From positions 248,001 through 312,000 of the forward strand of contig NZ_CP095071.1 of the NCBI RefSeq assembly GCF_022919575.1: 64,000 bases of DNA, given 5' to 3'. How positions within the stretch are numbered: position 1 is the first letter of the stretch; each line of letters starts with the position of its first letter. Below are positions 1 through 64,000 of this stretch, in pieces. The translations under genes and the position numbers were made by a program. The notes below the pieces were generated by a model. The model saw only the letters and a program-made list of their open reading frames with translations, had not been told where the DNA came from and ran no database searches. The stretch comes from Gracilibacillus salinarum (GTDB lineage Bacteria > Bacillota > Bacilli > Bacillales > Amphibacillaceae).

Positions 1-35
1 GGATTAAATTTTCCGTTCATGTAAGGTAAAAACAC

Positions 36-64
36 TTTACAGACTAAAATAAATCTGATACAAT
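36..64 (+). promoter_or_regulatory. Predicted sigma-A promoter of rpsP
   Basis: A TTTACA box at 36-41 and a TACAAT box at 59-64 are separated by 17 bases. They lie about 40 bases upstream of the rpsP start and its GGAGGTG ribosome binding site at 89-95. Prediction from sequence only. Confidence 0.6.
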
Positions 65-101
65 TCTTTCTTGTGAGATATTAATTTGGAGGTGTAGCAA
101 A

Positions 102-371
102 ATGGCAGTTAAAATTCGTTTAAAACGTATGGGTTCTAAAAGAAATCCATTTTACCGTATTGTAGTGGCGGATTCTCGTTCACCACGTGACGGACGTATC
201 ATTGAACAAATTGGAACATATAATCCGGTAGTAAACCCGGTTGAAGTGTCATTAGATGAAGACAAAGCGCTAGATTGGATGACTAAAGGTGCGAAACCAA
301 GTGATACGGTACGCAACTTATTCTCTAAAGAAGGCGTCATGACTAAATTCCACGAATCAAAAAATCAATAA
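102..371 (+). CDS. rpsP: 30S ribosomal protein S16
   Basis: Small-subunit ribosomal protein that binds 16S rRNA during 30S assembly. The 89-residue product has the usual family length and opens with the family signature ([20 protein letters not shown] at residues 1-20), followed by the [12 protein letters not shown] stretch. The ATG is preceded by GGAGGTG at a good distance. khpA follows after 17 bases, so the two are very probably cotranscribed from the promoter at 36-64, up to the terminator at 615-647. Upstream in relatives lie ylxM and ffh, outside this window. No anomalies seen. Confidence 0.98.
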
Positions 372-388
372 TAAAGTGATGTGATTCG

Positions 389-616
389 ATGAAATCATTG
401 ATTGAAACAATCGTAGAACCATTAGTAGATCATCCTGAAGAAATTGTTGTCACGGAAAAAGAAGAGGATAATAAACACATTTTTCATCTTCATGTTCATG
501 AGAATGATGTCGGAAAAGTGATCGGCAAAAATGGTCGCATTGCCAAATCAATTCGAACAGTTGTTTATGCAGCTGGGATGAAATCTAATAAAAGAATTTA
601 TTTAGATATCATGTAA
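389..616 (+). CDS. khpA: KH-domain RNA-binding protein KhpA (YlqC)
   Basis: Small RNA-binding protein that in Gram-positive bacteria partners with KhpB/EloR; linked to cell elongation and to RNA binding. The 75-residue product is one type II-like KH domain, with the GxxG loop as GKNG at residues 46-49 inside VIGKNGRIAKSIR. Its length matches the family. It follows rpsP by 17 bases and ends at a strong terminator. In B. subtilis ylqD follows directly; here about 4.4 kb of accessory sequence intervenes. The partner gene khpB is not in the window. Confidence 0.94.
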   Translation: MKSLIETIVEPLVDHPEEIVVTEKEEDNKHIFHLHVHENDVGKVIGKNGRIAKSIRTVVYAAGMKSNKRIYLDIM

Positions 617-647
617 AGAGGGAGGCTTCCAAAGCCCCCTCTTTTTC
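615..647 (+). terminator. Rho-independent terminator after khpA
   Basis: GC-rich inverted repeat (arms AGAGGGxGGCTT and AAGCCCCCTCT with a very short loop) followed by a T run. It ends the rpsP-khpA unit and marks the left edge of the accessory island. Confidence 0.85.
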
Positions 648-770
648 TATGTTCATTTTTTATTTGTATATATGTTAAAGATTGTTAATCTTAATGGATA
701 TTTGTGTGATTAGTAAAAGTTATATAATACCCAGACTATTTTAAACGAAATAGATTAATAATCCTATAAT

Positions 771-794
771 CCCTAAAAGTCAATGCTTTTAGGG
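771..794. terminator. Perfect hairpin downstream of the minus-strand lipoprotein gene
   Basis: CCCTAAAAG at 771-779 and CTTTTAGGG at 786-794 are exact reverse complements with a 6-base loop. The hairpin lies about 40 bases downstream of the minus-strand gene at 834-1076, but the T run on that strand is poor, so termination is only possible. The rest of 648-833 is AT-rich and I see no gene in it. Confidence 0.45.
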
Positions 795-833
795 TTCAAA
801 AATTTGTAATAAACTTATTACCAGCTGGAGCTT

Positions 834-1076
834 TTAAGAACAACAATCGACGGCATCATCTTTAGCGTCATCAGGTATAAGTATTTTATCATTTTCAATT
901 TTATAAGGTATATCATTATCTTCTAATCTTTCTATTAACAGATCACTATTTATTGTATCTGCCCACTCGACAAACTCTTCTTGATATTTTTCTGATTGAC
1001 ATGCGCTTAGAACCAAAGCAGTAGAGACTAGAATCGTTAAAATTATTTGTTTTTTTAAAAATTTCAACATTTTCAT
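834..1076 (-). CDS. Small lipoprotein of unknown function
   Basis: An 80-residue protein with a lysine-rich start, a hydrophobic stretch at about 11-22 and a lipobox (LSAC, lipidated Cys26), so probably exported and lipid-anchored on the outer face of the membrane. The mature part is acidic and contains LIERLEDNDIPYKI followed by KILIPDDA. That pattern resembles the short 'L..L...I.Y.I....I.IP' beta-alpha unit seen in secretin/FliF-ring type domains, but it is too short to assign. It ends in a Cys-Cys-Ser tail. The ATG has a good site on the minus strand (AAAAGGGAG, 1080-1090). It diverges from the broken DUF6973-like gene. Function unknown. Confidence 0.75.
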   Translation of the reverse strand: MKMLKFLKKQIILTILVSTALVLSACQSEKYQEEFVEWADTINSDLLIERLEDNDIPYKIENDKILIPDDAKDDAVDCCS

Positions 1077-1158
1077 AAAAACTCCCTTTTATTTGAGATT
1101 TGTGTGCTATACTTTATAACGCGTACACCACTAAATTATACCATATGAGTAAATTTAT

Positions 1159-1645
1159 ATGAAAGATAAGGTGGTTGGAAGTATTAGTGATTTAACAGTT
1201 GCAGAGTGGTCAGATGTGGCAGAAGATACCTTATATCTAGCAGAAGAAAACCCTGGCTTATCCAAGGAAGAATTAAAAGATCTCGTATATCGAGAATATA
1301 TGGCGAAGGTTAATGAAAACCAGGTTTAGACTTATTACTTTGGGTGGTATGAAGGGAAAAAAAGCTAACGTATGCGCATTAAATCCAATTGATTGTACGA
1401 GGGTGAAATCTGCGGCGGATTCAGCAACCTCATCAGCAAGTGCTAGATATGTATTCTCAGTTCCCCATAACGGTAACGGATGTATTGATAAATTAATGAC
1501 GAATTCTATTGTATCGAATGAAGCTAAAAAATTTGCAGAAGCTCATGAGTGTAGAGCATCAGGTCAGCCTGCTAATGAACACTATCCTGTTTCTGTGTCA
1601 GAGATGCTTTCTGGTATTTCAATATTTCAACCTCCAACCATATAG
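1159..1645 (+). pseudogene. Broken DUF6973-like gene
   Basis: Two pieces in different frames appear to come from one gene. The first (1159-1329, 56 codons) encodes an acidic N-terminal part with ISDLTVAEWSDVAEDTLYLA and a leader-like LSKEELKDLVYREYMAKV, then stops. The second (from about 1349 to 1645) encodes NPIDCTRVKSAADSATSSA, then HNGNG, then EAKKFAEAHE and ASGQP. As I recall the DUF6973 family, the segment after HNGxG reads DAFRHAYWNALMT; here it is reduced to CIDKLMT, so the conserved His-containing core is lost. The C-terminal part is also scrambled. The family match is from memory; the frame break and missing core are visible in the sequence. Confidence 0.5.
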
Positions 1646-1658
1646 TTAAAGTAAAATA

Positions 1659-1700
1659 AGAACCCACGTCGAACTAATAACGGCGTGGGTTCTTATTTTT
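1659..1700 (+). terminator. Rho-independent terminator
   Basis: Arms AAGAACCCACG and CGTGGGTTCTT with a 15-19 base loop, followed by ATTTTT. It lies just downstream of the broken DUF6973-like gene and probably belonged to it. Confidence 0.8.
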
Positions 1701-1800
1701 GCCTTCTTATAAAAGAAACTCCTTTTCATGCTTCCGGGGGTAAGGCCAAGCACTTCATCGGATCGCAGCACATATTTAGATTATAGGTTTTTGTGTTCCA

Positions 1801-1829
1801 TTGACATATATAGTTAAATGATGTAATTT
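1801..1829 (+). promoter_or_regulatory. Predicted sigma-A promoter of the first YesK-like gene
   Basis: A consensus TTGACA (1801-1806), a 17-base spacer, and TAATTT (1824-1829). The TTG start of the membrane-protein gene follows about 60 bases later. The rest of 1701-1888 holds nothing else I recognise. Confidence 0.65.
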
Positions 1830-1888
1830 AAACAAAATGATGTAAATAAAAATGTGACCCGTTAATTGTTGAAACAGGAGGTGTTTGC

Positions 1889-2140
1889 TTGTTCTTGTTT
1901 ATTCCGATTGCTATTGGTGCTGTGATTGGCGTTATTGTACTATTTTTAACGAAATTACTAAGAAATAAAAGCGCTTTTTACCATAAACTTCCTTCTGTAA
2001 TAGCTATGATAGGTGTTGTTATTCTATTAGTCGTTAGTTTTGACGTCCGAGGTTTCGAAGGTGCTTCATATGCTATTGTAGGTATTACAATATTGATTTT
2101 CTCAATTGTTTCATTTACTAAATCGATAAAATTGAATTAA
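1889..2140 (+). CDS. YesK-like small membrane protein
   Basis: An 83-residue protein with three hydrophobic segments (about residues 1-22, 33-50 and 58-77). The signature FDVRGFEGASYAIVGITIL matches, from memory, the YesK-like family, whose function is unknown. The start is TTG at 1889, chosen because AGGAGGTG lies at 1876-1883. The stop abuts the end of the IS1182-type remnant: GAGGCTGGGACATAA begins 5 bases later, so the element sits immediately behind this gene without breaking it. A second protein with the same core lies at 3391-3765. Confidence 0.75.
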   Translation: MFLFIPIAIGAVIGVIVLFLTKLLRNKSAFYHKLPSVIAMIGVVILLVVSFDVRGFEGASYAIVGITILIFSIVSFTKSIKLN

Positions 2141-2975
2141 AAAAGAGGCTGGGACATAACTAGCCAAAAATAACGAAAAAAGTTTACGATCATCGTTGCG
2201 GTGTACTTTTTCAAGTTCACCGCCATGAAGGCGAACCCTAATTCATTTGTTACTTTCTTTTGGCTTCTCACCGACAGGCGAGCAAAACACAAATTAGCCT
2301 TTAAAAATCCAAAAAACTGGTTCCACATCTAATTTACGCTTGCTGTAAATCTCGCCAGTTTTCTCGCTTGAAAACTTTTGTCTAATGTATTCTTTTCGTC
2401 GTTCCCATTTTTCATTATAGTACACTTTTCGGTTATTCCCTTCCTTAGCTTTCGTGCATTGGGTACGTATTGGACAAACAGAACAGTCCTCGCATTCATA
2501 GACCTTAAATGTTCGAGTAGCCCCTACTTATTGGTTCGATTGGAGGTGTAGGTAAACGTCAACATTTTCCATTTGGTCTTCCGCATACTTCTTTTTCTTC
2601 TCTTTTCGATATTGATTATAGTTAATGAATGGCGTTCGCTTACGATGGTTCGTCACATCTTCATAATTTTGTTCACTACCATAGCTTGCATCCGCAACGA
2701 TATAGGCAAGTAGATCGAAGAAATCTCCTCAATGTTATCAGGGAAAGGGATGAATGTTCGCGTGACCGTCGGGTTTGGGAATACATCATAAGCTAACGCA
2801 TATTGTCCTTCCATCGCTAATTGCACATTGTATCCTGTTTTTAGTTGATCGTTCTCCCTATAATCATTTTTCATTCGCATTAAAGTTGGCATCATGATCG
2901 GTCTTCGAGTAACTGTTCCGTTCTCCAAAAATGTCCATGTCGTTTTGGTATTTTCGTTTGCGTGCTTCCGAGGTG
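2140..2975 (-). mobile_element. IS1182-family insertion sequence remnant, transposase broken
   Basis: Read on the minus strand from about 2972 to 2142, the pieces of a DDE transposase C-terminal half appear in order but in several frames. They are GERNSYSKTDHDA; MRMKNDYRENDQLKTGYNVQ; YIVADASYGSEQNYEDV; a CEDCSVCPIRTQC cluster; LDVEPVFWIFKANLCF; and ELGFAFMAVNLKKY. These are characteristic of IS1182-type transposases. At least two frameshifts (near 2905 and near 2700) and one internal stop (near 2527) break it. The N-terminal half and the far end of the element are missing. The typical end sequence GAGGCTGGGACATAAC lies at 2145-2160. It is therefore immobile debris, and it joins a broken zf-HC2-like gene at about 2970-2980. 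Confidence 0.88.
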
Positions 2976-2980
2976 GAGAA

Positions 2981-3354
2981 ATGAAAGTTGAAGAGTTAGA
3001 CAATGATGTAAAGGATGTTATTCATGAACATATACTTACTTGCAATGAATACAGCCGTTTATATGTAGATATTAAAAAGACCGAAATACCAGCTATTGAT
3101 AACAATTCGAACAATACCCATATCGCACCTTTAAAAAATTTAAGAAGACTATATATAGGATTATTAATATTTTTGGTAATTTGTTAGGCTTGTTATTCTT
3201 ATTTTATATTTTTCGCGAATTCTTTTGGAAGTACTCCTGATTTATTTGAGGAAGTCTTACAAGCAAATATTACTATATTTTAACTTCCATTATTTATTCT
3301 GTAAGTTATGTTTTAACATATTTTAATTTTAAGCATAAATCGATACAATTCTAA
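2981..3354 (+). pseudogene. Broken zf-HC2-like membrane protein gene
   Basis: From ATG 2981 (AGGTGGAG just upstream) the frame encodes VKDVIHEHILTCNEYSRLYV, resembling the H...C..C motif of zf-HC2 anti-sigma-factor-like proteins. The second Cys is replaced by Tyr. The basic KNLRRLYIG and a membrane segment follow, then a stop at 3185-3187. The reading continues in other frames: GNLLGLLFLFYIF, then NSFGSTPDLFEEVLQANI, then SIIYSVSYVLTYFNFKHKS, ending at a TAA at 3352-3354. At least three frame changes are needed. The 5' part looks removed by the adjoining IS remnant. Family assignment is tentative; the broken state is clear. Confidence 0.55.
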
Positions 3355-3390
3355 GAAAAATAGTTGATTTTATTGAGGGGGGTTCCTTGA

Positions 3391-3765
3391 GTGCTATTTG
3401 TTTATATTTTATTTGGTTTATTTCTGGGATTGAATGTTTTCTACTATAGTTATATTAAAATTAATAAAACGAAATTCCTTTTTATTCCGCCAATTGTCGT
3501 CTTTTTGTTAGCAATTGCTTGCACCGTTTATGGTTTAATGAGCACAGACAACGGTTGGGATGGAATGACATATGGCATAATAGGTTTTGGGGTTTTATTT
3601 TCTTCCATTGTGGGGACAGCGTTATTACCTTTTCTATACAGTTATACAATTCATTCATTGAGCAAAAACGTAAAAAGGTATACGATGTTAATTTTAGGTT
3701 TAGGTTTCATGGCGTGTTTAATGCTTATATTGTTCCCTGATCCATTCTTAGGTATTCTGGATTAA
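3391..3765 (+). CDS. YesK-like membrane protein, longer form
   Basis: A 124-residue protein with about four hydrophobic segments (residues 1-20, 29-48, 60-85, 98-118). The core NGWDGMTYGIIGFGVLFSS parallels FEGASYAIVGITILIFS of the protein at 1889-2140, so the two are likely distant paralogues of the YesK-like family. The start is GTG at 3391, supported by GAGGGGGG at 3375-3382; no ATG with a ribosome site is available. A small membrane-protein gene follows 58 bases later. The function of the family is unknown. Confidence 0.7.
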   Translation: MLFVYILFGLFLGLNVFYYSYIKINKTKFLFIPPIVVFLLAIACTVYGLMSTDNGWDGMTYGIIGFGVLFSSIVGTALLPFLYSYTIHSLSKNVKRYTMLILGLGFMACLMLILFPDPFLGILD

Positions 3766-3823
3766 AGTACAGTATAGTCGCTACCAATAATAAACCAATT
3801 AAATGGAAGGAGGCCATTTCGTT

Positions 3824-3973
3824 ATGGAGGAAAATAATAAAAGTTACTCTTGGCGAAGTTACTTCTATCTAATTTCAAGTGTCACATTGACGTTTTTAAT
3901 GTTTTTTTCTCATTCTATTTTGAAGATGCTTGGTTTGGTGTTCAATCAGGTGGTTAATAAATATGAGAATTGA
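3824..3973 (+). CDS. Small hydrophobic protein, 49 residues
   Basis: A short open frame preceded by a good GGAAGGAGG at 3805-3813. The product has a polar head (MEENNKSYSWRS), one long hydrophobic segment (about residues 13-43) and a short polar tail ending KYEN. It follows the longer YesK-like gene by 58 bases and may be cotranscribed with it. I do not recognise a family. The strong ribosome site and the head-membrane-tail layout support a real gene, but its size leaves doubt. Confidence 0.5.
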   Translation: MEENNKSYSWRSYFYLISSVTLTFLMFFSHSILKMLGLVFNQVVNKYEN

Positions 3974-4222
3974 GGAAAATGTCTTTTGCAGTTAAAAGGG
4001 AAAAAAACAATAATGCAACCGGATGCCACTTTTGCAGTAATAATTCCTGCTATTATGGTACTCGCCTGGTGATGGTCTGGATCTGCTAGAACAATCTAGG
4101 AAAGCATCATGGCATTTGTAACCCATTCCACAAACAAACATCATGGTAAAAGCAGCATTAGTCATTTTTGATACCACTTCCGGGGAACGTTTCTCATACG
4201 GAAGGGTTTGATACTGAAGCAA
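3974..4222 (-). pseudogene. Decayed fragment of an unrecognised minus-strand gene
   Basis: The minus strand reads TLPYEKRSPEVVSKMTNAAF and then FVCGMGYKCHDAF in one frame. After a frame change near 4100 it reads LADPDHHQASTIIAGIITAK followed by a hydrophobic VASGCIIVFF. The two pieces look like consecutive parts of one protein. No start with a ribosome site remains. I do not recognise the family. It could be chance open sequence, but the amino acid composition across the shift looks coding. Confidence 0.3.
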
Positions 4223-4501
4223 CAGCAGATACAGCTCATGCAGAAGAGAATATTACAACGGCAAGGGCTTCTCGCGTGGAAGGAGGAAGTGCTGCTCGTT
4301 TGAGGAATCCAGCTCCTAACTTAGCAAGTGGTTGGGGTTCTCACGCCGATATCGGAATTTGGCGATGACAATTTGCTTCCGATCGTGTATCTGGACAGCG
4401 ATTTCTCTCGCTTTTTAAATGTACAAGGTCTATATCAGATAGCAGGACGATTAAGACAAGCTGCAACTAAAAGCAAAAAACAGCCAATAAAAACGAAATA
4501 A
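4201..4501 (+). pseudogene. Decayed fragment of an unrecognised plus-strand gene
   Basis: One frame reads EGFDTEATADTAHAEENITT, then RNPAPNLASGWGSHADIG. A second frame takes over at about 4331-4355 and reads ISEFGDDNLLPIVYLDSDFS, RFLNVQGLYQIAGRLRQ and a lysine-rich end at TAA 4499-4501. The second part looks like a true protein C-terminus. A single frame change around 4340-4360 would join them. No convincing start or family is visible. It lies back-to-back with the minus-strand fragment, consistent with two decayed genes brought together. Confidence 0.35.
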
Positions 4502-4593
4502 CGGACGATTGGGTTGCGTTTTTCATTCCTTTTTTTGTTTTATCTGCAATATAATGTAAGGTATCTTTATACTTAAAATTGAGGTGACTTCTT

Positions 4594-4868
4594 ATGAAAA
4601 ATAAATATTCAAAGATCACTTTTATAATTACCTTGTTTTCTGTGATTCTATTTTCTTTATTTTGGTATTTTGATTCTTTAGGAAAAACCAGTCTAAATTT
4701 TTATTTTTGCAGACTAGTGGTATATTAATTCTTCTGTCTTTTATCCCGATGATATTAGCTTTTAGAAAAAGCGAAACAAGTATACTAAAATACAGTGGTA
4801 TATTCTGCATATTTGTTTTTATGTTAATATTTTTTGCAATTTCAATGTTTTTTCTTGATGAATTTTAA
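4594..4868 (+). pseudogene. Membrane protein gene with a one-base frameshift in an A tract
   Basis: ATG 4594 is preceded by GAGGTGA at 4581-4587. The frame encodes a lysine-rich head, a membrane segment and FDSLGK, then runs out of frame to a stop at 4726-4728. Restoring one A in the A5 tract at 4683-4687 continues the protein as NQSKFLFLQTSGILILLSFI, then LAFRKSETSILKYSGI, a third membrane segment and FFLDEF, ending at TAA 4866-4868 just before a terminator. The repaired product would be about 91 residues with three membrane segments. The family is not recognised. It could be a true mutation or a sequence error. Confidence 0.6.
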
Positions 4869-4903
4869 AAAAACGTGCCATCAACTAATGGCATGTTTTT
4901 TAT
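4869..4903 (+). terminator. Rho-independent terminator
   Basis: Arms ACGTGCCAT and ATGGCATGT (one G-T pair) around a 6-base loop, followed by a T run. It directly follows the frameshifted membrane-protein gene. The following 4904-5040 holds no gene and leads into ylqD. Confidence 0.8.
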
Positions 4904-5040
4904 TCTGATTTTATAATCCACGGTGTTTCACGCTTTATTAATGGTGTTCTGTAAACAGAGACTTGCGCTTTCGAATCTGTGCATGCTATTCTTTTATTAA
5001 TAGATCGTACTCTTGAATAGGATTGAAAGAGGATGAAATA

Positions 5041-5427
5041 ATGAAGATAATAAAAAAAGTTGCTATCAAAAAAATTGTAACCGATCAAAGCAAAGCAGAG
5101 CTAAGGGAAGAATATCAATTTAAGATTTTTAAGTTGGAGCAGGAATGCGAGCAATTGAAATTTGAACAAAAAAAATTGGAGCAGCGCTCTTCAAACAAAA
5201 AAGCAGATATCGCAACACGTTTTAAAAAAGAAATATCCAATCGTAAAGATCAAATTAAATGGTATAAATACAAATTGGAGCAACTGGAAATTCTCCCGGT
5301 TGGCAGTGAAATGAGCGAAGGAGAAGTGGATGCGATCATTGATGTCGAAGAAGGAATGAATTGGGATGATATAACCAGTCAAAGATCGATCATCATTCAA
5401 GATGGAACGATTACTAAAATTACATAA
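5041..5427 (+). CDS. ylqD: YlqD family protein
   Basis: A 128-residue cytoplasmic protein of unknown function conserved in Bacillus and relatives. It starts MKIIKKVAIKKIVTDQSK, as in YlqD. A charged, probably coiled-coil region runs from about residue 20 to 85, and a C-terminal part ends GMNWDDITSQRSIIIQDGTI. ATG 5041 is preferred over 5023 because AAAGAGG lies 7-13 bases upstream and it matches the family N-terminus. It is followed 17 bases later by rimM, as in B. subtilis; in that organism it is preceded by khpA rather than an accessory island. Confidence 0.85.
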   Translation: MKIIKKVAIKKIVTDQSKAELREEYQFKIFKLEQECEQLKFEQKKLEQRSSNKKADIATRFKKEISNRKDQIKWYKYKLEQLEILPVGSEMSEGEVDAIIDVEEGMNWDDITSQRSIIIQDGTITKIT

Positions 5428-5444
5428 TAGGTGGTTAACGAAAC

Positions 5445-5954
5445 ATGGAACATTTAAAGGTAGGCAAAATAGTAAATACTCACGGGATAAGAGGAGAAGT
5501 GCGTGTGATTCGAATCACGGATTTCGAGGAACGATTTGAAGCAGGGACAACCTTATACATTAAATCAAAGGCTTCAGATACATTGACCCCAGTTACTATT
5601 GATGGACATCGTGTCCATAAAAATTTTGATTTATTACATTTTCAAGGTTATGAGAATATTAACGATGTAGAAAAATTTAAGGATTCCACCTTGCTTATTC
5701 GAACAGAGCAGTTGACAGAACTGGAAGAGAACGAGTTTTATTATCATGAAATAATTGGCTGTGAAGTAGAGACGGTTAGCGGCGAGGTGTTAGGTAAAGT
5801 TAGTGAAATCCTGTCACCAGGTGCAAATGACGTCTGGGTAGTAAAACAAAAAGGGAAGGAATACTTAATTCCTTATATTGAAGACATCGTGAAAGAAGTA
5901 GATATCGACAAACAACGAATTATAATTGAACCAATGGAAGGGTTATTAGACTGA
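5445..5954 (+). CDS. rimM: 16S rRNA processing protein RimM
   Basis: Ribosome maturation factor acting on the 30S head domain; it binds ribosomal protein S19. The 169-residue product has the N-terminal RimM domain (starting [16 protein letters not shown]) and a C-terminal PRC-barrel (about residues 95-168, with [10 protein letters not shown] and [10 protein letters not shown]). Length is typical. Its stop overlaps the trmD start (TGATG), so the two are translationally coupled. Confidence 0.97.
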
Positions 5955-6697
5955 TGAAAATTGATGTATTATCCTTGTTTCCGGAGATGTTTCAAGGCGT
6001 GTTTCAATCATCCATATTGAGTAAAGCACATGAAGCAGGTGCTTTTCAATACAATTTTGTTAACTTTCGTGACTATACGGACAACAAACATAACAAAGTA
6101 GACGATTATCCTTATGGAGGCGGCGCCGGAATGGTATTGAAACCTCAGCCGATATTTGATGCGGTAGAAGCTGTGCAACAGGATGCCAAGTCTTCACCGC
6201 GCGTTATTTTGATGTGCCCTCAGGGCAAGCCATACACCCAAAAGAAAGCAGAAGAGTTAGCTAAGGAAGACCACTTGATCTTTATCTGTGGGCACTATGA
6301 AGGGTATGATGAGCGAATAAGAACAGAGTTAGTGACCGATGAAATTTCGATCGGCGACTATGTATTAACAGGTGGAGAACTAGGCGCAATGGTTGTTATT
6401 GACAGTGTGGTTCGTCTATTACCGAATGTATTAGGCAACGATGATTCAGCTGTGCAGGATTCCTTCTCAACTGGATTGCTCGAGCACCCTCATTATACAC
6501 GACCTGCGGATTTCCGAGGTTTAACAGTGCCGGATGTTTTATTGTCTGGTAATCATGCTCATATTGATCAGTGGCGCAGAAAAGAAGCGTTAAAACGAAC
6601 ATTTCTTCGGAGAAGAGATCTATTGGTGGGAATGGATTTAACAGAGGAAGAACAGAAATGGATAAAAGAATGGGGATCAGAAGAAGAAAATAGTTGA
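5954..6697 (+). CDS. trmD: tRNA (guanine37-N1)-methyltransferase
   Basis: Methylates G37 next to the anticodon of a subset of tRNAs using S-adenosylmethionine, which prevents +1 frameshifting. The 247-residue product shows the SPOUT knot motifs: [25 protein letters not shown] and [26 protein letters not shown] in the C-terminal domain is also typical. GGAAGGG upstream within rimM serves as its ribosome site. The order rimM-trmD-rplS is the standard one. Confidence 0.98.
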
Positions 6698-6724
6698 AAT
6701 CCTTGTGATGATATGCTATATTGA

Positions 6725-6800
6725 TAGTTGTGCTTAAGTGAACGCTTAAGGTTAATAAACGATGTTCCGCTGCGTATAACGATATGAGCGTTGGTTTGGA
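6725..6800 (+). promoter_or_regulatory. Probable L19 (rplS) leader RNA
   Basis: The interval between trmD and rplS contains a CTTAAG/CTTAAG hairpin (6733-6750). A second imperfect stem follows, AACG at 6758-6761 with CGTT at 6789-6792, enclosing TTCCGCTGCGTATA. Firmicutes rplS genes are often preceded by an autoregulatory L19 leader with a similar CCGCUGC core. The match is from memory and needs a covariance search. Confidence 0.4.
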
Positions 6801-6814
6801 AGGAGTGTAACAGA

Positions 6815-7159
6815 ATGCAGAAATTAATCGAAGAAATTACAAAGGATCAATTGCGTACTGATTTACCTGAGTTCCGTGCTGGTGATACAGTAAAGGTACA
6901 CGTGAAGGTTGTCGAGGGTAACCGTGAACGTATTCAGGTATTTGAAGGTGTTGTCATTAAACGCCAAAACGGTGGAATTAGTGAAACATTTACAGTTCGT
7001 AAAATTTCTTACGGTGTAGGGGTTGAACGTACATTCCCTGTGCATTCACCACGAGTTGATAAGATTGAAGTAACTCGTCGTGGTAAAGTTCGTCGTGCGA
7101 AGCTATATTACCTACGTAACTTACGTGGTAAAGCAGCTCGTATTAAAGAAATTCGCTAA
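6815..7159 (+). CDS. rplS: 50S ribosomal protein L19
   Basis: Large-subunit protein located at the 30S-50S interface. The 114-residue product has the family layout, with [40 protein letters not shown] and a basic C-terminus ([20 protein letters not shown]). ATG 6815 is chosen because GGAAGGAGTG lies at 6799-6806 and it gives the family-standard length; an upstream in-frame extension to 6791 lacks a ribosome site. It is followed by a terminator. Confidence 0.97.
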
Positions 7160-7174
7160 TGAATGTAATAATGT

Positions 7175-7211
7175 AAAAAAAGGAGCTTGCGTTGTCAGGC
7201 TCCTTTTTCTT
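7175..7211 (+). terminator. Rho-independent terminator after rplS
   Basis: Arms AAAAAGGAGC and GCTCCTTTTT around a 12-base loop, followed by more T-rich sequence. Confidence 0.85.
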
Positions 7212-7264
7212 CTATATAATAATAGAAAAAGGACTCGTGATGTTGTAGGGAAGGGATCTTTTAC

Positions 7265-7816
7265 ATGAAAGAAAAAAAGAAGGACTGGGTGGATTGGCTA
7301 AAAACAATAATAATTACTGTCTTGATCGTCATCTTCATCCGTTTGTTTATTGCGGTACCGATCGTCGTAGATGGTCCGTCCATGCTCCCAACACTTGAGA
7401 ACAATGATCGTTTGATCGTTAATAAATTCCGTTTATTGATTGGTGAACCAGACCGTTTTGATGTCGTTGTTTTCCATGCCACCGCCAAAAGGGATTACAT
7501 AAAAAGGGTGATCGGTTTGCCGGGTGATAAGATTGCTTACAAAGATGATCAATTATACGTGAATGGAAAGGCTGTAGCCGAATCGTTTATCGATGAACAA
7601 ATCGCTAATGACGAATCGAAGTACACCACTAATTTCTCCTTAGAAGATATTCCGGGAAATATGGAAACTGTACCAGAAGGACATGTATTTGTATTAGGCG
7701 ATAATCGTCCCAATTCTACCGACAGCAGACATTTAGGTGTCATTCCGATCGATGATATAGTTGGCATTGCGAGTTGGACATACTGGCCGTTGAATGAATT
7801 CGGTAAGGTCAACTAG
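7265..7816 (+). CDS. lepB: Type I signal peptidase
   Basis: Membrane-bound serine peptidase that removes signal peptides from secreted proteins on the outer face of the membrane. The 183-residue product has one N-terminal membrane anchor (about residues 13-33), then the catalytic Ser39 in VDGPSMLPTL, Lys80 in RDYIKRVIGLPGD, and the C-terminal GDNRPNSTDSRHLG box. It is the SipS/SipT-like short form with a single anchor. It lies between rplS and rbgA, a position at which many Bacillaceae carry a signal peptidase gene. GGGAAGGGAT precedes the ATG. Confidence 0.96.
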   Translation: MKEKKKDWVDWLKTIIITVLIVIFIRLFIAVPIVVDGPSMLPTLENNDRLIVNKFRLLIGEPDRFDVVVFHATAKRDYIKRVIGLPGDKIAYKDDQLYVNGKAVAESFIDEQIANDESKYTTNFSLEDIPGNMETVPEGHVFVLGDNRPNSTDSRHLGVIPIDDIVGIASWTYWPLNEFGKVN

Positions 7817-7840
7817 CGTCAAAGAAAGAGGTATGCAAAC

Positions 7841-8704
7841 ATGACAATACAATGGTTTCCAGGACATATGGCAAAAGCAAAAAGAGAGGTACAGGAGAAG
7901 CTGAAATTAGTTGACTTTGTAATTGAACTGGTAGATGCAAGAGCCCCTCTCTCGTCTCAAAATCCACTTTTACACGAAGTTTTGAATCAAAAACCAAAAA
8001 TGATAGTATTAATGAAGAAAGACTTGGCAGACACTGCAATAACTGCGAAATGGATTGATTACTTTAGAGCCCAGGATCATGTTGCTATTGCAGTAGATGT
8101 TAATGAACGTAAAGATATTCAGCATGTCGTACAGACAGCGAAAGATATGGCTAGTGACAAGATGGAACGGTTACGTAAGAAAGGCGTTCGCCCGAGACCG
8201 GCAAGAGCGATGATAGTAGGTATTCCGAATGTTGGAAAATCCACTTTGATAAACCGGTTAGTCAATAAGAAAATTGCAAAAACAGGGGACAAACCCGGTG
8301 TAACCAAGAGCCAACAATGGATCAAAGTAAAAAAAGAATTTGAACTGCTTGATACACCGGGAATTCTTTGGCCAAAATTCGAAGAAGAGATTATCGGTTA
8401 TCGCTTGGCTGCGGTAGGTACGATAAAAGATCAACTGTTACCAATTGAGGATGTCGCGGCGTTTGTGATGAACTATTTAAAACAAAACTATCCTGCAGTC
8501 TTACAGGAAAGATTTCGTCTTGAACCGGATCAGGAAGACATGAGTGAAATATTTGAACATATCGGCAGGCAGCGTGGCTGTTTAGAATCTGGAGGACGGG
8601 TCAATTTCGAGAAGACAGCAGATATCATATTGCAGGATCTTCGTTCGGCAAGATTTGGCCCAATCACGTTGGAACAGCCAGAAATGGAAGAGAATAACAA
8701 TTGA
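7841..8704 (+). CDS. rbgA: Ribosome biogenesis GTPase RbgA (YlqF)
   Basis: GTPase needed for late assembly of the 50S subunit. The 287-residue product has the circularly permuted order of the family: the G4-like segment first (residues 58-61), then G1 (GIPNVGKS, 127-134), then G3 (DTPG, 171-174), and a C-terminal ANTAR-like helical domain. The start WFPGHMAKA is typical. One oddity is that the G4 motif reads LMKKDLAD, whereas the usual NKxD has Asn at the Met position; Lys and Asp are kept. It ends at a strong terminator and is followed by rnhB, as in B. subtilis. Confidence 0.95.
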   Translation: MTIQWFPGHMAKAKREVQEKLKLVDFVIELVDARAPLSSQNPLLHEVLNQKPKMIVLMKKDLADTAITAKWIDYFRAQDHVAIAVDVNERKDIQHVVQTAKDMASDKMERLRKKGVRPRPARAMIVGIPNVGKSTLINRLVNKKIAKTGDKPGVTKSQQWIKVKKEFELLDTPGILWPKFEEEIIGYRLAAVGTIKDQLLPIEDVAAFVMNYLKQNYPAVLQERFRLEPDQEDMSEIFEHIGRQRGCLESGGRVNFEKTADIILQDLRSARFGPITLEQPEMEENNN

Positions 8705-8705
8705 G

Positions 8706-8748
8706 TGTAAAGGAGCTGACTTTTGAGGCCAGCTCCTTTACTTTTTTG
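8706..8748 (+). terminator. Rho-independent terminator after rbgA
   Basis: Arms GTAAAGGAGCTG and CAGCTCCTTTAC (perfect, 12 bp) with an 11-base loop, then TTTTTT. Confidence 0.92.
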
Positions 8749-8786
8749 AGAAATAACCGATATGGTAAGAAATGAGGTTTTTTGAA

Positions 8787-9545
8787 ATGAAAGAGAAATG
8801 GACAATTCGACAGATTAAAGAATATTTACTGAATGAAAAGCCTTCTGAAGAAGTGATGCGATCATTCTATCAGGATGAACGTAAAGGGGTTCAGACGCTA
8901 TTAAAACAGCACGAGAATAAACAAGTTAAAGAGCAGCAAGAAAAAGACCAATTTGTTATGATGAGTAAGTTTGAACAGTCGTTATGGCAAAATAAGTATC
9001 GTTATATCGCTGGAGTCGATGAAGTCGGGCGTGGTCCGTTAGCAGGTCCGGTTGTTGCTGCCGCGGTCATATTGCCGGAAGACTTTCAATTACTCGGTAT
9101 AAACGATTCCAAGAAGCTGTCAAAAAAACAAAGAGAATTATTTTATCAATATATTACCAAGCATGCGATTGATTACAAGATTGGAATTGTTGAAGCAGAT
9201 GAGATTGATCGGATTAATATACTGCAGGCATCCAAACATGCGATGTCACAAGCAATAGAGCAATTAAATCAGGTAGATTATGCCTTAATTGATGCGGTGA
9301 TGCTGGAGAATTTATCAATTCCACAAGAAGCTATTATTAAAGGGGATCAGAAAAGTATTTCGATTGCAGCGGCAAGTATCATTGCTAAGGTTACTCGTGA
9401 TCAGTTGATGGATGATTTACATAACGAGTATCCGGCATATGCATTTAACCGAAATAGTGGTTACGGAACAAAGGATCATCTGCATGCGTTAGACCAATTT
9501 GGTATGACTCCGATCCATCGCAGAAGTTTCTTAAAATCACGGTAA
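8787..9545 (+). CDS. rnhB: Ribonuclease HII
   Basis: Cleaves RNA in RNA-DNA hybrids and nicks at single ribonucleotides in DNA. The 252-residue product has an N-terminal extension of about 70 residues typical of the Bacillus enzyme. The catalytic core starts AGVDEVGRGPLAGPVVAAAV with Asp78 and Glu79, and continues with NDSKKLS and GDQKSISIAAASIIAKV. ATG 8787 is preferred to ATG 8772 because TGAGG at 8773-8777 is correctly spaced for it. It is followed by the ylqG-like gene after 15 bases. Confidence 0.96.
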   Translation: MKEKWTIRQIKEYLLNEKPSEEVMRSFYQDERKGVQTLLKQHENKQVKEQQEKDQFVMMSKFEQSLWQNKYRYIAGVDEVGRGPLAGPVVAAAVILPEDFQLLGINDSKKLSKKQRELFYQYITKHAIDYKIGIVEADEIDRINILQASKHAMSQAIEQLNQVDYALIDAVMLENLSIPQEAIIKGDQKSISIAAASIIAKVTRDQLMDDLHNEYPAYAFNRNSGYGTKDHLHALDQFGMTPIHRRSFLKSR

Positions 9546-9560
9546 CAGGAGGTGAAGGAG

Positions 9561-11393
9561 ATGGTGAATATTTCCGCAAAGCTGATTGAGAATACAATGG
9601 CGAGTGGGGCCATATCTAAGCAGCATCCATTAAGAACAGGTCAAATTCTGAATGGTAAAGTACTTGAATTATATCCTGGCCAACGGGCTGCCATTCAGTT
9701 AGGTGGAAAACAAATAATTGCACAGTTAGAAACTTCGCTATCTTCAAAACAGAGTTACCTTTTTCAAGTTACAGCCGTGGGGCAGTTGACCCAACTAAAA
9801 AAAATAACGGAAACACCAACACAACACAGAAATATGATCAGCGACCAACTGCTGCAACAGTTAGGAGTGGCGAACCAAAAGGAATTAAAAGCATTGCTGA
9901 CTGAACTGATACAGCGGCAAATCCCGTTTACAGCGAAAAATGTACATGTACTCGCCCAATTATTCGACCAATTCGGGGCAAATCAAACAAATCGCAATGT
10001 ATTACATACTATGATGCAGCAAAACTTACCTTTGACGGAGCAAGTTTTTTCCAGTGTTCGAACATTTCAATCAACGTCACTAGGGGAACAAATCAACCCA
10101 TTGCTTCAACTATTGGCTGTGAAGGGGAATACCCAGAATACCCAGGTAATACAAGATTTACAGCAACAGCTACGTGCATTTACTGCGGATATAGCAGGAG
10201 GACAGTCCCTCGCGCGAATTCTAACAAAGAATGCTGCTATGGTTGATCAGTTGTTAAGTAAGGTCGCAGCAACAAGCGGTGGACAAGCGCAGACGCCTAG
10301 CTTATTTGATTCATCCGAAATTATTACTCAGATAGCGAATGGTAAGACACCTCCTGCTGCCGCGGTGCAATCATTTGTGACTGGTCTGCAAAGGCTGATG
10401 AATCAGCAGGTGATGATCAAGCCGAATGATCACCAGCTGATCCAAGCATTTCTGCAACGTTTATCGCAAAACAGTACCATTCAAGGTTCTTCCGGCCATA
10501 TCAAAACAATCGTCGAGCAACAGCCTGTCTTGCAGAAAATGATCCAGCAAGCGCCAAATCAAGCACAACAAGTAGTCCAAAGCTGGTTGCAGGACCCGAT
10601 GCCATCCATATCGTTGAAGCAGCAGGTGAGGTCGGTATATCAACACGTATATGACCAGCAATTAACGCAGCCTGAACAAAACCTGGCACGATCTCTGCTC
10701 TTACAGCTTACAAATGCTGACCAATCAGCGTTATCGGTCAAAGATCAATTTTTCCATTTGTTGAAACAGTTTATACTAACTAGTGGACTACAGGATGAAG
10801 CAATGCTGGCACAAGAGTTAACAAGTTCGCAAAATCAGCAATTTTCAAGAGATAGTGATTTGTCCATCAAACAGAATTTGCAGATTGCGAATCAGCAAGG
10901 AGATCTAACGACTGGCGCAGAACGCATTCAGCGATTGCTACAGACTTTAACAGGGATGCAGCTCAATATGATACAGCAGGACCCATCCATCCTTCAGCAA
11001 AGTTTTCAAATTCCAGGAGAACGATTCGGTTTAGCAGAAGATATCCGTTTGCAATTTGAAGGAAAAAAGAAACAAAACAGTGACGAAATTGACCCGGATT
11101 ATTGCAGGATCTTATTTCACCTAGATTTACATACACTGGGTGAAACGTTAATAACAATGTCTATCCAAAAAAGGGTCATCAATCTTACGGTCTATACTGA
11201 TCGAGAAATGGTGAAGCCGTTGCTCGAAGGGATGAAACCTGCTCTAAAGCAAAAGTTAGCAGATCTGGATTACCAGCTATCTTCTGTAAGTCAAAAAAGC
11301 CTCACAGAGGAACATATTCAAGAAAAAAGCGTGAGACATGCTATCACTAATACAGCACAGCCAGTATCAGAAGGGATTGATTTTCGTATATGA
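9561..11393 (+). CDS. ylqG: YlqG-like protein with a FliK-like C-terminal domain
   Basis: A 610-residue, glutamine-rich protein at the position of ylqG in B. subtilis. Most of it (about residues 60-460) is low in distinctive motifs and rich in Gln, Leu and Thr. The C-terminal part (about 480-590) contains RILFHLDLHTLGETLITMSI, then TVYTDREMVKPLLEGMKPAL and KLADLDYQLSSV. That resembles the hook-length-control domain of FliK (compare LRLQPESLGDVTVRL in the fliK of this window). ATG 9561 follows AGGAGGTGA by 6 bases. Its stop overlaps the start of ylqH (ATGA), whose product resembles the cytoplasmic domain of FlhB, the partner of FliK. Function unproven. Confidence 0.75.
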   Translation: MVNISAKLIENTMASGAISKQHPLRTGQILNGKVLELYPGQRAAIQLGGKQIIAQLETSLSSKQSYLFQVTAVGQLTQLKKITETPTQHRNMISDQLLQQLGVANQKELKALLTELIQRQIPFTAKNVHVLAQLFDQFGANQTNRNVLHTMMQQNLPLTEQVFSSVRTFQSTSLGEQINPLLQLLAVKGNTQNTQVIQDLQQQLRAFTADIAGGQSLARILTKNAAMVDQLLSKVAATSGGQAQTPSLFDSSEIITQIANGKTPPAAAVQSFVTGLQRLMNQQVMIKPNDHQLIQAFLQRLSQNSTIQGSSGHIKTIVEQQPVLQKMIQQAPNQAQQVVQSWLQDPMPSISLKQQVRSVYQHVYDQQLTQPEQNLARSLLLQLTNADQSALSVKDQFFHLLKQFILTSGLQDEAMLAQELTSSQNQQFSRDSDLSIKQNLQIANQQGDLTTGAERIQRLLQTLTGMQLNMIQQDPSILQQSFQIPGERFGLAEDIRLQFEGKKKQNSDEIDPDYCRILFHLDLHTLGETLITMSIQKRVINLTVYTDREMVKPLLEGMKPALKQKLADLDYQLSSVSQKSLTEEHIQEKSVRHAITNTAQPVSEGIDFRI

Positions 11394-11671
11394 CATCCAA
11401 TGAAAACTATCGCAAAAGAGCAGCTGCCTTACAATATGACAGTAACAGTGATCAGGCACCAAAATTAACAGCATCAGGAAAAGGATATGTAGCAGAAGAA
11501 ATTATTGAACGGGCAAGAGCGAACAACATTCCTGTACAATCAGACCCGTCCCTAGTCGCGCTGCTGTCAGAATTAAATATTAATGAGCAAATTCCAGAAG
11601 AATTATATCACGTCGTAGCAGAAGTTTTCGCATACATATACCAGGTAGATAAAAAGGCAGGCAGCAACTAA
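11390..11671 (+). CDS. ylqH: YlqH, FlhB cytoplasmic-domain homologue
   Basis: A 93-residue soluble protein matching only the C-terminal cytoplasmic domain of FlhB (EscU/YscU/HrcU family). KGYVAEEIIERARANNIPVQ followed by LLSELNINEQIPEELYHVVA and EVFAYIYQVDKK parallels the last 66 residues of the FlhB encoded here. The four membrane segments and the autocleaving NPTH motif are absent, so it cannot form an export gate. It is translationally coupled to the FliK-like ylqG. It may modulate flagellar export switching, but that is inference. Confidence 0.85.
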   Translation: MTSNENYRKRAAALQYDSNSDQAPKLTASGKGYVAEEIIERARANNIPVQSDPSLVALLSELNINEQIPEELYHVVAEVFAYIYQVDKKAGSN

Positions 11672-11715
11672 CATTTCTTCAGCCACATAAGATAGAAACA
11701 GTAGTCTGACTGCTG

Positions 11716-12139
11716 ATAATACGGGTTATGTTAACTCTGGATGTGATGTGGTAATTTAGACAATTCTGTTGTGTATAGCCAAATTACAATAATATGCTCC
11801 AAGTCCTGTGGGAAAAGAATTCAGCCAGAGTCTGCACAATGTCGTAGTACATGATTCATTTCATAATTACGACTAAGTTGTATTTACCTAGTCTGTAAGG
11901 ATATAGGCTTAGTTGTTAGGAATAAAAGGTTTCATCAACCAGCAACCCCCCTCGCAAAAAGCCAAATAATCACTTCCTGCTTATCATTTTTCCAGTAAGC
12001 AAAGAAAAAGTGCAGTTACAGTGTAATCATACATTGTAGCACTTCCCTGAGCCAATTTCCGGAGCTTTGCGAAGAAGATAAATTACCTCAAAATCACCAT
12101 TCAGCCATACAGCTTTTGTGTTAACATAATCCATATTAT
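11716..12139. repeat. MITE-like element with 20-bp terminal inverted repeats
   Basis: ATAATACGGGTTATGTTAAC at 11716-11735 and GTTAACATAATCCATATTAT at 12120-12139 are inverted copies (18 of 20 identical). They bound 424 bases with no gene. The inner part includes a further inverted repeat at 12008-12054. The same arm core occurs in the shorter element at 38914-38992, giving the consensus TACGGATTATGTYAACT. It accounts for most of the non-coding stretch 11672-12301. No transposase is present, so it could be a non-autonomous element or a regulatory or RNA feature. Confidence 0.6.
12008..12054. repeat. Imperfect inverted repeat inside the element
   Basis: AAAGTGC with TACAGTGTA on the left pairs with TACATTGTA and GCACTT on the right. 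Together they form an interrupted stem of about 14 bp. It lies within the larger element at 11716-12139. No T run follows on either strand, so it is not an obvious terminator. Confidence 0.5.
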
Positions 12140-12236
12140 AGGTATTGTATATAGTTTATTTCTATTAGGACCGGGCGATTTATTCGCGGTTTTTCTAGAT
12201 TCATAGAAAAAAGATAGACGAATTCATAGTATTTTC

Positions 12237-12264
12237 TAGACAATCAAAGGCAATGTTTTATACA
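12237..12264 (+). promoter_or_regulatory. Predicted sigma-A promoter of sucCD
   Basis: TAGACA (12237-12242), a 16-base spacer and TATACA (12259-12264), about 40 bases before the sucC start. A small inverted repeat (TTTTTCTA...TAGAAAAA at about 12190-12211) lies just upstream. Confidence 0.5.
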
Positions 12265-12301
12265 ATGAGAATGCAGTGATTAATTGATGGGAGGATGAAA
12301 G

Positions 12302-13468
12302 ATGAATATTCACGAGTATCAAGGCAAAGAGATATTGCGTAGTTACGGTGTTGCTGTACCAAATGGTAAAGTAGCATATTCAGTAGATGAAGCTGTGAAG
12401 GCTGCGGAAGAACTTGGTTCAGCAGTTTCGGTAGTGAAAGCGCAAATTCACGCTGGGGGAAGAGGAAAAGCAGGCGGCGTGAAAGTAGCGAAGAATATCG
12501 AAGAAGTCCGTACATATGCTGATGAAATTCTAGGTAAAACATTAGTAACACATCAAACAGGTCCAGAAGGTAAAGAAGTAAAGCGTTTACTGATTGAAGA
12601 AGGATGCGATATTAAAAAAGAATATTATATCGGTCTTGTACTGGACAGAGCAACTTCATGTGTAACGATGATGGCTTCTGAGGAAGGCGGTACAGAGATT
12701 GAAGAAGTAGCCGCTGAAACACCTGAAAAAATCTTTAAAGAAGTGATTGACCCTGTAAGTGGGCTATTACCTTATCAAGCAAGAAGACTAGCTTTCAATA
12801 TTAATATTCCAGCAGAGTATTTGTCGAAAGCGGTTAAATTTATGATGGGATTATATCAGGTATTTGTCGAAAAAGATTGTTCGATTGCTGAAATTAATCC
12901 GTTAGTAACAACTGGAGACGGAGATGTATTAGCATTAGATGCGAAGTTAAACTTCGATGATAATGCACTGTTCCGTCAGAAAGATATTGTAGAGTTTCGT
13001 GATTTAGATGAAGAAGATGAGAAAGAAATTGAAGCATCTAAATATGATTTAAGTTATATTGCCTTAGACGGCAACATTGGCTGTATGGTTAATGGTGCAG
13101 GTCTTGCGATGGCAACCATGGATATCATTAAACATTACAATGGTGATCCCGCAAACTTCCTTGATGTTGGGGGCGGTGCAACAGCTGAAAAAGTAACAGA
13201 AGCATTCAAAATTATTTTATCCGATCAGAATGTAAAAGGTATTTTTGTCAACATTTTCGGTGGAATCATGAAATGTGATGTTATTGCAGAAGGTGTCGTG
13301 ACAGCGACGAAGGAAGTTGGTTTAACCATTCCTTTAGTTGTACGTTTAGAAGGTACGAACGTTGATGCTGGTAAGCGAATCTTAGCGGATTCCGGACTGA
13401 ATATTACACCAGCAGAGTCAATGGCAGATGGTGCCGAGAAAATTGTTGCACTCGTTAATAAAGGGTAA
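12302..13468 (+). CDS. sucC: Succinyl-CoA synthetase (ADP-forming) beta subunit
   Basis: With SucD it converts succinyl-CoA, ADP (or GDP) and phosphate to succinate, ATP (GTP) and CoA in the citric acid cycle. The 388-residue product starts [20 protein letters not shown] and has the ATP-grasp fold ([16 protein letters not shown] near residues 45-61). The C-terminal CoA-ligase domain has [13 protein letters not shown] and [26 protein letters not shown] precedes the ATG. sucD follows after 35 bases as one operon. Confidence 0.98.
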
Positions 13469-13503
13469 CTTTAAATCTAGCGGAAAAGGGAGGATCCATT
13501 CAC

Positions 13504-14406
13504 ATGAGTGTTTTTATCAATAAAGATACAAAAGTGCTTGTTCAAGGTATTACTGGTTCAACAGCACTTTTCCATACGAAACAAATGATTGAATATGGTA
13601 CAAAAATTGTTGGTGGGGTAACACCGAAAAAAGGCGGTACAGAAGTGGAAGGTGTACCTGTATTTAATACAGTTGCAGAAGCTGTTGATCAGACAGGTGC
13701 GAATGCATCCGTCATTTATGTACCTGCTCCATTTGCTGCAGATGCAATCTTCGAAGCAGTAGATGCTGAGTTGGACCTTGTAATTTGTATCACAGAGCAT
13801 ATTCCTGTAATGGATATGGTAAAAGTAAAACGTTATATGGAAGGTAAGAAAACAAGATTAGTAGGACCGAACTGTCCAGGTGTTATTACTCCAGAAGAAT
13901 GTAAGATTGGTATTATGCCAGGTTACATTCATAAGAAAGGTCATATTGGTGTTGTTTCCCGCTCTGGTACCTTAACATATGAAGCTGTTCATCAGTTGTC
14001 TGAAAAAGGTTTTGGCCAATCTACAGCAGTTGGTATTGGTGGTGACCCAGTTAACGGAACGAATTTCATTGATTCGTTAAAAGCGTTTAACGAAGATCCG
14101 GATACAGAAGCTGTTATGATGATTGGTGAAATCGGTGGTACTGCGGAAGAAGAAGCTGCTGAATGGGTAAAAGCAAATATGACGAAACCTGTTGTAGGCT
14201 TTATTGGCGGTGCAACTGCACCTCCAGGAAAACGTATGGGCCATGCCGGTGCGATTATTTCTGGTGGAAAAGGGACAGCAGAAGAAAAAATCAAAACATT
14301 GAATGCATGTGGTATTGAAGTGGCGGAGACACCATCTGTTATGGGTGAAACGTTAATTAAAGTTTTAACAGATAAAGGTCTATATGACAAATGTAAAACA
14401 CACTAA
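13504..14406 (+). CDS. sucD: Succinyl-CoA synthetase alpha subunit
   Basis: Carries the phosphohistidine intermediate and binds CoA. The 300-residue product has the CoA-binding Rossmann motif [18 protein letters not shown] near the start, [20 protein letters not shown], and the active-site His in [17 protein letters not shown] near residue 250. Length is the family norm. GGGAGGATCC precedes the ATG. The sucCD operon ends at the terminator 14413-14446. Confidence 0.98.
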
Positions 14407-14412
14407 ATAAGT

Positions 14413-14446
14413 TAAATAAGCTGAGATGTAAGTCTCAGCTTATTTA
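14413..14446 (+). terminator. Rho-independent terminator after sucD
   Basis: Perfect arms AAATAAGCTGAGA and TCTCAGCTTATTT with a 6-base loop. The T run is built into the right arm. It is palindromic enough to act for either strand. Confidence 0.82.
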
Positions 14447-14467
14447 CTATCTAAAGGATGGATGTAT

Positions 14468-15361
14468 ATGGATAAAAAAGAATGGCGCCTGATTCATTTG
14501 CACTATATCGTCGGTTCGAACCGGAGGCTCCTTGCACGCGTGATGCAGCATGATCCTGAATTAACACAACTCTATGATTGGGACAAACAAGATTGGAAAT
14601 CTTTATTCAATCTAACCGATAAAAAAGCTTCAATTATTGTCGATTCATTGCATCTTGAAGCTGTGAAGCGAAAGATTGTCCAATTTTCAGAGGAATATCA
14701 TATCCTGACCATTTTAAACGAACGTTATCCTGCTCATTTATTAAAGATTCCTGATCCTCCATTTGTCTTGTACTTACAAGGAAATCTAGATATTTTAAGT
14801 TATTCCCCCAATCTCAGTGTCATAGGTACACGTTTTCCTTCCCAAACAGCCCGATCGGTAATGAACACTATTTTGCCCCCACTGTTACAAGAAAATTTCC
14901 TATTTACAAGCGGTATGGCACTAGGTATAGATGGCTATGCACATGAAATCGCCTTGGCAAATCGTTGTCGAACCATTGCGGTATTAGGAAGTGGATTTTA
15001 TCACATATATCCATCTCAACATCAACATTTATATCAACAAATTATTCAAGATAACCTAGTAATGACGGAATATCCGCCAGACAAACCGCCAAAAAAATAT
15101 CATTTTCCAGAACGGAACCGCATTATTAGCGGGCTTAGTTTCGGAACGCTAGTAATCGAAGCAAAAGAAAAGAGTGGAAGTCTGATAACAGTCGATCAGG
15201 CATTAGAACAAGGAAAAGAGGTGTTTGCTGTTCCGGGAAATATTCTTTCTGACACAAGTGCAGGCTGCCATCAGCTGATCAAAGACGGCGCCAAATTAGT
15301 TCAAAAAAGTGAAGATATTCTAGAGGAATGGCATGCTAATCAACTCGCTGTTCAGACATAA
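14468..15361 (+). CDS. dprA: DNA processing protein DprA (Smf)
   Basis: Loads RecA on incoming single-stranded DNA during natural transformation. The 297-residue product has an N-terminal helical region and the central DprA Rossmann fold. Visible motifs are SVIGTRFPSQTAR, SGMALGIDGYAHEIAL, VLGSGFYHIYPSQH, FPERNRIISGLS and SGSLITVDQALEQGKEVFAV. ATG 14468 is chosen over 14462 from its spacing to AAAGGA at 14452-14457. The gene is intact, so at least this part of the competence machinery is kept. In B. subtilis it also precedes topA. Confidence 0.95.
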   Translation: MDKKEWRLIHLHYIVGSNRRLLARVMQHDPELTQLYDWDKQDWKSLFNLTDKKASIIVDSLHLEAVKRKIVQFSEEYHILTILNERYPAHLLKIPDPPFVLYLQGNLDILSYSPNLSVIGTRFPSQTARSVMNTILPPLLQENFLFTSGMALGIDGYAHEIALANRCRTIAVLGSGFYHIYPSQHQHLYQQIIQDNLVMTEYPPDKPPKKYHFPERNRIISGLSFGTLVIEAKEKSGSLITVDQALEQGKEVFAVPGNILSDTSAGCHQLIKDGAKLVQKSEDILEEWHANQLAVQT

Positions 15362-15397
15362 ATAAACTAAATTTATACATTTTTTCTACTGCTTTGA

Positions 15398-15426
15398 TTG
15401 ACAAACCCTAACAAAGTATTTAATAA
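15398..15426 (+). promoter_or_regulatory. Predicted sigma-A promoter of topA
   Basis: A consensus TTGACA at 15398-15403, a 17-base spacer and TAATAA at 15421-15426. The predicted transcript would have a leader of about 200 bases before topA, including the foldback at 15457-15566. Confidence 0.6.
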
Positions 15427-15456
15427 TAGGGAAGATTTATCATATCTGAAAGACGA

Positions 15457-15566
15457 TGTTCAAAAAATGCGGGAATAATGTCCTTGAGCTTCCACAAAGC
15501 ATGCTGTTTCTTTTATACGTATACATGCAAATGACGTGGAGTTTTGGATAATGCGCTTTTTGAACA
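15457..15566 (+). repeat. Long foldback (inverted repeat) in the topA leader
   Basis: TGTTCAAAAAATGCG followed by ATAATGTCC and CTTCCAC on the left (15457-15495) is matched by GTGGAGTTTTGGATAATGCG and CTTTTTGAACA on the right (15536-15566). The arms are about 30 bases with internal mismatches, around a 40-base centre that itself contains GCATG/CATGC. It is probably transcribed as part of the topA 5' leader. It may be a dispersed repeat or a structured RNA; no other copy is seen in this window. Confidence 0.6.
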
Positions 15567-15637
15567 CGCTCTATAAAGAAAAAATATTGAATGAAATAAT
15601 TTGAATTGATTTTGCCTCTCGGGAGGGTGTAACAATA

Positions 15638-17716
15638 ATGGCACAATATCTAGTAATCGTTGAATCACCGGCAAAAGCCAAAACTATAGAAAGATATCTG
15701 GGAAAAAAATATAAAGTAAGAGCATCAATGGGCCATGTTCGTGATTTACCTAAAAGTCAAATGGGCGTACATGAGGAAGATAACTTTGAACCCAAATACA
15801 TTACAATTAGAGGGAAAGGTCCCGTCTTAAAAGAATTAAAAACAGCTGCCAAAAAAGCAGATCAAGTATTTCTGGCAGCCGATCCGGATCGCGAAGGGGA
15901 AGCGATTGCCTGGCATTTAGCACATAGTTTAAACATTGAACTGGACTCCAAATGCCGCGTAGTATTTAATGAAATCACTAAAGATGCAGTAAAAGATTCA
16001 TTTAAGCATCCGAGAACCATAAACATGGATTTGGTAGATGCGCAACAAGCGAGAAGAATTTTAGATAGATTAGTTGGTTATAATATTAGTCCGTTATTAT
16101 GGCAAAAAGTCAAAAAAGGTTTAAGTGCGGGTCGTGTGCAGTCTGTGGCTGTTAAAATGATCATTGACCGCGAGAACGAAATTAAAAACTTTAAGCCTGA
16201 AGAGTATTGGAGTATTGAATCTAGCTTTAAAAAAGGCAGACAAAAATTCGAAGGCAGCTTTTATGGCCAAGGTGGCAAAAAGCAAGCACTGCATTCGAGA
16301 GAAGATGTCGATGCGATTTTAAATACGATGAAGGGAAAAGATTTTCTTGTTGATAAAGTAAATAAACGAGAAAGAAAACGGAATCCATCTCCGTCATTTA
16401 CTACTTCCAGTTTACAGCAGGAAGCTGCAAGAAAATTAAATTTTAGAGCTCGAAAGACAATGATGGTTGCTCAGCAATTATATGAAGGAATTGACTTGGG
16501 TAAACGTGAAGGCGGTATTACCGGTTTAATTACCTATATGCGTACAGATTCGACGCGAATTTCGGATACGGCAAAAGCCCAGGCCAAGGATTTTATTACC
16601 AGTAATTATGGGAAGGAATTTAATGGATACAGCGCTAAATCTAAAAATGCAGAAGGAGCACAGGATGCCCATGAAGCAATTCGCCCAACCAATGCAATGC
16701 GTGATCCGGAATCCTTGAAAACCATTCTGTCAAGGGATCAATTTAAGCTCTATAAATTAATCTGGGAACGATTTATAGCAAGCCAAATGGCACCTGCTGT
16801 AATGGATACCATGACTGTCCATTTAACCAACCAGGGAGTGGAGTTCAGAGCAAATGGCTCAAAAATAAAATTTAAAGGGTTTATGAAAGTATATACGGAG
16901 AGCTCTGATGATCCTAATAAGCAAAAGGATAAATGGCTGCCCGAATTAAAAGAAGGCGAAACAGTTAATTCTGAAGAAATGAAGCCGCAACAGCATTTTA
17001 CCCAGCCGCCACCCCGTTATACAGAAGCAAGATTGGTCAAAACAATGGAAGAGGAAGGTATTGGTCGTCCATCAACTTATGCCCCGACATTGGATACGAT
17101 ACAACGACGCGGTTATGTAGCTTTGGATAGCCGACGCTTTGTTCCGACTGAACTTGGTGAGATGGTCAATACGATTATGGAAGAGTTCTTCCCTGAGATT
17201 ATTGATGTAGCATTTACGGTGAAGATGGAAGGCGATTTGGATGCGATCGAAGATGGAAAAACTAAATGGGTAAACATCATCGATCAATTTTATCAAGGCT
17301 TTAAAAAACGCCTTGAAACAGCGGATGAAGAAATGGAAAAAGTCGAGATTCGTGATGAACCAGCGGGAATTGATTGCGAGAAATGTGGTCATGAAATGGT
17401 TTATAAAATGGGAAGATACGGAAAATTCCTTGCTTGCTCGAACTTTCCTGACTGCCGTAATACGAAGCCAATCTTAAAAGAAATTGGTGTTAATTGTCCG
17501 AAATGTAAAGATGGAAACATCGTTGAAAGAAAATCAAAGAAAAGAAGAATCTTCTATGGCTGTGATAACTATCCCGATTGTGACTTTCTTTCTTGGGATA
17601 AGCCAGTAGGCAGAAGTTGTCCAAAATGTGATCAAATGCTAGTCGAGAAGAGATCGAAGAAAAAGGTTCAGGTCCAATGTTCATCATGTGATTATAAAGA
17701 AGAAGAACAAGGCTGA
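15638..17716 (+). CDS. topA: DNA topoisomerase I
   Basis: Type IA topoisomerase that relaxes negative supercoils. The 692-residue product has the N-terminal Toprim domain ([31 protein letters not shown]) and the catalytic Tyr in [12 protein letters not shown] near residue 305. Three C-terminal zinc-ribbon repeats follow ([16 protein letters not shown] with CDNYPDC, CPKCDQM with CSSC). Length matches the B. subtilis enzyme. GGGAGGGTG precedes the ATG. It should be followed by trmFO but is not. Confidence 0.98.
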
Positions 17717-17720
17717 CAGG

Positions 17721-17758
17721 AGTGGAGCTTGCTTGAAACACAGTAGGCTTCACTTTTT
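17721..17758 (+). terminator. Probable terminator after topA
   Basis: GTGGAGC and GCTTCAC can pair (with G-T pairs) around a 19-base loop, followed by TTTTTCTTTTC. It is a weaker stem than the others in the window. The remaining interval to xerC (17759-17883) holds no gene; trmFO, expected here, is absent. Confidence 0.5.
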
Positions 17759-17883
17759 CTTTTCTATAAGGAAGCAATTAATGTTAAGATGAAAGAAAGG
17801 GTCACTATGGGATGGTTTAAAGCACTGTCAACAAGGGAAACAATGTAATATTGAAGAAAGTAGTGACAATTTTGCAAACATAA

Positions 17884-17912
17884 TTGCAGACTCTATGCTA
17901 TTGTGTTAATAT
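17884..17912 (+). promoter_or_regulatory. Predicted sigma-A promoter of the xerC-hslVU-codY operon
   Basis: TTGCAG at 17884-17889, a 17-base spacer and TAATAT at 17907-17912. The xerC start follows 24 bases downstream with AGAGGTGAT in between. Confidence 0.55.
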
Positions 17913-17935
17913 TTTAACGCATTTAGAGGTGATCT

Positions 17936-18841
17936 ATGAATTTTTATAAAAGCTGGTTATTGTATGTTGATTATTTAAAAATCGAAAAAAATGCAACAAA
18001 ATTAACGATAGAAGCTTATGAACAGGATATATCCGTCTTTTTTACATTTTTAAAAGAACAAAGTCTTAGTTCTTTGCTTGATGTAGATTATGGTGTGATT
18101 CGTACTTTTTTAACTACATTATACTCACGTGATTTATCAAAAAGGTCAGTTAACAGGTATATTTCTTCCTTGCGCTCCTTTTATAAATTTTTAGTAAGAG
18201 AGCATATCGTTAAGGAGAATCCATTTGTACATTTACAATTACCTAAAGGTGACTATACTATTCCTGAGTTTATGTATCTCGAAGAAATCGATGTTTTGTT
18301 TGAATCGATCGATACATCGACTGCGTTAGGACAACGGAATATGGCGATCCTGGAATTGCTATACGGTACAGGTATCCGAGTCAGTGAATGTGTAAAGATT
18401 AGGGTAGAAGATATTGATTTTGAATTACAGACGATTTTTGTACAAGGAAAAGGGAATAAGGAAAGATATGTTCCTTTAGGAGGTTTCGCGATACGAGCTA
18501 TTCAAACCTACTTATTAGAAAGTCGACATCAACTTATATCACAAAAGAGTCAGTCGGGAAATTATCTTTTTCTAAATGCGCGTGGTAATCCGTTAACAAC
18601 AAGAGGTATCCGGATGATTATAAATAGCCTGGTGGAAGACTCCGCCATGACGTTACATATTCACCCCCATAAGTTGAGACATAGCTTCGCTACTCATTTA
18701 CTTGATAATGGAGCGGATTTAAGGGCGGTACAAGAGCTGTTAGGACATGCTCACCTATCTTCTACGCAAATCTATACACACGTCTCAAAGGACCGCTTAA
18801 ATCACGTATACAGGGGTACCCATCCACGAGCAAAACGATAG
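17936..18841 (+). CDS. xerC: Site-specific tyrosine recombinase XerC (CodV)
   Basis: Partner of XerD in resolving chromosome dimers at the dif site. The 301-residue product has an N-terminal SAM-like DNA-binding domain (about residues 1-90) and a catalytic domain. The catalytic residues are visible: Arg in [11 protein letters not shown], HxxR in [13 protein letters not shown], His in [13 protein letters not shown] and the nucleophile Tyr in [10 protein letters not shown]. It is first gene of the operon with hslV, hslU and codY, as in B. subtilis (codV-clpQ-clpY-codY). Confidence 0.96.
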
Positions 18842-18852
18842 GAGGAATGAGA

Positions 18853-19395
18853 ATGAGTACTTTTCATGCAACAACGATATTTGCTATACAGCACAATGGT
18901 AAGTCTGCGATGTGTGGTGACGGTCAGGTGACATTCGGCAATCAGGTAGTTATGAAGCACACAGCAAAGAAAGTAAGACGGTTATATCGTGACCAGGTAT
19001 TAGCAGGTTTTGCTGGATCAGTTGCTGACGCATTTACGCTTTTTGAGAGCTTCGAGACCAAATTAGAAACACATGATGGAAATTTATCAAGAGCAGCCGT
19101 AGAATTGGCGAAAGACTGGCGAAATGATAAATACTTACGGAAGTTAGAAGCGATGCTGATAGTAATGAATAAGGATGAATTATTACTAGTATCAGGTACA
19201 GGTGAAGTCATCGAACCTGACGATGGAATCCTTGCGATTGGTTCGGGCGGACATTATGCACTTAGTGCCGGAAGAGCTTTGAAACGCCATGCCTCAGAAA
19301 TGGAAGCGAAAGATATTGCAAGAGCATCTTTGGAAATTGCAGGTGAGATTTGTGTGTTTACCAACGATCAGTTAATTCTCGAAGAACTTGTATAA
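18853..19395 (+). CDS. hslV: ATP-dependent protease peptidase subunit HslV (ClpQ/CodW)
   Basis: Proteasome-like peptidase that forms a complex with the HslU ATPase. The 180-residue product begins [20 protein letters not shown], so ATG 18853 is preferred to 18847 (spacing to AGGAGG and family alignment). Removal of Met would leave an N-terminal Ser rather than the Thr of the E. coli enzyme, as is known for the B. subtilis form. [11 protein letters not shown] and [17 protein letters not shown] are family segments. hslU follows after 15 bases. Confidence 0.96.
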
Positions 19396-19410
19396 GGAAG
19401 GGTGAAGGAC

Positions 19411-20811
19411 ATGTCTATCGACTTTACACCAAAACAAATTGTAGAAAAATTAAATGAATACATAATTGGTCAGACAGATGCCAAAAAAGCAGTAGCAGTC
19501 GCTTTGCGGAATCGATATCGACGAATGCAGCTTCCGGAGGCATTACGTCATGAAATTGTACCGAAAAATATTTTGATGATTGGTCCAACTGGAGTTGGGA
19601 AGACAGAGGTTGCCAGGAGGTTAGCTAAATTAGTTGGTGCCCCTTTTATTAAAATTGAAGCTACGAAATATACAGAGGTCGGTTACGTTGGTCGTGATGT
19701 CGAATCAATGGTACGGGATCTTGTTGAAACGGCTGTTCGAATGGTAAAGGAAGAAGCAATGGCAGAGGTGCAGGATAAAGCGGAAAAACAAGCTAATAAA
19801 CGAATAGTAGAATTGCTGGTTCCGTCGAAAAAGAAATCAAATAATTCAAAAAATCCATTTGACTTCTTTATGAATGCGAATCAAAATGAAGAGCAACAAG
19901 AAGCAAGTGATAGCTACTCGGAATCCGACAGTATTAGGCAACAACGGCAACAAACGAAAAAAATGCTGGAATTAGGAGAATTAGAAGATCGCATGGTAAC
20001 CATTGAAGTCGAAGAACAATCGGCTAATATGTTTGATATGCTTCAAGGTTCAGGAATGGAACAAATGGGCATGAACATGCAAGATGCTTTTGGACAGCTA
20101 TTTCCGAAAAAGAAGAAGAAACGTACATTGGCAGTAAAAGATGCTAGAAAAGTACTAACACAACAAGAAGCACAGAAATTAATAGATATGGATTACGTCA
20201 CACAGCAAGCAGTCGAACGAGCGGAACAAACTGGTATTATATTCATCGATGAAATGGACAAGATTGCAGTGAAGCAAGAGCAATCAGCCAATGTCTCACG
20301 CGAAGGGGTACAACGTGACATTCTGCCAATCGTAGAAGGTTCATCGATTGTGACCAAGTACGGTCCGGTCAAAACTGATCATATGCTTTTCATTGCAGCA
20401 GGTGCTTTTCACATGGCAAAGCCTTCTGATTTGATTCCGGAGTTACAGGGACGTTTCCCCATTCGGGTTGAATTCGATAAATTGACTGTAGCAGATTTCA
20501 AACGAATATTGGAAGAACCGTCCAATGCTTTAATCAAGCAATATAAAGCATTGCTCGAGACAGAAGGCATTTCGATTACCTTCACAGAGGAAGCAATCAA
20601 CCGGTTAGCAGAAATAGCTTATCAGGTTAATCAGGAAACGGATAATATCGGTGCGAGGAGATTACACACTATTTTAGAGAAGCTATTAGAGGAATTATCC
20701 TACGAAGCCTCAGACATAGGAATAGGAAATGTAGAAATTACAGAAAACTATGTAAATGAGAAATTAAAATCGATTGCGACGAACAAAGACTTAAGTCAAT
20801 TTATTCTATAA
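19411..20811 (+). CDS. hslU: HslU (ClpY) AAA+ ATPase subunit
   Basis: Unfoldase ring that feeds substrates to HslV. The 466-residue product shows Walker [15 protein letters not shown] near residue 56, the intermediate I-domain (about 110-240, Gln/Glu rich with [12 protein letters not shown]), Walker B FIDEMDKI, and the C-terminal [16 protein letters not shown] tail that docks into HslV (here [12 protein letters not shown]). ATG 19411 is chosen from spacing to AAGGAAGGG. Length equals that of B. subtilis ClpY. Confidence 0.97.
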
Positions 20812-20832
20812 CAAATGGATGGTGAAATAAAG

Positions 20833-21609
20833 ATGGAACTATTAGATAAAACAAGAAAAATTAATGCCATGCTCCAAAAGACAAAGGGGAAATCCGTTGA
20901 CTTTACTGACATGTCCAAAACATTACGTGACGTGATCGGAGCCAATATTTTTATTGTCAGCAGAAAAGGGAAATTATTAGGATTTGCGATTAATCAGCAA
21001 ATCGAAAATGAACGAATGAAGAAAATGCTGGAAGAACGGCAATTTCCGGAAACATATACCGATAATTTATTTAATATCACCGCTACAACTACAAATCTGG
21101 ATATCGAAAGTGAATACACCGCATTTCCAGTAGAGAACTATGAGTTATTTCAGAGTGGTTTAACAACGATTGTGCCAATCATCGGTGGCGGACAACGTTT
21201 AGGTACATTGATCCTAAGTCGCTTGTCAGATAGTTTCAATGATGATGATTTGATTTTAGCAGAATATGGTGCAACGGTAGTCGGCATGGAAATCCTTCAT
21301 GAAAAAACAGAAGAAATTGAAGAAGAGGCCCGTAGTAAAGCTGTCGTACAAATGGCAATCAGCTCGCTTTCATATAGTGAATTAGAAGCAATTGAGCATA
21401 TCTTTGAAGAGTTAAATGGTATCGAAGGACTACTTGTGGCTAGTAAGATCGCGGACAGAGTCGGTATTACACGATCTGTTATTGTCAACGCACTTCGGAA
21501 GCTGGAGAGTGCTGGTGTAATTGAATCAAGATCGTTAGGGATGAAGGGTACTTATATTAAGGTATTGAATGATAAATTCTTACGTGAGTTAAAGCATTAT
21601 CATATCTAA
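20833..21609 (+). CDS. codY: GTP- and branched-chain-amino-acid-sensing repressor CodY
   Basis: Global regulator that represses nutrient-adaptation genes when isoleucine, leucine, valine and GTP are plentiful. The 258-residue product starts [16 protein letters not shown], matching B. subtilis MALLQKTRIINSMLQ, so ATG 20833 (after GGATGGTGA) is used. It has the N-terminal GAF ligand domain (1-155) and C-terminal winged helix with [20 protein letters not shown] and [16 protein letters not shown]. It sits just before the fla/che operon; CodY represses that operon in B. subtilis. Confidence 0.98.
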
Positions 21610-21701
21610 GCTAAATCCATTATTGGTGATAAATGTAAGAAGATGTAGTTCTTTTGTAATCAATTTAGGAGATCTATGTTAATTCTATGTAAATTAATAA
21701 G

Positions 21702-21740
21702 TAAAAAGTTCCTCACATTTGATTGTGAGGAACTTTTTTT
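21702..21740 (+). terminator. Rho-independent terminator after codY
   Basis: Perfect arms AAAAAGTTCCTCACA and TGTGAGGAACTTTTT around a short loop, with a T run. It separates codY from the fla/che operon, although read-through cannot be excluded. Confidence 0.92.
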
Positions 21741-21906
21741 ATGTGAATTTTCTGTTATTTTATTACTAATAACCAATAATTCGATAGTCACGATTGGTGA
21801 TTATTATACTGTGGAATCAAAATAAAAGTGATTCTTTTGAACTATTTTTGAAAAAATATTACACTACTTTAGTCAGAATATGACGATAAGTCATAGACAC
21901 TTCACC

Positions 21907-21931
21907 TAAATTATTTTACAATATTCGATAG
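21907..21931 (+). promoter_or_regulatory. Possible sigma-D-type promoter of the fla/che operon
   Basis: TAAA at 21907-21910 and TCGATAG at 21925-21931, separated by 14 bases, resemble the flagellar sigma-D consensus (TAAA, 14-16 bases, CCGATAT). It lies 50 bases before flgB. A sigma-A promoter is also expected in the AT-rich interval 21741-21906, but I cannot place one with confidence. The interval has no gene. Confidence 0.4.
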
Positions 21932-21980
21932 GAAATTCATTTTTATGACGGTTTATATTAAAAAAGTGGAGGATTTTTTT

Positions 21981-22373
21981 ATGTCTTTATTTGGAGGAAC
22001 TATCCAATCATTAGAGAATTCGTTGCAATATGCTTCAGTCAAAAACCAGACGATAGCCAATAATATCGCTAACGTCGATACTCCAAACTATAAAGCTAAA
22101 AGTGTACAATTCAACAATGTACTTAACGAAGAGTTGTCTAAAGGGTTTAAAACGACCAGGACGGATGCGAGACACCTTGATTTTTCGACAGAATCATCAG
22201 CTGTTCGTGTCACAACAAATACGGGTTCCACATATAACCACAATGGCAACAATGTTGATGTAGATAAAGAGATGACAGACTTGGCTAAGAATCAAATTTA
22301 CTATCAGGCACTAGTTGATCGGATTAATGGAAAATTTTCCAGTTTACAAAGTGTTATTAGAGGAGGAAATTAA
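21981..22373 (+). CDS. flgB: Flagellar basal-body rod protein FlgB
   Basis: First gene of the fla/che operon; a proximal rod subunit outside the membrane, exported by the flagellar type III system. The 130-residue product starts MSLFGGTIQSLENSLQYASV and carries the rod/hook signature NNIANVDTPNYKAKSVQF. The C-terminal helix (AKNQIYYQALVDRINGKFSS) is also typical. ATG 21981 follows GTGGAGG; the in-frame start at 21945 lacks a ribosome site and family support. flgC starts 3 bases after its stop. Confidence 0.96.
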   Translation: MSLFGGTIQSLENSLQYASVKNQTIANNIANVDTPNYKAKSVQFNNVLNEELSKGFKTTRTDARHLDFSTESSAVRVTTNTGSTYNHNGNNVDVDKEMTDLAKNQIYYQALVDRINGKFSSLQSVIRGGN

Positions 22374-22375
22374 CG

Positions 22376-22831
22376 ATGTCAATTTTTAATGCGATTAATA
22401 CAAGTGGCAGTGGTTTAACAGCCCAACGTCTTCGAATGGACACGATTTCCTCTAATATTGCTAACGCAGATACAACACGAGCTACCGTAAATGAGAATGG
22501 TGAATATGAACCATATCGAAGAAAGATGACGGTCTTTAGTTCCAAAGGGCAAAGCTTTTCTTCTGTCCTCAACCAGGCTACGGCAGGTTCGAGTAACACG
22601 GGTAGTGGGGTGAAAGTATCAGACATTGAAGAAGATGATGAGCCTTTTCAGCTAGTGTATAATCCGAATCATCCTGATGCGAATGATGATGGCTACGTTG
22701 AAGTGCCTAATGTGGATCCTTTGCAGGAAATGGTTGATATGATGAGTGCAACCAGGTCCTATGAAGCTAATGTCACAGCACTTAATGCATCCAAAACGAT
22801 GCTGATGAAGGCACTGGAAATAGGTAAATAA
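22376..22831 (+). CDS. flgC: Flagellar basal-body rod protein FlgC
   Basis: Rod subunit of the flagellar basal body. The 151-residue product has the N-terminal signature GLTAQRLRMDTISSNIANAD, a central NPNHPDANDDGYVEVPNVDP segment, and the C-terminal coiled-coil motif (MMSATRSYEANVTALNASKT). Length equals the family norm. AGAGGAGG at the end of flgB provides the ribosome site. Confidence 0.97.
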   Translation: MSIFNAINTSGSGLTAQRLRMDTISSNIANADTTRATVNENGEYEPYRRKMTVFSSKGQSFSSVLNQATAGSSNTGSGVKVSDIEEDDEPFQLVYNPNHPDANDDGYVEVPNVDPLQEMVDMMSATRSYEANVTALNASKTMLMKALEIGK

Positions 22832-22853
22832 TATCGTGTAGGAGTGAAATCGC

Positions 22854-23156
22854 TTGAATATCTATTCATTAGAAAATATCCAATCTAACGCTATTCAAAC
22901 ATCAAAACAGTCAACGCAAACAGTTGGTCAGTCACATCAAAATTTTGCAGATAATTTAAAACAAGCAGTCGAAAGTATTAATCAGGCACAGGTAGAATCT
23001 GACGAAAAGACACAAGCGCTGGCAAGTGGTGAAATTGATGATTTGCATGATGTAATGATTACAGCACAAAAAGCAAGTATTATGTTGCAAACAGGTGTGC
23101 AAGTTCAGAAAAAAGTAGTCGATGCATACAACGAAGTGATGAGAATGCAAGTGTAA
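22854..23156 (+). CDS. fliE: Flagellar hook-basal body complex protein FliE
   Basis: Joins the MS ring to the rod and is needed for early export. The 100-residue product ends in the family signature HDVMITAQKASIMLQTGVQV followed by QKKVVDAYNEVMRMQV. The start is TTG at 22854, set by GGAGTGA at 22841-22847; no ATG fits. Its N-terminus is Gln/Ser rich, as is common. fliF follows 40 bases later. Confidence 0.95.
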   Translation: MNIYSLENIQSNAIQTSKQSTQTVGQSHQNFADNLKQAVESINQAQVESDEKTQALASGEIDDLHDVMITAQKASIMLQTGVQVQKKVVDAYNEVMRMQV

Positions 23157-23196
23157 CAAGAAGTAGTATGCAAGTAATGATTTTTGGGGGCAAAAA

Positions 23197-24792
23197 ATGA
23201 ACGAGAAATTGAAACAATACAAGGAAAAAGCGGTTAGCTTTTACAGTTCCATATCCAAAAAACAAAAAGGGCTACTTTTTGGTGTAATCGGTTTGTTGTT
23301 AGCGGCTGTCATATTAGCAACGTTCTGGACTTCTTCTCAAAATGGCATGGTATCGTTATACAGTGATTTGTCACTGCAAGAAGTCGGTCAAATTACCGAA
23401 GAATTGGATGCGCGTAGTGTAAATTACGAGATTACAGAATCCGGAACAGGTGTGAAAGTGCCTGAGTCTGCAGCAGATTCACTGCTAGTGGACCTTGCTG
23501 CTCAAGGAATACCTGATAGTGGCAGCATAGACTATTCATTTTTTGCAGAAAATAGTTCGTTCGGTGTGACGGATAATGAATTCGAAGTAATGAAACTTGA
23601 CGCTATGCAAACGGAATTAGCTAATTTAATCACACAGATAGAAGGAATAGATGGGGCAGAAGTGAAGTTGAACATTCCGGAAGATCCGGTGTTTATCAGC
23701 GATCAACAAGAGGCTTCTTCTGCATCTATTGTCATACAGACAGCTGCTGGCTATCAATTCGAACCAAGTGAGATTAATGCATTATATAATTTAGTATCAA
23801 AATCAGTACCGAATCTCTCTAATGATAATATCGTCATTATGAACCAACATTTTGAGTATTTTGATTTAAATAATGAAAATTCATTTGATAATAGCAATAC
23901 ATATACATCGCAACAGCAAATCAAAACAAATATTGAATCGGATATTGAGCGTAATGTAAAGAAAATGCTCGGATCGATGATCGGAATGAACAAAGTAGCT
24001 ATATCTGTTACGACGGATATTGATTTCACACAAGAGCAAAGAGTAGAAGAAATTGTGGAACCAGTTGATGAAGAAAATGACTCCTTACCTGTCAGTGTCG
24101 AAACGATTACGGAATCGTTCACTGGTGCACAGCCTGAAGACAGTGCTGCTGGTGTAGAAGATGGTGAAATTGCCAATTATCCAGCTGATACAGAAGGAAA
24201 TGTCGGCGATTATGAATTGGTGAAGGAATCAGTAAATAATGAATTTAACCGGATTAAGAAAGATATCGTTGAAAGTCCTTATAAAGTTAGAGATCTAGGT
24301 ATTCAAGTAGCGATCGATAATTCAAGGCTGAATGAAAATGGTGAAACAGAATTGCTTTCTGCACAGGAGCAGGCGAACGTTGAAGAAAGTGTCGCTTCTA
24401 TATTGGATTCTATTATCGCAACTTCGATAGATAAATCTTATGGTGAAGTAACGCCAAATGAAAAAGTCTCTATCGTTTTTCAACCATTTGAGGGAACGGA
24501 TACGATTTCCACTCCTGCTGTTACGCCAGCAATACCGATGTGGGTGTACATAGTGGGTGGTTTGTTAATCTTAGCGATTATCGTACTTATTTGGATGCTT
24601 CGAAGAAATCGAACAGAAGAGGATATTATAGAAGAAATGGAAACGACGAGTTATGAAGAGCAGGAGATCCCGCCAATTATGCAAGCTGAGGATTCCGATA
24701 ATACCGTAAGACGGAAGCAATTAGAGAAATACGCAGCAGATAAACCTGAAGAATTTGCCAAACTGTTGCGCAGTTGGATTTCAGAGGATTAA
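23197..24792 (+). CDS. fliF: Flagellar MS-ring protein FliF
   Basis: Forms the MS ring in the membrane, platform for the export gate and rotor. The 531-residue product has a membrane segment at about 24-46, the ring-building YscJ/FliF domain (VSLYSDLSLQEVGQITEELD, LAAQGIPDSGSIDYSFF), a variable acidic middle part, and a second membrane segment near residues 445-467. The cytoplasmic tail that binds FliG ends KYAADKPEEFAKLLRSWISE. Length is close to that in B. subtilis. Confidence 0.97.
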   Translation: MNEKLKQYKEKAVSFYSSISKKQKGLLFGVIGLLLAAVILATFWTSSQNGMVSLYSDLSLQEVGQITEELDARSVNYEITESGTGVKVPESAADSLLVDLAAQGIPDSGSIDYSFFAENSSFGVTDNEFEVMKLDAMQTELANLITQIEGIDGAEVKLNIPEDPVFISDQQEASSASIVIQTAAGYQFEPSEINALYNLVSKSVPNLSNDNIVIMNQHFEYFDLNNENSFDNSNTYTSQQQIKTNIESDIERNVKKMLGSMIGMNKVAISVTTDIDFTQEQRVEEIVEPVDEENDSLPVSVETITESFTGAQPEDSAAGVEDGEIANYPADTEGNVGDYELVKESVNNEFNRIKKDIVESPYKVRDLGIQVAIDNSRLNENGETELLSAQEQANVEESVASILDSIIATSIDKSYGEVTPNEKVSIVFQPFEGTDTISTPAVTPAIPMWVYIVGGLLILAIIVLIWMLRRNRTEEDIIEEMETTSYEEQEIPPIMQAEDSDNTVRRKQLEKYAADKPEEFAKLLRSWISED

Positions 24793-24807
24793 AGGGGGTT
24801 AGTAACA

Positions 24808-25818
24808 ATGGCAAAAAGACAAATATTAACAGGTAAACAGAAAGCAGCTATTTTATTAATCTCTCTAGGTCCTGATGTTTCTGCTCAAGTATATAAACAT
24901 CTGACGCCGGAAGAAATTGAAAAGTTAACGTTGGAAATTTCGTCTGTAAAGAAAGTGGATGGCAATCAAAAGGAAGAAATACTCGAACAATTTCACGAAA
25001 TCGCAATGGCGCAGGATTATATTTCTCAAGGAGGAATCAGTTACGCAAAGACTGTTTTAGAAAAAGCATTAGGAGAGGAAAAAGCAGATGATATTATTAA
25101 GCGATTAACCTCTTCCTTGCAAGTGAAACCATTTGATTTTGCCAGAAAAGCTGAGCCAGGACAAATCATTAATTTTATTCAAAACGAGCACCCGCAAACG
25201 ATTGCGCTTGTCTTATCTTATCTGGATTCGGAACAATCTGCACAAATTTTATCAGAATTACCGCAAGAGATGCAGGCAGATATTGCAAAACGAATTGCAG
25301 TTATGGACTCAACCTCGCCCGAAATTATAGCAGAAGTCGAACAGATATTGGAACGAAAGCTGTCTACTACTGTATCACAGGATTATACACAGACTGGTGG
25401 TATTCAATCTGTAGTGGAAGTACTGAATGGTGTCGATCGAAGTACTGAACGAACAATCCTGGATACGTTGGAAATTGATGATCCTGAGTTAGCAGATGAG
25501 ATTAAGAAACGGATGTTTGTATTTGAAGATATCGTGACATTAGATAACAGAGCGATTCAGCGGGTTATCCGGGAAGTCGAGAATGATGATCTGCGATTAT
25601 CGCTTAAAGTGGCAAGTGACGAAGTGAAAGAAATTGTCTTTAATAATATGTCCACTCGAATGGTAGAGACGTTTAAAGAAGAGATGGAATTCATGGGACC
25701 TGTACGATTACGTGATGTAGAAGAAGCACAATCACGAATTGTTGCAGTGATCAGACGACTGGAGGAAGTTGGCGAAATTGTCATTGCCAGAGGTGGAGGA
25801 GATGATATTATTGTCTAA
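24808..25818 (+). CDS. fliG: Flagellar motor switch protein FliG
   Basis: Rotor protein of the switch complex that contacts FliF, FliM and the MotA stator. The 336-residue product starts with KRQILTGKQKAAILLISLGP and has the middle-domain motif NEHPQTIALVLSYLDS. The C-terminal domain carries the charged torque helix (VRLRDVEEAQSRIVAVIRRL). AAAGGGGG precedes the ATG. The end overlaps the start of fliH by 8 bases. Confidence 0.97.
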   Translation: MAKRQILTGKQKAAILLISLGPDVSAQVYKHLTPEEIEKLTLEISSVKKVDGNQKEEILEQFHEIAMAQDYISQGGISYAKTVLEKALGEEKADDIIKRLTSSLQVKPFDFARKAEPGQIINFIQNEHPQTIALVLSYLDSEQSAQILSELPQEMQADIAKRIAVMDSTSPEIIAEVEQILERKLSTTVSQDYTQTGGIQSVVEVLNGVDRSTERTILDTLEIDDPELADEIKKRMFVFEDIVTLDNRAIQRVIREVENDDLRLSLKVASDEVKEIVFNNMSTRMVETFKEEMEFMGPVRLRDVEEAQSRIVAVIRRLEEVGEIVIARGGGDDIIV

Positions 25819-26572
25819 TTATTCTTTGCCGAAGAGACAAATCCAGCTGCGTAAAGTCGAGTCACCAGCTGCACGTTCAGAACAAAAAGAGGTTATGACT
25901 GAAAAAGAAACGATCACTCAACAAATAGCAGATGCAAAACACCAGTTGAATGATACATTACAGCACACGGAACGGCTAAAGCTGACAGCACAGCAAGAAA
26001 TCGACAAACTCCGAAACGACTGGGAAGAAGAACGTCAACAGTACATAGAACAGGCGCAACAAGAAGGGTATCAACAAGGGTTTCAGCAAGGAAAACAGGA
26101 TAGTACGACGCAATTTCAGTCCCTAATTAATCAGGCGGAAGATGTATTGCGGACTGCTAATAAGGAATATCATAAAATTGTTGCAGAAAGTGATGAGACC
26201 ATTTTGCATTTGTCGCTGGCAGTAGCAGAGAAAGTGATTCAACAATCTCTGGAAGAAGACCGTGCGAAATTCGTTGGAATCGCAAAGTCGCTAATGGATC
26301 AGGTCAAAGAGCATCCTGCTGTGACATTATTTGTCTCTGCACAATATTATCCTGTCATACAAGAATACAAAGAAGAATTAAATGCTATTTTGATTAAAGA
26401 TATCGAGTTTATGATTTATCCATCTTCTATATTAGCTGGTGAACAAATCATGATTGAGACACCTTTCGGCAAAATAGACGCTTCTGTAGATACCCAACTG
26501 GAAGAAATAAGAAATCAGCTTTCGTATGTTGTGGAGGAGATCACACGTGAATACACAAATGATATTGAATGA
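25811..26572 (+). CDS. fliH: Flagellar assembly protein FliH
   Basis: Regulator of the FliI export ATPase; it links the ATPase to the C ring. The 253-residue product has a charged coiled coil (about residues 30-110) with a Gln-rich YQQGFQQGKQD segment. A C-terminal domain similar to V/F-type ATPase subunits carries LSLAVAEKVIQQSL and GEQIMIETPFGKIDASVDTQ. TTG 25811 is chosen from its spacing to AGGTGGAGG; ATG 25802 is the other option. The stop lies inside fliI. Confidence 0.9.
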   Translation: MSNYSLPKRQIQLRKVESPAARSEQKEVMTEKETITQQIADAKHQLNDTLQHTERLKLTAQQEIDKLRNDWEEERQQYIEQAQQEGYQQGFQQGKQDSTTQFQSLINQAEDVLRTANKEYHKIVAESDETILHLSLAVAEKVIQQSLEEDRAKFVGIAKSLMDQVKEHPAVTLFVSAQYYPVIQEYKEELNAILIKDIEFMIYPSSILAGEQIMIETPFGKIDASVDTQLEEIRNQLSYVVEEITREYTNDIE

Positions 26573-27863
26573 AATTCAACATTTGGATCCGTATAAACGA
26601 TATGGAAAAGTCGATCGTGTGGTTGGACTCCTTATCGAATCGAAAGGTCCAGAAGCAAGAATTGGTGAAGTATGCTATATCCATACCAAGAAAAAAGACG
26701 AAAAAATTAAGGCAGAGGTTATTGGATTCTACGATGAGAAGGTTTTGCTAATGCCTTATTCATCCCTTCACAATATTGGTGCAGGCTGTTTGGTAGAAGC
26801 AACGAAAAATGCATTGCAGATTAAAATAGGCAGAGGTCTGATTGGCAAAGTTCTTGATTCAACTGGTCATATGTTAGATGGGTCGCATCTGCCCAAAGGG
26901 TTGAAATTATTCCCGACGGAACAAGCGCCGCCCAATCCCCTTCAACGTCCGAGAATCAAATCTCCGTTACAAATTGGGGTCAAAGCAATTGATGCCATGT
27001 TGACTGTCGGCAAAGGACAACGGGTCGGCATTTTCGCAGGAAGTGGCGTTGGAAAGAGTACATTGCTCGGTATGATTGCCCGTAACAGTAGTGCAGATAT
27101 TAATGTAATTGCGCTGATCGGTGAACGTGGGAGAGAAGTGAAAGAATTTATTGAGCGAGATTTAGGTCCAGAGGGTTTAAAAAAATCGATAGTAGTTGTG
27201 GCCACCTCTGATCAATCGGCACTAATGCGAATTAAAGGAGCTTATACGGCAACTGCTATTAGTGAATATTTTCGTGATTTAGGCTATGAAGTGAATTTAA
27301 TGATGGATTCGGTAACAAGGGTAGCCATGGCTCAACGAGAGATTGGACTGGCGATTGGTGAACCGCCTACCACAAAAGGATACACACCCTCGGTATTTGC
27401 TATGTTACCTTCATTATTAGAACGCACAGGTACGAGTATGAACGGGTCTATTACAGCTTTTTATACCGTGCTGGTAGACGGAGATGATTTTAATGAACCA
27501 ATCGCAGATACGACGAGAGGGATTTTAGACGGTCACTTTATACTGGATCGAAGTCTAGCTGAAAAAGGGCAATTCCCTGCGATCAATGTACTTAAATCTG
27601 TCAGCAGAGTCATGCCGCAAATCATTCCCAAAGAAAGACTGGATGTAGTCCAAAAAATTCGCACACTTCTTGCCAGGTATGAAGACAACGAAGAGCTGAT
27701 TCAGATTGGTGCCTACAAAAGGGGATCGAATCCGGTTGTCGATCAAGCGATTCAGTTACAACCTAGCATATTAAACATATTGAAACAGGATATGGATGAT
27801 AAATGTGATGATGAGACTGCTATTACGCAATTAGAAGAGATTGCCAGAAGGAGCCATTCCTAA
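26547..27863 (+). CDS. fliI: Flagellum-specific ATP synthase FliI
   Basis: ATPase that helps drive type III export of flagellar proteins. The 438-residue product has Walker A GIFAGSGVGKSTLLGMIA, GERGREVKEFIERDLG, Walker B in NLMMDSVTRVAMAQREIGLA and the GEPPTTKGYTPSVFAMLP segment shared with F1-beta. GTG 26547 is selected from GTGGAGGAGA at 26531-26540 and because it gives the B. subtilis length. It overlaps fliH by 26 bases and shares TAATG with fliJ. Confidence 0.96.
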   Translation: MNTQMILNEIQHLDPYKRYGKVDRVVGLLIESKGPEARIGEVCYIHTKKKDEKIKAEVIGFYDEKVLLMPYSSLHNIGAGCLVEATKNALQIKIGRGLIGKVLDSTGHMLDGSHLPKGLKLFPTEQAPPNPLQRPRIKSPLQIGVKAIDAMLTVGKGQRVGIFAGSGVGKSTLLGMIARNSSADINVIALIGERGREVKEFIERDLGPEGLKKSIVVVATSDQSALMRIKGAYTATAISEYFRDLGYEVNLMMDSVTRVAMAQREIGLAIGEPPTTKGYTPSVFAMLPSLLERTGTSMNGSITAFYTVLVDGDDFNEPIADTTRGILDGHFILDRSLAEKGQFPAINVLKSVSRVMPQIIPKERLDVVQKIRTLLARYEDNEELIQIGAYKRGSNPVVDQAIQLQPSILNILKQDMDDKCDDETAITQLEEIARRSHS

Positions 27864-28309
27864 TGAAACAACATGTGGGTTACGAAAAGATAAAAATGCT
27901 GAGAGAAAACGAGAAACAAGAAGCTCAGAAGAAATTACAAGAAGCGGTCGCAGCTTTCGAAAAACAAGCAGAACTATTATATGAATTATTACAGAAGAAA
28001 GAAAGAATCGAAGCACAATACGTAACATCACTCTCAGATCGATCTCAAATTGATCAGTTACAATCTTATCAGCAATACCTGGACTTTTTAGCTCCTAATA
28101 TTTTATCGGTGCAACGTAAGGTGGATAAGGCGAGAAAGGAAATGAATGAACAGCAGGAGCAAGTAACTGTACGCTACATGGAAGTGAAAAAGATGGATCA
28201 TTTGATCGAGCATAAGCAATTGGAATTTCAACAATTCGAACAGCACAAGGAAGCAATGATGATGGATGAAATCTCCATCCGTCAGTATACAGAAAGTAGG
28301 GGCAGGTGA
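27863..28309 (+). CDS. fliJ: Flagellar export chaperone FliJ
   Basis: Small coiled-coil protein that sits in the FliI ring, like the gamma subunit of F1, and activates FlhA. The 148-residue product is almost entirely helical and charged (KIKMLRENEKQEAQKKLQEA near the start) with few distinctive motifs. Its identity rests on length, composition and position right after fliI, with a 1-base stop/start overlap. AGAAGGAG gives its ribosome site. Confidence 0.92.
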   Translation: MKQHVGYEKIKMLRENEKQEAQKKLQEAVAAFEKQAELLYELLQKKERIEAQYVTSLSDRSQIDQLQSYQQYLDFLAPNILSVQRKVDKARKEMNEQQEQVTVRYMEVKKMDHLIEHKQLEFQQFEQHKEAMMMDEISIRQYTESRGR

Positions 28310-28313
28310 AAAG

Positions 28314-28898
28314 ATGGCCACTAATCCAATGAAAACGAAAGAAAAAAAACCAGGGCTGTTTCAATGGTTAATTGTCATTGTAGTATCCTTACTTTTTGCT
28401 GTAATCGTTACTTTCGTCATTCTGTTCGCGATGGATGTCAACGTCGCAAAATTCACGAAAGATACAGTCAATAAAATTCCTTTCATGGAAGACACCGTAA
28501 CTACAGATCAAGAAGAGCTACACCAAAATCAACTATCGGCTAAAGATGATACCATCACCCAGTTAGAAGAACAGATGGAAGGGCTTGAAGCAGAGGTCCA
28601 GACAAAGACGGATACGATAGAGGAGTTAGAAGCAACCGTTAGTTCGTTAAATGAACAGCTCAGTCAAACAAGCGATGAAAATGAAACAGAAGATAATGAT
28701 AATCAAGCTTTCCAGGAAATGTCCGTCACGTTTGAGGAAATGAAATCGAAGAATGCAGCTGACATTTTAGCAAATATGGAGCAAGCAACTGTTATTCCGA
28801 TATTGGAGCAGCTAGATGCGGAAGTTCGAGCGGAAATACTTTCTGAAATGGAAGCTGAGACGGCAGCAGCTTACTCAGCGGAACTTCTTGCACAGTAA
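28314..28898 (+). CDS. ylxF: YlxF, MotE-like flagellar protein with MgtE N-terminal-like domain
   Basis: A 194-residue protein with one N-terminal membrane segment (about residues 18-40) and a long coiled coil (about 65-120, EEQMEGLEAEVQTKTDTIEE). The C-terminal MgtE-N-like domain contains KSKNAADILANMEQATVIPI and LDAEVRAEILSEM. MotE-type proteins are thought to be chaperones or stability factors for motor proteins; the exact role in Bacillus is not settled. ATG 28314 (after GGCAGGTGA) is used. It lies between fliJ and fliK as in B. subtilis. Confidence 0.88.
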   Translation: MATNPMKTKEKKPGLFQWLIVIVVSLLFAVIVTFVILFAMDVNVAKFTKDTVNKIPFMEDTVTTDQEELHQNQLSAKDDTITQLEEQMEGLEAEVQTKTDTIEELEATVSSLNEQLSQTSDENETEDNDNQAFQEMSVTFEEMKSKNAADILANMEQATVIPILEQLDAEVRAEILSEMEAETAAAYSAELLAQ

Positions 28899-28931
28899 TT
28901 TCTCCGGATCGAATTGAAGGGAGGTGAAAAA

Positions 28932-30239
28932 TTGAATGTCTCGCAAATTCTAAAGGCTCCATTGCAACAAACTGTTGTATCAGCCCCCGCCACAAACAAG
29001 CTGCAGGAATCAGGGGATTTTCGAAAGTTACTAACCGGTGCTCAGTATGATTCGGAATCATTGTCAGAGACGGGACAAAATCTCAATCAACCATTACTGG
29101 ATTTACTTCAACAATTAAACGATCAAGAAGTATTACCAGATAATCTTTTGGATGATGTAGACAATCCGTCGACATTCGATCAGGCTGAGCTGGAAGAACT
29201 GTTGAATAAACTCATGCAACAAATCGATAAAGGGGAAGTTGCAACAGAAAATCTAGCACTCTTGCAAACAATGGAGCAGCTGATTCAATCGATGCCATCT
29301 GAAGGGAAAATGACGGGAACAGCAGAAACATCCATACCATATTCGGTTTCTCAGTTGCTGCAAAGCCCAGATCACCAAGCGCGCTTAGAGAGTATTGTAA
29401 AATCTACCGAACAAATGTTGGCTCAATTACAAAAACAATCATTAACAAGTCAAGATTATAGACAGCTAAGCGATTTGTTAAAACAATGGTCAAATCAGGA
29501 TCAATCGACCCAAAGTAACCTGACAGCCATGCTAAAAAAAGACGAATCGAGCGAGTCTGTTCAAGTTTGGGACAAACTGTTGAAAAATTTTCAGAATCGT
29601 CAAGGGATAAACAAACATTATGGGCAAGTTCAACAGGTGACACAGCATGATCTTGCGAAATGGATACAAAATGCAATCGAGCAGTATGAAGGCACAATGA
29701 AACAAGAAGTGTCAACAACCAGAGTGGATTTGCAAGCTTCATCTCCAATGGTTAGTTCCAAGGTACAGCAATATGTCATTCATGTGCAGCAAACAGGTGA
29801 TGATCAGCAAGTAGCACAGAAGCAATTACTCGATCAATTTCAGCAAGCTATTCAGAAAAGTAATTTTATGAAACTGCCCAATGGTACGAATCAATTGATG
29901 CTGAGACTGCAACCTGAATCATTGGGGGATGTAACGGTTCGACTCACACAAGTAAATGGTGAAATGGTAGTCAAAATGATCGTAGCGTCTCAAAGTGCCA
30001 AAGACTTGCTTGAAGGGAACTTGCACCAATTGCGTCACATGTTTTCACCTAATCAGGTTGTCATCGAACGACAGGATACGGTGACATCAAGCACTGAGTC
30101 TACATGGTCACAAGAACAGGAACAGTCAAATGAAGATGGTCAAGAGCAAGATACTAACAGTCAGAATCAGGAGTCCCATGAAAATGATGAACGAGATTCA
30201 CTCAATTTTAAGGATTTATTAATGGATGCGAAAGTGTAG
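28932..30239 (+). CDS. fliK: Flagellar hook-length control protein FliK
   Basis: Secreted ruler that sets hook length and triggers the FlhB substrate switch. The 435-residue product is Gln-rich. The C-terminal hook-control domain is at about residues 310-395, with NQLMLRLQPESLGDVTVRLT and VNGEMVVKMIVASQSAKDLL followed by LHQLRHMF. An acidic Gln/Glu tail (QEQEQSNEDGQEQDTNSQNQ) follows. TTG 28932 is set by GGGAGGTGA at 28920-28927; no in-frame ATG is near. fliK precedes flgD, the usual order. Confidence 0.93.
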   Translation: MNVSQILKAPLQQTVVSAPATNKLQESGDFRKLLTGAQYDSESLSETGQNLNQPLLDLLQQLNDQEVLPDNLLDDVDNPSTFDQAELEELLNKLMQQIDKGEVATENLALLQTMEQLIQSMPSEGKMTGTAETSIPYSVSQLLQSPDHQARLESIVKSTEQMLAQLQKQSLTSQDYRQLSDLLKQWSNQDQSTQSNLTAMLKKDESSESVQVWDKLLKNFQNRQGINKHYGQVQQVTQHDLAKWIQNAIEQYEGTMKQEVSTTRVDLQASSPMVSSKVQQYVIHVQQTGDDQQVAQKQLLDQFQQAIQKSNFMKLPNGTNQLMLRLQPESLGDVTVRLTQVNGEMVVKMIVASQSAKDLLEGNLHQLRHMFSPNQVVIERQDTVTSSTESTWSQEQEQSNEDGQEQDTNSQNQESHENDERDSLNFKDLLMDAKV

Positions 30240-30247
30240 GTGAAAAA

Positions 30248-30766
30248 ATGACAAATATTGATTCCAATTATTATTTATCTAACCAGACACAAACACGAAC
30301 CACGAGTTCCAGTTTGGGAAAAGATGAATTCTTGAGAATTTTAATGACACAGCTGCAAAATCAGGATCCGCTAAATCCAATGGAAGATAAGGAGTTTATA
30401 TCGCAAATGGCTACTTTTTCTTCGTTGGAGCAAATGATGAATATGTCTAGTGCAATAGAGTCTTTGGTGATAAATCAATCTGTTTCACCTGTGATTCAAT
30501 ATAGCCATTTAATTGGAGAAGAAGTGGAGTATTACCGTATAGATGAAGAAACAGGAGAAATAGCAGAGCCGAAAGAAATCGTAACTAGTCAAGTCGTGGC
30601 AATTTCAGAACAACAAGGTTTTGCCGTAATAGAGCTTGATAATGGCCAGAAAATTTATACAGATGAAATTCTACGTATTTCACAGGCTGGCACAGAAAAT
30701 GACAGTGATACGGAAACTGATACTGATACAGAAGATGAAACCGATACTGATCAGACCGAAGTGTAG
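30248..30766 (+). CDS. flgD: Flagellar hook cap protein FlgD
   Basis: Scaffold needed for hook assembly. The 172-residue product has the N-terminal FlgD signature (LGKDEFLRILMTQLQNQDPL and then MEDKEFISQMATFSSLEQM). After about residue 145 there is an unusual tail of alternating acidic residues and Thr (ETDTDTDTEDETDTDQTEV), encoded by an imperfect GATACNGAA/GATACTGAT repeat. B. subtilis FlgD is shorter and, as far as I recall, lacks such a tail. Confidence 0.94.
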   Translation: MTNIDSNYYLSNQTQTRTTSSSLGKDEFLRILMTQLQNQDPLNPMEDKEFISQMATFSSLEQMMNMSSAIESLVINQSVSPVIQYSHLIGEEVEYYRIDEETGEIAEPKEIVTSQVVAISEQQGFAVIELDNGQKIYTDEILRISQAGTENDSDTETDTDTEDETDTDQTEV

Positions 30767-30777
30767 GGAGGGATTCT

Positions 30778-31143
30778 ATGGTCAACAGGATTCATGCATT
30801 TCATCCCACGATTTTACCTGGAAGTAAGAAAAATACGCCAACCACACCTGCAACGGTTTCATTTAAGGATGTTTTGTCCCAACAGCATTCGATGCAAATT
30901 AGCAAGCATGCTCGTGATCGCATGCACGCACGAAATATTGAAGTCTCAAATGAACAATGGACCAAAATCGAAAGTAAGTTACAAGAAGCAAACCAAAAAG
31001 GTGTAAAAGAATCGCTCGTCATCACGGATGAGGCAGCTTTTGTAGTCAATGCGAGTAACAAGACAGTGATCACTGCTATGGAAAAAGCAGAGTTGAAAAG
31101 CAAGATTTTTACGAATATAAACGGCACGATCATAATGGAATAA
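30778..31143 (+). CDS. Small flagellar operon protein (flg_new / TIGR02530-like)
   Basis: A 121-residue protein placed between flgD and flgE. Recognisable features are a FKDVLSQQ segment, then ISKHARDRMHARNIEVSNEQ, LVITDEAAFVVNASNKTVIT and an ING-containing end. These match, from memory, a small uncharacterised family (TIGR02530) that occurs at this position in many Firmicutes. No membrane segment or signal is seen, so it is probably cytoplasmic. GTAGGGAGGG precedes the start. The 80 bases after it contain no gene. Confidence 0.82.
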   Translation: MVNRIHAFHPTILPGSKKNTPTTPATVSFKDVLSQQHSMQISKHARDRMHARNIEVSNEQWTKIESKLQEANQKGVKESLVITDEAAFVVNASNKTVITAMEKAELKSKIFTNINGTIIME

Positions 31144-31223
31144 GCTGGACTCAATGAAGAGAGGCTTAATCGTCGCGGACCGACAGAAGTGACGTCAACT
31201 AAACATTAAAAAGGAGTTTTATC

Positions 31224-32093
31224 ATGCTAAGATCAATGTATTCAGGCATTTCAGGTTTAAAAGGTTTCCAAACAAAACTGGATGTTATCGGTAATAACAT
31301 CGCGAATGTGAACACAACTGGTTATAAGAAAGGTCGTGTTACGTTTCAGGATATGATGAGTCAATCGGTATCAGGTGCAAGCGGTCCGACAAATATAAGA
31401 GGTGGGATCAACCCATCCCAAGTAGGGACAGGGGTGCAGCTAGGGTCAATTGACAATGTGCATACACAAGGTAACCGCCAGACAACGGGCCGTCCATTAG
31501 ATTTACAGCTTGAAGGTGACGGAATGTTCGTTTTTGCAACCGGTGAGAACGTGGATGGTGCTAACACAGAGGAAATGGATATTAGTTATTCAAGAGCCGG
31601 AAATCTATATCTTGATAACGAAGGTTACATCGTAAATGCAAATGGTCAATATTTACTAGGTCAAAATGGAACAGATGCAGATGGTAATCCGATTGAAGGT
31701 AACTCCAGAATCAAAATTCCTGATACGGCAGAGAGCTTCAGTATTCAAAGTAACGGTGTAGTCAACTACATTGAGAATGGTGAGACACAAGAGGCTGGTC
31801 AAATTCTTGTTGCAAAGTTTTCTAACCCAGGCGGTTTAAATAAATCAGGTTCTAACATGTTCCAAAATTCGGTGAACGCTGGAAGAATGGAAGATGCTGA
31901 AGGGAATTTCCTTTTTGAACCGGAATCTGACGGTACAGCCTCCATCGTATCTGGTGCGCTGGAAATGTCTAACGTGGATTTGTCAGAAGAATTTACTGAA
32001 ATGATTACTGCACAGCGTGGTTTTCAGGCAAATACTCGAATTATTACGACTTCTGATGAAATATTACAAGAATTAGTAAATCTAAAACGATAA
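31224..32093 (+). CDS. flgE: Flagellar hook protein FlgE (formerly FlgG)
   Basis: Building block of the flagellar hook. The 289-residue product starts MLRSMYSGISGLKGFQTKLD with the rod/hook signature VIGNNIANVNTTGYKKGR, and ends with the C-terminal motif (LSEEFTEMITAQRGFQANTR). The gene at this place in B. subtilis was first called flgG and later shown to encode the hook protein. The short length fits the Bacillus hook type. It follows AAAAAGGAG at a normal distance. Confidence 0.92.
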   Translation: MLRSMYSGISGLKGFQTKLDVIGNNIANVNTTGYKKGRVTFQDMMSQSVSGASGPTNIRGGINPSQVGTGVQLGSIDNVHTQGNRQTTGRPLDLQLEGDGMFVFATGENVDGANTEEMDISYSRAGNLYLDNEGYIVNANGQYLLGQNGTDADGNPIEGNSRIKIPDTAESFSIQSNGVVNYIENGETQEAGQILVAKFSNPGGLNKSGSNMFQNSVNAGRMEDAEGNFLFEPESDGTASIVSGALEMSNVDLSEEFTEMITAQRGFQANTRIITTSDEILQELVNLKR

Positions 32094-32147
32094 AAAGGGA
32101 GGCTGAGAGTTAAGGCAGCATGTAACCCTTAACTCTCTTCATCTATG
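32094..32147 (+). promoter_or_regulatory. Shine-Dalgarno separated from the swrD start by a hairpin
   Basis: GGGAGG at 32097-32102 is followed by CT, then a perfect 11-bp hairpin (GAGAGTTAAGG 32105-32115 with CCTTAACTCTC 32127-32137, 11-base loop), then TTCATCT and the ATG at 32145. No purine-rich site lies between the hairpin and the ATG. With the hairpin folded, the spacing becomes 9 bases, which is optimal. It may therefore bridge the ribosome site to the start. Confidence 0.65.
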
Positions 32148-32369
32148 ATTACATTAACAAAACTAAATGGTGATCAGATAACCGTCAATGCGGTGTTCGT
32201 CGAACGAGTGGAATCATTTCCTGATACAACGATCACCCTAATTAATCAGAAGAAATTATTTGTGAAAGAACAGGAAATTGTGGTGAAACAAAAAATCACA
32301 GAATTTTATAAGCAGATTGGTTTATATCAACTGCAACGAGAAGTAGGTGAACAACAAAATGAATCCTAG
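32145..32369 (+). CDS. swrD: SwrD / FlbD family protein
   Basis: Small protein (74 residues) of the FlbD family; in B. subtilis SwrD (YlzI) raises flagellar torque and is needed for swarming. The canonical start MITLTKLNGDQITVNAVFVE fixes the ATG. The rest includes FPDTTITLINQKKLFVKE and a polar helical end. Its ribosome site is separated by a hairpin. It overlaps fliL by 11 bases. Confidence 0.9.
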   Translation: MITLTKLNGDQITVNAVFVERVESFPDTTITLINQKKLFVKEQEIVVKQKITEFYKQIGLYQLQREVGEQQNES

Positions 32370-32775
32370 ATTAATAAGAATTCTTGTCTCCATCCTAGTA
32401 GTCATTACCGTTATCGGTGCAGGTGTTCTTTACTTTCTGATGAATCAATCTACCGCAGAAGGTGAAGAAATGTCAATCGATGACATGGTGAAATACTCCT
32501 ATACAACGGAAGAGATTCGTACCGACCTGGATGATGGAAATTTTGTTCTTATTCAATTCCAATTTATCACCAACAGCTCTGATGCACTAGAGGAGGTCCA
32601 AAAAAGAGAATTTCAGATCAAAAATCAATTTATTAAATTGTCAGTAGACCTGACTGCAAATGATTTTAAAGAGAACTTGACGGGGTTAGAAGATAATATG
32701 AAAAATGCAATGAATGATCAAATGACTCAAGGTCAAATCATTGATGTATTGATTGTTAGTAAAGTAATTCAGTAA
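32359..32775 (+). CDS. fliL: Flagellar basal body-associated protein FliL
   Basis: Single-pass membrane protein around the stator units. The 138-residue product has a short basic head, a membrane segment at about 8-28 (ILVSILVVITVIGAGVLYFL), and an external domain of the FliL/stomatin-like type (DDGNFVLIQFQFITNSSDAL). It ends with a QIIDVLIVSKVIQ strand. ATG 32359 fits GTAGGTGA at 32343-32350. The start lies inside swrD. Confidence 0.94.
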   Translation: MNPRLIRILVSILVVITVIGAGVLYFLMNQSTAEGEEMSIDDMVKYSYTTEEIRTDLDDGNFVLIQFQFITNSSDALEEVQKREFQIKNQFIKLSVDLTANDFKENLTGLEDNMKNAMNDQMTQGQIIDVLIVSKVIQ

Positions 32776-32802
32776 TCGTAACTCCGAAATGGAGGTGAAG
32801 TT

Positions 32803-33804
32803 ATGGCAGATGAAGTTCTTTCACAAAATGAAATTGACGCATTATTATCCGCTTTGTCTTCGGGTGAGATGGACGCAAATCAGCTAAAAGAAGAAGAAAA
32901 AGACAAAAAAGTAAAAGTGTATGATTTTAAACGGGCACTTCGTTTTTCGAAAGATCAGATAAGAAGTATATCTAGAATTCATGATAATTTTGCACGGTTG
33001 TTATCTACTTATTTCTCAGCACAGTTAAGGACATATGTACATATCGCTGTGGCGTCTGTTGATCAAATTCCCTATGAAGAATTCATTCGATCTATTCCAA
33101 CCAAGACGATTTTAAATGTGTACAGTGTGGAGCCGTTGGATGGCAGAATTATTTTTGAATTTAATCCTAATATTGCCTATGCAATGCTAGACAGAATGCT
33201 AGGTGGAAGAGGAAGAAGCATTAACAAAATTGATAGTTTAACAGAGATTGAAACAACACTCATGTCACAATTGTTTGAGAAAGCATTAGACAATTTACAA
33301 GAGGCGTGGGGCAGTGTGGCGGATATTGATCCGATTCTCGAAGATTTCGAGGTGAACCCACAATTTCTACAACTGGTTTCACCTAATGAAACCGTCGTTG
33401 TCGTTTCGTTGGATACGACCATTGGTGACAGCAGTGGCATGATTAATATTTGTATCCCTCATGTTGTTCTGGAGCCTATCATTCCGAAATTATCGGTTCA
33501 TTATTGGATGCAAAATGAAACGTCCAAAGAACGTAAGCCAGAAGAATATGAATCTATTTCACATAATATTAAACAAACTAGCTTGGATTTATCGGTCGTA
33601 TTAGGTGAGACATCGATTACTTTGGAAGAGTTTTTGTTCCTTGATCACGATGATACCATTGTGCTCAATAATTCTATTGATCAGCCACTGCAATTACACG
33701 TTGATCAGGAACCGAAATTCCATGTTCAGCCTGGTAAACGAAAGCATAAATTAGCCGTACAAGTTTTAGACGACATTAAGGGAGGGGATTCGGATGATGA
33801 ATGA
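32803..33804 (+). CDS. fliM: Flagellar motor switch protein FliM
   Basis: C-ring protein that binds phosphorylated CheY and changes rotation direction. The 333-residue product starts with the CheY-binding peptide EVLSQNEIDALLSALSSGEM. The CheC-like middle domain has KDQIRSISRIHDNFARLLST and NIAYAMLDRMLGGRGRSI. The C-terminal SpoA domain is near residues 255-320. The stop overlaps the start of fliY. Confidence 0.97.
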   Translation: MADEVLSQNEIDALLSALSSGEMDANQLKEEEKDKKVKVYDFKRALRFSKDQIRSISRIHDNFARLLSTYFSAQLRTYVHIAVASVDQIPYEEFIRSIPTKTILNVYSVEPLDGRIIFEFNPNIAYAMLDRMLGGRGRSINKIDSLTEIETTLMSQLFEKALDNLQEAWGSVADIDPILEDFEVNPQFLQLVSPNETVVVVSLDTTIGDSSGMINICIPHVVLEPIIPKLSVHYWMQNETSKERKPEEYESISHNIKQTSLDLSVVLGETSITLEEFLFLDHDDTIVLNNSIDQPLQLHVDQEPKFHVQPGKRKHKLAVQVLDDIKGGDSDDE

Positions 33805-34972
33805 TGGCATGTTATCTCAAGATGAGATTGATGCATTACTCAACGGATCAAACGATACAGAGGCGGAAAGCCAAATAACTAGTACTTCTGCTGGTGACTA
33901 TTTATCATCAATTGAAGAAGATGCTTTGGGTGAAATTGGAAATATTTCGTTTGGCAGTTCAGCAACCACATTATCCACGATACTGAATCAAAAAGTAGAA
34001 ATTACAACTCCGACGATCAGTGTAATTGATAAAGGAGACTTAAGAGAAGAATTTCCCAGACCGTACGTCGGGGTGGAAGTGAAATATACCGAAGGATTTA
34101 CTGGTGCTAATTTATTTGTTTTAGAATCTAAGGATGCTGCAGTGATTGCAGATCTTATGTTAGGGGGTTCAGGAAATCCAGAGACGACTGAACTTAACGA
34201 TATTCATTTAAGTGCTGTCCAGGAAGCAATGAATCAAATGATGGGAACAGCTGCAACGAGTATGTCTACCGTATTTAATAAAAAAATTGATATCTCCCCG
34301 CCAACTACGTCTATTATGGATGTTACTGCAGAAGAAACGAAATCATTAACACCTGATGATGATATTCTCATTAAAGTTTCTTTTCAGCTAAAAGTAGGAA
34401 ATTTAATCGATTCTAAAATAATGCAATTATTACCTGTAACATTTGCGAAAGATTTGGTAGATCAACTATTTAACACACCGAATGAAGCGGAGACAGTGAC
34501 ATCAGCTCCGTCAGAAGTGAACTCTGGACAAGAAGAAAGTAATCAGTACCAGCAATCAGCACCGAATCAACATGAGGTGGAGCGTCAACAACAACCGCAG
34601 CAGTATCAGCATCAGCCGCGACAATTAGGCGGACAAACAACTAGCAGTCACAGTGAAGTGCAATCTGCATCGTTTTCTAATTTTGATGACACACCGCTTC
34701 AGGCTACGGAACAACGAAATTTGGATCTGTTAATGGATATCCCTTTACAAGTAACGGTGGAACTAGGCAGAACCAAACGAACAGTGAAAGAAATACTTGA
34801 ACTATCTTCAGGTTCTATCGTCGAATTAGATAAATTGGCAGGAGAACCGGTAGATATTTTAGTTAACCAGAAATTGATTGCCAAAGGCGAAGTAGTTGTC
34901 ATAGATGAAAACTTTGGTGTGCGTGTGACAGATATTGTAAGCAAGAAAGATAGACTAAAACAACTAAAATAG
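33794..34972 (+). CDS. fliY: Flagellar motor switch phosphatase FliY
   Basis: C-ring protein with CheY-P phosphatase activity; the Gram-positive counterpart of FliN. The 392-residue product starts with the peptide GMLSQDEIDALLNGS. It carries two phosphatase helices of the CheC type (EDALGEIGNISFGSSATTLS and LSAVQEAMNQMMGTAATSMS), a Gln-rich linker (about 230-300) and a C-terminal FliN/SpoA domain (IPLQVTVELGRTKRTVKEIL). GGGAGGGG precedes the start; ATG 33797 is an equal alternative. It overlaps fliM by 11 bases. Confidence 0.96.
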   Translation: MMNDGMLSQDEIDALLNGSNDTEAESQITSTSAGDYLSSIEEDALGEIGNISFGSSATTLSTILNQKVEITTPTISVIDKGDLREEFPRPYVGVEVKYTEGFTGANLFVLESKDAAVIADLMLGGSGNPETTELNDIHLSAVQEAMNQMMGTAATSMSTVFNKKIDISPPTTSIMDVTAEETKSLTPDDDILIKVSFQLKVGNLIDSKIMQLLPVTFAKDLVDQLFNTPNEAETVTSAPSEVNSGQEESNQYQQSAPNQHEVERQQQPQQYQHQPRQLGGQTTSSHSEVQSASFSNFDDTPLQATEQRNLDLLMDIPLQVTVELGRTKRTVKEILELSSGSIVELDKLAGEPVDILVNQKLIAKGEVVVIDENFGVRVTDIVSKKDRLKQLK

Positions 34973-34993
34973 ACAAATGGAAGGATGAACATA

Positions 34994-35356
34994 ATGGCTC
35001 ACTCAGTATTAATAGTAGATGATGCAGCATTTATGCGAATGATGATTAAAGATATATTAACGAAAAACGGTTATGACGTAGTAGGAGAAGCACAGGATGG
35101 CCAAGAAGCTGTAGAGAAATATAAAGAATTAAAGCCAAATCTGGTCACGATGGACATTACGATGCCAGAAATGGATGGTATTGCAGCGCTTAAAGAAATT
35201 AGAGCCAGTGACGAAGATGCAAAAATTATTATGTGTTCCGCTATGGGACAGCAAGCAATGGTTATTGATGCTATTCAGGCTGGAGCGAAAGACTTTATCG
35301 TTAAACCATTTCAGGCTGATCGAGTAATCGAAGCAATTTCTAAAGTGCTAGGTTAA
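34994..35356 (+). CDS. cheY: Chemotaxis response regulator CheY
   Basis: Single-domain receiver phosphorylated by CheA; it binds the motor switch. The 120-residue product has the acidic pair Asp9/Asp10, the phosphoacceptor Asp54 in LVTMDITMPEMDG, the conserved Ser in IIMCSAMGQQ and Lys104 in FIVKPF. ATG 34994 fits GGAAGGATG at 34979-34987 and gives the B. subtilis length. Confidence 0.97.
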   Translation: MAHSVLIVDDAAFMRMMIKDILTKNGYDVVGEAQDGQEAVEKYKELKPNLVTMDITMPEMDGIAALKEIRASDEDAKIIMCSAMGQQAMVIDAIQAGAKDFIVKPFQADRVIEAISKVLG

Positions 35357-35360
35357 TGGG

Positions 35361-36026
35361 GTGATTGGCATTAACCTTAAATGGCTCGTTAGCATCTTTT
35401 GTATATGCATCTTTTTTAGTAGTTTACCGGTATCAATAGAGGCAGATACGATGGTGGATGACTTGTTTGAACAACAGGGAGATCAATCGCAAGAACAGCA
35501 AGATAACAGCAGTGAAAAAGCACAAGAGAGTGGAAGTTCTGAAGTAGAGGCGCCGAGCTTATTTGGAAGTTTTGTACAGTTGCTGTTAGCTTTAGCGCTT
35601 GTAGTTGGACTAATCATCTTTATCTCAAAATTTATCCAGAAGAAAAAAGGATTTCTAAAGAAACATAATGTAATTGAAAATTATGGTGGAATTACAGTAG
35701 GAGCCAATAAATCGATCCAAACGGTAAAAATAGGCAATCGTTATTATGTGATAGGGGTAGCAGATAATATCGAGCTGTTGATGGAAATTACCGATGATGC
35801 CACGATTGCACAACTAGAAACACAGCAAGACGAGATGACAGATTCTTTAAAAAGCATGGCATTAAAGTGGAGAAACAAATCACCAGAAGCAAAGAAGGAA
35901 ACGTCAACGGATCAAACCTTTTCTTCTATGTTTCATAAGGAGCTAAACACGATGAAAGAAGGCAGACAGAAATTATTGCACAAACTTAAAGAAGGAAAAA
36001 AGAATAATGACGATTCAGCTGATTGA
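35361..36026 (+). CDS. fliO: Flagellar export gate assembly protein FliO (FliZ in Bacillus)
   Basis: Helps assemble the FliP export gate. The 221-residue product has an N-terminal signal-like segment (about 5-28, likely cut near SIEA-D), an acidic Gln-rich external part, a membrane segment at about 72-93, and the cytoplasmic FliO domain (VIENYGGITVGANKSIQTVK, IGNRYYVIGVADNIELL). The start is uncertain: GTG 35361 opens the frame but lies inside the GGGGTGA that looks like its ribosome site; ATT 35370 would be better spaced. The end overlaps fliP by 20 bases. Confidence 0.88.
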   Translation: MIGINLKWLVSIFCICIFFSSLPVSIEADTMVDDLFEQQGDQSQEQQDNSSEKAQESGSSEVEAPSLFGSFVQLLLALALVVGLIIFISKFIQKKKGFLKKHNVIENYGGITVGANKSIQTVKIGNRYYVIGVADNIELLMEITDDATIAQLETQQDEMTDSLKSMALKWRNKSPEAKKETSTDQTFSSMFHKELNTMKEGRQKLLHKLKEGKKNNDDSAD

Positions 36027-36684
36027 TGTTTTTTCTGGTGCGGATTCCGAAAGTATTTCGACTTCCGTACGATTATTATTGCTGTTAACAGTTCTGTCTT
36101 TAGCTCCGAGTATTTTAATTTTAATGACCTGTTTCACCAGAATTTTAATCGTACTTTCTTTCGTGCGGACATCACTGGCCACCCAGCAGATGCCTCCTAA
36201 CCAAGTGTTGATCGGCCTTGCGTTGTTTATGTCGTTTTTTATTATGGCACCGACGTTCCAAGAAGTAAACGAGGAAGCATTGCAGCCACTATTTGAAGAA
36301 GAAATAACATTGGAAGAGGCATACACTACAGCTAGTGTGCCATTTAAAGAGTTTATGGCAAAGTACACTAGAGAGAAGGACTTAGCGTTGTTTATGAATT
36401 ATGCGGAAATCGAAAGACCGGAATCGATTGAGGACATTCCATTAACATCGTTGGTACCTGCATTTGCGATCAGTGAACTGAAAACTGCTTTTCAAATGGG
36501 ATTTATGATATTTGTCCCTTTCCTGGTGATCGATATGGCCGTTGCCAGTGTTTTGATGTCGATGGGGATGATGATGTTACCTCCCGTGATGATATCTTTA
36601 CCATTTAAAATATTATTGTTTGTACTGGTGGATGGATGGTACTTGATCACACATGCATTATTGGATGGCTATATTCCATCCTAG
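36007..36684 (+). CDS. fliP: Flagellar type III export gate protein FliP
   Basis: Core of the export gate, forming a helical pore with FliQ and FliR. The 225-residue product has a hydrophobic N-terminus (possibly cleaved), then the signature LSLAPSILILMTCFTRILIV with LSFVRTSLATQQMPPNQVLI. C-terminal membrane segments contain FMIFVPFLVIDMAVASVLMS and MGMMMLPPVMISLPFKILLF. GAAGGA inside fliO gives its ribosome site. It is followed by fliQ and fliR. Confidence 0.97.
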   Translation: MTIQLIDVFSGADSESISTSVRLLLLLTVLSLAPSILILMTCFTRILIVLSFVRTSLATQQMPPNQVLIGLALFMSFFIMAPTFQEVNEEALQPLFEEEITLEEAYTTASVPFKEFMAKYTREKDLALFMNYAEIERPESIEDIPLTSLVPAFAISELKTAFQMGFMIFVPFLVIDMAVASVLMSMGMMMLPPVMISLPFKILLFVLVDGWYLITHALLDGYIPS

Positions 36685-36703
36685 GAGAGAGGAGAAAGGC
36701 TTA

Positions 36704-36973
36704 ATGAGCGGAGAATTTGTCATTTCACTGGCGAAACAGGGGATTTATACGATTCTAATGGTAACAGGACCACTGCTGATATTGGCCCTTGTTGTTGGGC
36801 TGCTTGTAAGTATATTCCAGGCAACCACGCAAATTCAGGAACAAACCTTGGCTTTTATCCCTAAGATTGTTGCTGTATTGCTTGGGATTCTGGTTTTTGG
36901 TCCATGGATGCTAGCTACGATGGTCGAGTATACAGCAAATTTATTTCAAAATATCAATCAATTTATAGGATAA
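36704..36973 (+). CDS. fliQ: Flagellar type III export gate protein FliQ
   Basis: Small gate protein with two membrane hairpin helices. The 89-residue product shows GPLLILALVVGLLVSIFQAT followed by TQIQEQTLAFIPKIVAVLL, the family signature. ATG 36704 (after GGAGAAAGG) is used; an upstream extension to 36653 lies within fliP and has no support. fliR starts 3 bases after its stop. Confidence 0.96.
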   Translation: MSGEFVISLAKQGIYTILMVTGPLLILALVVGLLVSIFQATTQIQEQTLAFIPKIVAVLLGILVFGPWMLATMVEYTANLFQNINQFIG

Positions 36974-36976
36974 GTT

Positions 36977-37747
36977 ATGTTTGAATTAATAGATATTAAT
37001 CGTTTTCCGGCATTTATTTTAATTTTAGTAAGAGTTTTGACGTTTCTATCAACAATTCCGATTTTTTCGTACCGGAATATACCGACACAGTTCAAAATTG
37101 GAATCGGCTTTTTTATTGCCTGGATGATGTTTTATACATTGGACATTCCTGACTTAAGCTTTGATGGGGTTTTTTTGCTGTTGGTGATGAAAGAAGCAAT
37201 TGTTGGATTGCTGATGGGATTATTGGCATATATCATTATGTCGGCGATTCAGATAGCGGGTGGATTTATCGATTTCCAAATGGGATTTGCTATCGCCAAT
37301 GTCGTTGATCCGCAAACTGGTGCACAAAGCCCGCTAATTGGTCAATATTTCTATACAATCGCGATATTATTTTTGTTGACTGTGAATGGACATCATTTAC
37401 TATTAAATGGCCTCATGTACAGCTATGAAGAGTTACCACTGGATCAGATGATGCAGTTCGGCAATATTGAATTGATTTTACAGACGTTTAGTAAAATGTT
37501 TCTTATGGCCTTTCAATTAGCGTTGCCGATAGTAGGCTGTCTGTTTTTAGTAGATGTTGCGCTCGGGATCATTGCGAGAACCGTACCACAGTTAAATGTG
37601 TTTGTTGTCGGCCTGCCACTGAAAATACTCGTGTCCTTTGCAGCACTGTTCGTTTTTATCCCTTTCTATATTGCAATTTGTAAACAATTATTTCAGTTTA
37701 CATTACAAACCATGCAAAGTCTTATACAGATGTTCGGAGGTGCTTAA
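36977..37747 (+). CDS. fliR: Flagellar type III export gate protein FliR
   Basis: Third component of the export pore. The 256-residue product has about six membrane segments, with FILILVRVLTFLSTIPIFSY near the start. GGFIDFQMGFAIANVVDPQT is the conserved central segment, and LNVFVVGLPLKILVSFAALF lies near the end. Length is close to the B. subtilis protein. flhB follows after 3 bases. Confidence 0.96.
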   Translation: MFELIDINRFPAFILILVRVLTFLSTIPIFSYRNIPTQFKIGIGFFIAWMMFYTLDIPDLSFDGVFLLLVMKEAIVGLLMGLLAYIIMSAIQIAGGFIDFQMGFAIANVVDPQTGAQSPLIGQYFYTIAILFLLTVNGHHLLLNGLMYSYEELPLDQMMQFGNIELILQTFSKMFLMAFQLALPIVGCLFLVDVALGIIARTVPQLNVFVVGLPLKILVSFAALFVFIPFYIAICKQLFQFTLQTMQSLIQMFGGA

Positions 37748-37750
37748 TTA

Positions 37751-38830
37751 ATGAAATTACGGTTGGATCTGCAATATTTCGCCGGTGAAAAAACAGAAAA
37801 AGCGACTCCGAAAAAAAGGCAGGATGCAAGAAAAAAAGGGCAGGTGGCAAAGAGTCAAGATGTGAATACTGCCATTTTACTCTTTTTTGTATTCATTATT
37901 CTATTTGTTACAGGAAGCAGTCTTAAAGAATCAATGACTGGTATGTATGAGAAATTCTTTAACGAATACATTCATCATGAAGTCACAGAGGTGGAAGTAT
38001 TCAGTATGCTGCAAGATGTATTAATGGAAATCAGTCTGGCAATTGCGCCCATTATGCTAATTGCAATAGTGGCTGGCTTAGCATCGAATTTTTTGCAATT
38101 TGGCTTTTTGTTTACAACAGAACCATTGAAAATGAAATTAAATAAAATTGATCCGATTCAAGGTGCAAAACGGATTTTTTCAGCCAGGGCGTTAGTTGAA
38201 TTGGTTAAATCACTATTGAAAATTGTAGTGGTCGGTGTCATTACCTTTTCGATCATTTGGATGAATCGTGACGAAATGATGATGCTTGCGGATAAAGAAA
38301 TTAATAATTCGTTAGTGTTTTTTGGTGAAATGACGATTGAAATGGGGATCGCAGCGGCAATAGGCCTTCTGATCATTTCGGTCATTGATTATGCTTATCA
38401 GAGATATGACTTTGAAAAACAAAACAAAATGTCCAAAAACGATATCAAAGATGAGTACAAAAACATCGAAGGGGATCCTCTCATTAAATCGAAAATGAAA
38501 GAAAGGCAGCGTCAGATGGCGATGCAGAGAATGATGAGCGAAGTGCCGAATGCAGACGTTGTGATTACGAACCCAACCCATTATGCGATTGTTATTAAGT
38601 ATGATGAGGCAAAAGCAGATGCTCCATATGTTGTTGCGAAAGGAGTCGATTTCGTCGCCCAACGAATCAAAGATATCGCGCGGCATCATGATGTAGTCAC
38701 AGTAGAAAATCGACCTTTAGCAAGAGCATTATATGATCAAGTCGAGATCGGTGAAATAATCGGAGAAGAATTCTTCCAGGCAGTAGCCGAAATCTTAGCC
38801 TATGTCTATCGTATCCAGAAAAAAGTATAA
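37751..38830 (+). CDS. flhB: Flagellar export switch protein FlhB
   Basis: Membrane protein whose cytoplasmic domain switches export from rod/hook to filament substrates. The 359-residue product has the basic start EKTEKATPKKRQDARKKGQV, four membrane segments (about 35-215), and the autocleavage motif NPTH at residues 274-277. The cytoplasmic tail (VAKGVDFVAQRIKDIARHHD, EFFQAVAEILAYVYRIQKK) resembles YlqH encoded at 11390. After it, 38831-39057 is non-coding and holds the second inverted-repeat element. Confidence 0.97.
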   Translation: MKLRLDLQYFAGEKTEKATPKKRQDARKKGQVAKSQDVNTAILLFFVFIILFVTGSSLKESMTGMYEKFFNEYIHHEVTEVEVFSMLQDVLMEISLAIAPIMLIAIVAGLASNFLQFGFLFTTEPLKMKLNKIDPIQGAKRIFSARALVELVKSLLKIVVVGVITFSIIWMNRDEMMMLADKEINNSLVFFGEMTIEMGIAAAIGLLIISVIDYAYQRYDFEKQNKMSKNDIKDEYKNIEGDPLIKSKMKERQRQMAMQRMMSEVPNADVVITNPTHYAIVIKYDEAKADAPYVVAKGVDFVAQRIKDIARHHDVVTVENRPLARALYDQVEIGEIIGEEFFQAVAEILAYVYRIQKKV

Positions 38831-38913
38831 CAATCATTGGCTCGTGTTATTTATAAGCCAGAAAATAAATGAACAGCATCACCAAAATAAAGTGTTAGTA
38901 AGGCTTCTTATAA

Positions 38914-38992
38914 TACGGAGTATGTCAACTAAATCTCTATGACTATGTGTTAATTTTGTTTTATTCTAAGCAGTTAGTTGACTTAATCCGTA
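38914..38992. repeat. Short inverted-repeat element between flhB and flhA
   Basis: TACGGAGTATGTCAACTAA at 38914-38932 and TTAGTTGACTTAATCCGTA at 38974-38992 are inverted copies (17 of 19 identical) around a 41-base loop. The arms share the core of the terminal repeats at 11716-12139. In the fla/che mRNA it could fold into a stem-loop between flhB and flhA, the longest gap within the operon. I see no T run that would make it a terminator. Confidence 0.6.
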
Positions 38993-39057
38993 TATGTCCA
39001 TCTAATTAGCAAGTAAGGATCGGATTTTTTTAGTTTTTCTTAAAAGGAGTTGTCAAG

Positions 39058-41091
39058 ATGAAGGCTAGAGATTTCTCTGTTTTACTCGGCGTTATTTCTA
39101 TTATTATCATGTTAGTCATTCCACTTCCAGGGTGGTTATTAAGTATCTTAATTCTTATCAATATATCTCTAGCATTAATCGTGATACTAGTTTCGATGAA
39201 TACGACAGAGCCATTGCAATTTTCCGTATTTCCTTCATTATTACTGCTGCTTACGTTGTTTAGGCTTGGTTTGAACGTCTCGACTACGAGGTCGATTTTG
39301 TCAGAAGCTAATGCAGGTGGGGTAGTGGAAACTTTCGGGACGTTCGTCATTGGTAATAATCCGCTTGTCGGTTTTGTAGTGTTTGTTATTTTAATTATCA
39401 TTCAATTTCTGGTTATTACCAAAGGTAGTGAACGTGTATCTGAAGTCGCAGCCCGCTTTACATTAGACGCAATGCCAGGGAAACAAATGAGTATTGATGC
39501 AGATTTGAATGCAGGTATGATTAATGAACAGCAGGCGAAAGAGCGAAGAGAGAAAATTGAGCATGAAGCTGATTTTTATGGGGCCATGGACGGTGCCAGT
39601 AAGTTTGTAAAAGGGGACGCTATTGCGGGAATTATTATTGTGTTAATTAACATTATATTTGGCTTAATTATTGGAGTGGCGCAACTAGGGTTAAGTTTCA
39701 ATGAAGCAATTGATGTCTATATGCGATTGACAGTAGGGGATGGACTTGTAAGTCAAATACCAGCCCTTTTAATATCTACTGCGACAGGTATTGTCGTGAC
39801 AAGGGTTGCTTCAGATGGTAATTTAAGTGCAGATGTCAGCAAACAGTTATTACGTTATCCAACCTTACTTTATATTGCAGGGGGGACAATCTTTTTATTA
39901 GGTTTGACCCCGATAAACTTTCTGTTAACGACAGTGATAGCTGCTGTATTGATAGTTAGTGCGTATACATTGTCAAGGAAATCGCAGGAAGAAGCAGAAC
40001 CAACTCAAGAACAAATCGATGAGTCCGATTCAGAGGAAATGCGTTCACCAGAGAATGTCGTTGGTTTGATCAATATGGATCCGATTGAATTTGAGTTCGG
40101 TTATGGGCTCATTCCATTAGCTGATTCAAATCAAGGCGGTGATTTATTAGACCGGGTTGTTATGATCCGCCGTCAGCTAGCAATTGAATTAGGTCTTGTC
40201 ATTCCGGTTGTTCGAATAAGGGATAATATTCAGTTAAATCCAAATGAATACCGTTTGAAAATTAAAGGAAATGAAGTAACTAGAGGAGAATTGCTTCTGG
40301 ATCATTATTTAGCAATGAGTCCTGGTATTGATGAAGATGATCTCGACGGTATTGACACCGTTGAGCCAGCTTTTGGTCTTCCAGCGAAGTGGATTACGGA
40401 AGAAACAAAAGATGATGCTGAGATGTCTGGTTATACAGTGGTGGATCCGCCATCAGTTGTATCGACTCATATAACCGAATTAGTCAAACGATATGCACAT
40501 CAGCTAATCGGACGGCAGGAAACACAGCAACTCATCGATCATTTGAAAGAAACGAATCCAATACTTGTAGAAGAAGTAACACCAGATCCTTTATCTGTCG
40601 GTGATGTTCAGAAAGTATTAGCGAAACTGTTACGTGAACAAATATCTATAAAAAATTTGCCCGTTATATTTGAAACATTGGCTGATTTTGCCAAGATGAC
40701 GACAGATACTGATTTATTGACAGAGTATGTAAGACAATCATTATCAGCCCAGATAACCAATGACATTGTTCAGGGAAGACCACAGCTTAAAGTTATTACG
40801 GTATCAGGAGAAGTAGAGAAATTAATCGCAGAGCACATACAGCAAACAGAACACGGCAGCTATTTAGCAATGGATCCAGATACACAACAACGTGTCGTCC
40901 ATTCTGTTGCTGAAAATGTTGAAAATATGAGTTTGCAAGAAGAAATGCCCGTCATTCTGTGTTCGCCGACGATCCGGATGTATTTCAAACAACTGTTGGA
41001 CCGTTTCTATCCACACGTCGTCGTTCTTTCTTACAATGAAATTGAGCCAACTGCTGAAATTCAAAGCATCGGGGTGGTGAAAGTAGCATGA
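39058..41091 (+). CDS. flhA: Flagellar export gate protein FlhA
   Basis: Large export gate subunit with a cytoplasmic ring that docks chaperones. The 677-residue product has about eight membrane segments in the first 310 residues. The cytoplasmic loop contains the FHIPEP-type signature (RFTLDAMPGKQMSIDADLNA, AGMINEQQAKERREKIEHEA, DFYGAMDGASKFVKGDAIAG). The C-terminal domain has PVILCSPTIRMYFKQLLDRF. Length equals the B. subtilis protein. It overlaps flhF by 4 bases. Confidence 0.98.
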   Translation: MKARDFSVLLGVISIIIMLVIPLPGWLLSILILINISLALIVILVSMNTTEPLQFSVFPSLLLLLTLFRLGLNVSTTRSILSEANAGGVVETFGTFVIGNNPLVGFVVFVILIIIQFLVITKGSERVSEVAARFTLDAMPGKQMSIDADLNAGMINEQQAKERREKIEHEADFYGAMDGASKFVKGDAIAGIIIVLINIIFGLIIGVAQLGLSFNEAIDVYMRLTVGDGLVSQIPALLISTATGIVVTRVASDGNLSADVSKQLLRYPTLLYIAGGTIFLLGLTPINFLLTTVIAAVLIVSAYTLSRKSQEEAEPTQEQIDESDSEEMRSPENVVGLINMDPIEFEFGYGLIPLADSNQGGDLLDRVVMIRRQLAIELGLVIPVVRIRDNIQLNPNEYRLKIKGNEVTRGELLLDHYLAMSPGIDEDDLDGIDTVEPAFGLPAKWITEETKDDAEMSGYTVVDPPSVVSTHITELVKRYAHQLIGRQETQQLIDHLKETNPILVEEVTPDPLSVGDVQKVLAKLLREQISIKNLPVIFETLADFAKMTTDTDLLTEYVRQSLSAQITNDIVQGRPQLKVITVSGEVEKLIAEHIQQTEHGSYLAMDPDTQQRVVHSVAENVENMSLQEEMPVILCSPTIRMYFKQLLDRFYPHVVVLSYNEIEPTAEIQSIGVVKVA

Positions 41092-42197
41092 AAGTGAAAA
41101 AATTTAAAGGATCAACAATGCCGGAAGTGATGCAAGTTGTTCGCAAAGAGTTAGGTGCAGATGCTGTTATTTTAAATTCGAAGGTAGTCCATGAAGGCGG
41201 ATTTCTAGGACTCTTCCAGAAAAAGAAATTAGAAGTGTTAGCGGCAGTAGACGAGGTAAACATAAGAAAATCGTCACCATCCGCACCATCATATGTGCAA
41301 TCAGTTCCCTATCCTAAGCCTGAGAAGGACGAAGCAAATGCCGAGGTTTTGCAAGAATTGCGACAAATGAAATTATGGATGCAACAAAATGTCTCGCAGT
41401 CTAACGAAGCGATACTTCCTGAACCTTTACAGCCTTTGTATCAAAAAATGATCAGACAAGAGATCGATCATGACATTGTCCATTCACTTCTGCAAACTAT
41501 AGAGGACAGATCTGATGGACAATTTCCGGAAGAAAGTGAGTTATGGCGACAATTGGCATTTGAAATCAAGCACCGGTTAGCAAATAAAGGCAGTTTTGGT
41601 GGTGAAATTTTTGATAAACAAATTATTCATCTTGTTGGTCCTACAGGTGTAGGTAAGACAACCACGATTGCCAAACTGGCTGCACACTGCGTACTGAACA
41701 AACGGAAAAAAGTTGCTTTTATTACCACTGATACCTATCGAATAGCTGCAATTGAACAATTAAAGACCTACTCAAAGATACTCGATGTACCGATTGAGAT
41801 TGCTTATAATGTTGAGGATTATCAGATGGCTAAAGAAAAGTTCAGAGACTATGATCATATTTTTGTCGATACTGCTGGAAGAAACTTCAGAGATGAAAAA
41901 TACATTCGGGAATTAGGAAAGATTGTAGACTTGAATCATGAGGTGAATACGTATCTGGTCATGTCATTAACGACGAGAACGACAGATTTAGAAGCGACTT
42001 ATTTGCAATTTGACAAGATACCAGTCAAACAACTTATCTTTACCAAAAAAGACGAGACTAGTATATATGGATCGGTACTAAATATGTGTTTGAAATATAA
42101 TATCGGGGTAGCATATATGACGAATGGTCAGGATGTACCAGATGATATTGAAGAAATGTCCATCGAAAAAATGGCGAAATTAATAGTTGGTGATTAA
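41088..42197 (+). CDS. flhF: Flagellar biosynthesis GTPase FlhF
   Basis: SRP-type GTPase that sets the position of flagellar assembly. The 369-residue product has a basic N-terminal domain (FKGSTMPEVMQVVRKELGAD), a linker (about 60-120), and the NG domain with P-loop [41 protein letters not shown] and TKKDE. It is followed by flhG, its regulator. Confidence 0.97.
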   Translation: MKVKKFKGSTMPEVMQVVRKELGADAVILNSKVVHEGGFLGLFQKKKLEVLAAVDEVNIRKSSPSAPSYVQSVPYPKPEKDEANAEVLQELRQMKLWMQQNVSQSNEAILPEPLQPLYQKMIRQEIDHDIVHSLLQTIEDRSDGQFPEESELWRQLAFEIKHRLANKGSFGGEIFDKQIIHLVGPTGVGKTTTIAKLAAHCVLNKRKKVAFITTDTYRIAAIEQLKTYSKILDVPIEIAYNVEDYQMAKEKFRDYDHIFVDTAGRNFRDEKYIRELGKIVDLNHEVNTYLVMSLTTRTTDLEATYLQFDKIPVKQLIFTKKDETSIYGSVLNMCLKYNIGVAYMTNGQDVPDDIEEMSIEKMAKLIVGD

Positions 42198-42200
42198 ATA

Positions 42201-43055
42201 ATGGTCGATCAAGCAGCGAAGCTAAGAGAAAGATTAAAAGGCATGCATCAGTTACCCCAGGCGAAAACAATAGCTGTAGTCAGTGGAAAAGGCGGTGTTG
42301 GTAAATCTAATTTTGCACTGAATTTTTCCCTGTCATTAGCTGACAGAGGAAAAAAAGTATTACTGTTTGATTTAGATGTCGGTATGGGTAACATTGATAT
42401 ATTATTAGGTAAAAATGCTAAGTATTCCATTTTTAATCTTTTTGAGAATAAATTGTCGATTTATGATATTATAGAAATAGGTCCAAATTCCCTTTATTAT
42501 ATCGCGGGTGGCAGTGGCCATAATCATATTTTTTATCTGGATCAGGATAAATTAACGTATTTTTTGGAGCAATTGGAATTGTTGATGACAGAATATGATT
42601 ACATTCTTTTTGACATGGGCGCTGGTATTACCCGAGAAACCATTCATTATATACTTGCTGTGGATGAATGTATGCTCGTTACCACCCCGGAACCAACAGC
42701 ATTGACTGATGCGTATTCCATGATGAAACAAGTAGTACACCAACAACGTGTACCTTTTTACTTAATTATGAATCGGGCAACAAATCAGAAGCAAGGCATG
42801 GAGATGATGAACCGAATGACGAATGTGGCAAAACGATTCTTACAACAAGATGTACACCCGCTAGGTATTATTCCTGATGATTCGAGTGTTACTAACGCAG
42901 TCATTGCACAGCAGCCTTTCGTACTACACAACAGGCAATCGAAAGCATCTAGAGCTGTCCAATCAATTGCCGGTCAATATGTAGGGGAGTCCGTCAAGAA
43001 TCAAGATAACAGAGGTTTTCTGAACAAACTCAAAAGACTTTTAACAGAAAGGTAG
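42201..43055 (+). CDS. flhG: Flagellar number/placement regulator FlhG (YlxH, MinD-like)
   Basis: MinD/ParA-type ATPase that stimulates FlhF and contributes to C-ring assembly. The 284-residue product has an N-terminal activator helix containing QAAKLRERLKGMHQL with an adjacent Gln. The deviant Walker A follows (AVVSGKGGVGKSNFALNFSL), then FDLDVGMGNIDILLG and FDMGAGITRETIHY. It lies directly after flhF. Confidence 0.96.
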   Translation: MVDQAAKLRERLKGMHQLPQAKTIAVVSGKGGVGKSNFALNFSLSLADRGKKVLLFDLDVGMGNIDILLGKNAKYSIFNLFENKLSIYDIIEIGPNSLYYIAGGSGHNHIFYLDQDKLTYFLEQLELLMTEYDYILFDMGAGITRETIHYILAVDECMLVTTPEPTALTDAYSMMKQVVHQQRVPFYLIMNRATNQKQGMEMMNRMTNVAKRFLQQDVHPLGIIPDDSSVTNAVIAQQPFVLHNRQSKASRAVQSIAGQYVGESVKNQDNRGFLNKLKRLLTER

Positions 43056-43061
43056 AACGTA

Positions 43062-44111
43062 ATGATAAGAAAGCGTGTATTAGTGGTAGATGATTCAGCA
43101 TTCATGCGGAAAATGATTTCCGATATTATTCGTTCATCTGACTCTCTGGAATGTGTCGACACTGCCAGAAATGGTGAAGACGCATTGAAGAAAATAGAGA
43201 AGTGGAAACCAGATGTGATTACATTGGACGTTGAGATGCCAATCAAGGATGGAATCCAGACATTGACAGAGATTATGGAACAAAATCCGCTGCCGATCGT
43301 GATGCTTTCCAGTCTGACTAAGTCAGGAGCAGATAAAACGATTGAAGCTTTATCTTTAGGAGCTGTCGACGTAATTGCGAAACCGTCGGGTTCTATATCA
43401 TTAGACATAAAGAAAATCGAAACAGAAATTATTCGCAAGGTTAAGAATGCAGCCACTGCCAACGTGAAGTTAACAAAAAAGCGTACGTCAGAGCGTGTAC
43501 AAGCTTCTTACAAACCGATTCAAAGTGATAAACCAATTGTAGCTATTGGTTCCTCAACAGGTGGGCCAAGAGCATTACAGCAAGTAATTACGAAATTACC
43601 AGCTGATTTCCAGGCTCCTGTCGTGATTGTTCAGCATATGCCGAAAGGTTTTACAAAGTCACTTGCAGAACGACTGGATAAATTGTCCCTATTAGCAGTC
43701 AAAGAGGCTGAAGATCAGGATGTGATCGAGAAGGGAAAGGTGTATTTAGCACCAGGAGGAAAACACTTTAGAATAATCCGTAGAGGACAGCAAATGGTTG
43801 CAAGTGTTACACGGGAAGAACCGGTAAATGGTCATCAGCCATCAGTGGATGTACTGTTCGATTCCGTTGCCAATCTGAAAAGCTGTCATCCAATTGCAGT
43901 CGTTCTGACTGGTATGGGAAGTGATGGATCAAAAGGCATTATTCAATTAAAACGAAACCATCCTAAAACGATTGCCATTTCACAATCGGAAGCAACCTGT
44001 GTTGTATACGGAATGCCACAAGCAGCAGAAAAAACAAGTTTAATAGATTATGTTCACGATATTGATGACATACATACAGTTTTGGTACAAAAAATCCCTA
44101 AGAAGAGGTGA
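43062..44111 (+). CDS. cheB: Chemotaxis protein-glutamate methylesterase CheB
   Basis: Demethylates and deamidates receptors when phosphorylated. The 349-residue product has an N-terminal receiver domain (Asp10/Asp11, phosphoacceptor Asp56 in ITLDVEMP) and a C-terminal esterase domain. The catalytic triad is visible: Ser in AIGSSTGGPRALQ, His in VIVQHMPKGFTKS and Asp in VVLTGMGSDGSKG. It precedes cheA by 7 bases. Confidence 0.97.
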   Translation: MIRKRVLVVDDSAFMRKMISDIIRSSDSLECVDTARNGEDALKKIEKWKPDVITLDVEMPIKDGIQTLTEIMEQNPLPIVMLSSLTKSGADKTIEALSLGAVDVIAKPSGSISLDIKKIETEIIRKVKNAATANVKLTKKRTSERVQASYKPIQSDKPIVAIGSSTGGPRALQQVITKLPADFQAPVVIVQHMPKGFTKSLAERLDKLSLLAVKEAEDQDVIEKGKVYLAPGGKHFRIIRRGQQMVASVTREEPVNGHQPSVDVLFDSVANLKSCHPIAVVLTGMGSDGSKGIIQLKRNHPKTIAISQSEATCVVYGMPQAAEKTSLIDYVHDIDDIHTVLVQKIPKKR

Positions 44112-44118
44112 AGGGTCA

Positions 44119-46161
44119 GTGGAGAACAATGAGTATCTTGAAGTGTTTATTGAAGAGAGCAAAGAGCATATTCAGTCACTTAATGACCAGTTATTAATAT
44201 TAGAGAGTGAACCAGCGAATATGGATACGATCGGTGAAATTTTTCGTTCTGCTCACACATTGAAAGGAATGGCAGCAACGATGGGGTATCAAGACCTTGC
44301 TGATTTAACTCATAAAATGGAGAATGTCCTGGATGCGGTGCGTAATCATCATGTAGATATTACGTCACCAATTATAGATGTGCTATTTCAAGCAGTCGAT
44401 CAATTAGAAGGAATGGTTTTTGACATAGCAGATGGTGGAGATGGAGCAGCAGATGTTAAGGAGTTGGTCCATACTTTACAGGCAATTGAACAAAAACAGG
44501 AAATTGGACAGGCAGAACCGACGAAAGATGCGGTATCTGCTAAAACAGCAATCAATCAGACAAATCCATTTGCACAGCTTGACCAATTTGAATTAGCAAT
44601 TTTAGATCAATCAAATGAAAATGGCTATCAGAATATACAGGTTACTGTGAAGTTAAATGAAAATTGCCTGTTAAAAGCAGCAAGAGTTTATATGGTGTTT
44701 GAAGTCTTAGAGCAAGTTGGCGAAGTAATTAAATCAAATCCAACCGTTCAGGAGCTCGAAGAAGAGAATTTCGACTTAGCTTTCCACGTCCTGCTTGTAA
44801 CAAAGGATACTGCCGAGCAGGTGAAACAGAAAATTTTGAAAGTTTCTGAAATAGAAGAGGTAATTACGGAAAGCTTTTCGTCTGTCCAGGTACAAGATCA
44901 GGGGGATGCGTCTTCGAATGAATCGGAGGATACACAAAAAGCAGACGAATCTCCGTCAGCTGATCACAAACAACAACAAGTTGCCAATCAGAAAAAGAAA
45001 ACCAACGGCGTATCGAACAAAACCATTCGTGTGAACATCGATCGTCTTGATGGTTTGATGAATCTTTTTGAAGAATTAGTCATAGACAGAGGTCGATTAG
45101 AACAAATATCGGCCAATCTTAAACACGCAGAATTGCAAGAAACAGTTGAGAGAATGACACGAATATCGGGCGATTTGCAAAACATCATCCTCAATATGCG
45201 TATGGTTCCGATTGAACAAGTATTTAATCGTTTTCCTCGTATGGTTCGCCAATTGTCAAAAGATTTAGGCAAACAAATTAATCTCGAGATCATCGGAGCT
45301 GAGACAGAACTAGATCGAACTGTCATTGACGAAATAGGAGATCCACTTGTTCACTTAATTCGAAATGCGCTAGATCACGGGGTAGAAACACCAGATATAC
45401 GAAAACAAAACGGAAAAAATGAAGAAGGACGTTTATTATTAAAAGCCTATCATAGTGGTAATCATGTCTTTATCGAGATTTCAGATGATGGAGCTGGCAT
45501 TAATCGAGATAAAGTAATTAAGAAAGCTATTAGCAATCAAGTTATTACAGAAGAAGAGACAGGCCATTTAACGGACAAACAGGTTTATCAGCTGATTATG
45601 TCAAGTGGTTTCTCCACAGCAGATAAAATCAGTGATGTTTCAGGCCGTGGTGTTGGTTTGGATGTTGTAAAAAATACGATTGAATCGCTTGGCGGTACCA
45701 TCACGATAGAGTCGGAAGAGGGGAAAGGGTCATTATTCTCTATTCAGTTGCCATTAACGTTATCGATTATTCCAGTGCTCTTGGTAGAAGTAGTGAACGA
45801 AAAATATGCAGTTCCACTTTCATCCATTATCGAGACGGCAATTATTAACAAAGCCGATATTTTGAATGCGCATAATAAGCAAGTGATAGATTTTCGTGGG
45901 AAGGTAGTACCATTAATTAATCTAAAGCAAATCTTTGAAGTACCTGCAGAGGAAGAGGAAGAAACATTTTATTCCGTTGTTATCATTCGAAAAGGGGACA
46001 AAATGGCCGGGTTGGTTGTAGATCGTTTTATTGGTCAGCAAGAAGTGGTATTGAAATCCTTAGGTGATTACTTAGGTGATGTATTTGCTATTTCAGGTGC
46101 GACCATTTTAGGGGACGGTCAAGTTGCCCTTATTATTGATACTAATTCTTTAATAAATTAG
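44119..46161 (+). CDS. cheA: Chemotaxis histidine kinase CheA
   Basis: Kinase coupled to chemoreceptors via CheW; it phosphorylates CheY and CheB. The 680-residue product has an Hpt domain with His46 in RSAHTLKGMAATMG, then a P2-like region. The dimerisation domain follows (LMNLFEELVIDRGRLEQIS). The ATPase has VHLIRNALDHGVETP, ISDDGAGINRDKV and SGRGVGLDVVKNTIESLGG. A CheW-like C-terminus is present. GTG 44119 is set by AAGAGGTGAAGGG at 44102-44115; an upstream extension would run into cheB. Confidence 0.97.
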   Translation: MENNEYLEVFIEESKEHIQSLNDQLLILESEPANMDTIGEIFRSAHTLKGMAATMGYQDLADLTHKMENVLDAVRNHHVDITSPIIDVLFQAVDQLEGMVFDIADGGDGAADVKELVHTLQAIEQKQEIGQAEPTKDAVSAKTAINQTNPFAQLDQFELAILDQSNENGYQNIQVTVKLNENCLLKAARVYMVFEVLEQVGEVIKSNPTVQELEEENFDLAFHVLLVTKDTAEQVKQKILKVSEIEEVITESFSSVQVQDQGDASSNESEDTQKADESPSADHKQQQVANQKKKTNGVSNKTIRVNIDRLDGLMNLFEELVIDRGRLEQISANLKHAELQETVERMTRISGDLQNIILNMRMVPIEQVFNRFPRMVRQLSKDLGKQINLEIIGAETELDRTVIDEIGDPLVHLIRNALDHGVETPDIRKQNGKNEEGRLLLKAYHSGNHVFIEISDDGAGINRDKVIKKAISNQVITEEETGHLTDKQVYQLIMSSGFSTADKISDVSGRGVGLDVVKNTIESLGGTITIESEEGKGSLFSIQLPLTLSIIPVLLVEVVNEKYAVPLSSIIETAIINKADILNAHNKQVIDFRGKVVPLINLKQIFEVPAEEEEETFYSVVIIRKGDKMAGLVVDRFIGQQEVVLKSLGDYLGDVFAISGATILGDGQVALIIDTNSLIN

Positions 46162-46172
46162 GAGGTGTCAGA

Positions 46173-46646
46173 ATGAAGGAAGAGACAAGTAACCAGAAAT
46201 CTATCATTATTGAATTGCAAAAAGAAGAATATGCTATCCCGGTAGAGGTTGTTGGTGCAATTGAACGGATGCAGCATATAACGAGAGTGCCAAGAACAGC
46301 TTCATTTGTCAAAGGAGTTATTAATCTTAGAGGTGTAGTTACTCCGATCATTGATTTAAGAGAACGATTCGGAATGGAGACGGAAGACTACACAGAGAGT
46401 ACGCGTATTATTATTGTGCATATGGGACAATACAATGTCGGTTTTATCGTCGATGCAGCCTATGATGTACTTGATATTCCGGAAGAATCGATCGAACCAG
46501 CACCACAAGTTATTGGTACAGTTGATGCCGATTATATTAAATCAGTAGCCAAGGTGGATAAACGGCTAATTCTTATGTTGGATTTGGAAAAAGTGTTATC
46601 CCAGGAATCCTATCAAGCAGCTAAATCATCAGAGTTAGAGGGCTAA
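46173..46646 (+). CDS. cheW: Chemotaxis coupling protein CheW
   Basis: Links receptors to CheA. The 157-residue product is one CheW domain, with QKEEYAIPVEVVGAIERMQH, TRVPRTASFVKGVINLRGVV and TPIIDLRERFG. TAGGAGGTGTC precedes the ATG. Length equals that in B. subtilis. Confidence 0.97.
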   Translation: MKEETSNQKSIIIELQKEEYAIPVEVVGAIERMQHITRVPRTASFVKGVINLRGVVTPIIDLRERFGMETEDYTESTRIIIVHMGQYNVGFIVDAAYDVLDIPEESIEPAPQVIGTVDADYIKSVAKVDKRLILMLDLEKVLSQESYQAAKSSELEG

Positions 46647-46649
46647 AAG

Positions 46650-47276
46650 ATGGTTCATATGGAGAATTTATCTCAACACCATCTGGATGTTTTGCAGGAA
46701 ATAGGTAACATCGGAGCAGGTAATGCAGCGACAGCTCTATCAGCTCTGTTAAATAAAAAAATAGATATGAAGATACCCGCTATTAAAATAGTTGAATTTA
46801 ACGAATTAATGGAAGATGTCGGAGGACCTGAGGAAGTGATTGTCAGTGTTTTTCTTCGCATCCAAGGCGAGGCTCCTGGCAGTATGTTCTTTGTATTATC
46901 ACCAAATGAAGCTAGTTCCCTTGTTGAACAAGTTACCGGTAATGCCTCCGATGATTTAACAGAGAGTGATTTAGCGTTGTCAGCTATTTCAGAGATAGGT
47001 AATATTCTTTCAGGTTCGTACCTGTCAGCGCTATCTGACTTTACATCGATAAACTTGCAACCTACCGTACCGAATGTAAGTATCGATATGGCCGCGGCCA
47101 TTCTGATGCAAGGATTGATCGAAATTTCGATGGAAAGTGATTACGCAATTATGATAGATACGACCATTAAAGAGGAAGGGGAAAGGTCTTCATCAATTAA
47201 AGGGCACTTTTTCTTGCTGCCTGATCCAACATCTTTTGATAAGATTTTTTCTTCATTAGGAGTAGAGGACCAATGA
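46650..47276 (+). CDS. cheC: CheY-P phosphatase CheC
   Basis: Dephosphorylates CheY-P and interacts with CheD. The 208-residue product carries both phosphatase helices: DVLQEIGNIGAGNAATALSA near residues 14-33 and LSAISEIGNILSGSYLSALS near residues 110-129, each with the E..N pair. ATG 46650 (GAGGGC 6 bases before) is used; ATG 46659 is possible. The stop overlaps cheD by 4 bases, fitting their joint action. Confidence 0.96.
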   Translation: MVHMENLSQHHLDVLQEIGNIGAGNAATALSALLNKKIDMKIPAIKIVEFNELMEDVGGPEEVIVSVFLRIQGEAPGSMFFVLSPNEASSLVEQVTGNASDDLTESDLALSAISEIGNILSGSYLSALSDFTSINLQPTVPNVSIDMAAAILMQGLIEISMESDYAIMIDTTIKEEGERSSSIKGHFFLLPDPTSFDKIFSSLGVEDQ

Positions 47277-47764
47277 TCGTAACAGAACCAATAGTGAAAG
47301 TTGGAATAGCAGACTTAAAGATTACGAATGTGCCTCATTCACTAAAGACATCTGGATTAGGTTCCTGTGTCGGTGTGGTCATTTATGGTCGGAAGCTGGC
47401 AGGGTTAGCACATGTGATGCTGCCTGACTCTACTACTTCTAAAAAACAACTTTCCAATCCAATGAAATATGCTGATACCGCAATTGACTTATTGGTCGAA
47501 CAGTTGTTACACGAAGGAGCCCGTCACTCAAATCTGCAAGCTAAAATAGCTGGAGGTGCCCATATGTTCTCCTTTCAATCCAATAACAGCATGCTGAAAA
47601 TTGGTGACCGCAATGTTGAAGCAGTTTTAGCGAAATTGGAGCAGTACCATATTCCGGTAGTTGCACAGGATGTGGGCGGATCGAAAGGAAGAACGATTGA
47701 ATTTAACATTGCAACAAGCATGCTGAAAATACGGACAGTCAATAGTGGTGTCGTAGAAATTTAA
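47273..47764 (+). CDS. cheD: Chemoreceptor glutamine deamidase CheD
   Basis: Deamidates glutamines of chemoreceptors and stimulates CheC. The 163-residue product has the catalytic Cys in SGLGSCVGVVIYG, the catalytic His in AGLAHVMLPDS and the C-terminal DVGGSKGRTIEFN segment. It is coupled to cheC. sigD follows 28 bases later. Confidence 0.97.
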   Translation: MIVTEPIVKVGIADLKITNVPHSLKTSGLGSCVGVVIYGRKLAGLAHVMLPDSTTSKKQLSNPMKYADTAIDLLVEQLLHEGARHSNLQAKIAGGAHMFSFQSNNSMLKIGDRNVEAVLAKLEQYHIPVVAQDVGGSKGRTIEFNIATSMLKIRTVNSGVVEI

Positions 47765-47792
47765 TGCCAACATATAAGGGAGAGGTGATTCG

Positions 47793-48560
47793 ATGGTCAA
47801 AGATATATCAGTTGAAAAAAAATTATGGAATAAATGGTTGCGTAATAAAAATGATGAGAATGCCAATGAGTTAATCGAAAATTATATGTATCTCGTACAT
47901 TACCATGTCCAACGAATCGCAGTGAACCTTCCTAAGAACGTGAACAAAGAAGATATTAGAAGTCTGGGCTTAATTGGATTATATGATGCCATTCTGAAAT
48001 TTGATAATAGTCGTGATTTGAAATTCGATACGTATGCCTCTTTTCGAGTCAAAGGTGCGATAATAGATGGATTAAGAAAAGAAGACTGGCTTCCCCGTTC
48101 AACACGAGATAAAGTAAAAAAAGTCGATCAGGCTACCATTCTATTGGAACAAAAATTGCAACGTAATGTTACCACAAATGAAGTTGCAGAGTACCTAGAA
48201 CTACCGGTTGATGAAATCGAAGAAATTATAAAGGATAGTTTCTTCTCTAATTTGCTATCAATGGAAGATAAAAATAAAACAAGTGAAGAATCAAAAGAAG
48301 GAATCGGCTATTTAATTGCGGACGATCGCGAACCTTTACCAGAAGGCAACATGATCCAGCAAGAAAACTATCGTGAATTAACAACCTGTATTCAACAGTT
48401 GAATGAGAATGAACAAATGGTACTCAGCTTATTTTATGATCAAGAGTTAACCTTTACGGAGATAGGAAAAATCCTGGAATTAACCACGTCAAGGATATCA
48501 CAAATTCATAAACAAGCCATTGTGAAAGTTCGTCAGTTGTATCAAAAAATAAATAAGTAG
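47793..48560 (+). CDS. sigD: RNA polymerase sigma factor for flagellar operons, sigma-D
   Basis: Directs transcription of late flagellar, chemotaxis and autolysin genes. The 255-residue product has region 2 (NEDIRSLGLIGLYDAILKFD-like: KEDIRSLGLIGLYDAILKFD, then TYASFRVKGAIIDGLRKEDW). Region 4 is LTFTEIGKILELTTSRISQI. AAGGGAGAGGTGAT gives a strong ribosome site. No anti-sigma FlgM is in this window; in B. subtilis flgM is elsewhere. Confidence 0.97.
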   Translation: MVKDISVEKKLWNKWLRNKNDENANELIENYMYLVHYHVQRIAVNLPKNVNKEDIRSLGLIGLYDAILKFDNSRDLKFDTYASFRVKGAIIDGLRKEDWLPRSTRDKVKKVDQATILLEQKLQRNVTTNEVAEYLELPVDEIEEIIKDSFFSNLLSMEDKNKTSEESKEGIGYLIADDREPLPEGNMIQQENYRELTTCIQQLNENEQMVLSLFYDQELTFTEIGKILELTTSRISQIHKQAIVKVRQLYQKINK

Positions 48561-48572
48561 GCGGGGCTTGAA

Positions 48573-49949
48573 ATGAGTGAATTAAAAGAAAATATCGTGA
48601 TAAAAGTAAGTCATGATCGCTTATCTGCTACCTTACTATTAAAGAAACCGGAGCTTATTGATACGCTCACTTTTGAAGAAATACAAGAAGTGTTGAACGA
48701 AAACAATATTACATACGGAATACTTGATTTAAACAAAATTGATTGGAAGACACAGCTGACCGAGGAGCAAAGAATTGTTATAGCAAAAGGGAAAGTACCT
48801 GTTAATGGCGAGGATGGCAAATTGTTGGTTCGTCAATCAACAGAGAACGAGCTGGGAGAAGAAGAGAAGTCTTCTTTTCGTGATGTTCGTAAGATTCCTA
48901 TGGTGGAAGTAGATGACCTGTTAGCACAAGTGATCCCACCAACGGAAGGGGAAGCAGGAATAGACGTTTTTAAACAGCCGCTCCGTCCAAGAAAGGGGAA
49001 ACCATTACCAATTACAGCTGGACAAAATGTAAATTTCGACAAAGATCAGCTCTCGTATTTCGCTTTAGCTGCCGGACAATTATCGATTGTCAACCATGTC
49101 ATTCAAGTTCATCCATTATATGAAGTGAATGGTGATTTGTCATTGAAAACAGGTAATATAGAATTTAATGGTTCGGTTAGTATTAAAGGTAATGTTCCGA
49201 GCGGATACAGAGTCAAAGCCAAAGGTGACATTATTGTATATGGGATTGTTGAAGGGTCATTTTTGTCTGCAGATGGTAACATTACCATAAGAGAAGGGAT
49301 TGCAGGAATGGATAAAGCGAAAATCCATGCGGCCGGAGATATCGAAGTGGCCTATATTAATCAGGCAGAGGTTACGGCAGGACGTGATCTAAAAGTAAAA
49401 AAATCGATTATGCAGTCTCAATGTGAAGCACAGGAAAATATATTCTGTCCAAATGGTAATATTATTGGCGGGAGTTGCTCGGCTGGGAAAATCATTGAAG
49501 TGAAGAATCTTGGAAATATGGCAAATCTAAAAACAGTTCTTTCTTTTGGAGTAAGTAAAAAGATTATCGATCGTGTAAATAAACTTAATAAAAAGCGGAC
49601 AGAATTAGACAACAATAAGCAAAAATTGCGAATGCTGGGAGATCAGTTGATCGAAAAGAAAAAGGCGGTAGGAGAATTACCAGCGAAAGAACGGATAATG
49701 TTACTAAAGCAACGTAACATGTTCGAGATTACAACCGAGCAACTACAGCAAGTTACCGATGAATTGAGCGAATTGCAATTTGAAATAAGTAACTTTGCCG
49801 GTCTAAAGCTTTTCGTCAGGGGCAGAGCATATGAAAATGTAGAACTGTTCTTCGGTAAATACAAACGTTTATTAAACCAAGAACATGTTCATTTTGAAGC
49901 ATGTTTAGATGAAAAAGAAATCGTTATTCAATCTTCTCCGAGTAAGTAA
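48573..49949 (+). CDS. fapA: FapA family protein (DUF342, flagellar assembly protein A)
   Basis: A 458-residue cytoplasmic protein. The N-terminal part has RKIPMVEVDDLLAQVIPPTE and GEAGIDVFKQPLRPRKGK. The central beta-helix region (about 170-310) shows repeated VNGDLSLKTGNIEFNGSVSI, KGNVPSGYRVKAKGDIIVYG and GIAGMDKAKIHAAGDIEVAY units. A coiled-coil (about 325-400) follows. This matches FapA/DUF342; members are linked to polar flagellum placement in Vibrio. It lies between sigD and the swrB-like gene, a slot that is empty in B. subtilis. The ribosome site is weak (GGCGGGG). Confidence 0.9.
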   Translation: MSELKENIVIKVSHDRLSATLLLKKPELIDTLTFEEIQEVLNENNITYGILDLNKIDWKTQLTEEQRIVIAKGKVPVNGEDGKLLVRQSTENELGEEEKSSFRDVRKIPMVEVDDLLAQVIPPTEGEAGIDVFKQPLRPRKGKPLPITAGQNVNFDKDQLSYFALAAGQLSIVNHVIQVHPLYEVNGDLSLKTGNIEFNGSVSIKGNVPSGYRVKAKGDIIVYGIVEGSFLSADGNITIREGIAGMDKAKIHAAGDIEVAYINQAEVTAGRDLKVKKSIMQSQCEAQENIFCPNGNIIGGSCSAGKIIEVKNLGNMANLKTVLSFGVSKKIIDRVNKLNKKRTELDNNKQKLRMLGDQLIEKKKAVGELPAKERIMLLKQRNMFEITTEQLQQVTDELSELQFEISNFAGLKLFVRGRAYENVELFFGKYKRLLNQEHVHFEACLDEKEIVIQSSPSK

Positions 49950-49987
49950 TACACGAACAATAACTTTCTGATAAGTTTTTCGCTAGC

Positions 49988-50018
49988 AATCAGTGGTGTT
50001 CAACACCCCACTGATTGA
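49988..50018 (+). repeat. Hairpin between fapA and the next small gene
   Basis: Arms AATCAGTGG and CCACTGATT (perfect, 9 bp) around an 11-13 base loop. There is no T run after it, so it is not a standard terminator. It may be a processing or stabilising structure in the late fla/che mRNA. Confidence 0.55.
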
Positions 50019-50085
50019 AGTCTCACTTTATGTTGGTTTCTTTGTTATACTGAAAGTAACAAATCCTTGCGAGAGGGCTGAGAAG

Positions 50086-50385
50086 ATGAGTTGGAAATCG
50101 GTGGAGATGCAAGTTGCGTTGCCAAGAGTGCAGGATGCAGGGAAACTCCAGGATCAAATGCAGCAACAAGGCAGAATTGGTCAAAACCAGCTTCAGCAGA
50201 CATTGTTGCAGGAAGAAATGCACAAGCGATCAAAAGTAATGAAGCAGCAGGAAACAAGTCATCTCAAAAATAACAAACAAACATCTGAGAATCGTCAGCT
50301 ACAGGCATCTTCTGATCCATCAGACGTGCAAAATCCTCCGGTCAGGCATCCGTATTTAGGAAATAAATTCGATATTAACGGTTAA
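50086..50385 (+). CDS. Hypothetical Gln-rich protein in the fla/che operon
   Basis: A 99-residue, hydrophilic protein. It starts MSWKSVEMQVALPRVQDAGK, is very rich in Gln, Lys and Ser (QQQGRIGQNQLQQTLLQEEM), and ends with HPYLGNKFDING. Similar short proteins with a terminal HPYxGxxxDIxG-type motif occur next to sigD/swrB in other Bacillaceae, as far as I recall; I know of no function. ATG 50086 is weakly preceded by GAGGGCTGAGAAG. No membrane segment or signal is seen. Confidence 0.65.
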   Translation: MSWKSVEMQVALPRVQDAGKLQDQMQQQGRIGQNQLQQTLLQEEMHKRSKVMKQQETSHLKNNKQTSENRQLQASSDPSDVQNPPVRHPYLGNKFDING

Positions 50386-50395
50386 GAGGTTGATT

Positions 50396-50848
50396 ATGCA
50401 ATATTTAATTTTATTTAGTTTTATTATTCATATCATTACATTTATTATTATCAGACAGTTAAAAAACAAAATAGATAACATGCACGCTGTCGAGGCAAAG
50501 GTAGATGCACAAGTTAAAAGTATAGAAGACACATTAGCGCTGTATTTAGTCGAAATAAAAGAAGAAAACGATCAATTCATTCAAGAAATGACGAAATCCC
50601 AGCAATCGACTGCAAAGAATAAACCGGAAAATTCGAGGCAGGCAGAACCAGATGAACCTGCAACACACTCCGGATATTATCAACCAGTTTCGACAATCGA
50701 TCATGTAGAAGATGTCGTGGAACATTCTCTTGCCGGATCCATACTGCATCTGCGGCAACAAGGTCTTACCGTTGACCAAATAGCGAAAAAATTAGATAAA
50801 GGTAAAACAGAAGTAGAATTAATCTTGAAATTTCAACAAAAAAAATGA
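50396..50848 (+). CDS. swrB: SwrB-like protein (YlxL)
   Basis: A 150-residue protein with one N-terminal membrane segment (about residues 2-20), a coiled-coil stretch, a polar linker, and a C-terminal helix-turn-helix-like part (ILHLRQQGLTVDQIAKKLDK, GKTEVELILKF). This layout fits SwrB (YlxL), which follows sigD in B. subtilis and activates flagellar assembly. Sequence similarity in this family is low, so the name rests on layout and position. ATG 50396 is taken after AAGAGG. It is the last gene of the operon. Confidence 0.8.
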   Translation: MQYLILFSFIIHIITFIIIRQLKNKIDNMHAVEAKVDAQVKSIEDTLALYLVEIKEENDQFIQEMTKSQQSTAKNKPENSRQAEPDEPATHSGYYQPVSTIDHVEDVVEHSLAGSILHLRQQGLTVDQIAKKLDKGKTEVELILKFQQKK

Positions 50849-50855
50849 TTTTCTC

Positions 50856-50884
50856 TTGCTTGGCGCTGCACGTTGTGGTATATT
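50856..50884 (+). promoter_or_regulatory. Predicted sigma-A promoter of rpsB
   Basis: TTGCTT at 50856-50861, a 17-base spacer and TATATT at 50879-50884. It starts 8 bases after the swrB-like gene, so rpsB-tsf has its own promoter apart from the fla/che operon. Confidence 0.65.
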
Positions 50885-50915
50885 AGTTTTTGGTGTTAAA
50901 TACACACGTTTGTGG

Positions 50916-50953
50916 ATGATGCGAGAGGTGCTATTATATAGTCCTCGTATCGT
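50916..50953 (+). promoter_or_regulatory. Stem-loop in the rpsB leader
   Basis: GATGCGAG with GG (50918-50928) pairs with CCTCGTATC (50943-50951) around an AT-rich loop. It sits in a leader of about 110 bases before rpsB. It may be part of an autoregulatory S2 leader, but I cannot match it to a named motif by eye. Confidence 0.4.
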
Positions 50954-51001
50954 ATGAAACAAATGGAGGATAAAAAAACCATCTTATAGGAGGAAAAAGT
51001 T

Positions 51002-51754
51002 ATGGCAGTTATTTCAATGAAACAACTACTAGAAGCTGGTGTTCATTTCGGACATCAAACACGCCGTTGGAACCCAAAAATGAAGAAATATATCTTCACA
51101 GAGCGTAACGGCATTTACATCATCGACTTACAGAAAACAGTGAAAAAGGTAGAAGAAGCGTATAATTTCGTTAAAGAAATCGCTGAGAACGATGGAACTG
51201 TTTTATTCGTAGGTACGAAAAAACAAGCACAAGAATCTGTGAAAGAAGAAGCGATCCGTTCTGGTATGTACTTCGTTAACCAACGTTGGTTAGGCGGAAC
51301 GTTAACAAACTTCGAAACTATTCGCAAACGTATCAACCGTTTGAAAGATATCGAAAAAATGGAAGAAGACGGAACTTTTGAAGTATTACCGAAGAAAGAA
51401 GTTGTAGGTCTTCTAAAAGAAAAAGAACGCTTAGTGAAATTTTTAGGCGGTATTAAAGAAATGAATAAAATTCCTGATGCTTTATTCATTATTGACCCGA
51501 GAAAAGAACGTATTGCTGTTGCAGAAGCACATAAATTAAACATTCCAATTGTAGGGATTGTAGATACTAACTGTGACCCTGATGAGATTGATTATGTAAT
51601 TCCAGCAAATGATGACGCAATTCGTGCTGTGAAACTTCTTACTGGTAAAATGGCAGATGCTATTTTAGAAGCGAAGCAAGGAGAAGTAACAGAAGAAGCT
51701 GCAGAGCAAGCAGAAACTGCTGAAGAAAAAGCAGTGGAATCTGCAAGCGAGTAA
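51002..51754 (+). CDS. rpsB: 30S ribosomal protein S2
   Basis: Small-subunit ribosomal protein. The 250-residue product has the family start [20 protein letters not shown] with [20 protein letters not shown], then [39 protein letters not shown], and an acidic Ala/Glu tail (about residues 228-250). AGGAGG precedes the ATG. tsf follows after a hairpin. Confidence 0.98.
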
Positions 51755-51763
51755 TGAAAGGTT

Positions 51764-51801
51764 TTGGTGATAAGAGGGAGACCTTTTATCACCTTTTTTT
51801 C
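51764..51801 (+). terminator. Terminator/attenuator between rpsB and tsf
   Basis: GGTGATAA and TTATCACC form a stem around a GAGGGAGACC-containing loop, followed by TTTTTTT. tsf lies only 32 bases downstream and has no clear promoter of its own, so partial termination is likely. Confidence 0.75.
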
Positions 51802-51832
51802 AGCAATATATGAATTCAAGGAGGAATCTCTA

Positions 51833-52720
51833 ATGGCAATTTCAGCACAAATGGTAAAAGAATTACGTGAAAAAACTGGTGCAGGTATGATGGACTGTAA
51901 AAAAGCACTTCAAGAAACAGATGGTAATATCGAACAAGCGGTTGATTACCTACGTGAAAAAGGTATTTCAAAAGCAGCTAAAAAAGCAGATCGTATTGCA
52001 GCAGAAGGTACTGCGTTTGTAGAAGTTTCTGGTAATGAAGCGGTATTATTAGAACTGAACTGTGAAACAGATTTCGTAACGAAAAATGACCAGTTTAAAA
52101 CATTAGCACAAGAGCTTGCGAACCATATCTTATCTCAAAAGCCAGCTACTGTGGAAGAAGCTTTACAACAGCCATTAAATGGTGACGGAGAAACGTTAGA
52201 AGCGTTTATTAATGCTAATATTGCAAAAATCGGTGAAAAATTATCATTACGTCGCTTTGAATTAATTAGCAAAACAGATAACGATGCATTCGGTGCTTAC
52301 ACCCATATGGGTGGTAACATCGGTGTGGTTACTGTACTTGAAGGCACTACTGATGAGCAAGTTGCAAAAGACATTGCAATGCACGCAGCTGCTGTTAACC
52401 CTAAATACTTATCTCGTGATGCAGTTTCTGCAGAAGATGTAGAAAAAGAACGTGAAGTTCTAAAAACACAAGCATTAAACGAAGGTAAACCAGAGCATAT
52501 TGTTGAAAAAATGGTAGAAGGCCGTTTAAACAAATTCTTTGAAGAAATTTGTCTTTTAGAGCAAAGCTTCGTTAAAGATCCTGATCAAAAAGTAAAACAA
52601 ATTGCTAAAAACCATAATGCGACAGTTGCCTCATTTGTACGTTATGAAGTTGGTGAAGGTATCGAGAAACGTGAAGATAACTTTGCTGAAGAAGTAATGA
52701 GTCAAGTTAATAAAAAATAA
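51833..52720 (+). CDS. tsf: Elongation factor Ts
   Basis: Guanine nucleotide exchange factor for EF-Tu. The 295-residue product starts [20 protein letters not shown] with DCKKALQET and has the conserved [14 protein letters not shown] motif, then [13 protein letters not shown] 51833 follows AAGGAGGAA; an in-frame extension to 51764 lies in the terminator and is rejected. Confidence 0.98.
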
Positions 52721-52721
52721 G

Positions 52722-52764
52722 CTGGAAGAGAAGAGGGGGCACATGGTGTCCCTTTTCTTTGAAA
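52722..52764 (+). terminator. Probable terminator after tsf
   Basis: GAGAAGAGGGGGCAC pairs imperfectly with GTGTCCCTTTTCTTT around a short loop. T-rich sequence is contained in the right arm. Confidence 0.6.
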
Positions 52765-52829
52765 GTAAACATCCAACGATTAATGTACGAACTTTAGGAT
52801 AAGAATAAGTGAAAATTACTGCCTATTAC

Positions 52830-52858
52830 TTGGCGAGTAACTAATTTTTCTTTATAAT
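52830..52858 (+). promoter_or_regulatory. Predicted sigma-A promoter of pyrH-frr
   Basis: TTGGCG at 52830-52835, a 17-base spacer and a perfect TATAAT at 52853-52858, just 22 bases before the pyrH start. Confidence 0.7.
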
Positions 52859-52880
52859 ATTTACATATATGGAGGTAATT

Positions 52881-53603
52881 ATGGCTACTGCTAACTACAG
52901 AAGAATCGTTCTAAAATTAAGTGGTGAAGCACTAAGTGGTGTTCAAGGGTTTGGTCTTGAGCCATCTATCATTCAATCTGTCGCAAAACAAGTGAAAGAT
53001 ATTGTTGAGCTAGGTGTAGAGGTTGCAATTGTTGTTGGTGGTGGCAATATTTGGCGTGGTAAAGTTGGCAGCGAAATGGGTATGGATCGTGCTAACGCTG
53101 ATTATATGGGGATGCTAGCAACAGTAATGAACTCTCTAGCGCTGCAAGACAGCTTAGAGAACGTAGGAATTCCGACACGCGTGCAAACATCAATTGAGAT
53201 GCGTCAAGTGGCAGAACCTTATATTCGCAGAAAAGCAATCCGTCATTTAGAGAAAAAACGCGTTGTTATTTTTGCAGCCGGTACTGGTAACCCATATTTC
53301 TCAACAGATACAACAGCGGCATTAAGAGCAGCCGAGATTGAAGCAGATGTTATATTGATGGCGAAGAATAATGTCGATGGTGTTTACACAGCAGACCCGA
53401 AACTCGACAAAGATGCCAGGAAGTATGACGAATTATCCTATCTGGAAATTTTAAATGAAGGATTAGGTGTAATGGATTCCACTGCATCTTCCTTATGTAT
53501 GGATAACAATATCCCACTGCTTGTATTTTCGATTTCAGAAGAAGGAAACATTAAAAAAGCTGTAATTGGTGAAAATATTGGAACAATTATAAAGGGGAGT
53601 TAA
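52881..53603 (+). CDS. pyrH: Uridylate kinase (UMP kinase)
   Basis: Phosphorylates UMP to UDP; hexameric bacterial type regulated by GTP and UTP. The 240-residue product shows [13 protein letters not shown] at the start, [34 protein letters not shown] and [23 protein letters not shown] 52881 follows GGAGGT and gives the B. subtilis length. frr follows after 2 bases. Confidence 0.98.
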
Positions 53604-53605
53604 TC

Positions 53606-54163
53606 ATGTCTCAACAATTACTTAACGAAACAAAAGATAAGATGAGTCAAGCGGCGAAAGCTTACTCAAAAAATTTAGCAACAGTTAGAGCTGGAAGAGC
53701 GAATCCAGCAATCCTTGACAGTGTTCAAGTAGAATACTATGGTGCATTAACACCATTAAATCAATTGTCTTCTATTTCTGTACCAGAAGCGAGATTATTA
53801 GTCATAACACCATTTGATAAATCATCTGTATCTGATATAGAAAAAGCAATTCAAAAAGCAGATTTAGGTCTTTCACCTTCCAATGATGGTAATGTGATTC
53901 GTATCAGTATTCCTGCATTAACAGAGGAACGCCGTAAGGAACTAGTCAAAGTAGTTGGTAAGTATGCAGAAGAAGCGAAAGTACAAATTCGTAACATTCG
54001 CCGTGAAGCAAACGATCAATTAAAGAAAGACGAGAAAAATGGTGACATTACGGAAGACGATTTAAGAGGCTTCCAAGACGACGTTCAGACAGAAACAAAT
54101 GCACAAATTAACAAAATTGACGAATTAACTAAACAAAAAGAACAAGAAATTATGGAAGTATAA
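53606..54163 (+). CDS. frr: Ribosome recycling factor
   Basis: Splits post-termination ribosomes together with EF-G. The 185-residue product has the family segments [40 protein letters not shown], and [20 protein letters not shown] followed by [28 protein letters not shown] lies before the ATG. It ends at a terminator. Confidence 0.98.
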
Positions 54164-54197
54164 GCAAAAAAAAGGTAGAATATATGTTGAGTGTAGA

Positions 54198-54225
54198 AGC
54201 CCTCTTGCTAAGAAGAGGGTTTTTC
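54198..54225 (+). terminator. Rho-independent terminator after frr
   Basis: AGCCCTCTT and AAGAGGGT pair around a 6-base loop, followed by TTTT. Confidence 0.85.
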
Positions 54226-54282
54226 CACTTTATATAGTATAATAAATAAAAAAGAACCGGTCTTACATAATGGAGGATACTT

Positions 54283-55050
54283 ATGCGTTTGTTTAAACTT
54301 CCTTTTAACAATAAAAAAGAGAAAAACGTCGAAATCTCAACGGACCTATCAGAAAATATTCCGAAACATATTGCGATTATCATGGATGGTAATGGCAGAT
54401 GGGCTCAGAAACGTGGGTTGCCACGTATTGCTGGTCACCGTGAAGGGATGGATAATGTCAAAAGGATTGTAAAAGCAGCGAATCTGCTTCAAGTGGAAGT
54501 ATTAACACTTTACGCTTTTTCAACGGAGAATTGGAAGCGGCCTTCGAATGAAGTAGAATATCTGATGAGATTGCCGATTGATTTCCTGCAGCATTATTTA
54601 CCTGAACTAGTAGAAGAGAATGTTCGTGTGCAGACAATTGGAGAAGCGCAAGATTTACCAGCCAACACTCAAAAAGCCATTCTCAATGCAAAGCAGCAAA
54701 CAGCTGACAACACTGGTTTAATCTTAAATATTGCGATAAATTATGGTAGTCGATTTGAAATGATCCGCTCTATTAAAGAAATATGTGAAGAAGTTCAGGA
54801 AGGCAAGTATGGGATTGATGAAATTACAGAAAATACATTAAGCCATCATTTGTATACTTCACAGTTAGAGGATCCGGATTTATTGATTCGTACAAGTGGT
54901 GAACTGAGACTGAGTAATTTCCTGCTCTGGCAGGCTGCCTATTCAGAGTTGTGGTTCACTGAAACACTTTGGCCTGACTTTCATACAGAAGAATTTGAAG
55001 AGGCTATCCGCGACTATCAAAAAAGAAAACGTCGTTATGGCGGTATATAA
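54283..55050 (+). CDS. uppS: Undecaprenyl diphosphate synthase
   Basis: cis-Prenyltransferase that makes the C55 lipid carrier for peptidoglycan and teichoic acid synthesis. The 255-residue product has IAIIMDGNGRWAQKRGLPRI with the catalytic Asp, HREGMDNVKRIV, LTLYAFSTENWKRP and the C-terminal DLLIRTSGELRLSNFLLWQA. AATGGAGG precedes the ATG. It starts the uppS-cdsA-dxr-rasP run, all serving envelope and isoprenoid work. Confidence 0.98.
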   Translation: MRLFKLPFNNKKEKNVEISTDLSENIPKHIAIIMDGNGRWAQKRGLPRIAGHREGMDNVKRIVKAANLLQVEVLTLYAFSTENWKRPSNEVEYLMRLPIDFLQHYLPELVEENVRVQTIGEAQDLPANTQKAILNAKQQTADNTGLILNIAINYGSRFEMIRSIKEICEEVQEGKYGIDEITENTLSHHLYTSQLEDPDLLIRTSGELRLSNFLLWQAAYSELWFTETLWPDFHTEEFEEAIRDYQKRKRRYGGI

Positions 55051-55064
55051 GGTGTGAGATTATC

Positions 55065-55847
55065 ATGAAAACTAGAATTATAACGGCTATCGTGGCAATA
55101 TTACTTTTTTTCCCCATCATATTTTTAAGTGGATTAACATTTAAAATCGTGATGTATATCATTACAACGATAGGTTTTTTGGAATTGTTACACATGAGAA
55201 ATATGACAAGATTTCCTATTCCTACTTTTTTGGGAGTAGCTTTTCTTTGGTCGTTGTTAGTGTACGATGAATTCTTATACTTCTCTTCAGGACTTGAACT
55301 GCTTATGTTTTTTGTGCTGATTTTATTAGGTTATACGGTCCTGGTAAAGAACAAATTCACTTTTGAGGATGCTGGCTTTTTGATTTTAGCATCTATTTAT
55401 GTAGGTTTAGGCTTCTATTACGTGATTGAAACGCGAGAGGTCGATAATGGACTAGTCTATATTTTTTATGTTATTCTTGTGATATTATCAACGGATTCCG
55501 GTGCCTATTTCTTTGGAAGAGCATTTGGTAAACATAAATTGTGGCCGAAAATCAGTCCTAAAAAAACAGTAGAAGGTGCGTTGGGTGGTATACTGCTTGC
55601 CTGTATTGTAGCGGTAGTATTTGATTACTTCTTTCCCGTGCCAGGTGCGCTGTTTGAATTGATTATCGTGACGATACTGTCATCCATATTTGCTCAAATT
55701 GGTGATTTAGTCGAGTCGGCGATTAAACGACATTATGATGTGAAGGATTCAGGTAAACTGTTACCAGGTCACGGCGGAATTCTCGATCGGTTTGATAGCT
55801 GGTTATTTGTATTTCCGTTGTTACATTTTATCCATTTCATCTCATAA
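55065..55847 (+). CDS. cdsA: Phosphatidate cytidylyltransferase
   Basis: Makes CDP-diacylglycerol from phosphatidic acid and CTP for phospholipid synthesis. The 260-residue membrane protein has about seven membrane segments and the C-terminal family signature (KRHYDVKDSGKLLPGHGGIL, then DRFDSWLFVFP). STDSGAYFFGRAFGKHKL lies in the middle. Slightly shorter than in B. subtilis but complete. Confidence 0.97.
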   Translation: MKTRIITAIVAILLFFPIIFLSGLTFKIVMYIITTIGFLELLHMRNMTRFPIPTFLGVAFLWSLLVYDEFLYFSSGLELLMFFVLILLGYTVLVKNKFTFEDAGFLILASIYVGLGFYYVIETREVDNGLVYIFYVILVILSTDSGAYFFGRAFGKHKLWPKISPKKTVEGALGGILLACIVAVVFDYFFPVPGALFELIIVTILSSIFAQIGDLVESAIKRHYDVKDSGKLLPGHGGILDRFDSWLFVFPLLHFIHFIS

Positions 55848-55873
55848 ACTAATAGAAGTTGGAGCGTTCTACT

Positions 55874-57016
55874 ATGAAAAATATCACATTATTAGGTGCA
55901 ACCGGATCAATTGGTTTGCAGACATTGGATGTTATCCGAGAACATAACGATAAATTTCGATTATTTGCTATTGCATTTGGTAAAAATGTTGATAAGGCAA
56001 TTGATATTATCGAATCCTTTCATCCCAAAAAGATTGTGGTGCAAGAGGAATCAATTAGACAGCAGTTGTTAGCACATAACGATCAATTAACCATTTTACT
56101 CGGAAACGAAGGTATGGAAGAAATCAGCGCGGATGCTGATACGGACGTATTAGTTAATGCGGTAATGGGTAGTATCGGTCTAAGCGCTACAATTACAGCA
56201 ATTAGACATAAGAAACAGATTGCCATAGCTAATAAAGAAACATTAGTGACTGCCGGTCATATTGTGATGGCAGAAGCAAAAAAATATGGGGTGGACTTGC
56301 TTCCGGTTGATAGTGAGCACTCAGCCATTTTTCAAGCATTAAATGGGGAACATGCTAAAGATGTACATAAACTTATTCTTACAGCATCAGGTGGAAGTTT
56401 CCGAGATAAAAAGCGTTCTGACCTCCATGGAGTAACCGTACACGATGCTCTCAACCATCCAAATTGGAGTATGGGTGCTAAGATTACGATCGATTCTGCT
56501 ACGATGATGAACAAAGGTTTGGAAGTAATTGAAGCACATTGGCTATTTGATATGGCCTATAACAAGATCGATGTCATTCAGCATAAAGAAAGCATTATCC
56601 ACTCTATGGTTGAATATGTTGATAACAGTGTTATTGCACAACTGGGTACACCGGATATGCGCGTGCCGATTCAGTATGCTTTGACCTATCCGGATCGCAT
56701 GGCGTTGCCAGCATCTAAGCGTCTTGACTTGGTTGAAATCAGTACTTTGCATTTTGACAGAATGGACACTGAACGCTTTCCATGTCTTGCTTTTGCTTAT
56801 GAGGCAGGTAATAAAGGTGGTTCATTACCTACGGTGTTAAATGCAGCCAATGAGGCAGCAGTTGATTTGTTTTTAAATGAGAAGATTACCTTTTTAGAAA
56901 TCGAAGAAGTGATTGCTAATGCAATGGCACATTATCCATTTATCGATCAGCCTGATATCAGTGCTATTCAAAAGATTGACCAGGAAGTTCGACAGCAAAT
57001 CTATGAAAAATATTGA
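55874..57016 (+). CDS. dxr: 1-deoxy-D-xylulose 5-phosphate reductoisomerase
   Basis: Second step of the MEP isoprenoid pathway, using NADPH and a divalent metal. The 380-residue product shows the NADPH-binding [35 protein letters not shown], the metal-site [13 protein letters not shown] and [23 protein letters not shown] 55874 after TTGGAG matches the family start; TTG 55859 is not needed. It supplies precursors for UppS upstream. Confidence 0.97.
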
Positions 57017-57045
57017 TTACGAGTGTGAGGGAAGGAGTGCTTTGA

Positions 57046-58301
57046 TTGACGACCATTATTGCCTTTATATTAATGTTCGGTTTGCTTGTATTTGTACATG
57101 AATTTGGCCATTTTTATGTTGCCAAGAAAACAGGCATGCTTGTTCGGGAATTTGCGATCGGGTTCGGCCCTAAAGTATTCTCGATTGTGAAAAATGAAAC
57201 CTTATATACTATCCGGTTATTACCTATGGGGGCTATGTTCGGGTTGCCGGTGAAGATCCCGAGATAATTGATATTAAACCAGGTCAACATATCGGATTAA
57301 CGTTTAATAATGATGGGGAAGTAAATCAGATCATCGTAAATAATAAGGCAAAGCATCCTGATGCCTTCATTATCGAGGTAGAACATATTGACCTTGATCA
57401 TAATTTGACGATTGAAGGCTATGAAATAGACGAAGAGAAGAAGTACTCCTTCCGTGTAAATGAAAAAGCTGACTTTATTATGGATGAACGATCCACGCAA
57501 ATAGCGCCTTACAATCGACAGTTCGGATCGAAATCTCTTGGACAGCGAGCTTTGCAATTATTCGCTGGTCCATTAATGAATTTTGTCCTAACGATTGTGA
57601 TTTTTATCGTCCTTGCAAACATTCAAGGTGTACCTGTCGATGATGTACGAATAGGATCTGTTGTCGATGACAGTCCTGCGCAAGAAGCTGGACTACAGGC
57701 TAATGATACTGTAATTGGCATTGAAGGTTCATCGATTAGTTCCTGGGATGAATTTCAGGAGATCGTGCAGTCCAGTCCCAATGAATCGTTAGAAATGACT
57801 GTCCTGCGAAATAATGAGCAATTGGCAGTAGAGGTAACTCCAGCTGCTGTTGAGACTGCTGAAGATACAATTGGACAGGTTGGGGTGACACTGGCCTTAG
57901 AGAAATCATTTCTACGCGCTATTCCATACAGTTTGGAAGAGACCTATCGCTGGTCTACTTTAATTCTGACAAATGTAACGAAATTAATTACCGGTCAGTT
58001 TTCGATTGATGTTTTATCAGGTCCGGTTGGTATATATGATGCAACCGACCAGGTAGTGAAAACTGGTTTTATGAATTTTATGACGTGGACCGCGGTGCTG
58101 AGTGTTAACTTAGGTATTATGAATTTATTACCATTACCTGCACTTGACGGAGGCCGACTATTATTTGTCGGATTAGAAGCAGTGAGAGGAAAGCCAATTG
58201 ATCCTCAAAAAGAGGGTATTGTGCACTTTATTGGATTTGCTTTATTAATGCTGCTGATGATTGTTGTAACGTGGAATGATATCCAACGCTTATTCTTATA
58301 A
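57046..58301 (+). pseudogene. rasP: Site-2 zinc metalloprotease RasP (RseP), frameshifted
   Basis: Intramembrane protease that in B. subtilis degrades anti-sigma factors (RsiW) and signal peptides. TTG 57046 (GGAAGGAGTG before) starts a frame with the zinc motif [17 protein letters not shown] and TIRLLPMG. The frame then shifts at the G5 tract 57238-57242 and stops at 57265-57267. Adding one G gives [20 protein letters not shown], and the protein continues through IAPYNRQFGSKSLGQRALQL, a PDZ domain, MNLLPLPALDGGRLLFVGLE and TWNDIQRLFL, about 418 residues. Everything else is conserved, so the lesion is recent or a sequence error. Confidence 0.9.
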
Positions 58302-58324
58302 AAGATTTTCATCAAGCGGCGAAG

Positions 58325-58399
58325 CGGGTATTAGCTGAATGCTAACACCCCGATTAAATTTGCTAACCCATCCATGGGACAAGACGCCCTTGATGGATG
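58325..58399 (+). terminator. Two hairpins between rasP and proS
   Basis: CGGGTATTAGC with GCTAACACCCCG (58325-58352) and CATCCATGGG with CCC and ATGGATG (58369-58399) form two stems. The second is followed after a few bases by TTTTCTAATTTTT and may terminate rasP transcription. I find no T-box specifier or AGGGTGGNACCGCG sequence before proS. Confidence 0.5.
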
Positions 58400-58446
58400 A
58401 CATACTTTTCTAATTTTTATTGAAATCATTGAGGTGATATTTGCAA

Positions 58447-60147
58447 ATGAGACATAGTAAAACACTTATCCCAACTTTAAAAGAAGTACCAGCAGATGCG
58501 GAAATCAGAAGTCACCAACTATTAGTTCGTGCTGGATATATCCGTCAGACTGCATCAGGTATTTACAGCTTATTACCATTAGGGAATAAAGTTCTAAAAA
58601 ACGTTGAAAAAATAGTTCATGAAGAAATGGAAAAAATAGGAGCAGTGGAGATGCTGATGCCTGCTCTGCAACCTTCTGAGCTCTGGAAGGAAACGGGCAG
58701 ATGGAATAGCTACGGTCGAGAATTAATGCGACTAAATGACCGCCACGACCGTGAATTTGCCTTAGGAGCAACACATGAAGAAGTAACCACAAGTCTCATT
58801 GCAGATGAAGTGAAAAGTTATAAGAAACTTCCACTTAGTGTATATCAGATCCAAACAAAGTATCGCGACGAAAAAAGACCTCGTTTTGGTTTGTTACGTG
58901 GACGTGAATTTGTTATGAAGGATGCCTATTCTTTCCATACATCGCAGGAAAGTCTTGACGAAGCATACCAAAAATTTTACACAGCTTACCAGAATATTTT
59001 TTCTCGCTGTGGATTGAATTTCCGAGCGGTTATAGCAGATTCCGGCGCCATGGGCGGAAAGGATACCCATGAATTTATGGCGTTGTCCGAAGTTGGAGAA
59101 GATACAATTGCCTACTCAGATTCGTCTGACTTTGCAGCGAATATTGAGATGGCGTCTGTCCATTTGGACTATCCGGAGAATACAGAAGCAATGCAGGAAT
59201 TAGAAATAGTAGATACACCTGGCTATAAGACAATGGAGCAAGTATCACAATTTTTACATGAACCATTGGAAAAAGGTATCAAATCACTGTTATTTAAAGT
59301 GGACGAACGGTTTGTCCTGGTGTTGTCACGTGGAGACCATGAAATAAATGATATTAAATTAAAGCATGCTCTCGAGGCATTCGACGTTGAATTAGCATCC
59401 CAGGAAGAAGCAAGTCAATTATTTGGGGCAGAAGTTGGTTCGATTGGGCCTGTATCTGTACCGGATGAGATAGAAGTCATTGCCGATCATGCCGTTGCAG
59501 TTATGAAAAATGCATACTGCGGTACTAATGAAAATGATAAGCATTATAAAAATGCTAATCCTGATCGCGATTTTAACATATCTTCTTTCCATGATCTTCG
59601 ATTCATCAAGGAAGGTGATCCCTCTCCAGATGGACAGGGAACCATCCAATTTGCAAAAGGTATTGAAGTTGGACAGGTCTTTAAATTAGGTACGTTCTAT
59701 GCAGAGAAACTAGGTGCTTCTTATTTAAATGAACAAGGCAAACAAGAAACCATGACAATGGGGTGTTACGGAGTAGGTGTCTCCCGTACTATTGCAGCTA
59801 TTGTAGAGCAATATAATGATGAGAACGGGATAAAGTGGCCAAAAGAAATAACTCCTTATCAAGTTCATTTGATTGCAGTGAACCCTAAGAATGATGAACA
59901 ATCGGAACTGGCTGAAGAAATCTATCAACAATTAGAAGCAAATAACATATCTGTTTTATATGACGACCGTAAAGAACGTCCAGGTGTGAAATTTGCAGAC
60001 AGTGATTTAATTGGATTGCCTGTTCGTGTGACAGTTGGTAAGAAAGCTGCAGACGGCTATGTCGAATGCAAGTTGAGAGAGAATGGGGAACAAGAAGATC
60101 TTCACCTATCAGATTTGCTTCCGAAATTACATGCAATGTTTAACTAA
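58447..60147 (+). CDS. proS: Prolyl-tRNA synthetase
   Basis: Charges tRNA-Pro. The 566-residue product is the bacterial class II form with motif 1 near the start ([20 protein letters not shown]), motif 2 ([20 protein letters not shown]) and an editing insertion (about residues 225-405). Motif 3 is in [19 protein letters not shown], followed by the anticodon-binding domain. ATG 58447 fits GAGGTGAT. Length matches B. subtilis ProS. Confidence 0.98.
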
Positions 60148-60150
60148 TAC

Positions 60151-60194
60151 AATTCCCTTGTCTCCTTAACACAGACAAGGGAATTATCTTTATG
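60151..60194 (+). terminator. Rho-independent terminator after proS
   Basis: Perfect arms AATTCCCTTGTCT and AGACAAGGGAATT around a 9-base loop, followed by ATCTTTAT. Confidence 0.8.
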
Positions 60195-60235
60195 TAAGCT
60201 ATACTGGAAAGATTAACAAGTAAAGGAGATCAGGC

Positions 60236-63200
60236 ATGAGCATCTCTAATCATGAAAAATTCCGACTTTTAGTGGATCAAATTGGTATAACGGACGACAT
60301 GAAAAATAAGTATTTCCAAGAAGGAAGTATTGAAAAGCTCGAAGTATTTCGTGCTGATCAGCGCTGGCATTTTCATTTTCAGCTTGCTGAATCGGTTCCT
60401 GCTGATATTTATCAGCTGTTCATATTGAAACTGACAGAAGCATTTTCTTCGATTGCCAAGGTTACCTGGTCAATACAAGTACAGCAAGATCAGCTCAGCG
60501 AGAAGGAACGTTTTGATTATTGGCAGATTTTTCTATCAGAATTAGTGAATGAATCCCCAAAATATCGAGCAATAGAAAATAAAAAGCCATTATTTAATGA
60601 TAATACTATTATGTTAACTGTAAGTAACCAGATCGAAGCACAGTGGGGGAAAAATATTCAAGGGCATCTTGATCAATTTTGTACAAAAGCTGGTCTAGCC
60701 AAGCAAATTATCAAAATGGAAGTAGCCGATCAACAAGAGGAGTTAGAGAAATTCCAACAGGAAAAAGCAATGGAAGACCGTAAAAAAGTCGAAGAAGCTT
60801 TTAAACAACAAGAAAAACGCGCACAGGAATCAAAACAGGAAACGGATATGGGACCTGTTCAACTCGGCTATCCGATTAAAGAAGTACCTGTTCCGATGAG
60901 AGACATTTTCGAAGAAGAGAAAAGCATTGTCTTTCAAGGTTATCTATTTGATGCTGACATCCGTGAATTACGATCAGGAAGACATTTGCTTATCCTGAAG
61001 GTGACAGATTATACCGATTCCTTCCAGATAAAAATGTTTTCTAAAGGTGATCAAGACGTTGAAAAGTTTAAGCAGTTAAAAGAAGGACTCTGGATTAAGG
61101 CTAAAGGTATGATTCAGACTGATAATTTCTCGAATGAATTAACGATGATGGCTAAAGACATTCAACAAGTCCCTACTATCACAAGAGACGATCCAGGTCT
61201 GGATGGGGAGAAGCGTGTAGAACTGCATGCCCACACATTGATGAGCCAGATGGATGCAGTAGTGTCAGCGTCTAAATTAGTCGAGCAAGCTGGTAAATGG
61301 GGGCATAAAGCAATTGCTATTACTGACCATGCTGTTGCGCAAGCTTATCCAGAGGCATATGCAGCTGGGCAAAAGCACGGAGTGAAGGTTGTCTACGGTG
61401 TCGAAGCGAATATTGTCGATGACGGTGTGCCGATTGCCTATAATGAAGCAGATCGGAATTTGGCTGAGGATACCTATGTGGTATTTGACGTCGAAACAAC
61501 TGGTTTATCTGCAATTTACGATACGATTATTGAGCTTGCAGCTGTAAAAATTACAAACGGTGAGATCGTGGATCGATATGAATCGTTTGCTAACCCTCAT
61601 CATCCACTGTCCGAAACGACAACGAATTTAACTGGGATAACAGATGACATGGTCAAAGATGCCCCGGAAGTAGAAGATGTCTTGAAGGAATTCCATGCTT
61701 GGATGGGCGATGCGATTTTGGTTGCTCATAACGCTGACTTTGATATGGGCTTTTTGAATACAGGGTTTAAGCGGATTGGTTATGATGAGGCAAGTAATCC
61801 TGTTATCGATACACTGGAGTTGGCTAGATTACTTTTCCCTGAATTAAAGAATCACCGTCTCAATACACTTTGTAAAAAGCTTGATATTGAATTAACCCAG
61901 CACCACCGGGCGATTTACGATGCTGAAGCAACAGGTTATTTGTTGTGGAAATTTGTGAAACTATCGATAGAACGAGGCATTACTAATCACAATCAATATA
62001 ATCAGCATATGGGGGAAGGTAATGCATATCAGCGTTCGAGACCTTTCCATGCGACGTTGCTTGCCGTTACTCAGGAAGGCTTAAAGAATATTTATAAACT
62101 GGTATCGATGGCACATATCAATTATTTTTATCGTGTACCAAGAATTCCGAGATCCAAGCTGCAGCAGTATCGAGAAGGGATATTAGTTGGAACTGCTTGT
62201 GATCAGGGGGAAGTCTTTGAAACGATGATGCAAAAATCGAAGGAACAGGCTGAAAAAGTAGCGAAATTTTATGATTATATTGAAGTTCAGCCACCTGCCA
62301 ATTTTGTTCATTTATATGACAGAGAGTTAGTACAGAATGAAGCGCAGTTATACGATATTATCCGTAATATCGTGCAATTAGCTAGTGACCTTAACAAACC
62401 ATGTGTGGCGACAGGGAATGTTCACCACATTAATGAAAATGATCGCATATACCGTCAAATCCTGATTTCATCACAAAGTGGTAATCCTTTAAGTCGTCAA
62501 ACATTGCCAAATGCCTATTTCAGAACAACCACTGAGATGATGGAGGCTTTCTCCTTTTTAGGCGAAGAGACAGCAAAACAAATTGTTATCGATAATCCCA
62601 ATGCACTTGTAGATCAGTTAGAAGATATTAAACCTGTTAAAGAAGATTTGTACACACCAAATATCGAAGGTGCAGAACAAGAGATTAGAGATTTAAGTTA
62701 CAATTTTGCCCGGTCTGTATATGGTGATGAGTTGCCAGAACTCGTTGAAAAAAGAATAGAGAAAGAATTAAAAAGTATAATAGGACATGGATTCGCAGTT
62801 ATTTACTTAATTTCACAAAAACTGGTGAAAAAGTCATTGGATGACGGATACCTGGTTGGTTCAAGGGGTTCCGTTGGTTCATCTTTAATTGCGACATTCA
62901 CTGAAATTACAGAAGTAAATCCCTTGCCGCCTCATTATGTTTGTCCAGAATGTAAGGAAAGTCAGTTCTTCGATGATGGATCTGTCGGGAGCGGGTTCGA
63001 TTTACCTGACAAAAATTGTTCCAAGTGTGACGTACCACTCAAGAAGGACGGCCAGGACATTCCCTTTGAGACATTCTTAGGCTTTAAAGGGGATAAGGTC
63101 CCCGATATTGACTTGAACTTTTCTGGTGAATATCAACCACGGGCACATAACTACACGAAAGTATTGTTTGGTGAAGATAATGTCTATCGCGCTGGAACAA

Positions 63201-64000
63201 TTGGTACAGTTGCGGAGAAGACGGCATATGGATATGTTAAAGGATATGCTAGCGATAAGGAGATGACCCTGAAACAAGCTGAGGTTGATCGGCTTGTGAA
63301 AGGTTGTACTGGTGCTAAACGAACGACCGGTCAGCACCCAGGTGGTATTATAGTAGTACCAGATGATAAAGAAATCTATGATTTTACACCCATACAGTTT
63401 CCTGCGGATGACCGTAACTCGGAATGGAGAACGACACACTTTGACTTCCATTCTATTCATGATAATTTGTTAAAACTAGATATACTTGGACACGATGATC
63501 CAACCGTTATCAGAATGTTACAGGATTTAAGCGGAATAGATCCGCAAACTGTACCGACCGATGATGAGGAAGTAATGAAAATTTTCTCCGGGCCGGAAGT
63601 GTTAGGTGTGACATCTGACCAAATTATGTGTAAAACTGGTACATTGGGCGTACCTGAGTTTGGTACTCGATTCGTCCGTCAAATGCTGGAGGATACAAAG
63701 CCAAAGACATTTGCCGAGCTTGTTATTATATCAGGACTAAGTCACGGTACAGATGTATGGTTAGGAAATGCACAGGAATTAATTAATAACGGTATTTGCG
63801 GCTTGCCAGATGTTATTGGTTGTCGTGATGATATTATGGTCTACCTGATGCACAAAGGCTTAGATGCATCGCTTGCGTTTAAAATCATGGAATTTGTTCG
63901 TAAAGGTAAAGGACTTGACCCAGAGTGGATTGAGGAAATGAAAAAGCATGATGTGCCCGATTGGTACATCGATTCCTGTAAGAAAATAAAGTATATGTTC
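60236..64000 (+). CDS. polC: DNA polymerase III alpha subunit PolC, 3' end outside the window
   Basis: Main replicative polymerase of low-GC Gram-positive bacteria, with built-in proofreading. 1255 codons are visible without a stop; the full protein is usually about 1430-1440 residues. In order: N-terminal domain, OB fold (about 215-330), PHP domain ([20 protein letters not shown]), and an inserted 3'-5' exonuclease ([38 protein letters not shown]). The polymerase core has [20 protein letters not shown], a zinc finger (CPEC with CSKC) and the catalytic [16 protein letters not shown] precedes ATG 60236. It is the last gene in the window. Confidence 0.97.

What the first reader, a model, noticed from the sequence alone, without database searches (positions are those of the whole stretch)
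32094..32147. Hairpin bridges a distant Shine-Dalgarno to the swrD start codon
The only purine-rich site before swrD (GGGAGG, 32097-32102) is 42 bases from the ATG. The gap is filled by a perfect 11-bp hairpin. Removing the hairpin leaves exactly 9 bases between site and ATG, the optimal spacing. The start itself is fixed by the conserved MITLTKLNG. This looks like structure-assisted initiation, as known for a few phage genes, and it could make SwrD output (motor torque, swarming) depend on RNA folding, temperature or helicase action.
Basis: partly seen in the sequence, partly recalled or inferred. Interest (0 to 1): 0.7.

Follow-up and report, generated by a model that had tools for sequence, protein, structure and literature searches.

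The report
Hairpin-bridged ribosome-binding site before swrD
In front of a small flagellar-motor gene, an RNA hairpin appears to fold away a stretch of message so that a distant ribosome-landing signal ends up at the right distance from the start codon, and the same layout, with varied hairpin sequences, recurs in most of the related bacteria examined.

Summary
It is not local. In 193 swrD loci from 41 GTDB families of the order plus one named relative, raw Shine-Dalgarno (SD) to start spacing has median 37 (9-364), but median 10 (quartiles 9-11) once the folded domain is removed; its sd is 2.5 against 6.5 in shuffles. 177 of 193 meet five criteria. Stem sequences vary widely, with compensatory changes. 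In two genomes the hairpin's apex holds 234 and 330 nt matching dispersed repeats while base stem, SD and spacing are kept. The upstream flagellar gene has an ordinary SD in 181 of 181 starts found. Best explanation: a structure-bridged ("split") SD, as reported for phage T4 genes 25 and 38, here chromosomal and order-wide. Elsewhere in the class 29 of 44 loci have a near SD, 18 of them 3' of a strongly folded stretch, so the hairpin may have a second role. Control by temperature or a helicase is unsupported. Nothing was tested at the bench.

The parts
31224..32093 (+). upstream flagellar gene (FlgG by NCBIfam; flgE in some scripts), stop codon 32091-32093
   Evidence: NF009278 402.8 bits, cut-off 350
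32097..32102 (+). GGGAGG, the only strong Shine-Dalgarno found before swrD, 42 nt from the ATG
32105..32115 (+). 5' arm of the hairpin (GAGAGTTAAGG)
32116..32126 (+). 11-nt loop (CAGCATGTAAC)
32127..32137 (+). 3' arm of the hairpin (CCTTAACTCTC)
32138..32144 (+). 7-nt spacer between hairpin and start codon
32145..32369 (+). swrD (FlbD family), start codon ATG 32145

Best explanation
This is a structure-bridged (split) ribosome-binding site. The 30S subunit pairs its anti-SD with GGGAGG (32097-32102). The 33-nt hairpin stays folded and is looped out, so the ATG lies about 9 nt of single strand from the SD and sits in the P site. In the order to which this genome belongs this is the usual way of starting swrD. 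Shown by sequence: layout, near-constant spacing with the hairpin removed, varied stem sequence with compensation, no near SD in most loci, long insertions only inside the hairpin. Inferred: that ribosomes use this SD with the hairpin folded, and that breaking the stem lowers SwrD.
For: (1) 193 in-order loci: raw SD-start spacing median 37, range 9-364; with the folded domain removed median 10, quartiles 9-11, sd 2.5 against a mean of 6.5 (minimum 6.0) in 30 shuffle sets; 82% at 7-12 nt against 37% in shuffles. One locus per family: 33 of 41 at or below the 1% level of their shuffles, sd 2.9 against 6.2. (2) 177 of 193 meet five criteria at once. (3) Covariation: in 25 chosen rows 6 of 9 pairs have changes on both sides (33 of 500 shuffles reach that), 96.8% of cells paired and covariation score 0.508 (0 of 500 reach either); in 12 genus rows 3 of 11 pairs (9 of 500), 93.2% paired (0 of 500), score 0.275 (1 of 500). 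(4) In the 177 loci SD-to-stem sd is 1.0, stem-to-ATG sd 1.8, hairpin span sd 33. (5) L094 and L123 carry 234 and 330 nt in the apex that match dispersed repeats (56 and 52 matching stretches in their genomes, itself and partial ones included), with 10-bp base helices and 12 and 10 nt of remaining spacing. (6) Near-SD score: median 3.5 for swrD against 9.4 for the upstream gene, where 181 of 181 starts found are ordinary. (7) Of 452 ORFs of 80 aa or more in 464 kb of this genome one has only a distal candidate, AT-rich and judged spurious.
Against: Purely comparative; no translation data. In 18 of 29 out-of-order loci with a normal SD the interval upstream of it is still strongly folded, so the hairpin is not there only to bridge. 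In context the SD is predicted only partly free: unpaired 0.41 (median, 188 loci; 0.33 in the window) and start codon 0.55 (0.42 in the window); freeing the SD costs 3.3 kcal/mol against 1.7 for the upstream gene. Spacing without the hairpin (10) is a little longer than the upstream gene's (mode 8). In the background scan 32 of 452 ORFs had a split-like layout at some in-frame start, in 31 of them beside another start with a near SD: the mechanical criteria alone do give chance hits. 11 of 193 swrD loci have a near SD of score 6 or more.
Confidence: 0.82

Rival explanations
1. The hairpin has its own, older job at the junction of the upstream flagellar gene and swrD (for example a 3' barrier that protects the upstream message, or an insulator between the genes), and the SD merely lies on one side of it.
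For: Outside the order 18 of 29 loci with a normal near SD keep a strongly folded stretch (z of -2 or lower) upstream of it. In the order the SD usually follows the upstream stop closely (median 1 nt).
Against: In the 177 loci the hairpin keeps its distance to the ATG (sd 1.8) and the SD (sd 1.0), and in 12 of them the SD lies 20 nt or more from the upstream stop with the block intact. A strong SD kept 5' of the hairpin, with no near SD of score 6 or more in 182 of 193 loci, is hard to explain unless it is used across the hairpin. This rival can be true together with bridging.
Confidence: 0.25
2. Translational coupling: ribosomes ending at the upstream stop codon slide to the swrD ATG and restart; SD and hairpin help to hold or stop them.
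For: Stop-to-SD distance is at most 5 nt in three quarters of the 193 loci.
Against: Coupling alone does not need near-constant hairpin-removed spacing or a folded stem, and 12 of 177 loci have the unit 20 nt or more downstream of the stop. It can coexist with bridging.
Confidence: 0.2
3. A regulatory switch or RNA thermometer: the hairpin opens, or spacer or coding sequence pairs with SD or start codon, to set SwrD output.
For: The SD is partly paired with the 3' spacer in the predicted ensemble (mean 0.29), and in the window's fold the SD and part of the start codon are in weak pairs.
Against: SD-spacer pairing equals that with shuffled spacers (0.364 against 0.361, p 0.92, 178 loci). The window's stem alone is predicted folded from 25 to 80 C. 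Opening it would lengthen the spacing. No Rfam family at gathering score. Start-codon pairing was not tested against shuffles.
Confidence: 0.07
4. An intrinsic terminator or attenuator after the upstream gene.
For: A strong hairpin soon after a stop codon.
Against: Only 5 of 190 loci have 5 or more T in the 8 nt after the hairpin, and the window has TTCATCTA there. The terminator scan allows loops of 3-8 only, so it is no test of this 11-nt loop. The operon continues with fliL and fliM.
Confidence: 0.02

Closest known systems
Bacteriophage T4 gene 25 (and gene 38) split translation initiation region (Nivinskas 1999; Malys and Nivinskas 2009, as described in the review PMC3014915, one section read)
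   Same: SD too far from the start; RNA structure between SD and AUG; structure brings spacing to a working value (27 to 11 and 22 to 5 nt there; 42 to 9 here); intercistronic junction; conserved structure.
   Different: Phage genes, the gene 25 arrangement limited to close T-even phages per that review, and shown there by mutations, reporters and DMS probing. Here a chromosomal flagellar gene, in most of an order, with varied stem sequences and insertions in the apex; untested at the bench.
E. coli thrS split ribosome-binding site (Sacerdot 1998, as described in PMC3936740, passages seen)
   Same: The ribosome accommodates a folded hairpin within its mRNA landing region; PMC3936740 says crystallographic data later supported this.
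   Different: There the hairpin is an operator lying 5' of the SD (position recalled); here it lies between SD and start. The out-of-order swrD loci with a near SD 3' of a folded stretch look more like the thrS order of parts.
Inhibitory hairpins at translation starts (T4 gene e, I-TevI; PMC3014915, same section read)
   Same: Hairpin at a translation start.
   Different: Those hold the SD or AUG in the helix and inhibit; here SD and AUG lie outside the 11-bp stem, with only weak predicted pairing of their own.

Membership tests
Structure-bridged (split) SD, T4 gene 25/38 type | SD beyond the working distance from the start codon | tested here: met
   42 nt in the window; median 37 nt in 193 loci
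Structure-bridged (split) SD, T4 gene 25/38 type | Stable hairpin lying between SD and start | tested here: met
   190 of 193 one folded domain; 160 of 193 at or below the 1% level of shuffles
Structure-bridged (split) SD, T4 gene 25/38 type | Working spacing once the hairpin is removed | tested here: met
   9 nt in the window; median 10, sd 2.5 against 6.5 in shuffles, range 4-21
Structure-bridged (split) SD, T4 gene 25/38 type | No other SD near the start | tested here: met
   Met in the window; median near-SD score 3.5; 11 of 193 loci reach 6, among them the hairpin-less L175
Structure-bridged (split) SD, T4 gene 25/38 type | Stem kept by compensatory change | tested here: met
   6 of 9 pairs in 25 selected rows; 3 of 11 in 12 genus rows
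Structure-bridged (split) SD, T4 gene 25/38 type | Stem-breaking changes lower translation; probing shows the stem | not testable with these tools
   needs reporters, SHAPE or DMS, toeprints
thrS-type split ribosome-binding site | Hairpin 5' of the SD (recalled) | tested here: not met
   The hairpin is 3' of the SD in the window; a folded stretch 5' of a near SD is seen in loci of other orders
Intrinsic terminator | T tract directly after the stem | tested here: not met
   TTCATCTA in the window; 5 of 190 loci
Known Rfam cis-regulatory RNA | Match at the family's gathering score | tested here: not met
   None in the window stretch (one sub-threshold hit inside swrD) or in 8 relatives
RNA thermometer | SD or start sequestered in a stem that melts in the physiological range | tested here: inconclusive
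   The 11-bp stem excludes SD and ATG and is predicted folded from 25 to 80 C, but weak pairs of SD and start codon are predicted in the window and were not studied over temperature

The most novel reading that the evidence does not exclude
swrD start signals across the Bacilli carry an ancient hairpin with a function of its own. During evolution the SD has moved from one side of it to the other, so that in a whole order initiation now runs across a folded RNA. The hairpin would then set the SwrD supply relative to the neighbouring flagellar gene in a way that tolerates almost any sequence, even mobile repeats, as long as the base stem holds.
Probability: 0.3. Interest if true: 0.78.

Novelty: new member of a known kind. 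Interest (0 to 1): 0.68.

Why it matters
Bridging of an SD by a folded hairpin is documented for a few phage genes. Here it appears to be the usual way a chromosomal gene is started in most of a bacterial order, with a large natural set of variants: over a hundred different stem bases, loops from a few to over 300 nt, and spacing outside the hairpin that drifts little. That gives a direct readout of what a ribosome tolerates between SD and start codon. It suggests that gene finders and spacing rules that require an SD close to the start may miss a real class of start site, and it raises a testable question: why a motor-power gene keeps a hairpin at its start.

Tried and rejected
Start-stop codon (ATG TAA) in the hairpin loop at 32120: absent in the nearest relative L002; the other loci were not checked systematically; taken as chance. 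SD-sequestering switch: SD-spacer pairing equals shuffled spacers. Terminator: no T tract. CsrA-type site: considered from recall only, not tested. Known RNA families: none at gathering score. fliM as a second control gene was weak: 139 of 185 starts ordinary, 20 of 185 with the best SD 20 nt or more away; my start-finding rule is probably wrong for many, so I rely on the upstream gene (181 starts found in 193 loci, all ordinary). The 8 f43 loci in the set come from such genomes and all pass the criteria. The genome named B. subtilis itself was not read. Literature: 10 searches. By titles and starts of abstracts none of the papers listed describes a bacterial SD-hairpin-start case or an RNA study of swrD/ylzI; one search showed 15 of 66 papers, and the listed papers were not opened apart from PMC3014915, PMC3936740 and PMC9195833 (passages or one section). 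Most subscription papers are not held; Hall 2018 and Malys 2009 could not be read.

Failures counted: the 16 of 193 that miss a criterion are L026, L057, L076 and L141 (spacing 4 or 17), L061, L062, L088 and L189 (weak near purine stretch), L124 (weak SD), L128, L131 and L142 (weak fold; by my reading the SD was picked inside the stem), L146 (weak hairpin and SD), L162 and L163 (two hairpins), L175 (ordinary SD, no hairpin). Choice of loci: 73 came with searches; 120 more were chosen by hand from the matches listed for breadth of genera and families, before their own DNA was seen but after the pattern had been seen in others. Alignment A1 uses 12 of the 16 genus loci (L010, L012, L014, L017 left out); A2 uses 25 of 101 f1 loci, picked because they looked alignable, which leans towards the structure. 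Of the 13 out-of-order split loci, 8 have interval z of -2 or lower and 5 do not. Of the 29 out-of-order loci with a near SD, 4 have intervals too short to test.

Full report
What is there. The flagellar gene at 31224-32093 (FlgG by NCBIfam) is followed by swrD (FlbD family, 32145-32369), fliL and fliM. Between stop and start stand GGGAGG (32097-32102), two bases, a perfect 11-bp hairpin with an 11-nt loop (32105-32137), seven bases, and the ATG. The 121-nt region folds better than 199 of 200 shuffles.

Relatives inside the order. SwrD is found in 145 of 159 family genomes and FlbD in 368 of 397 order genomes. I read 193 loci, from 41 GTDB families plus one named relative (L031, Salipaludibacillus neizhouensis). 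In all 193 a swrD start and the end of an upstream ORF could be placed. The picture is the same in most: AGGAGG-like SD, hairpin, short spacer, start. Stem sequences vary widely (107 distinct 6-base 5' arm starts among 190 single-domain loci).

Numbers. SD to start: median 37, range 9-364. With the folded domain removed: median 10, quartiles 9-11, range 4-21; 190 of 193 have one domain; 160 of 193 fold at or below the 1% level of their own shuffles, 175 at the 5% level. The spread with the domain removed is 2.5 nt, against 6.5 on average and 6.0 at least in 30 shuffle sets; 82% against 37% fall within 7-12 nt. With one locus per family (41): 31 against 15.5 expected within 7-12 nt, and 33 at the 1% level. 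Taking five criteria together (SD score 9 or more, no near SD, one domain, spacing 5-16, energy -6 or lower), 177 of 193 pass; 81 of 92 outside the window's own family pass; two families, each with one locus, have none. The failures are listed under Tried and rejected.

Where length varies. In the 177 loci the SD-stem gap has sd 1.0, the stem-ATG gap sd 1.8, the hairpin span sd 33 (16-354 nt). The distance from the upstream stop to the SD ranges from -4 to 93 nt over the 193 loci; in 12 of 177 it is 20 nt or more, and the block is intact there, with a somewhat longer remaining spacing (median 13 against 10). So the block goes with swrD rather than with the end of the upstream gene. In L014, L081, L094 and L123 the apex holds 105-330 nt while the base helix (10-17 pairs) and spacing (9-14 nt) are kept. 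The apex of L094 and of L123 match dispersed repeats, 56 and 52 matching stretches in their own genomes, itself and partial ones included. These are natural insertion experiments: length is free inside the hairpin and nearly fixed outside it.

Covariation. On 25 chosen loci of the family, 6 of 9 pairs show changes on both sides (a number that 33 of 500 shuffles also reach), 96.8% of cells are paired and the covariation score is 0.508 (no shuffle of 500 reaches either); slid versions fall to 42-67% paired. On 12 genus loci 3 of 11 pairs show it (9 of 500 shuffles), 93.2% are paired (0 of 500), score 0.275 (1 of 500), further pair types 9 (118 of 500). The 25 rows were picked as alignable, which favours the structure.

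Controls. The upstream gene in the same loci has an SD of score 6 or more in 181 of 181 starts found, at 5-12 nt, mostly 7-9; its best SD is 20 nt or more away in 1 of 181. swrD scores 3.5 (median) there and 11.9 at the distal site; 11 of 193 swrD loci reach 6 near the start. fliM was a poor control (see Tried and rejected). In the window plus 400 kb of the same genome, about a tenth of it, 452 ORFs of 80 aa or more were scanned: 424 have a near SD at some in-frame start, 27 neither kind, and one a distal-only candidate, a 98-nt AT-rich stretch of -7.8 kcal/mol that I judge spurious. At some in-frame start 32 of the 452 show a split-like layout, in 31 beside another start with a near SD, so the mechanical criteria alone do produce chance hits. 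It is the recurrence in one gene over some 40 families that carries the case.

Outside the order. Of 44 loci in the class but outside the order, 13 are split (10 in family f49, one each in f55, f65, f77), 29 have a near SD, 2 fit neither. Of the 13, 8 have strongly folded intervals (z of -2 or lower). Of the 29, 18 have such a stretch between the upstream stop and the near SD. Thus the SD tends to be on one side of the hairpin or the other. This supports that the distal SD is the real one in the order, since it is usually the only one. It also shows that the hairpin is not there only for bridging, or that it is a leftover.

Mechanism. Opening the hairpin is predicted to cost about 20 kcal/mol (median of 186 loci) and would leave SD and start some 37 nt apart. 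Leaving it folded gives about 10 nt. T4 genes 25 and 38 are reported to work this way, 27 to 11 and 22 to 5 nt (PMC3014915, one section read). That a ribosome can hold a folded hairpin is reported for thrS, where it lies elsewhere in the site (PMC3936740, passages seen; its place there is recalled). Against a simple picture, in context the SD is unpaired only 0.41 and the start codon 0.55 of the time (medians of 188 loci; 0.33 and 0.42 in the window), and freeing the SD costs more than for the upstream gene (3.3 against 1.7 kcal/mol), the largest share through the 3' spacer. That pairing is no greater than with shuffled spacers (178 loci), so I read it as incidental. The window's stem alone is predicted folded from 25 to 80 C, so a thermometer by melting of this stem is unlikely. 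Steps shown: geometry, conservation, compensation. Steps inferred: use by the ribosome, and the effect on SwrD.

What is known. SwrD enhances flagellar motor power under swarming conditions (Hall 2018, as cited in PMC9195833, passages seen; the paper itself is not held). By titles and starts of abstracts, no paper listed in the 10 searches describes a hairpin at its start or a bacterial SD-hairpin-start case; the library lacks most subscription journals, so this is a weak negative. Rfam has no matching family at gathering score.

Verdict. A hairpin-bridged SD is the best reading (0.82). By kind it is a new member of the T4 gene 25/38 class. By distribution it is unusual: chromosomal, found in most of an order, with little constraint on sequence. 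The 8 loci of family f43, all from genomes with SwrA as in B. subtilis, pass the criteria, so it can probably be tested in the standard laboratory species.

Noticed in passing
L194, last 60 nt before swrD: In family f66 the near SD of swrD lies inside a predicted 13-bp hairpin, an arrangement that would hide it; opposite in kind to the window's.
   Followed up: no
L094:1734-1967 and L123:1151-1480: Sequence matching dispersed repeats (56 matching stretches in G094, 52 in G139) sits inside the swrD hairpin; pieces of each also match in the other's genome (43 and 19 stretches).
   Followed up: partly
L175, stop codon to swrD: The one clear in-order exception: no hairpin, 16 nt between the genes, ordinary SD at 9 nt; its genome G230 has SwrA.
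   Followed up: no
window 14413-14450: A long perfect hairpin before the gene at 14462, followed by AGGATGG near that start; hairpin 5' of a possible normal SD.
   Followed up: no
window 1658, 8707, 21703, 60151: Other perfect stems of 11 bp or more; the first three are followed by T runs, terminator-like.
   Followed up: no
L134, L162-L164, L167, L168, L172, L173: Extra sequence, in some with what look like further hairpins, between the upstream stop and the SD or around it (read by eye).
   Followed up: no
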